The notes beneath the pieces were generated by a model. That model saw only the letters and a list, made by a program, of their open reading frames with translations. It was not told the DNA's origin and searched no databases. Positions 1-21,569 of a stretch of 21,569 nt of DNA are shown here, in pieces (position 1 is the stretch's first letter; the number at the start of each line of letters is the position of its first letter). Source of the stretch: a virus; IMG/VR virus record IMGVR_UViG_3300047560_000620, positions 1 through 21,569 of that record, one strand, 5' to 3'. The translations under genes and the position numbers were made by a program.

Positions 1-215
1 CTGCTATCTTTAGAGCCCACAGCATCATTGACAGCCTTTGATCGGAAGGCCGAATTAACCATGACAGGCTTACCTCCCAAGACGGTTTTAACCTCTTCCA
101 GGAATGCTGCAAGGCGTTTAAGGTTCTCAAGCTCTTGTTCATTAGGTGTGTTATCCAACTCACGGTGATCCGTGTGAGTTAGCTCTTCAAGTGTGAAATG
201 TTCAGAAAGATTCAT
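1..215 (-). CDS. Peptidase M15-type endolysin, N-terminal part (cut by window edge)
   Basis: Not full length: 71 residues are visible and the gene continues past base 1. The protein starts MNLSEHFTLEELTHT and continues with DNTPN, NLKRLAAFLEEVKTVLGGKP and VMVNSAFRSKAVNDAVGSKD. This is the typical beginning of phage M15A-type peptidases (VanY / Peptidase_M15_3 class), which cleave cross-links in peptidoglycan to lyse the cell. The conserved S-x-[FY]-RS turn is at residues 55-59. The zinc-binding histidine and aspartate expected just downstream (SxHxxGxAxD) lie outside the window, so catalytic competence cannot be judged. The ATG overlaps the stop of the preceding holin gene as ATGA, and AAGG stands about 7 bases upstream. 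Position directly after a holin fits a lysis enzyme. The N-terminal match is strong, but the exact subfamily is uncertain. Confidence 0.85.
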   Translation of the reverse strand, partial: MNLSEHFTLEELTHTDHRELDNTPNEQELENLKRLAAFLEEVKTVLGGKPVMVNSAFRSKAVNDAVGSKDS

Positions 216-652
216 TTTCTGGCCTTCATGTCCATGATTTTTTCAAGCGTACGACCGCCAAAGTAAAAAGACATGATCAACATGCCCCATTGGCCCAGAA
301 GTTCCACATACGCTCCACGAGTCTCATAGTCAAACGCAGACATCATGGCAAATGTGAAATAGGCCCCCAGGATAAATATCAGCGTCAAAGGGCGGATATT
401 CTTGGAAAGCCACGAATCCGATTTCATGTCCGCCTCATGCCTGGCGGTTACATTATCCTGCTCGGTTTCGTACATCTTGGCCTCGTTGGCCATCTTCTGC
501 AGCTCGCCTTCCTGAGCCAGTTTGGCAAGCTCCAACTTTGCGGCTTCGGCTGCGGCAGGATCTGGAATGACTTTATCCAGAATCTTGCTACCAACAGAGA
601 TTAACGGACCAAGAGGGCCGGCAGCGGCAGCGACCGTATCAAGAAGTCCCAT
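212..652 (-). CDS. Holin, GTA_holin_3TM-like
   Basis: A 146-aa membrane protein. It has an N-terminal hydrophobic/glycine-rich stretch (residues 3-21), a VIPDPAAAEAAK segment, and a charged helix with LELAKLAQEGELQ. Two clear hydrophobic segments follow, at about 91-108 (PLTLIFILGAYFTFAMM) and 117-132 (LGQWGMLIMSFYFGG), ending with GRTLEKIMDMKARK. The DPxAAxxAKxELAKL pattern and the closing SFYFG-R are what I remember of the Pfam family 'Holin of 3TMs, for gene-transfer release'. Holins form the inner-membrane lesion that lets the endolysin reach the wall. A good AAGGAG lies 8 bases before the ATG. The gene overlaps the upstream two-TM gene by 14 bases and the downstream endolysin by 4 bases, a standard lysis cassette. 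Confidence 0.85.
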   Translation of the reverse strand: MGLLDTVAAAAGPLGPLISVGSKILDKVIPDPAAAEAAKLELAKLAQEGELQKMANEAKMYETEQDNVTARHEADMKSDSWLSKNIRPLTLIFILGAYFTFAMMSAFDYETRGAYVELLGQWGMLIMSFYFGGRTLEKIMDMKARK

Positions 653-872
653 TGATATTCTCCTTGGCCAGATTCACGCCGGCCAACAAACCAATAAAAC
701 CACCAATAATGGTTTGGAAAGATGGACCGATAATCGGGAAAATGTCCTTGTTGTCTACAACGCTGTTTGGCAAAAATAGACCATACAGGAATACACCAAC
801 CATGGCATTGACAACAAGGCACAAAGTAACAGTAACCATAATCGTTACCCAAAATGTGAGCTTTTCAATCAT
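639..872 (-). CDS. Two-TM holin-like or antiholin-like membrane protein
   Basis: A 77-aa protein that is mostly membrane. Residues about 7-34 are strongly hydrophobic (FWVTIMVTVTLCLVVNAM, then GVFLYGLF). A short polar loop NSVVDNKD follows, then a second hydrophobic segment at about 48-66 (IGPSFQTIIGGFIGLLAGV) and a short charged tail. I do not recognise a named family. Size, two membrane spans and position between a TM/coiled-coil gene and a 3TM holin suggest a second holin, an antiholin or a pinholin-type regulator (inference). The ATG overlaps the preceding stop as ATGA, with AGAGGA upstream. The end overlaps the next holin gene by 14 bases. A small membrane protein unrelated to lysis cannot be excluded. 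Confidence 0.7.
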   Translation of the reverse strand: MIEKLTFWVTIMVTVTLCLVVNAMVGVFLYGLFLPNSVVDNKDIFPIIGPSFQTIIGGFIGLLAGVNLAKENINGTS

Positions 873-1171
873 TTGTAATCCTCTCGTCTACAGTCCACTT
901 CAAACTGGTTCTTCAGCTCTTTCACCCGGCGCTCAATATGCTTGTTGGCACCTTGCGCAGCCTTTAAATCTGCATACAAAAACCCTGTCAGGGTGATGAA
1001 GCAGACAATCAACAGCATACATACGATCAACCCCACGGCAACCACAATTGATTCACCAGATGCAGATGAATCGCCCACAGGAGCCCTGCGAGGTATATTG
1101 CCGCCAGGAGAATAACCACCCCGGTTGCTACGGCCTCCCATAGAGCCTGGAGATTTTCCCGACGTTGCCAT
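869..1171 (-). CDS. Small TM and coiled-coil protein, possible inner-membrane spanin or lysis accessory
   Basis: A 100-aa protein with a basic, glycine/serine/proline-rich N-terminus (residues 1-40), one strong transmembrane segment at about 41-66 (SIVVAVGLIVCMLLIVCF) and a short charged helical tail (KHIERRVKELKNQFEVD). This N-in, C-out topology followed by a short coiled coil resembles inner-membrane spanins, but no partner lipoprotein is seen. The first 145 bases overlap the end of the upstream gene in another frame. The start has only a weak ribosome site (AAGTGGA adjoining the ATG). A shorter form starting at a GTG or ATG just before the membrane span is possible and would remove much of the overlap. 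The end overlaps the next gene as ATGA. That this frame is coding is likely; the start and function are open. Confidence 0.6.
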   Translation of the reverse strand: MATSGKSPGSMGGRSNRGGYSPGGNIPRRAPVGDSSASGESIVVAVGLIVCMLLIVCFITLTGFLYADLKAAQGANKHIERRVKELKNQFEVDCRREDYK

Positions 1172-1650
1172 TCCACTTGCATCCGATCTCGTTCAAGTTG
1201 CCGCTTGGCGTCTTCATCCTCCTGCTCCATGCGGATCAAGGTGGCTTCAAAATCCGCCCAAAAACCCCCTGGCAAACCAAGCTCATAGATGATCATGTTT
1301 CTAAGAGCTTCATACTGCCGCTTTAGCTCAAGTTTACGGGACACCTCTTCAAACGCCAATACCTGCCGGCTCTTGCCTTTTGGCGGGTTTATCCGCACTT
1401 CCCGCTCTGCTTGCTTGAGCTTATCCGTCCCCTCCAGCACTTTCCCAACAAGCCCGGTAACTTGACCGGCCAGATCCGCTACTTCCTGCCCAGCCTCTTT
1501 GGCTTCCCGTACCAGCGCACACAGTTTCTTAACCCCCTGGATCGCTCCAGAAACCATGGTGAACGCCGTTACGGGATCCACATCAGAAGAACGAGAAGAA
1601 GTTGCCGCCGCCAGGGATGCCAAAGATCCAGCCAGTGTTGTTTCCGCCAT
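1027..1650 (-). CDS. Coiled-coil protein with C-terminal membrane anchor, unknown function
   Basis: A 207-aa protein of unknown family. The N-terminal third is Ala/Ser/Thr-rich. Residues about 33-85 contain helical segments with small-residue heptads (VSGAIQGVKKLCALVREAKE, VADLAGQVTGLVGKVLEG). Then come NPPKGKS, a charged coiled coil (about 95-170), and one transmembrane segment at about 172-196 before a short tail. Position between tail-fibre genes and a holin cassette suggests a virion-associated or lysis-related membrane protein (inference). The start is uncertain. ATG at 1650 lacks a good ribosome site and overlaps the end of the 542-aa gene by 68 bases. ATG at 1557 would avoid that overlap but also has no clear ribosome site. 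The C-terminal coding region is shared with the next gene for 145 bases. Confidence 0.7.
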   Translation of the reverse strand: MAETTLAGSLASLAAATSSRSSDVDPVTAFTMVSGAIQGVKKLCALVREAKEAGQEVADLAGQVTGLVGKVLEGTDKLKQAEREVRINPPKGKSRQVLAFEEVSRKLELKRQYEALRNMIIYELGLPGGFWADFEATLIRMEQEDEDAKRQLERDRMQVEWQRRENLQALWEAVATGVVILLAAIYLAGLLWAIHLHLVNQLWLPWG

Positions 1651-3211
1651 CAATGTTGGTCGTTAACGGCGCTTTGAATACGGCACCGCCCGTGGCGTTG
1701 GAATAGCTGATATTGGCGTAGGAAGCCGTCACAGTTCCAGACGCCTTGGTGATGGTGGCCGCAGCACCGCTACCACGAATTGTCAGGTTCACTCGATCCG
1801 AAGCAGAAGCTCCGCTCAGTACAAAGTTGCCGGTCACCGTCTGCGTTGACCCCGGCTCAAATTCAAGCCCTTTGGTACTACCTTGCCCCAACGATGACGC
1901 ACAGGTCAGGTTGCCAAACGTGGTGCTGTCATAAATGCGGACAGGAATAGCATCCACAATTGTTACCGCAGCGAGCGTGATAGCACTAGACTGTATAAGC
2001 CCTTGGCCCAATCCTGCGTAGTTGTAGATGTTGATCGCGCAGCTACCCGGCACCAACCCGATAGAACGGTTCTGGAAATTGGTAACGTTAATTGAACTTA
2101 ACGCACTGATGTCACAGGCCACCGACGGATATATGGAAATTCCGCCCGCATAGATTGCGGAGCACGAAAAGTTTGCCGTCGATTGAACTGAGATTCCACC
2201 TTTTGGGTAATGTGCGCTAGACCCAAAACCAGATCCAGGAACGTTCACAGTATCTGTTCCGCTATTGATAAAGAACGTCATTCCTACCGCAGAAGGATCG
2301 AGCAACGTGCCATCAACGCGAAGTGTTCTGGTCACCGTAGGAGAACCAGAAACTTTGTTGATATATACATAACAATAAACGGTACCAGAGCCTGACTTAA
2401 GTGTAGCTCCGCTCGCCAGATAGAAATTACCATATGCGTATATACTTACTCCGCTGGAGCCAAAAATAGTGTCAGGCTCAACAGTTGCGCCAGAGTTGAT
2501 TGTTATATTTTTCGCTTGTAGGGTGGAATAAATACCAACCTGACTCGTGGCGTTAACCACAACATCCCCGACATTTGCTCCTGTTGATTGCGTAATTTGC
2601 ACAGTAGCCGGGTATGTACCAGTTTCAATATACAAAGTTACACCAGACCACACGCCATCCGAATACACATAGTGATACGAAGAATTGACCGCAGAAAAGT
2701 ATATTGAGCCGTTTGAAATAATCCCATTGTAATTATTAAGCCGATTTGTCTTTGCAAAATTACCGTTCAAATCTAAGGTATACAAATTTGAAACGTTTAA
2801 ATATTTTGCGTAAATGTTGCCAAAAGCGGTTGTTTTATACGGCGATACGGAAGGAATAATGTCAAGCTCTTGCACATACGAATTAACCGCCATTGATATG
2901 GAACTACCAAACATTACCACTTGCAATGTAGACAATGCCGTGGTGGCCGCACGGTTTAGGAAGAATGTTCCATAGACATTTATGTAACCGCTCAATGTAA
3001 CAAGCGCTGCAGAATCGTAGGTGAAACCTGCGCAATTTCCGCCGTTACAAGTTACCACCGCCGACCCAGTGCCCGAGTTGGCGTCAAAAATAACGTCATC
3101 AGAACTTGTTGGCGCAGATGCTCCTCCGCTGCCGCCAGACGTAGTAGCCCAGTTTGTGGTGCTGGACGGATCCCAGGTGCCGGTTCCTCCGACCCAGTAA
3201 CGAGTTGCCAT
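1583..3211 (-). CDS. YWVGG-module tail fibre or adhesin-like protein
   Basis: A 542-aa secreted-type beta-rich protein without catalytic motifs. The first 47 residues (RYWVGGTGTW, then WATTSGGSGGASAPTSSDDV, IFDANSG) match the start of the 1915-aa protein two genes upstream, so the two are paralogous at this module. The rest is a long run of short beta strands rich in Ser, Thr, Gly, Asn and Val, as expected for a beta-solenoid fibre. The C-terminus ends GGGNFFSFF, an aromatic end I remember from other phage proteins with the YWVGG module. A receptor-binding or decorating fibre is likely (inference). The start has a strong AAGGAG that overlaps the stop of the preceding gene. The last 68 bases overlap the start chosen for the next gene. 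Confidence 0.8.
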   Translation of the reverse strand: MATRYWVGGTGTWDPSSTTNWATTSGGSGGASAPTSSDDVIFDANSGTGSAVVTCNGGNCAGFTYDSAALVTLSGYINVYGTFFLNRAATTALSTLQVVMFGSSISMAVNSYVQELDIIPSVSPYKTTAFGNIYAKYLNVSNLYTLDLNGNFAKTNRLNNYNGIISNGSIYFSAVNSSYHYVYSDGVWSGVTLYIETGTYPATVQITQSTGANVGDVVVNATSQVGIYSTLQAKNITINSGATVEPDTIFGSSGVSIYAYGNFYLASGATLKSGSGTVYCYVYINKVSGSPTVTRTLRVDGTLLDPSAVGMTFFINSGTDTVNVPGSGFGSSAHYPKGGISVQSTANFSCSAIYAGGISIYPSVACDISALSSINVTNFQNRSIGLVPGSCAINIYNYAGLGQGLIQSSAITLAAVTIVDAIPVRIYDSTTFGNLTCASSLGQGSTKGLEFEPGSTQTVTGNFVLSGASASDRVNLTIRGSGAAATITKASGTVTASYANISYSNATGGAVFKAPLTTNIDGGNNTGWIFGIPGGGNFFSFF

Positions 3212-3221
3212 GTGCTACTCC

Positions 3222-4019
3222 TTAGAAGCCGAAGTTCTTGGCCAGCATCTGCCATTTGGCAGCGGTGGAGTTGTACTGGAATCCCATATAGTCGTACTTG
3301 CCGGCGCCCGATGACACCGTTGGCAACGCCATGTCGTCTGACCCCTGGAAGATCGCATTCCAGGAAAAAGTCTGCACGTTGGTAGAGCGCAAGCGCAACA
3401 CAATTTGTTGTCCATTGAAGGGCGTTCCGGTCGGCGCGTTAATCGTCAGCGTACCCAGCGCTTGGGTGTTGGCTTGAGTCGCAATATCGGTCGTATCCGC
3501 ATTGATGGTGATGGACGTAGCGTCAGCAATCACCACCACACGTTTCTGAATGTTTTTGTTGGTCAGCGTCTGCGTGCCAGTTAAGGTAACAACGTTGCTG
3601 GGGTATGCAGTAATTGCATCGACGACGTTTGTGCCGTCGTTGTAAACAAAAGCATTAGCTCCGTTTGGAACCGTGACACCTGTGCCTGTGGCGTTACTCA
3701 CCACAATCGATTGGCCGCCAGTGGTGTTGTTTTGAATCAGGTACGGTTTGCTGATGGCCGGCACAAACAGTGTTCTTGTGGCCGTCAAAGAAACGGCAGA
3801 CGTGAGATTAAGGACAAAGTTGCGAGCCGCCTGGGTGGCGTTGCTATTGATCAACGTGATGGTTTTGTTGGCATCTGTTGCAAAGCTAACCGTAGCCCGA
3901 CCCACAATAGCTTCTTCAATAGCCGTGCCGAGGTTTGTGTCTGTGGTCTGCCCCCAGGTTCCCAACTGCTCGCCTGTTCCGATAAGTTCGATTTTCAGGC
4001 TTGAATATGTACTAGACAT
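3222..4019 (-). CDS. Phage tail fibre protein
   Basis: A 265-aa protein with features of short tail fibres and collar proteins. The N-terminus contains IELIGTGEQLGTWGQTTDTN then LGTAIEEAIVG, a common start of podovirus and myovirus fibre proteins that probably docks on the tail. The middle has beta-rich repeats and VTLTGTQTLTNKNIQ, a motif frequent in phage fibres. The C-terminus ends KYDYMGFQYNSTAAKWQM, a small terminal beta domain. No enzymatic motif is seen. It lies 9 bases after the giant fibre gene and 10 bases before the 542-aa YWVGG protein, so three host-contact candidates are consecutive. Role in receptor binding is inferred from these motifs and position. Confidence 0.85.
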   Translation of the reverse strand: MSSTYSSLKIELIGTGEQLGTWGQTTDTNLGTAIEEAIVGRATVSFATDANKTITLINSNATQAARNFVLNLTSAVSLTATRTLFVPAISKPYLIQNNTTGGQSIVVSNATGTGVTVPNGANAFVYNDGTNVVDAITAYPSNVVTLTGTQTLTNKNIQKRVVVIADATSITINADTTDIATQANTQALGTLTINAPTGTPFNGQQIVLRLRSTNVQTFSWNAIFQGSDDMALPTVSSGAGKYDYMGFQYNSTAAKWQMLAKNFGF

Positions 4020-4028
4020 GGCGGTTCC

Positions 4029-7000
4029 TTACGTCTTGATGTCTTGCCAATCGGGCGCCTGGGTGTCATCAATGTCCTGCCACCCGGCACTTTGCGTGTT
4101 GTTGATTGACTGCCAGCTAGGAGATTGAGTGTCCTCAATATCTTGCCAGCCTGCAGCCTGCGAATTATTGATATTTTGCCAGTTCGGCACCTGCGTGTCA
4201 TCGATTGGGTTCCACAGGTACGCCGCAATAACGTAGTCATAGGCCGTAGCCATCTCTGGCACCGCCGAATAATAGACGCTTCCAGCCGGATCAAAACTGT
4301 CCGTAGCTGAGGCCGCCGCCAAAGCCGCTGCATTAAACACAGAGGGCGCCACCAAAACAAGATCCGCAACTGTCCCCAGCTCAAGAATTTGCGTAGCAAA
4401 CCCAGCATTGGCGATGCCGGCGTCTGTACCAGTGACCGTTTCGCTTACTCGCGCAGAAACGTCAAATGTTGTGCTGTTGATCTGAGTTCCGGTAGCGGAA
4501 TCGGAAAAAGCCGAAAGAAACCCAGCGGCGGCTGAATTAGTCTGCGTGGCCAAAGCAGAATCTGATGTTGCCGCAAGGTAAACGCTTCCAGCAGCGGTTA
4601 CGGCATCGGCCACCGTGGCTCCTTCAAGCAGGAGCGAGTTCATTACTTTGATCGCTGCAACCAAATCCGAAGCGGCGGCGGATTCTGATAGGCTTGCCAA
4701 CACCGAAGTCAAGGCCGCCACGACATCTGTGCCTGTCGCAGTATTGAGCACCGTAGCAGCAAATTGGGCATGAGCATTCAGCATGTCCATGCCGGTGGCC
4801 GTATCAAGCATTTGGGCCCGGAACGTGGCGGCGGCCGAAATTTGATCCGCTGCGGCAGCGGTTTCTGCGATAGCGGCTGCGTATGCTCTGGCGGCTGCAA
4901 TCAGGTCTGACGCCGTTGCAGAGTCCGCTACTTGCCCCAAGAATACGACTTTGCTTAGGATTGAGTCGGCAGCAGTCGATGTTTCTGAAATATTCGCCTG
5001 CGCGTTTACCTGAGCGGAATCCGAATCGGTCCCGGTAGCCGTTTCAATAATTCTGGATAGCGGACTGAAGATGGCGCTGTTAGTCTGGGTCCCAGTGGCA
5101 GTTTCGGTAATGGCACCGCTATACCGAAGCCCAGCGGTTATGCTATCTGCCCCGATCCCGGTTTCTGTAATGTACACAGCATACACAACACCGCCAGACG
5201 AGGCGAAGATCCATCCCAGTGACCCGAGGTTTGTGGAGTTTGCCCCGGCGTACCAAGTGCTGGACAAAGAGTACGCCCGGACGTTGGAGATGGACAGGTA
5301 GTCAGGCGTTGTTACTGTGCCGCTTGTCAGGATCAAAGTCGCTGGAGCAGCAGCAGATGTTCCGCTTAATGTAAGGAGTTTTGCCGCTGCGCCAGTACCT
5401 GTGAATTGCGCAAGCGTTGTGATTGTGGCCCCAAGTGAAATTGTCGCCGCACCTGTTGCACTGTAACTGTTAGTGATGTCTTTAAGTGTGTTGTTACCAG
5501 TAACGGTTAATGCGCCTGCGCCGCCATTGTTTAGCGTAATGCCGGAATAGGAAATGCCGCCACCTGCAAATGTCTTGGAGCTTGCGCTTGTCAGGCTGAT
5601 AGTGCCGGTGCCGGCGATGGTAGGGATATTAGCTGTTGCACTAATAGTAACCGCCGTACCAGCAAATGCTATTGTCCAGGTACCAGTCCCAAACGCAATT
5701 GACCTTGCGCCAAATCCAGTTCCGGTAGCGGCCAAACCACCTCCAGAAAGAGAGACGCTATAGCTTGCCGCATCAAATGTGCCCGCAGATATGGTTAATG
5801 AGGAGGGCGCAACACCACTACATACTAAAGCATCTTGAAGCGTCACCGATCCGGTTGGGCTGCTAATAGTAAATACCTGCGTAAACGTCACCCCCGCACT
5901 TGTAATCGTCTGACTTCCACGCCCCGCAAACGTCATGTTGTTACTACCAGTCAGCGTTGTTCCCGTCCCATTGATCCAGTTTCCATAAATTGCAGGTGTT
6001 GTTGTTCCCGTTGCCAGCGTCATCGTGTTGGCAGTGCGAGCACTCATGTCAATAGTGCCGATGTTGTAGTTGGCGTTGACTGTGACAATGTTTCCGCTAG
6101 TAGGATACGCAGTTGGGGTAGACGGAAAAATGGCTGTATCTTGAGCCAATGGAAATTGCGTAACATTTGGAATGCCGTTATTAGAACCTGACCACGAACC
6201 TGATCCTGCACTCCCCCAGTTTGATGATGCAGCAACTGCAAAATAAACCGTCTTAGCCGCAGGAAACGTAATTCCGCTGTTACCTTTGCAATCTCCTGCG
6301 CGTGTCGGTGCAATCGGAGATGCAGCACCAGTGATGGCGATGTCTCGGAAATCATAATCCGCAGCGCCAGCGGTTAATGTGCCGACGGACAGCGTTCGCT
6401 GTGTGCCAAGCGTGTCGGATGCCAAGAATGTGCGGTATGCGGCAGCAGTTCCAGCGTTGAGCGTTAGCGTGCTAATTGTCTGATTTGCGTTGAACGTAAC
6501 CGCACAAATACCAACAGTAGTTTGTCCAGCAAACGACAACGTGTTGAATGTGTTAACGCCAGTGATGGTAATTGATGTGGCTGCCGCGCTTGTGAAACTG
6601 ACGTTGTAAAAAGTCAAACCGCCGCCAGCAAATGTTGGGGCCGTTGTTGAAATGGAAATGCTAGATGTTCCTGCGTTAAAAGTTAAGTTTGTGATGATTG
6701 TAAAAGTCATGTTTCCAGCAAGCGGAACCGTACTGGCATTAAGTGATAGTGACCGAACTGTTGTCCCGCTGGATGCAAGTGATGTTGGGGAAAATGAATA
6801 GTTGCTCCCAGAAGTGCTAAACGAACCATAAGTAACGGTAAATGAATTCGCGTTAGAAAAAGCACTTCCCAGCGTCCATGTCGCCCCGACTCCTATAACA
6901 GTAACAATAGATGAAAGTGCTTGTCCATTGGTGGTAAACGTATAGCTGCTATTCCCTGCCAAGCTCATCGCGCCCGTGTATGTCCGGGTAATACCAGTGG

Positions 7001-9776
7001 CAGCAAAACTGACGTTGCCGTGGAAAGCAATGGCCACTGTGCCCGCAAATGTAACGTTGCCCGTTGCCGGACCCGCCATTGTGAACGACGCGCATTTAGC
7101 AATCGCTGTTAAGCCAGCATCAATCGTGGCTGTGTAAGCCGTGGCATTAGACAACGAATCAAAATTAACGGCATCCAAAGATGTGGGAATGGCTGCTCCT
7201 GATACTCCACCAGATGACGTTGACCACTTAGTCGTGCTTGACCAGTTGCCTGTGCCACCTACCCAGTAAAGAGTTCTAGGTGCTGGAGTGGCAGTAAAAA
7301 ATATTGGGCCTGTATTGCCAGCAGTATTGGTGCTATTTGCGCCAACATAGAACTCACCAGGGCTACTAGTAGAAACCGCGCAGTAGCTGATGGAAAGGTA
7401 GTCTATACCCGAATTTGCTGGGCCAGCAATAACTAGCGTATATGTGGATGCAGCGCTAAACGGCGCGAGTGTTACTACGTTTCCCGCAGTTCCTGTAACT
7501 GACCATTTCCCAATCGTATGTGTAACGCTGGATTGAAATGTAATTGTATGCGCTACGGTTTTGGTGGATGCAAGTTCGCCAAATGTATTTGAACCGGTAA
7601 TGGTCAGCGTTGATGTCCCCGTTGTACCGCCAATTGTTAGTTTGTTGTAATAACGACTACCACCATCAAATGTTCTTGCTGTAGTAGATGTGTTAGATAA
7701 AACAATGTTTGCTGTTCCCGCTATTAGAGTATTTGCAGAAATTATGCCCCATACAGTACCCGTACCAGTAAGAGTCCAAGTACCAGACCCCATTTTTACG
7801 ACTGCCAAGCCTGATGAATTTGTGCAAGATAATGCGCCAATCGTAACGTTATAAGTAACAGCATCAAATGTGCCGTAGGTAAGAATTAAAGTTGAGGTAG
7901 AAATTAAAGAAAACGCATCAGCAAGCCGCACAGTAACAAGAGGGTTAATAGTTGATACAAAACAACTAAACTGAACCCCATTACTCGTAATAGTAGAAGT
8001 TCCATTTTTGGCAAAAGCAATTGATCCCGCCGAACTTAATGCTGTGACACCTGTGCCAAACTTCCAATCACCATAAACAACCGGCGTAGTTGAACCCGCG
8101 CTTAATGACATTGCGCTAGTTCGCGCAGACGCATCAAACGTACCAATGTTCCAAGCCGCGTTAATCGTGATCGTACCTGTCACCGATCCCGTGTTATCAA
8201 ACACCGCCGTATCTTGAGCCAGTGGGAAGTTGTTTACCGCAGGCGCCCCACCAGAAGAAGTCGCCCAACCAGTAGCACTCCAGTTTTGTGCGCCAGCAAG
8301 GTTCCAGTAAACGGTTTTTGGTGACGGGAATGTGATGCCTGAGTTGCCGCCGCAGTTGCCTGCACGAGTTGGAGAACTGCCCGCAGCCGCTCCAGCAATC
8401 GTAATGTCACGGAAGTCACAGTCGGTTGCTGAAAGCAAATTAACAGCCAGAGTGCGAGAGGTTCCAACCGTGTCAGATCTCAAAAACAGACGATTTACAG
8501 CGGAAGCCCCTGAACAATTCAACGTTCCGTTAATGGTTTGCGGGTCCGAGAACGTTGCTCCCATTACTCCCGCCGGTACTGGAGAGGTAAAAGTCAAGTT
8601 GTTGTATGTGTTTGATCCAGTAATTGTATGGGTTGAGAATGCGTTGTTTGTGAAAGATACGTTGTAAAAAACAAGGCCGCCACCGTTAAAAGTCATGGAT
8701 GTCCCTATGGCCTGAAGCAAAGAAGTTCCCGCATTAAACGTTAAATTTGTTGATGTTAAAAAATTTAGCGTTGAACTAAAACTTAGTGTACTTGCACCAA
8801 GAGATATTGTTCTAACATTGGTGTTGGTGGATGTTAAAGTGCCAAGAGTAACCGCATACCCTTGTGTATTAAAGGTTCCGTTGGTGACGGTCAGCGTGTT
8901 TGTACCAATGTCCAACGCATCAGCAAGTTTCACCGTGCCGCCGTAGGTGTTTACGGCGATGGGACAGGTAAATGTTTTACCAGCGCTAGTGATGGTTTGG
9001 GTGCCGCCGCCGGAAAAAGTAAGGCCCAATAAGTTAGAAATTGTTGTGCCAGAGCCATTTGTCCAGTTTCCGTAAACTGTTGTTGCATTTGACACAGACA
9101 ATGTCATTGCACTTGTGCGTGCTGACATATCTACAGAACCAACATACCCGATGGCGGCATCCAGCGAAATTACCCCTGTTACCGAACCAGCGTTGTTAAA
9201 TGTTGCGGTATCTTGAGGTAATGGAAAATTGTCTGTTGAAGGTGCGCCACCCGATGTAGCTGCCCAACCTGTTGCCGACCAGTTCTGTGCCCCAGCCAAG
9301 TTCCAATACACCGTCTTAGGCGCATCAAACGTAATACCACGGCATTCGCCTCTGTTGCCAATCCGTGTACCGCTGATAGGCGCTGATGTGCCTGTGACGT
9401 ACACGCCACGAAAATCACAATCAAAAATACTTGCGGCACCATTGACGATCAAATTAGTGGAAATGCCATAAGTAGTTGACCTAAACCAAATTCTGTTATT
9501 TCCAGCAGTACCTGTCGTTGTCAATGCGCCTGTTGTAAGCGAAACGGTAATAGCAATTTGAAGAATGCCAGCGCCAGCGCTGGGCGTAATAGTCAATGAA
9601 TTTACTTGTTGCGCGGTATCGACTGTGGCAACGAATTTGCCACCAGAGTTTGCATCAAATATGGCATCATCAGCAGAAGTTGGCACAGATGCGCCAGATG
9701 CTCCTCCCGACGAGGTAGACCATTTGGTTGTGCTTGACCAGTTTCCTGCGCCACCAACCCAATATCTAGCAGCCAT
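4029..9776 (-). CDS. Giant modular repeat tail fibre or adhesin (1915 aa)
   Basis: The largest gene in the window. It begins MAARYWVGGAGNWSSTTKW, and the same YWVGG module returns near residue 836. A second module, DFR followed by an ITF element and KTVYW(N), occurs near residues 120-200, 450-530 and 1140-1210. Between these lie many short beta-strand repeats (for example TLTFNAGTS, FAGGGLTFYNVSFT, ITGSNTYNNLTF), typical of a beta-solenoid. Residues about 1530-1854 hold roughly sixteen repeats of 20 residues with core [ED][TS]AT[GA]TD. Residues 1859-1913 are five 11-residue WQxI repeats. No signal peptide or catalytic motif is seen. A surface-binding fibre is inferred from the repeats and from the neighbouring fibre gene. 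The start ATG follows the preceding stop directly (TAAATG). I see no frameshift along the frame. Confidence 0.85.
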   Translation of the reverse strand: MAARYWVGGAGNWSSTTKWSTSSGGASGASVPTSADDAIFDANSGGKFVATVDTAQQVNSLTITPSAGAGILQIAITVSLTTGALTTTGTAGNNRIWFRSTTYGISTNLIVNGAASIFDCDFRGVYVTGTSAPISGTRIGNRGECRGITFDAPKTVYWNLAGAQNWSATGWAATSGGAPSTDNFPLPQDTATFNNAGSVTGVISLDAAIGYVGSVDMSARTSAMTLSVSNATTVYGNWTNGSGTTISNLLGLTFSGGGTQTITSAGKTFTCPIAVNTYGGTVKLADALDIGTNTLTVTNGTFNTQGYAVTLGTLTSTNTNVRTISLGASTLSFSSTLNFLTSTNLTFNAGTSLLQAIGTSMTFNGGGLVFYNVSFTNNAFSTHTITGSNTYNNLTFTSPVPAGVMGATFSDPQTINGTLNCSGASAVNRLFLRSDTVGTSRTLAVNLLSATDCDFRDITIAGAAAGSSPTRAGNCGGNSGITFPSPKTVYWNLAGAQNWSATGWATSSGGAPAVNNFPLAQDTAVFDNTGSVTGTITINAAWNIGTFDASARTSAMSLSAGSTTPVVYGDWKFGTGVTALSSAGSIAFAKNGTSTITSNGVQFSCFVSTINPLVTVRLADAFSLISTSTLILTYGTFDAVTYNVTIGALSCTNSSGLAVVKMGSGTWTLTGTGTVWGIISANTLIAGTANIVLSNTSTTARTFDGGSRYYNKLTIGGTTGTSTLTITGSNTFGELASTKTVAHTITFQSSVTHTIGKWSVTGTAGNVVTLAPFSAASTYTLVIAGPANSGIDYLSISYCAVSTSSPGEFYVGANSTNTAGNTGPIFFTATPAPRTLYWVGGTGNWSSTTKWSTSSGGVSGAAIPTSLDAVNFDSLSNATAYTATIDAGLTAIAKCASFTMAGPATGNVTFAGTVAIAFHGNVSFAATGITRTYTGAMSLAGNSSYTFTTNGQALSSIVTVIGVGATWTLGSAFSNANSFTVTYGSFSTSGSNYSFSPTSLASSGTTVRSLSLNASTVPLAGNMTFTIITNLTFNAGTSSISISTTAPTFAGGGLTFYNVSFTSAAATSITITGVNTFNTLSFAGQTTVGICAVTFNANQTISTLTLNAGTAAAYRTFLASDTLGTQRTLSVGTLTAGAADYDFRDIAITGAASPIAPTRAGDCKGNSGITFPAAKTVYFAVAASSNWGSAGSGSWSGSNNGIPNVTQFPLAQDTAIFPSTPTAYPTSGNIVTVNANYNIGTIDMSARTANTMTLATGTTTPAIYGNWINGTGTTLTGSNNMTFAGRGSQTITSAGVTFTQVFTISSPTGSVTLQDALVCSGVAPSSLTISAGTFDAASYSVSLSGGGLAATGTGFGARSIAFGTGTWTIAFAGTAVTISATANIPTIAGTGTISLTSASSKTFAGGGISYSGITLNNGGAGALTVTGNNTLKDITNSYSATGAATISLGATITTLAQFTGTGAAAKLLTLSGTSAAAPATLILTSGTVTTPDYLSISNVRAYSLSSTWYAGANSTNLGSLGWIFASSGGVVYAVYITETGIGADSITAGLRYSGAITETATGTQTNSAIFSPLSRIIETATGTDSDSAQVNAQANISETSTAADSILSKVVFLGQVADSATASDLIAAARAYAAAIAETAAAADQISAAATFRAQMLDTATGMDMLNAHAQFAATVLNTATGTDVVAALTSVLASLSESAAASDLVAAIKVMNSLLLEGATVADAVTAAGSVYLAATSDSALATQTNSAAAGFLSAFSDSATGTQINSTTFDVSARVSETVTGTDAGIANAGFATQILELGTVADLVLVAPSVFNAAALAAASATDSFDPAGSVYYSAVPEMATAYDYVIAAYLWNPIDDTQVPNWQNINNSQAAGWQDIEDTQSPSWQSINNTQSAGWQDIDDTQAPDWQDIKT
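4038..4202 (-). repeat. Five tandem 11-residue WQxI repeats at the end of the giant fibre
   Basis: Five consecutive 33-base units encode DDTQVPNWQNI, NNSQAAGWQDI, EDTQSPSWQSI, NNTQSAGWQDI and DDTQAPDWQDI, followed only by KT and the stop. Consensus: [DEN][DN][TS]QxxxWQxI. Odd units carry an acidic pair and a proline, even units NN and Ala-Gly, so the real period is 22 residues. The units differ at the DNA level. Confidence 0.95.
4215..5189 (-). repeat. About sixteen 20-residue repeats in the giant fibre
   Basis: Units begin with patterns such as ITETATGTQTN, IIETATGTDSD, VADSATASDLI, VLNTATGTDVV and FSDSATGTQIN, followed by an Ala-rich hydrophobic stretch. Most are exactly 20 residues (60 bases) long, with one- or two-residue slips near the end. 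The consensus is [IVL]x[ED][TS]AT[GA][TA][DQ]. Codon use differs between units, so the repeat is protein-level rather than a recent DNA expansion. Confidence 0.9.
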
Positions 9777-9959
9777 TTATGCCTCCTGGACTGGAGGCTC
9801 TTCTGCTGGAGGGGGGCTAACAATGGCAAGCCAATTATCGAAGCGCTGCTGCTTCATGGCATCGATCTCAGCGTCAGACAACCCATGGTCATCCGGAAGA
9901 TGCAAAGCATCACGGAAAACGCCATAGGTCGAGTCAAACTCAAAGTCAATTTTGACCAT
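9777..9959 (-). CDS. Small conserved phage protein before the fibre
   Basis: A 60-aa acidic protein, MVKIDFEFDSTYGVF, then RDALHLPDDHGLSDAEIDAM, KQQRFDNWLAIV and a Pro/Glu tail PPPAEEPPVQEA. The pattern F[ED]F-[DT]-YGVFRDAL-LPDDH-[LF][ST]DAEI-MKQQR-DNW is one I remember as a recurring small protein just upstream of fibre genes in related phages; no function is known to me. It might help assemble or fold the fibre, but this is inference from position only. Start ATG is preceded by GGGGTG. Its stop abuts the ATG of the giant fibre, suggesting translational coupling. Confidence 0.75.
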   Translation of the reverse strand: MVKIDFEFDSTYGVFRDALHLPDDHGLSDAEIDAMKQQRFDNWLAIVSPPPAEEPPVQEA

Positions 9960-9970
9960 CTGTCACCCCA

Positions 9971-10546
9971 TTAACCGGCCAGACTGAACGTATAAGTAAC
10001 ATTGAGTGTATCGCCGCTCACCACGTTGCGGTCGCCGGGCGACTGGAAATCGGCGGCAGAGAACAGCGTGCCGGTCGTGCCGCCAGCCGTGTTGTTGCTG
10101 GTCAAGAATGCTCCGCCCACAGTCTGTGTGGCGTTGATCGTGAACGACGCAGGAGATGCACTATTGGTCACAACTGATGGGTTGGCATTGGTAGCCGCTG
10201 CAAACGTGGCTGCGGGGCGCGTGCCAGCATACGGGGTGACCTCAGTCCAACCAGCGTGAGAGGACATTGTGTCGGTAGCAGCAGGAGTGTTGGATGCGCC
10301 AGCGCCGTACAAGCCAATGTACCAAGACGTGATCTGAGCTGTGCTGGTCAGAGCAACGCCAGCCATGTACTGAAGGCCAACGTTCACCACCAAGTTTTGC
10401 GATTCCGCGCGCCACTTCAACAGGCCGTCTTTGTCATAGCATTCCATGGTGAATCGGCCAGTAGCTTTGGCTGTTTCGCCAGATTTGGTTCCAGCAACCA
10501 GCCCACTCATCATGGTGTCAGATGCTTTTGCTTTTTCAATGGACAT
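9971..10546 (-). CDS. Beta-rich virion structural protein
   Basis: A 191-aa protein. The N-terminal part contains TGRFTMECYDKDGLLKWRAE then SQNLVVNVGLQYMAGVAL. The centre has WYIGLYGAGASNTPAATDTM and SHAGWTEVTPYAGTRPAATF, and the end is Thr/Ser/Asn-rich with TVGGAFLTS and DTLNVTYTFSLAG. This layout (short antiparallel strands, a WYIGLY core and a DTLNVTYTF end) is one I remember in phage tail or neck proteins annotated only as structural. No catalytic residues stand out. AAGGAG lies 7 bases before the ATG. It sits between another small beta-rich protein and the fibre genes, so a role at the tail tip or as a fibre adaptor is plausible (inference). Confidence 0.75.
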   Translation of the reverse strand: MSIEKAKASDTMMSGLVAGTKSGETAKATGRFTMECYDKDGLLKWRAESQNLVVNVGLQYMAGVALTSTAQITSWYIGLYGAGASNTPAATDTMSSHAGWTEVTPYAGTRPAATFAAATNANPSVVTNSASPASFTINATQTVGGAFLTSNNTAGGTTGTLFSAADFQSPGDRNVVSGDTLNVTYTFSLAG

Positions 10547-10555
10547 GATTGCTCC

Positions 10556-10963
10556 TTATGCAAATCGGATAACTGCAGAGCTTGCTGTGTCAGCCGGCAT
10601 CTGCACGGTAAAACTTGAAGTTGCCGTTTTGTCGGCGCCAAAATCTAACACTGCAATGGCTAGGTTTCCAAGACTCGTATTGTAAATAAGAGCGCCCCTG
10701 GCCGTGAATGCAGCAGGGCTCCAAACAACATCATCAAAATTTAGATACGCCGTTGTGCCAGATTGCTGAACAGTAACCCCGGTAAGAATTTTCCCGCCGG
10801 CTGTATACCCTGTTCCAACAACTTCATTGCTTGTTGTGTAAGCGGTTGTTGAGTAACTCAAATCTGCGTTTGCAGTGTACAGAGCAATTTTTAAAGTGCC
10901 TTCTGCCAAATACCCAAGAGCAGAGTATTTGGCTTGAGTTGTTAGGCCCTGTGATACAGACAT
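10556..10963 (-). CDS. Small beta-rich structural protein
   Basis: A 135-aa protein. Key segment: LKIALYTANADLSYSTTAY, then TTSNEVVGTGYTAGGKILTG and LNFDDVVWSPAAFTARGALI. The pattern IALYT-x(12)-Y-[TS]xxNEV-GTGYTAGG is a signature I remember from many phage minor structural proteins placed beside the adaptor and fibre genes. The function is unknown, but it is probably a virion component. The gene starts 1 base after the adaptor stop (TAAGATG), so translation may be coupled. The ribosome site is weak, in keeping with re-initiation. Confidence 0.75.
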   Translation of the reverse strand: MSVSQGLTTQAKYSALGYLAEGTLKIALYTANADLSYSTTAYTTSNEVVGTGYTAGGKILTGVTVQQSGTTAYLNFDDVVWSPAAFTARGALIYNTSLGNLAIAVLDFGADKTATSSFTVQMPADTASSAVIRFA

Positions 10964-10964
10964 C

Positions 10965-11618
10965 TTAGTTCACCTGTGTCCGCACTTGCCCATCGCGATA
11001 AGCATCCATACGCTGCTTACCATCGCCCAGGTTCTTGAGAAGAGCCATAGATTGGACAAACTGATCTTTGTAGAACTTGACCAAATCTTCTTCGCCCTTC
11101 ATGTATCGAATGGCCTCAACCATCGTTGCATTAAACAAAGCAGAATCAAAGTTATCGCCAAGCCAAGTTGTGTTGGCAGTGACAATTGATTCTGGATAGT
11201 AGTAGTAATGCAACTCTACGCCATAAGTGGTATCAGGCGTAGGACCTACGATGAATGACAGCTCCGTGTTCAATCCATACACAGGGCCAAAGATGGCGTA
11301 ATACTTTGGAGTGCCTTGTTTTGAAGAGGCCGTACTTGGATATGCCTCCCGCAAAAAGTTCACGTCTTTGTTGATTAAATAGGTGTAGTTATCACCATCA
11401 ATCAGCGCCAAAGAGTAAACCGACAAAAAGTCGTTCGGGGCATTCAAATACTTATTTCCAACAGTCAGCGTGCCCGTCACATTTTTTCGTAGATTTGCAA
11501 TCTGAACGGTGTTGTAAATCGTCTGTTCAGCGATTTTGATCATCGTATTGATGTCTGCTGTGGGAAACGTGTTCTCACAGTAATCTTGAACAGCAGTAAC
11601 GAGTTCGCTGTAGTTCAT
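10965..11618 (-). CDS. Head-tail adaptor protein, SU10-type
   Basis: A 217-aa protein beginning MNYSELVTAVQDYCENTF then PTADINTMIKIAEQTIYNTV. It is followed by LRKNVTGTLTVGNKYLNAPN, DFLSVYSLALIDG, GTPKYYAIFGP, ELSFIVGPTPDTTYGVELHY, YYYPESIV, TTWLGDNFDSALFNATMVEA and a C-terminal charged helix. The N-terminal helices, the central P-[NS]DFLSVYSL and the PTPD element with tyrosine-rich strands are typical of the phage adaptor family named after phage SU10, which joins the portal ring to the tail. Neighbouring small beta-rich and fibre genes fit. It supports a podovirus-like neck. The protein looks complete. Confidence 0.85.
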   Translation of the reverse strand: MNYSELVTAVQDYCENTFPTADINTMIKIAEQTIYNTVQIANLRKNVTGTLTVGNKYLNAPNDFLSVYSLALIDGDNYTYLINKDVNFLREAYPSTASSKQGTPKYYAIFGPVYGLNTELSFIVGPTPDTTYGVELHYYYYPESIVTANTTWLGDNFDSALFNATMVEAIRYMKGEEDLVKFYKDQFVQSMALLKNLGDGKQRMDAYRDGQVRTQVN

Positions 11619-11625
11619 TTAATTC

Positions 11626-11850
11626 TCACGCCATTGGGCCGCGAGCCATCACGCCTTTTGTGGCCGCACCAGTTCCACGGATTTTAATTCCCTTGGTTTT
11701 AACCGGATACTCACCAGCAGACTTATCGATGTTGCCAACGCTTACATCATAAGTATCTAGTTTGCTATTATTCTTTGCTTTCGCCAAAGCGGGAGCTGCC
11801 TCTTTATATCGTCCGACATAAGCAGAAGCTGGCTTGTTGTTTTTTGCCAT
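11626..11850 (-). CDS. Small basic phage protein with RGTGAATKG motif
   Basis: A 74-aa lysine-rich protein. It starts MAKNNKPASAYVGRYKEA and ends with TKGIKIRGTGAATKGVMARG then PMA (residues 52-74). This glycine-rich basic C-terminus is very recognisable among uncultured aquatic phages as I remember them, where it is also the C-terminus; no function is known to me. The arginine/lysine-rich, glycine-rich tail could contact nucleic acid or fit into a virion channel (inference). The start lies 2 bases after the previous stop (TGATCATG), so translation is probably coupled. Other small basic proteins with shared motifs are next to it and further upstream. Confidence 0.75.
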   Translation of the reverse strand: MAKNNKPASAYVGRYKEAAPALAKAKNNSKLDTYDVSVGNIDKSAGEYPVKTKGIKIRGTGAATKGVMARGPMA

Positions 11851-11852
11851 GA

Positions 11853-12050
11853 TCAGCCTTTCTTTTGAGCAGCGACTTTGGCCAAGTTGCGGCCAACTTT
11901 CATCATCTGCTCATTGGTTTTACCGCCGCCAAGTTTGCCTTTGCCTTTGGCGCCAGCCTGGATTTCAACGGAAGGACCGCTATCACCAAGATTTTTACCT
12001 TTGGTCTTGCCATTTTTGGCAATGCCATCAGCAGAACGTGTATAAGCCAT
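11853..12050 (-). CDS. Small basic protein with N-terminal DGIA..GKT motif
   Basis: A 65-aa protein starting MAYTRSADGIAKNGKTKGKN, then a Gly/Lys-rich middle (AGAKGKGKLGGGKTNEQMMK) and a C-terminal VGRNLAKVAAQKKG. The residues RSADGIAKNGKTKGK (5-19) are the same motif found at the C-terminus of three other small proteins in this window, but here it is at the N-terminus. Two adjacent ATGs are possible. The second (12050) is preferred because GGAG lies 6 bases upstream, against 3 for 12053. Strongly basic. Function unknown; a nucleic-acid-binding or virion-internal role is only a guess. Confidence 0.75.
   Translation of the reverse strand: MAYTRSADGIAKNGKTKGKNLGDSGPSVEIQAGAKGKGKLGGGKTNEQMMKVGRNLAKVAAQKKG
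11994..12038 (-). repeat. DGIA..GKT motif copy, N-terminal version
   Basis: Encodes RSADGIAKNGKTKGK. Other copies lie at 13808-13858, 14336-14386 and 14563-14607. This is the only one located at a protein start. Confidence 0.85.
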
Positions 12051-12060
12051 CATTTACTCC

Positions 12061-12450
12061 TTACGTCACCGACACAGTGACTGTACCAACATTCCCTTGA
12101 ATAACCAAGTTATTTGGAGTTAAAACTTCATCAAAATAACTTGCCCCACCAACCGGGTTCCAGCCCCATTGAATGACTCGGCTACCACCACCAGGAGTCC
12201 CGTCCACCGTAGTTCCAGACACAAAATAGGTTGTGTCCTTTCTTGGGTTTCGAACTGCCTGTGGATCATCCACTGGGAACATTCCCAACAGCAATTGCGG
12301 CTGATCAGGATCCCAGCACTCAGGACAAACAAGCAATTGATACCGTTTTGTCTTGATGATCTCTTCTTTGAGCTGTTTCAGCTTGTACTGCTGACCGCAG
12401 CGGTCGCACTCAGCAATGCTGCGTTTGCCCGATGCGAATCTATTGCCCAT
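12061..12450 (-). CDS. Zinc-ribbon phage protein
   Basis: A 129-aa protein. Residues 15-18 (CDRC) and 42-45 (CPEC) form two CxxC pairs about 24 residues apart, a zinc-ribbon arrangement. The first sits in MGNRFASGKRSIAECDRCGQ and the second in LLVCPECWDPDQPQ. The C-terminal half (from about residue 70) is beta-rich and polar, ending VIQGNVGTVTVSVT, more like a structural domain. I remember similar CDRC...CPECWD proteins beside phage neck genes, annotated as hypothetical. The ribbon could bind nucleic acid or stabilise a small virion protein; no experiment is known to me. The start overlaps the preceding stop by one base (TAATG). Confidence 0.8.
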   Translation of the reverse strand: MGNRFASGKRSIAECDRCGQQYKLKQLKEEIIKTKRYQLLVCPECWDPDQPQLLLGMFPVDDPQAVRNPRKDTTYFVSGTTVDGTPGGGSRVIQWGWNPVGGASYFDEVLTPNNLVIQGNVGTVTVSVT

Positions 12451-13379
12451 TAAATTCCGCTCCCAATGAACATCTGGCGCGGCACAAAGCGGACAGCAGC
12501 CTTCTCCCGGTCCTCGCCGGCAGCCAGGTCAAACTGCTCGTTGTAAACGTTCTTCAGCATATCAATCCGCTGGGCAAGCTCAGGAACCTTCATCGCAATG
12601 TAGTACGCAAGGCCGGCAACAACCACTGGCAAGAAGCGGAAATTCATATCGCCAGTCTCAATACCGGCACCTGCATCCTGAACCCGACGCATTCTCCAAT
12701 ACACAAATTGGTACGTCGTTGTGTTATCTGGTGTTGGCCAAACAGTCACGGCCGGCAAATTTGGGTTGTAAACAATAGCCTGATCAGCATGTGAAGCTGC
12801 AGTTGTGTTGTTTTGACCCCTGAATACATTGCCAAGCTGATTGCCGCTGATGTACCCGTAGTAGATGTCTTCGCTACCGATGCGAATAAATCCGCTGGAA
12901 GCCAGCCCAGTTGTGTCGCTCAGCGAGATTGTCGTAGTTGAGGCATCAATTGCCCCATCCAGGACGGCATTTGTGGGCGAAACAACGCCAGACATGCGCT
13001 GCACCCAAACCTGAATGGGACGCGCCTGCGTCAGCTTGTTTGGGATCGTCGCATAAGTAGAAACACTAATGCGCGTAATGTTCAAGTCAGCCTGCGTTGA
13101 CACCGTATTGGCGCCAGTTCGAATGACGTGCTCTAGCAGATCAATCGTATCCAAAGGAAGCGCGTACGTGTTTAGGCCAGGAGTCAAGGTGATAGTTCCT
13201 TGCTCAATGGTCCACATATTGATGCCACGGTTTTGCCACTCAATCGTCATCAAATTCATTGATCGACGTGCAGTGCGCAAATCATAGCCAGACCGCATTT
13301 CGCGGCCAGCACGCTCCCACGCCTCTTCAGCGATTTCCGTAAATTCCAGGTCAAAAAGGGAGGTGCCGCTAGTTGTCAT
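12450..13379 (-). CDS. Neck connector / tail-tubular-A-like protein with inserted domain
   Basis: A 309-aa protein. Residues 8-58 are helical and match a common phage neck family: LFDLEFTEIAEEAWERAGRE, GYDLRTARRSMNLMTIEWQN, RGINMW. Next come beta strands (GTITLTPGLNTYALP). The C-terminal part has VTVWPTPDNTTTYQFVYWRM then RRVQDAG, and a long helical end (LAYYIAMKVPELAQRIDML). Such proteins sit under the portal and link the head to the tail or adaptor. Residues about 138-205 look like an extra inserted beta domain (LDGAIDASTTTISLSDTTG, then GFIRIGSEDIYYGYISGN, VFRGQNNTTAASHADQAIVY). The start overlaps the preceding 57-aa gene as ATGA. Confidence 0.8.
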   Translation of the reverse strand: MTTSGTSLFDLEFTEIAEEAWERAGREMRSGYDLRTARRSMNLMTIEWQNRGINMWTIEQGTITLTPGLNTYALPLDTIDLLEHVIRTGANTVSTQADLNITRISVSTYATIPNKLTQARPIQVWVQRMSGVVSPTNAVLDGAIDASTTTISLSDTTGLASSGFIRIGSEDIYYGYISGNQLGNVFRGQNNTTAASHADQAIVYNPNLPAVTVWPTPDNTTTYQFVYWRMRRVQDAGAGIETGDMNFRFLPVVVAGLAYYIAMKVPELAQRIDMLKNVYNEQFDLAAGEDREKAAVRFVPRQMFIGSGI

Positions 13380-13549
13380 TTCATGCCCTTGAGCGTTTCA
13401 GCCAAACGAGCACGCTGACCTAGCTTGCCAGGTTTCTTGGCAGCGGCAGCAAGTTTTTTGGCCGGGATTGGTTGGCCTTTTTTGGCGCCAAGCTCTTTGC
13501 GCAAAGCACCAGGCTTAGAGATTGCCTTCTGGATCCATTTTTCAGCCAT
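13376..13549 (-). CDS. Short basic helical protein (57 aa)
   Basis: A short gene read directly from the sequence. It encodes MAEKWIQKAISKPGALRKEL then GAKKGQPIPAKKLAAAAKKP, GKLGQRARLAETLKGMK. Most of the protein is helical and lysine/arginine-rich. The pattern WIQKAI-KPGALRK-LG-KKGQ-IPAKKL-AA-K-GKLG-RA-LA-TL is one I remember as a conserved small phage protein, so it is not a random frame. The start overlaps the end of the preceding 83-aa gene by 8 bases (ATGGCTGA). Its TGA overlaps the ATG of the next connector gene. No function is known to me. Confidence 0.85.
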   Translation of the reverse strand: MAEKWIQKAISKPGALRKELGAKKGQPIPAKKLAAAAKKPGKLGQRARLAETLKGMK

Positions 13550-13793
13550 TTCTTGCCGCCTTCATATTGTCGATTAGATTCGGGTAAGGACGTCCTGCAG
13601 CCTTTGCAGAAGCTTTAGCGGCAGCCTTTTTGGCCGGGCTAAGCTTCTTATGCTTCTTGGCGGGGTTCGGAGAATTCCAAACCTCACCGCCTTCAGCATA
13701 CTGGGTGAAATCAGTATTGTCACGACGCGCCTTACGCACGCCTTTTGGCATTTTGCTGGGAGCAATTGCACCCATTCCGCGAGACGACATCAT
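13542..13793 (-). CDS. Small basic protein with YAEGGEVW motif
   Basis: An 83-aa protein starting MMSSRGMGAIAPSKMPKGVR. It continues with KARRDNTDFTQYAEGGEVWN, then a Lys/Ala-rich stretch (KKHKKLSPAKKAAAKASAKA) and AGRPYPNLIDNMKAARNG. Its net charge is strongly positive. The YAEGGEVW stretch matches the [YFL]xxGG motif in neighbouring small proteins, and the closing AGRPYPNLIDNM-AAR is a conserved ending I remember from related phages. AAGGGG stands upstream of two adjacent ATGs (13793 and 13790), and either can be the start. Function unknown. Histone-like packing or a virion-internal role is only a guess. Confidence 0.75.
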   Translation of the reverse strand: MMSSRGMGAIAPSKMPKGVRKARRDNTDFTQYAEGGEVWNSPNPAKKHKKLSPAKKAAAKASAKAAGRPYPNLIDNMKAARNG

Positions 13794-13804
13794 GACAATT
13801 CCCC

Positions 13805-14323
13805 TTAAACAATACGACCTTTGGTCTTGCCGCGCTGAGCAATGCCATCTCCACGGCGAGATGCCATGCCGCCCTTTGCGTAGTTGGCGCTGCCCATAAA
13901 CTTTTGTTCAGACGCTTTGGGACGGCTTGTAGGCATTTTGGCGCGCTCTGCCGCACGAGCTTCAGCATCAGCAGCACGTTGAGCTGCACGCTTGGCCACA
14001 TAGCTTTCAGCACGTTCTTGCATCGTTTCCTGGCGCAATGGCGCGCGAGCAGGTGCCGGCGCAGGCGCAGGAGCCGCTGCAGGCGCAGGACGACGAGCAG
14101 GGGCCAAAGCCGTGTTGTACTTCTTTCCACCAAACTCAAAGTTCTTGTCGCCACGGCTACGAGCAGCAGCAAAAGCCTCTTTGAAAGTTGAAGGTTCAGC
14201 AGCAGCCTTGTCTCGCATCCCTTTCAGAATGGCTTCGCCAGCAATTTCCTGAGACTCTTTAGAAGCATTTGCAGCCTCCAAGGGATCAACTTCTCCACCC
14301 TCTTCGTACTTTTTGCGCGCCAT
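13805..14323 (-). CDS. Small basic protein with Pro/Ala linker and C-terminal DGIA motif
   Basis: A 172-aa protein with three parts. The N-terminus MARKKYEEGGEVDP carries the [YFL]xxGG motif. Residues 46-74 (STFKEAFAAARSRGDKNFEF then GGKKYNTALA) form a compact motif, FKEAF-AAR-x(4)-F-[FW]-GK-Y-T-LA, that I remember at the ends of several phage proteins. A Pro/Ala linker (about 77-95) leads to an Ala/Arg/Glu helix. The C-terminus (148-172) reads NYAKGGMASRRGDGIAQRG then KTKGRIV, combining a second xxGG and the DGIA..GKT motif. AAGGAG lies upstream of the ATG. The mixture suggests a modular linker or internal virion protein (inference). Function unknown. Confidence 0.75.
   Translation of the reverse strand: MARKKYEEGGEVDPLEAANASKESQEIAGEAILKGMRDKAAAEPSTFKEAFAAARSRGDKNFEFGGKKYNTALAPARRPAPAAAPAPAPAPARAPLRQETMQERAESYVAKRAAQRAADAEARAAERAKMPTSRPKASEQKFMGSANYAKGGMASRRGDGIAQRGKTKGRIV
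13808..13858 (-). repeat. DGIA..GKT motif copy in the 172-aa protein
   Basis: Encodes RRGDGIAQRGKTKGRIV immediately before the stop. Nearly identical to the copy in the next gene upstream (14336-14386), which encodes RRADGIAQRGKTRGKMV. The DNA copies differ at several synonymous positions. Confidence 0.9.
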
Positions 14324-14332
14324 GATGACTCC

Positions 14333-14533
14333 TTAAACCATCTTGCCACGGGTCTTGCCGCGCTGGGCAATACCGTCAGCACGACGTGAAGCAGACGAAA
14401 CCGATCCGCCAGCCTTATACGTCTCAGGCATTTCTTCGGCAGCCTTAACGCCTTCAGGACTTTGAGGAACGGGCACGCCAGAATCTTCGGTCCAGATGCC
14501 GCCACGAATACCTTTGACTTTTTTCTTGGCCAT
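14333..14533 (-). CDS. Small basic protein ending in DGIA..GKT motif
   Basis: A 66-aa protein, MAKKKVKGIRGGIWTEDSGV followed by PVPQSPEGVKAAEEMPETYK and AGGSVSSASRRADGIAQRGK, ending TRGKMV. It carries both shared elements, YKAGGSV and a C-terminal RADGIAQRGKTRGKMV. The start at 14533 is the ATG preceding AKKK and lies 2 bases after the previous stop (TAATCATG), so translation is probably coupled. A longer GTG start would overlap the previous gene and has no advantage. Function unknown. Near-identity of its last 17 residues with those of the neighbouring 172-aa protein suggests duplication or a shared targeting role (inference). Confidence 0.75.
   Translation of the reverse strand: MAKKKVKGIRGGIWTEDSGVPVPQSPEGVKAAEEMPETYKAGGSVSSASRRADGIAQRGKTRGKMV
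14336..14386 (-). repeat. DGIA..GKT motif copy in the 66-aa protein
   Basis: Encodes RRADGIAQRGKTRGKMV immediately before the stop. It differs from the copy at 13808-13858 by three conservative-type residue changes (A/G, R/K and KM/RI). Confidence 0.9.
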
Positions 14534-14535
14534 GA

Positions 14536-14913
14536 TTAGCACTTTCCGCCGCGTTTCATTGCGACAACTTTACCAACAGTTTTACCTTTTTTTGCAATTC
14601 CGTCACGACTAGGAGCAGCCGTTTTGACAGCGCCCATCTTGGTCATTCCGCCTTTTGCAAGCTTCAAAGAAGTCCCTTTGCCGCCCTTGTGCTCTTGAGC
14701 ATCATGCTGCTTAAAGGCTTTTTTGATCAAGGCTTTGTCTTGAGCCAAATCTTTCTTGTCCATAGTCTCACCGCCTTTTGAAAATTTGCGGCCTTTGTCT
14801 GCCGCTGTGAATTCCTTGCCAACCTTTTGAGGGATGCCAAGACGTTTTGCTGCGGCCGGGTCATGAGCGACCATGGCCATCAAATTGTGTTGAGCTTTGC
14901 TAACCGACGGCAT
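14536..14913 (-). CDS. Small basic protein with xxGG and DGIA..GKT motifs
   Basis: A 125-aa, highly basic protein. The N-terminus MPSVSKAQHNLMAMVAHDPA, then AAKRLGIPQKVGKEFTAADK, is a recognisable family start (SKxQxNLM...LGIPxxVGKEFTxADKG) that I remember from many uncultured phages. Two xxGG stretches follow (FSKGGETM, residues 44-51, and LAKGGMTK, 85-92), then a C-terminus SRDGIAKKGKTVGKVV with a final AMKRGGKC. It thus contains all shared elements of this gene cluster. The start overlaps the preceding TM gene by 14 bases. Function unknown; the charge suggests contact with DNA or an acidic partner (inference). Confidence 0.8.
   Translation of the reverse strand: MPSVSKAQHNLMAMVAHDPAAAKRLGIPQKVGKEFTAADKGRKFSKGGETMDKKDLAQDKALIKKAFKQHDAQEHKGGKGTSLKLAKGGMTKMGAVKTAAPSRDGIAKKGKTVGKVVAMKRGGKC
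14563..14607 (-). repeat. DGIA..GKT motif copy in the 125-aa protein
   Basis: Encodes RDGIAKKGKTVGKVV, the most divergent of the C-terminal copies, followed by AMKRGGKC and the stop. Confidence 0.8.
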
Positions 14914-15169
14914 TTCTCTGCTCCCGTATAAACGTGTCTAGCTTTGCATCCAGGCGGTCAAGCCGATCCAAAACACGGTTGATATCACTATGAACCTCAA
15001 CCTTTGTCACGTACTCTTTTGCAACTTCCTCGCGCGTGCGATTAAGCAGAATCGTAACTCGGTTCAGCTCTTCCCTTGTTTCTTTCAGTTCCTGGTCTTT
15101 TGACTTAACCGCCCATCCAATCAGAGCAATCAAAATAGTCAGGCCAGCATTCCACAGATTCCCGTCCAT
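14900..15169 (-). CDS. Membrane-anchored coiled-coil protein
   Basis: An 89-aa protein, MDGNLWNAGLTILIALIGWA then VKSKDQELKETREELNRVTI. Residues about 6-21 form one transmembrane or membrane-associating helix. Residues about 23-84 form a charged coiled coil with DINRVLDRLDRLDAKLDTFI near the end. Similar short proteins exist in many phages under the labels hypothetical, holin-like or inner-membrane spanin. The position here is away from the lysis cassette and among small basic genes, so I do not assign lysis. It could be a virion-internal or membrane-docking protein used at DNA entry (inference). The start is 1 base after the previous stop. Confidence 0.75.
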   Translation of the reverse strand: MDGNLWNAGLTILIALIGWAVKSKDQELKETREELNRVTILLNRTREEVAKEYVTKVEVHSDINRVLDRLDRLDAKLDTFIREQRNAVG

Positions 15170-15170
15170 G

Positions 15171-15431
15171 TCAGCACTTCCAAGCTCTTAAACTTTTGTT
15201 GATCCTGCTGTCTGGGTCTTTTGCGGTTTTTGCGCTGGTCAGTTTACTCTTCATGCCTTCCATTCGGGCGCAAAAAGAAGCCTTGCGACCTTTATCAGCC
15301 TTGGTTTTGGGGGACGGAGCAGGAGGCTTCAGGTTCATGCCCTGAGCTTTGGCTGACGCCCGACCTTTGGCATTCAATCCGCCTTTAGGATTTTTGCCTT
15401 CAGCTCTTTGCCATGCTGGAGTCTTAGCCAT
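15171..15431 (-). CDS. Small basic protein, DUF6321-like
   Basis: An 86-aa protein starting MAKTPAWQRAEGKNPKGGLN then AKGRASAKAQG, and ending KASFCARMEGMKSKLTSAKT, AKDPDSRINKSLRAWKC. This is a very conserved phage pattern (PAWQR-EGKNP-GGLN-KGRAS ... KSFCARM-GMK-KLTSAKTA-DPDSRINKSLR-W-C) that I associate, from memory and without a search, with the DUF6321 family. No function is known to me. Two cysteines (54 and 86) and a high Lys/Arg content are notable. The ATG at 15431 overlaps the stop of the glycosyltransferase gene by 8 bases (ATGGCTAA). Confidence 0.85.
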   Translation of the reverse strand: MAKTPAWQRAEGKNPKGGLNAKGRASAKAQGMNLKPPAPSPKTKADKGRKASFCARMEGMKSKLTSAKTAKDPDSRINKSLRAWKC

Positions 15432-16167
15432 ACGCAACTTTCAGATTGGAAAGACGAATGTTTTCCAACATGGGAATTACGACTTCTTCTCTGAAGTTGT
15501 TTGTAAAAGCCTCTGTGCCAATGTGCGGAAGACTGATATCAACATCCACCCAAATTTGGCCGCCAAGTTCTCTTACACGATCACAAAAAAGATAATCTTC
15601 GCCAACAAACTTACCATCCTTAACGGCAAAGTCAAACAAAGCAGAGATGGTCCCATCTGCATCTTTGTTTTCATACTGCCATTCTGGATGAGCCGCAATC
15701 AGCTTCTCAATGATTTCTCTGCTAATCATCATGAACCCAGTTCCAACTCGGTTCACACGCATCAAAGACCCATCGAATTCCAGGTTTTCGTCTTCGTCGT
15801 AATAGACATCCAGGAAAAATCTTTTATCGCTTGCACGACGAGGATACATTCCTGCGGTCACATCCCTCCCTTTGTGCTGCGCCAAAAGACGAAGCACATC
15901 GTCAGGAGTGACAATCACATCCGAATCAATAAACAAAAAGTCGGTTGAGTCTGTTTTCAAGAACTCATTGACAAGAGCATTGCGCGCCATCGTAATGATG
16001 GAGCATCCAGACATATCGGACAAAAAAACGCTGACCCCAAGAGACAATGCTTTTGGCATGAGTTGCGCCAAAGCAAAAGCAGTCTTAATGTTGAGCTTGC
16101 CGTCGTAAGCCGGAATTGCAATGAACAATTTCCGACCACTGAGATCAGCGCTTTTTGTTTCAGCCAT
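15424..16167 (-). CDS. GT-A-fold glycosyltransferase (family 2-like)
   Basis: A 247-aa cytosolic enzyme. The N-terminus KLFIAIPAYDGKLNIKTAFA is the first Rossmann-type strand of a nucleotide-sugar-binding fold. Residues 78-84 (LFIDSDV) contain the DxD-type metal site (D81-S82-D83), which binds the sugar nucleotide through a divalent cation. MYPRR (107-111), the GTGFMMISREIIEKL strand (142-156), GEDYLFCDR (189-197) and the final H215 after WVDVDISLP form the acceptor and catalytic half. All key elements look intact. The donor and acceptor are unknown. A phage copy might modify host lipopolysaccharide, a virion protein or DNA. The gene sits inside the structural operon, overlapping its neighbours by 8 bases on both sides, which suggests a virion-related target (inference). 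Confidence 0.85.
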   Translation of the reverse strand: MAETKSADLSGRKLFIAIPAYDGKLNIKTAFALAQLMPKALSLGVSVFLSDMSGCSIITMARNALVNEFLKTDSTDFLFIDSDVIVTPDDVLRLLAQHKGRDVTAGMYPRRASDKRFFLDVYYDEDENLEFDGSLMRVNRVGTGFMMISREIIEKLIAAHPEWQYENKDADGTISALFDFAVKDGKFVGEDYLFCDRVRELGGQIWVDVDISLPHIGTEAFTNNFREEVVIPMLENIRLSNLKVAYG

Positions 16168-16432
16168 ACATCACCGTTACAGTTGCACTGCTAAGTGAAG
16201 CATAAACATCTGTTGCGCACAAAATGCCTTCACCAGGAAGCAAGACATTGATTGAGCCTGCAGCGGCGGGCGCCGTAAATGACCAAACAGTGGTTCCAGA
16301 AGAACCACCATCTTTGATCGCAACAGTTCCGCCAGATGCGTAAGCAATGGACAAAGCTCGCACGCGAGTTCGCCCACTGTAGACCGTGCCGCTAGATGTT
16401 TTTTCTGCGGCTTTAATATCAGTCTGCATCAT
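16160..16432 (-). CDS. Small beta-rich virion-type protein
   Basis: A 90-aa protein, MMQTDIKAAEKTSSGTVYSG then RTRVRALSIAYASGGTVAIK, DGGSSGTTVWSFTAPAAAGS, INVLLPGEGILCATDVYASL, ending with TVTVMYG. The alternating hydrophobic and Ser/Thr/Gly pattern is that of a compact beta sandwich. The pattern R-R-[VL]-x-L-x-[IV]-x(9)-[IV]-[KR]DGG-x-SG-x(3)-W is familiar to me from small phage structural proteins beside the capsid gene. A role as a minor head or decoration protein is inferred from position. Two adjacent ATGs (16432, 16429) are possible; AAGGA is upstream. The end overlaps the glycosyltransferase start by 8 bases. Confidence 0.7.
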   Translation of the reverse strand: MMQTDIKAAEKTSSGTVYSGRTRVRALSIAYASGGTVAIKDGGSSGTTVWSFTAPAAAGSINVLLPGEGILCATDVYASLSSATVTVMYG

Positions 16433-16445
16433 GGTGGATTATTCC

Positions 16446-16901
16446 TTAGACGTTCTGCTGGCCAACCAAGGGGTCTGCAACAAAATAGGTGATGTAGCCG
16501 CCAACCGTACCGGCACCGCTAGTGTCGATTGTCACGGTAACATAACTCATTGCGCTAATCGGGGTGCGGGTCAGACCGGCCGTGACGGATCCAACAGCGG
16601 AAACATCGACGTTGTTGCCGATGGCTGCTCCGGTCACAGTGCCACTGGTGTAACCACGGGTGCCAATATCAACAGAACCAGCGCCAGCGTCGTTAATTTC
16701 CACGGACAAAACGACTGCGCCTTCCGGAAGAATTAGAGCGGGAGCGCCGGCTGCCGAAGACACGGCAACGTTTGTGGCGGTAGCAACAGAGGCGTCAGCG
16801 ATATAGAACTGCGCGGCCATAACGCCGGAGCCACAATAAGCGGTGCGAGTTTGATCGCCGCCGCCCGAACGCCAAATAGATTGGGTGGTAGACAGAGCCA
16901 T
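16446..16901 (-). CDS. Beta-rich virion-type protein after the capsid terminator
   Basis: A 151-aa protein starting MALSTTQSIWRSGGGDQTRT, then AYCGSGVMAAQFYIADASVA, LPEGAVVLSVEINDAGAGSV, DIGTRGYTSGTV and a closing YVTVTIDTSGAGTVGGYITY. It is made of short beta strands with small residues and looks like a small head or decoration protein. The frame is open further upstream to 17033. That extension would run through the capsid terminator and encode an unusual Cys/Pro-rich segment. The ATG at 16901 has AAGGA 9 bases upstream and is preferred. This is the first gene after the intergenic break, so it may start a separate transcript. No family name is known to me. Confidence 0.75.
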   Translation of the reverse strand: MALSTTQSIWRSGGGDQTRTAYCGSGVMAAQFYIADASVATATNVAVSSAAGAPALILPEGAVVLSVEINDAGAGSVDIGTRGYTSGTVTGAAIGNNVDVSAVGSVTAGLTRTPISAMSYVTVTIDTSGAGTVGGYITYFVADPLVGQQNV

Positions 16902-16929
16902 TTGAATTGTCCTTCGTACAAAGATCAGC

Positions 16930-16968
16930 GTGTCAGTTGTGTACGCATCTGCCGGATCAGTCTGACAC
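16930..16968. repeat. Inverted repeat in the gap after the capsid gene
   Basis: GTGTCAG at 16930-16936 is the reverse complement of CTGACAC at 16962-16968, with 25 bases between them. It lies in the untranslated leader of the 151-aa gene. It could be a regulator operator or a weak RNA stem. The loop is long, so a protein-binding site is as likely as a hairpin. Confidence 0.5.
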
Positions 16969-16990
16969 ACCGGGAATTCCGGTTTGATGC

Positions 16991-17019
16991 AATATACCGC
17001 AAATGAAAAGGGCCCACAA
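16991..17019 (-). promoter_or_regulatory. Candidate sigma-70-like promoter for the post-capsid genes
   Basis: Reading the minus strand, TTGTGG (17019-17014) and TATATT (16996-16991) are separated by 17 bases, an ideal spacing with a good -10 and a weak -35. The -35 falls in the loop and second arm of the capsid terminator. Transcription from here would begin about 85 bases before the 151-aa gene. Such matches occur by chance, so this is tentative. Confidence 0.3.
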
Positions 17020-17027
17020 GGGGCCCT
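17001..17027 (-). terminator. Intrinsic terminator after the major capsid gene
   Basis: On the minus strand the sequence AGGGCCC, loop CTTGT, GGGCCCT is followed by TTTCATTT. The 7-bp stem is nearly all G-C with a 5-base loop and a short T-rich tail. It starts about 20 bases after the capsid stop. It should stop or reduce transcription into the downstream genes, as is usual after an abundant capsid message. The T-run is interrupted by C and A, so read-through is likely. Confidence 0.8.
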
Positions 17028-17047
17028 CTTCATATTTCCACCAAGTA

Positions 17048-17956
17048 TCAGGCGCCAGGGGAGCCGTAGATACCCAGGGGATCCGACACGCCGAAGCTGT
17101 AACGCTCGCGGGCCTTGTAGCGCACGTTGCCGGTGTCAAAGTCGCCGTCCATGCTGTTTTGCAGCGGGGTACGAACGAAGTGCTTCAGACCGTTAGGCAC
17201 GTCCGTGGTCAGGAACCAGGCGTTGTTGTCGGTCAACCAGTGGTTGATTGCATAGCCCTCGGGGATCGAACCGTTGTTCTTCAGGGCGTTGATATCGTTG
17301 TCGTTTGTGCCAACACGGAGGTTGGTTTCCAACAGACGGGTAGCAACGAACTGCAGAGCCGGCGGAATGATCAGCTTCTTGGGCTTGGCAGCAATCAGCA
17401 GACCACGTTCATCCGTCCACGCAGCGATCTGAATCACGGCGTTTTCCAACGACGTTTCGTTCAGGTCAGCAGCCGTGGCGGGCGTGTTGCTGTTGGTGCC
17501 ACCGGACACCAGGGGGTGGGCCGTAGAGCACAATTGCACGCCGTCGCCGTACTTCACGTTCGAGTTGAACGCTTGGTTCAGCACATAAGCGGCCTTAACC
17601 TGCTTCGTGTAAGCCATGGCGCGAGCCAGAGCTTTTGTATAACGGCCGGACAGGCTGTCATACAGGTTATCTTCCACGGCTTCCTCGGTGATGGCAAAGC
17701 CCATCGCGATGGTTTCGTGGTTGTAACGAGCAGTCCAGGCTTCCTGGCCGTTGTCGTACTGGATCGCAGAACCTTCGTTCTTGACCGGTGCGGCAGAGAA
17801 GCCAGACAGCTTGGTTTCTTCTTCAAAGCTACGCTCCGAGGTTTCGGTTTCGTAGATTTCCTTGTGCTCTTCGCCGTAACGGGCGTACTCCAGACCAAAC
17901 AGAGCGTTCAGACCGGGGAGCAGTTCTTTCAGCAGTTGTGCGCGTGAAATAGCCAT
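17048..17956 (-). CDS. Major capsid protein, Mu gpT-like
   Basis: A 302-aa protein starting MAISRAQLLKELLPGLNALF then GLEYARYGEEHKEIYET. Diagnostic segments are ARYNHETIAMGFAITEEAVE, NLYDSLSGRYTKALARAMAY, QLCSTAHPL, WTDERGL, LIIPPALQFVATRLLET and GYAINHWLTDNNAWFLTTDV. The pattern FAITEE-VEDNLYD...R-AKALA-AM-YTK and the later P-LIIPP...ATRLL fit the Mu-like head subunit gpT (HK97-fold) family as I know it. It forms the icosahedral shell. No N-terminal scaffold-like delta domain is seen, which fits the separate scaffold gene upstream. A strong AAGGAG lies 6 bases before the ATG. A terminator follows, as expected for the most abundant virion message. Confidence 0.9.
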   Translation of the reverse strand: MAISRAQLLKELLPGLNALFGLEYARYGEEHKEIYETETSERSFEEETKLSGFSAAPVKNEGSAIQYDNGQEAWTARYNHETIAMGFAITEEAVEDNLYDSLSGRYTKALARAMAYTKQVKAAYVLNQAFNSNVKYGDGVQLCSTAHPLVSGGTNSNTPATAADLNETSLENAVIQIAAWTDERGLLIAAKPKKLIIPPALQFVATRLLETNLRVGTNDNDINALKNNGSIPEGYAINHWLTDNNAWFLTTDVPNGLKHFVRTPLQNSMDGDFDTGNVRYKARERYSFGVSDPLGIYGSPGA

Positions 17957-17969
17957 GATTTACTCCTTA

Positions 17970-18584
17970 TTAAACGCCGGTCGTGTCGGTGTACTGGTGC
18001 AGGTTGAACTTCACCAGGAACTCGTAATATGTGGTCGAGCTGTTGCCAGCAGCGCCAGTGGCGGTGTCAGGCACAACGTCAATCACGCGGATCGGCAGGG
18101 TGTTGGTGGTGGCGGCAGAAGAGCCGTCAATGCCGTAGGCGGAATCACCAGTGGTGGTAGAACCAGCACCAGCAACCATGGCCACGTTAGAACCAACGAT
18201 AGCGCGGCTGTAAGCCGTAGCGGTCGTAGAACCAGCAACGGTAGCAGCAACACGGAACACAGCGTTTGGATCATCCACAACGTAGGCAAAAGCCAGGTTG
18301 GAAGAGGTGGACAGCGCAGCCGGATAGCTCTGGCCTTGCACGGTCTGACCTTGCGAGTTCACGTATTGGCAGCCAACCAGCACGCCAACGGAATCACCAC
18401 TGTTCGTGGCGGTTTTGGCAACAATGTAACCATTGGTATCAATGGCAACGGTATCGCCGTTCAGGATTGCAGTGGCATAGCCAGCAGCAACGGGGATTTG
18501 ACGGATCGCTCCGGCGTAGGGCAGACCATCCAGTCGGTTGACCGGCTTGAAGCCATACGTCTTGTCAATGGTGGGATAAGCCAT
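17970..18584 (-). CDS. Head decoration or capsid-stabilising protein
   Basis: A 204-aa protein, MAYPTIDKTYGFKPVNRLDG then LPYAGAIRQIPVAAGYATAI, LNGDTVAIDTNG and VGVLVGCQYVN. It ends with a beta-rich stretch (IRVIDVVPDTATGAAGNSST) and EFLVKFNLHQYT. The YGFKPVxxxxG-PYxGxxRxxPVAxGxAxAI-GDxV motif is familiar from phage head proteins encoded between scaffold and capsid. An early segment (AYVVDDPNAVFRVAA) resembles the DDP-xxF-[IV]-x element of this group. It is likely a head protein that coats or stabilises the shell (inference). A GGAG site stands before the ATG, and the stop is followed within a few bases by the capsid gene ribosome site. Confidence 0.8.
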   Translation of the reverse strand: MAYPTIDKTYGFKPVNRLDGLPYAGAIRQIPVAAGYATAILNGDTVAIDTNGYIVAKTATNSGDSVGVLVGCQYVNSQGQTVQGQSYPAALSTSSNLAFAYVVDDPNAVFRVAATVAGSTTATAYSRAIVGSNVAMVAGAGSTTTGDSAYGIDGSSAATTNTLPIRVIDVVPDTATGAAGNSSTTYYEFLVKFNLHQYTDTTGV

Positions 18585-18604
18585 CTTTAGACTCCAAAAA
18601 AGTT

Positions 18605-19063
18605 TTAAATACCTTTACCGAAGGTAACACTCGACTTCCGCTCTTTGAACATCGGCATCCGAGCATCACTCTCACGCATGAAGCTGTTATCCACGGAGTT
18701 CATCTGCGACTCGGATTGGTTTCCATAGTACGCATTACGTTGCTCCACGAATTCAACTGGGGTTTTGCAAAGCAGCAAGCCGCCGACCTCAATGCTGTCC
18801 GGGAAATGCTTATTTCCAGGTCCAAACAATTGAATCTCGGGATGCTCAGAAGCCTTGACTGGTTCCCAACCTTCGCGCAATTTTGCGGAAACGTTACGAG
18901 CGTCATCCTCATTCAACATGCGTACACGAATCCAGCGAAACGCATAGCCAGGCTCCGGGTTCGGATCAGGCAGAAGCTGGGGAGGCATCCACTTTTTGGG
19001 GCGCATGGACGACTCACGATTCTCGACACCACGTTTTTCACGAATTTGTTCACTCATTTTCAT
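18605..19063 (-). CDS. Conserved head-morphogenesis protein (unknown function)
   Basis: A 152-aa protein. Its core is RPKKWMPPQLLPDPNPEPGY then AFRWIRVRMLNEDDARNVSA, KLREGWEPVKASEHPEIQLF, IEVGGLLLCKTPVEFVEQRN, AYYGNQSESQMNSVDNSFMR and ESDARMPMFKERKSSVTFG. The pattern KKW-PP-LLP-P-P-x(3)-RWIR ... N-S-K-REGW-PVKA-[ED]HPE ... GGL-LCK-P ... RN-YY ... SVDN-F-RESD-RMP is a very conserved phage family between scaffold and head genes, with no known function that I recall. Two ATGs are possible. The upstream one overlaps the scaffold stop as ATGA; the one at 19057 has a better-spaced GAGG. Confidence 0.85.
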   Translation of the reverse strand: MKMSEQIREKRGVENRESSMRPKKWMPPQLLPDPNPEPGYAFRWIRVRMLNEDDARNVSAKLREGWEPVKASEHPEIQLFGPGNKHFPDSIEVGGLLLCKTPVEFVEQRNAYYGNQSESQMNSVDNSFMRESDARMPMFKERKSSVTFGKGI

Positions 19064-20019
19064 TTCCTCATTTCTTCCGCAACCTTACGAGCATAGAGAT
19101 CCAGCGGGACTCCAAGCCGTTTGGCGATTTCCACCTGCGATTTGGTAAGTACGACTTTCTTAGGCGCAGTACCCCGTGTTGCCGGTGCGACAACATTCGA
19201 TTGTTTCGGCGGAGGTGACGCATCCACCGGTTTCTCGGACTCGAATTTATCCGGGAAACGTTGACGCATTTCTGCGTCGATTCGCTTGTAATAGTCTTCG
19301 CTCGAAGGATCGATTCGCTCTTCTTGCGTCAACTCTTCATGCAGGGCCAGCGCATAACTTGTCATGCGGCGGTCCTGACCGAACCATTTGTTCTTACTTT
19401 GCCAGTCTACAGCCTTTTCGTCAACCTTTGGTGTTGCAGGGGGCTGACGAAGTGACTCCGGAAGTTGTACTTCCTTGTCTTCCGGGGGTGCGGCCGGCTT
19501 GAAATTGCTGACCCGTTCGGCCTTCATTTTGACCGTTGTCAGTTCTTCCTGGGCAGCTACCAAAGCCTCGGAATCACCGGATTCGTAAGCTTCTTTGTAC
19601 CGGCGTTTGGCCTGTTCCAGCTCATTTGCCACCACTTTTTTGGCCTGTTCCAGCAGTGCTGTCTGACCTTGCGACAAAGAGCCTTTCAGCTTTTTGTTTT
19701 CTTCGGCCAGTTGCTGTGCAAACCGCAGAGCTTCCTCTTTTTGGCGCTCTGCAGCCTCTTTGGCCCGGCGCTCCTCGTGGTAGCCCTTGGTGAAATGCTG
19801 AATGCGCTTGCGAACGCCTTCATCATATTTGGCAAGTTCGTCGTCAGTTACCTCTTTCGGAGGTTCATCCATCGGCTTGCGGTTCTGATCTTTCGGCGGA
19901 GTATCGTCAACAATTTCGATTTCGGGAGCTTCATCCTTCACCTCTACTTTGTTTTCTTTTTCCGCTTTTTCCTCGGCTTCATGAGGAAATTCAAATTCGA
20001 CCTTTTCAAAATCGGCCAT
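19060..20019 (-). CDS. Scaffold-like head assembly protein
   Basis: A 319-aa, very charged protein. Residues 1-70 are acidic (Glu/Asp/Lys with EIEIVDDTPPKDQ). Residues about 78-175 form a long coiled coil with EERRAKEAAERQKEEALRFA, QQLAEENKKLKGSLSQGQ and ELEQAKRRYKEAYESGDSEA. A proline-rich linker and a WFGQDRRMT segment follow, and the C-terminus is a basic helix (KRLGVPLDLYARKVAEEMRK). An acidic disordered start, central coiled coil and basic C-terminal helix are typical of phage scaffolds, whose C-terminus binds the capsid protein. Gene order (portal, small genes, scaffold, head genes) supports this. AAGGAG precedes the ATG. No protease domain is visible. Confidence 0.8.
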   Translation of the reverse strand: MADFEKVEFEFPHEAEEKAEKENKVEVKDEAPEIEIVDDTPPKDQNRKPMDEPPKEVTDDELAKYDEGVRKRIQHFTKGYHEERRAKEAAERQKEEALRFAQQLAEENKKLKGSLSQGQTALLEQAKKVVANELEQAKRRYKEAYESGDSEALVAAQEELTTVKMKAERVSNFKPAAPPEDKEVQLPESLRQPPATPKVDEKAVDWQSKNKWFGQDRRMTSYALALHEELTQEERIDPSSEDYYKRIDAEMRQRFPDKFESEKPVDASPPPKQSNVVAPATRGTAPKKVVLTKSQVEIAKRLGVPLDLYARKVAEEMRK

Positions 20020-20028
20020 ATTTACTCC

Positions 20029-20430
20029 TTACGCACGCTGAATGCCGCGCGGATCTTGCACCACGGCCTCAACGGAGTCATCGTTAATCAATCGGAATTC
20101 CTTCCCATGGATCTTGATTCGGGTTCCAGTGTTCGGGCGAACCAAAACAAAGTCACCAACCTTGCAAGACGGTCCAGACGGGAATCGCTTCTCGTCCTTG
20201 TATGCGTCAGGGCCAACTTTCACCACAAAAAGCACTGGCGACAGCACTTCTTCAAAGTGAATAGTTTGACCAGACTTCAACAAACCAGAATCGCCAAACT
20301 TTTCATCAATGTCCGGTAGTACGCACAGCAGATGATAGGTGGCAGGATCAGGCATTTGACGTGCCTTTTCCTCTTCCGTTTTGTTCAGCAAGCCAGACAG
20401 ATCAACTGCACTGACATCAAACTCACTCAT
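20029..20430 (-). CDS. GroES-like co-chaperonin (Cpn10)
   Basis: A 133-aa protein. The N-terminal 30 residues form an extension (DVSAVDLSGLLNKTEEE) not found in GroES. From residue 32 it follows the GroES fold: YHLLCVLPDIDEKFGDSGLL with the mobile-loop region (about 44-62), VLFVVKVGPDAYKDE (66-80), CKVGDFVLVRPNTGTRIKI (89-107) and HGKEFRLINDDSVEAVV at the end. The VGDxVL-x(5)-G, G-EFRLINDDS-[VI] and VKVGP-A elements are the usual conserved places. Such phage proteins can replace GroES as lid of the host GroEL chamber during capsid folding, as T4 Gp31 does. Its site beside the scaffold gene supports a capsid role. AAAGGA is 8 bases upstream. The start overlaps the preceding stop by 8 bases (ATGAGTGA). 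Confidence 0.85.
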   Translation of the reverse strand: MSEFDVSAVDLSGLLNKTEEEKARQMPDPATYHLLCVLPDIDEKFGDSGLLKSGQTIHFEEVLSPVLFVVKVGPDAYKDEKRFPSGPSCKVGDFVLVRPNTGTRIKIHGKEFRLINDDSVEAVVQDPRGIQRA

Positions 20431-20620
20431 CGTCGTTTTCCTTTAGTCTTCGCACGAGGTCAGCAATTTCAAGTTGTGCGGTCTGCAGACCTCGGATTTG
20501 ACCGCACACTTCCTTATACGCGTCGAAGGATGCTGCACTTCCACGCGATATAAATTCGATGAGTTCATTCAACCTCTCCGCCAATTTGGAATTGAGGTGC
20601 TCAAGGACTTTTAATTCCAT
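20423..20620 (-). CDS. Small helical phage protein downstream of the portal
   Basis: A 65-aa protein starting MELKVLEHLNSKLAERLNEL then IEFISRGSAASFDAYKEVCG, QIRGLQTAQLEIADLVRRLK and ENDDE. It is almost all helix with heptad-like spacing, consistent with a small coiled-coil dimer. The pattern FISRGSA-SFDAYK-VCG-I-GL-TA...I-DL is one I remember as conserved next to phage portal genes; function unknown. The ATG overlaps the portal TGA by one base (TGATG) and has AAGGAG 4 bases upstream. A TTG just upstream is a possible but poorer start. It overlaps the co-chaperonin gene by 8 bases. Confidence 0.75.
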   Translation of the reverse strand: MELKVLEHLNSKLAERLNELIEFISRGSAASFDAYKEVCGQIRGLQTAQLEIADLVRRLKENDDE

Positions 20621-21569
20621 CAATCTCCTTTGCTACCCGACGATTTCGCAGTCGGCAATGGTTGTTTTGCGGCTCTTTCCGCAGCCATTTCGGCGTGTCG
20701 AGCCCGTTGTTCTGCGGTCATTTCGGCATGACGCAGTTTTTGATTCATAACCTGGCCACCATGCGCCATCGCCTGGGCATGTTGCTGCTGAGCCATGGCC
20801 ATTTGCTGCTGATGCTGCTCCATTTCGCGCTGTTGCTGGGCCTTCAAGGCTTCCATTTCCATCGCGTGACGTTGCATGATCATCATTGGGTTGTCCAAAC
20901 CCTCTTTTGCATGCAGCTCCTGGGCTTTGAGAGCCACTTCTGCCTGCTTGAGGGCCAGCTCTCCCTGCACTTTTTGACCCTTGATCTGCACTTCTTGCGC
21001 GCGAATCTTGAGTTCTTCCTGCTGCATCTGGACCATGGGGTCTTGAGCCATCTGCTGAGCCTGTTGTTGCTGGGCTTGAGCCGTATCTTGAGCCAAAACT
21101 TGCTTGGCAGCCTGGGCAACAAGGCGAGAAAGCTGCACTTCCACGTCTTCCGGCAGGTCTTCGTCCGGGCTTGGCAGTGGCACACCCAGTTGCTCTTCCA
21201 CTTTGCGGCGATATGCAAAGGCCAAGTGCTCCGCAATGTGCGCTTGAATCTCGGCCATCATCTTTTGAGCCTGGGGATTCTGGCCAATTTGAGCCATGAG
21301 CAGAGGATCCTGCATCATTGAGCTGTGAACCGCAATGTGAGCGTCGTGATCCTGGTAAATGAACGCTTTTGTGGGTTTTCCATTCAAAAATGCCATGTTT
21401 TCGCTGATTGGATCGCGAGGTTTCATGTCATCTTCAATGGGAACCAGCTTCTCAGCGTTGCGCACCCCCAAAACTTCAATCATTTGACGGTGCAACTGGG
21501 GCAAATCATAGATTTGAGGAGCTTGTGCAGACAGTTGAATCACTGCCTGGTACTGCATAATCCGCTGCG
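20620..21569 (-). CDS. Portal protein, C-terminal part (5' end outside window)
   Basis: The frame stays open to the window edge, with QRI before MQYQAVIQLSAQAPQIYDLP, so the start is missing. Visible are about 315 residues: LHRQMIEVLGVRNAEKLVPI, then DPISENMAFLNGKPTKAFIY and QDHDAHIAVHSSMMQDPLLM, all typical of the C-terminal (barrel-base) part of large podovirus portals. A long Gln/Met/Ala-rich coiled coil follows, with TAQAQQQQAQQMAQ, MEALKAQQQREMEQHQQQMA and the tandem heptad RHAEMTAEQRARHAEMAAER. It ends with a short Ser/Gly/Lys tail. The portal forms the twelve-fold DNA channel for packaging. Position at the head of the structural cassette fits. The terminase presumably lies further upstream. 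Confidence 0.85.
   Translation of the reverse strand, partial: QRIMQYQAVIQLSAQAPQIYDLPQLHRQMIEVLGVRNAEKLVPIEDDMKPRDPISENMAFLNGKPTKAFIYQDHDAHIAVHSSMMQDPLLMAQIGQNPQAQKMMAEIQAHIAEHLAFAYRRKVEEQLGVPLPSPDEDLPEDVEVQLSRLVAQAAKQVLAQDTAQAQQQQAQQMAQDPMVQMQQEELKIRAQEVQIKGQKVQGELALKQAEVALKAQELHAKEGLDNPMMIMQRHAMEMEALKAQQQREMEQHQQQMAMAQQQHAQAMAHGGQVMNQKLRHAEMTAEQRARHAEMAAERAAKQPLPTAKSSGSKGD

Follow-up and report, generated by a model that had tools for sequence, protein, structure and literature searches.

The present analysis identified a short peptide carried by otherwise unrelated small phage proteins as a modular, C-terminally anchored tag, which is under selection at the protein level and is linked to a single capsid lineage and a single gene island. 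The element is quite likely a docking tag of some kind, and the reading that we prefer, with a probability of roughly one half, is that it recruits variable small proteins to a conserved head component and thereby loads them into the head.

The Motif and Its Surroundings in the Window

The window, namely the whole 21.6-kb virus record that was analysed, has its genes read on the minus strand in the order portal end, GroES, probable scaffold, capsid, further head genes, DUF6321 protein, and tagged genes, after which come neck adaptors, fibre-like proteins, and lysis genes. No head protease family was found among the window proteins scanned, the only peptidase being an M15 peptidase fragment beside the holin. 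A 1915-aa protein (4029–9776), probably a fibre or spike, contains repeated YWVGGxGNWSSTTKWS units and ends in a W-Q-(D/N)-I repeat. The features used below are as follows; the tag copies were located with a degenerate DNA pattern.

20620–21567, minus strand: portal protein, C-terminal part; candidate receptor
20029–20430: GroES co-chaperonin gene, inside the head module throughout the lineage and in cultured relatives
19060–20019, minus strand: probable scaffold protein (PHROG 28737, function unknown), its role inferred from position and composition; candidate receptor
17048–17956, minus strand: major capsid protein (Pfam Phage_capsid_4 / Mu-like gpT); candidate receptor
15171–15437, minus strand: DUF6321 protein, without a tag in the window, tagged in some relatives
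14536–14913, minus strand: tagged protein A, 125 aa, with the helical N-domain of PHROG 16759 and a disordered tail; tag near the C-terminus, then AMKRGGKC
14563–14607, minus strand: tag copy in protein A, RDGIAKKGKTVGKVV
14333–14542, minus strand: tagged protein B, up to 69 aa, with the extreme C-terminal tag SASRRADGIAQRGKTRGKMV
14336–14386, minus strand: core tag copy in protein B, RRADGIAQRGKTRGKMV
13805–14323, minus strand: tagged protein C, 172 aa, with an extreme C-terminal tag
13808–13858, minus strand: core tag copy in protein C, RRGDGIAQRGKTKGRIV
13542–13793 and 13376–13549, minus strand: two more small, very basic, untagged island proteins
12450–13379, minus strand: SU10-type neck adaptor, the downstream border of the tagged island
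11853–12053, minus strand: N-terminally tagged protein, 66 aa, of a conserved family adjoining the adaptor genes
11994–12038, minus strand: tag copy in the N-terminally tagged protein, RSADGIAKNGKTKGK
11626–11850, minus strand: small basic protein ending in a conserved motif, KIRGTGAATKGVMARGPMA, that is related to the tag but distinct from it and is absent from the earlier note on this DNA

A codon-degenerate DGIAxxGKT pattern matched the window exactly four times, always on the minus strand, and gave no match in 100 dinucleotide-preserving shuffles of the window. All four copies that the earlier note had reported were thus recovered in place, and its consensus R-x-D-G fits two of them; the copy at 14563–14607 has R-D-G, and that at 11994–12038 has R-S-A-D-G. 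The stop codon lies three residues past the last Gly of the tag in proteins B and C, and the protein A copy continues as KVVAMKRGGKC, which represents a second, conserved tag class.

Compared pairwise over 12 codons, the window copies show 1–7 synonymous and 2–4 non-synonymous codon differences, so the synonymous divergence of the DNA copies described in the earlier note is real. Its further proposal of selection on the peptide is supported across the viral contigs, where the codons of the invariant residues are almost as mixed as those of the protein bodies.

Anatomy of the Tag across Viral Contigs

Scanning viral contigs with the DNA pattern of the motif alone yielded at least 120 stretches, many with two to five copies, and 275 distinct tagged proteins were collected among the matches listed and from further contigs. 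The tag is at or near the C-terminus in 244 of these proteins and near the N-terminus in 29. It is 17–20 residues long, occurs within one phage on as many as about six small proteins with nothing else in common, and has the consensus [ST]AS-x-R-[AG]-D-G-[IC]-A-x-[KR]-G-K-T-[KR]-G-[KR]-hydrophobic-hydrophobic-COOH. Each tag contains five or six Lys/Arg. Its Asp (99%), Ala, and Thr are invariant, although the conservation of the DG.A..GKT.G core is inflated because the contigs were found by that same pattern; this bias does not extend to the SAS-x-R stretch, the linker, the hydrophobic end, or the distance to the C-terminus. With a looser pattern of six fixed residues, 204 C-termini were obtained, and 199 of them matched the tight consensus.

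Three main classes account for the collection apart from six proteins. In class 1 (173 proteins) the tag is the extreme C-terminus, and its last Gly is followed by exactly three residues in 172 of them; a Gly-Gly linker stands just upstream in 99%, and a hydrophobic residue at −2 in 99% and at −1 in 95%. In class 2 (71 proteins) the tag lies 5–25 residues before the C-terminus, and 55 members have a Cys within the last three residues. Class 3 consists of 25 proteins of a single N-terminally tagged family adjoining the adaptor genes.

Tags within a contig are more similar to each other than tags between contigs (0.736 vs. 0.674; none of 1000 permutations was as high), for which co-evolution with a partner and duplication are two possible explanations. 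Nothing meaningful came from searching the PDB with a profile of the tag.

Modularity of the Tagged Proteins

When the tags were cut off, 234 bodies fell into 100 unrelated clusters, whose representatives are net positive in 96 cases and predicted to be disordered by the charge-hydropathy rule in 82. Pfam and PHROG scans of these 100 representatives identified only the DUF6321 member, plus two marginal Pfam matches.

The same body was found with a tag, without one, or with a different tag flank. The DUF6321 protein carries the tag in L124, L146, L163, and L172 and lacks it in the window and in most relatives; therefore, the tag is modular. In the orthologues of protein A, the N-domain (PHROG 16759) is kept while the tag flank switches among TAAPS-RDG, TGK-TPDG, AGHKS-ADG, GYTxA-ADG, and SASxR-ADG.

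Both of these proteins have relatives elsewhere. The DUF6321 domain is present in 497 phage records, chiefly those of cyanophages and pelagiphages, and in most of the larger protein families containing it the domain makes up the extreme C-terminus; it may therefore itself be a terminal sorting domain. The 40-residue N-domain of protein A (14790–14913) also starts jumbo phage proteins of PhiPA3 and GAP32, among them GAP32_317, which by annotation alone is a virion structural protein, and, in Stenotrophomonas phage BUCT555, a 52-aa protein whose gene directly follows that of the probable portal.

AlphaFold modelled the N-domain of protein A with a pLDDT of 74–85 and its tag at about 50, and confidence was low through the whole tag of the N-terminally tagged protein. 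The region around the tag is thus probably disordered, and the models do not support the alternative, named in the earlier note, that the motif forms part of unrelated folded domains.

One Lineage and One Gene Island

Of the C-terminal tags that could be placed, 127 of 130 are bounded by the capsid (or DUF6321) gene on one side and the SU10 adaptor gene on the other. The gene order around this island was constant in about twenty long contigs, with one to six tagged genes between the capsid and adaptor genes; the lone exception is a tagged gene just beyond the adaptor in L163. No tagged genes were present in six distal stretches, each about 20 kb long. Homologues of the head and neck genes of the window were present in all 121 tagged contigs tested, indicating that the motif marks one phage lineage, and capsid identity to that of the window was 75–90% in the 51 tagged contigs that include the capsid gene.

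As a control without the tag as bait, contigs were anchored on the capsid gene, which more than 600 contigs carry, and at least 4.5 kb downstream was required. C-terminal tags were present in 33 of 46 contigs at ≥80% capsid identity, in 2 of 21 at 70–80%, and in none of 25 at 60–70%. Capsid identity to the window therefore predicts the presence of the tag in a relative, and the absence of the motif from relatives, which the earlier note would have counted against its idea, was not observed among the close ones.

A bacterial scan (one genome per species) gave 13 matches against about 6 expected by our own estimate from base frequencies, and real tagged genes occurred only in a Chitinophagales MAG (L122) and a gammaproteobacterial MAG (L124). 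Searching cultured phages with isolated tags by tblastn returned nothing, or only Planktothrix phage Pag-Yong1 and near-identical records. The open-access literature, searched with exact tag strings included and with most subscription papers outside its scope, contained no description of the tag, and within that literature its carriers are a phage group without an earlier description.

Of the 13 untagged close relatives by capsid, at least five have degenerate or alternative endings, e.g., RADGCVTKGHTKGKFV, GIEIKGKTKGKMITM, and RGAGCETRTKKTRYV. A motif-free comparison of C-termini within each contig was used to seek other common endings, in which tag pairs scored 79–116 and internal 25-mers from the same contigs, as a control, at most 39. 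Unrelated proteins were found to share TRGDGACMKGHTKGRMV (twice in L347), ENYNDQVKRKFGGGKL (twice in L337), and a DYIKDL ending (twice in L450), and in pelagiphage HTVC023P (L136) the proteins at 11873–12610 and 22698–23081 both end in RGxGAAxRGxxFxGVx. Including L457, L460, L395, and L254, pairs of otherwise unrelated small proteins with other common C-termini were thus seen in several relatives, as if each lineage of the capsid family had its own tag. The SGIVIIRYKFQ repeats that end large HTVC023P proteins were rejected as tag equivalents and are probably fibre ends.

It is conceivable, if on our estimate doubtful, that such sorting is family-wide, each lineage having its own C-terminal tag and its own head-protein reader and loading more than 100 small disordered families for delivery to the host. 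The protein at 11626–11850 and its homologues (L177, L180–L186, and others) end in [KV][IMV]RG[TA]G[AC]ATKG[VFT]M[ASC]RGPM[AG]; as this motif has the core G-x-A-T-K-G in common with the tag, it may be an older relative of it.

A Possible Role in Head Loading

The idea of a tag, put forward in the earlier note, is strongly supported by the fixed C-terminal distance, the Gly-Gly linker, and the 100 unrelated bodies, and further by the occurrence of the same body with and without it, the low-confidence AlphaFold models around it, and its restriction to a single island next to the capsid gene. In the proposed scheme, the tag would be read together with the free carboxyl end as the head is assembled and would bind a conserved, lineage-specific head component, i.e., the capsid shell, scaffold, or portal. 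Such docking would bring an exchangeable group of small basic proteins into the head; once inside, they could contribute to holding the DNA or, after injection, act on the host. Loading into the capsid is our best inference, drawn from gene position and analogy.

Several points weigh against this scheme. A free C-terminus is evidently dispensable in some cases, given the existence of two closely related tag classes and of the N-terminal copy. Among the close relatives by capsid, several are without a recognisable tag, and the likeness of tags within a genome could result from gene duplication rather than from a shared receptor. The basic, disordered bodies also suit a DNA-binding role.

Such a role could extend to the tag itself, as a basic tail that holds its carrier on packaged or replicating phage DNA without any protein receptor, in which case the island would encode genome-condensing proteins. 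The five or six Lys/Arg per tag, the net positive charge of 96 of the 100 body clusters, and the very basic untagged neighbours at 13542–13793 and 13376–13549 agree with this; we nevertheless consider it rather unlikely, since charge alone would require neither invariant Asp, Ala, and Thr nor a hydrophobic end and a fixed free C-terminus, features that suggest a binding pocket, and since the tags track one capsid lineage.

Docking away from the head interior, at the portal or neck exterior, a host protein, or a membrane site, in infection or assembly and without packaging, is likewise improbable. The head module accounts for position and lineage no less well, the two contigs with real tagged genes in the bacterial scan both come from MAGs, and no host target bearing a signal of this kind is known to us, even though the island ends at the neck-adaptor genes, the N-terminally tagged protein is encoded among them, and several tags end in Cys.

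That the tag is a processing or fate signal, such as a cleavage site, degron, or nascent-chain arrest peptide, appears very unlikely. It is C-terminal in most proteins and one class has a Cys near the end, but copies also lie near the N-terminus and 5–25 residues from the end, the window proteins scanned include no head protease family, and to our knowledge the invariant residues match no known degron or arrest peptide.

A Walker A motif is hardly credible, although GIAQRGKT and most other copies literally fit GxxxxGK[ST]: Lys is replaced in Pag-Yong1 and L017 (GRT) and in L084 (GFT), no NTPase family was found among the 100 body representatives, the AlphaFold confidence of about 50 at the tag does not indicate a folded alpha/beta domain with a Walker B, and, as the motif ends the protein, the helix needed after Walker A is missing. 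A DNA-level element, with the peptide a by-product of a recombination or packaging site or of recent copying, might explain why the repeats cluster in one island and are somewhat more alike within contigs, but it can be practically dismissed, given that 172 of 173 proteins keep the same frame and the same spacing to the stop codon and that codon use at invariant residues is nearly as mixed as the body background.

If the preferred reading of head loading is correct, the tag would be a portable address label by which packaged proteins of an abundant uncultured lineage could be identified from sequence alone, and a common location and testable role would be assigned to more than a hundred unknown protein families. 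A different tag in a relative would predict a changed partner, which offers a direct way to find the receptor.

Comparison with Known Systems

The closest known relatives are the HTVC023P-type pelagiphages and Pag-Yong1, which have the same capsid family and head gene order; the capsid, GroES, portal, and adaptor genes follow the same order in the window, HTVC023P, and Pag-Yong1, which places the window among the tailed phages of this type. The window capsid is 74% identical to that of Pag-Yong1, which has a single tagged protein (UMO75986) ending in DGCAKRGRTKGRFI, and 65% identical to that of HTVC023P, which has no DGIA-type tag.

The capsid-targeting sequence (CTS) of phage T4 is N-terminal and is removed by the head protease, whereas the present tag is unrelated to it in sequence, is mostly C-terminal (244/275, with 29/275 near the N-terminus), and occurs in a window whose scanned proteins include no head protease family. 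The two are alike in that one short signal is common to diverse small head-linked proteins, IPI–IPIII in the case of T4. The T-even internal proteins are described as a highly diverse set with only the CTS in common (PMC3012670), and the tag is similarly found on 100 unrelated body clusters, beside head genes in 127 of 130 cases.

The cargo-loading peptide of encapsulins is short, usually C-terminal, and sometimes N-terminal, and the cargo genes adjoin the HK97-type shell gene (PMC7355545). The tag resembles it in being short, mostly C-terminal, and carried by proteins encoded beside a shell gene. The encapsulin is, in contrast, a bacterial compartment without DNA that holds enzyme cargo through an unrelated peptide, whereas the tagged bodies are disordered and the shell beside which they are encoded is a phage capsid (Phage_capsid_4 / Mu-like gpT) whose gene belongs to a complete phage head module. 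The tag is therefore neither a T4 CTS nor an encapsulin peptide, but by analogy it may work like both, and, if it does load proteins into heads, a loading logic common to phage heads and encapsulins would emerge.
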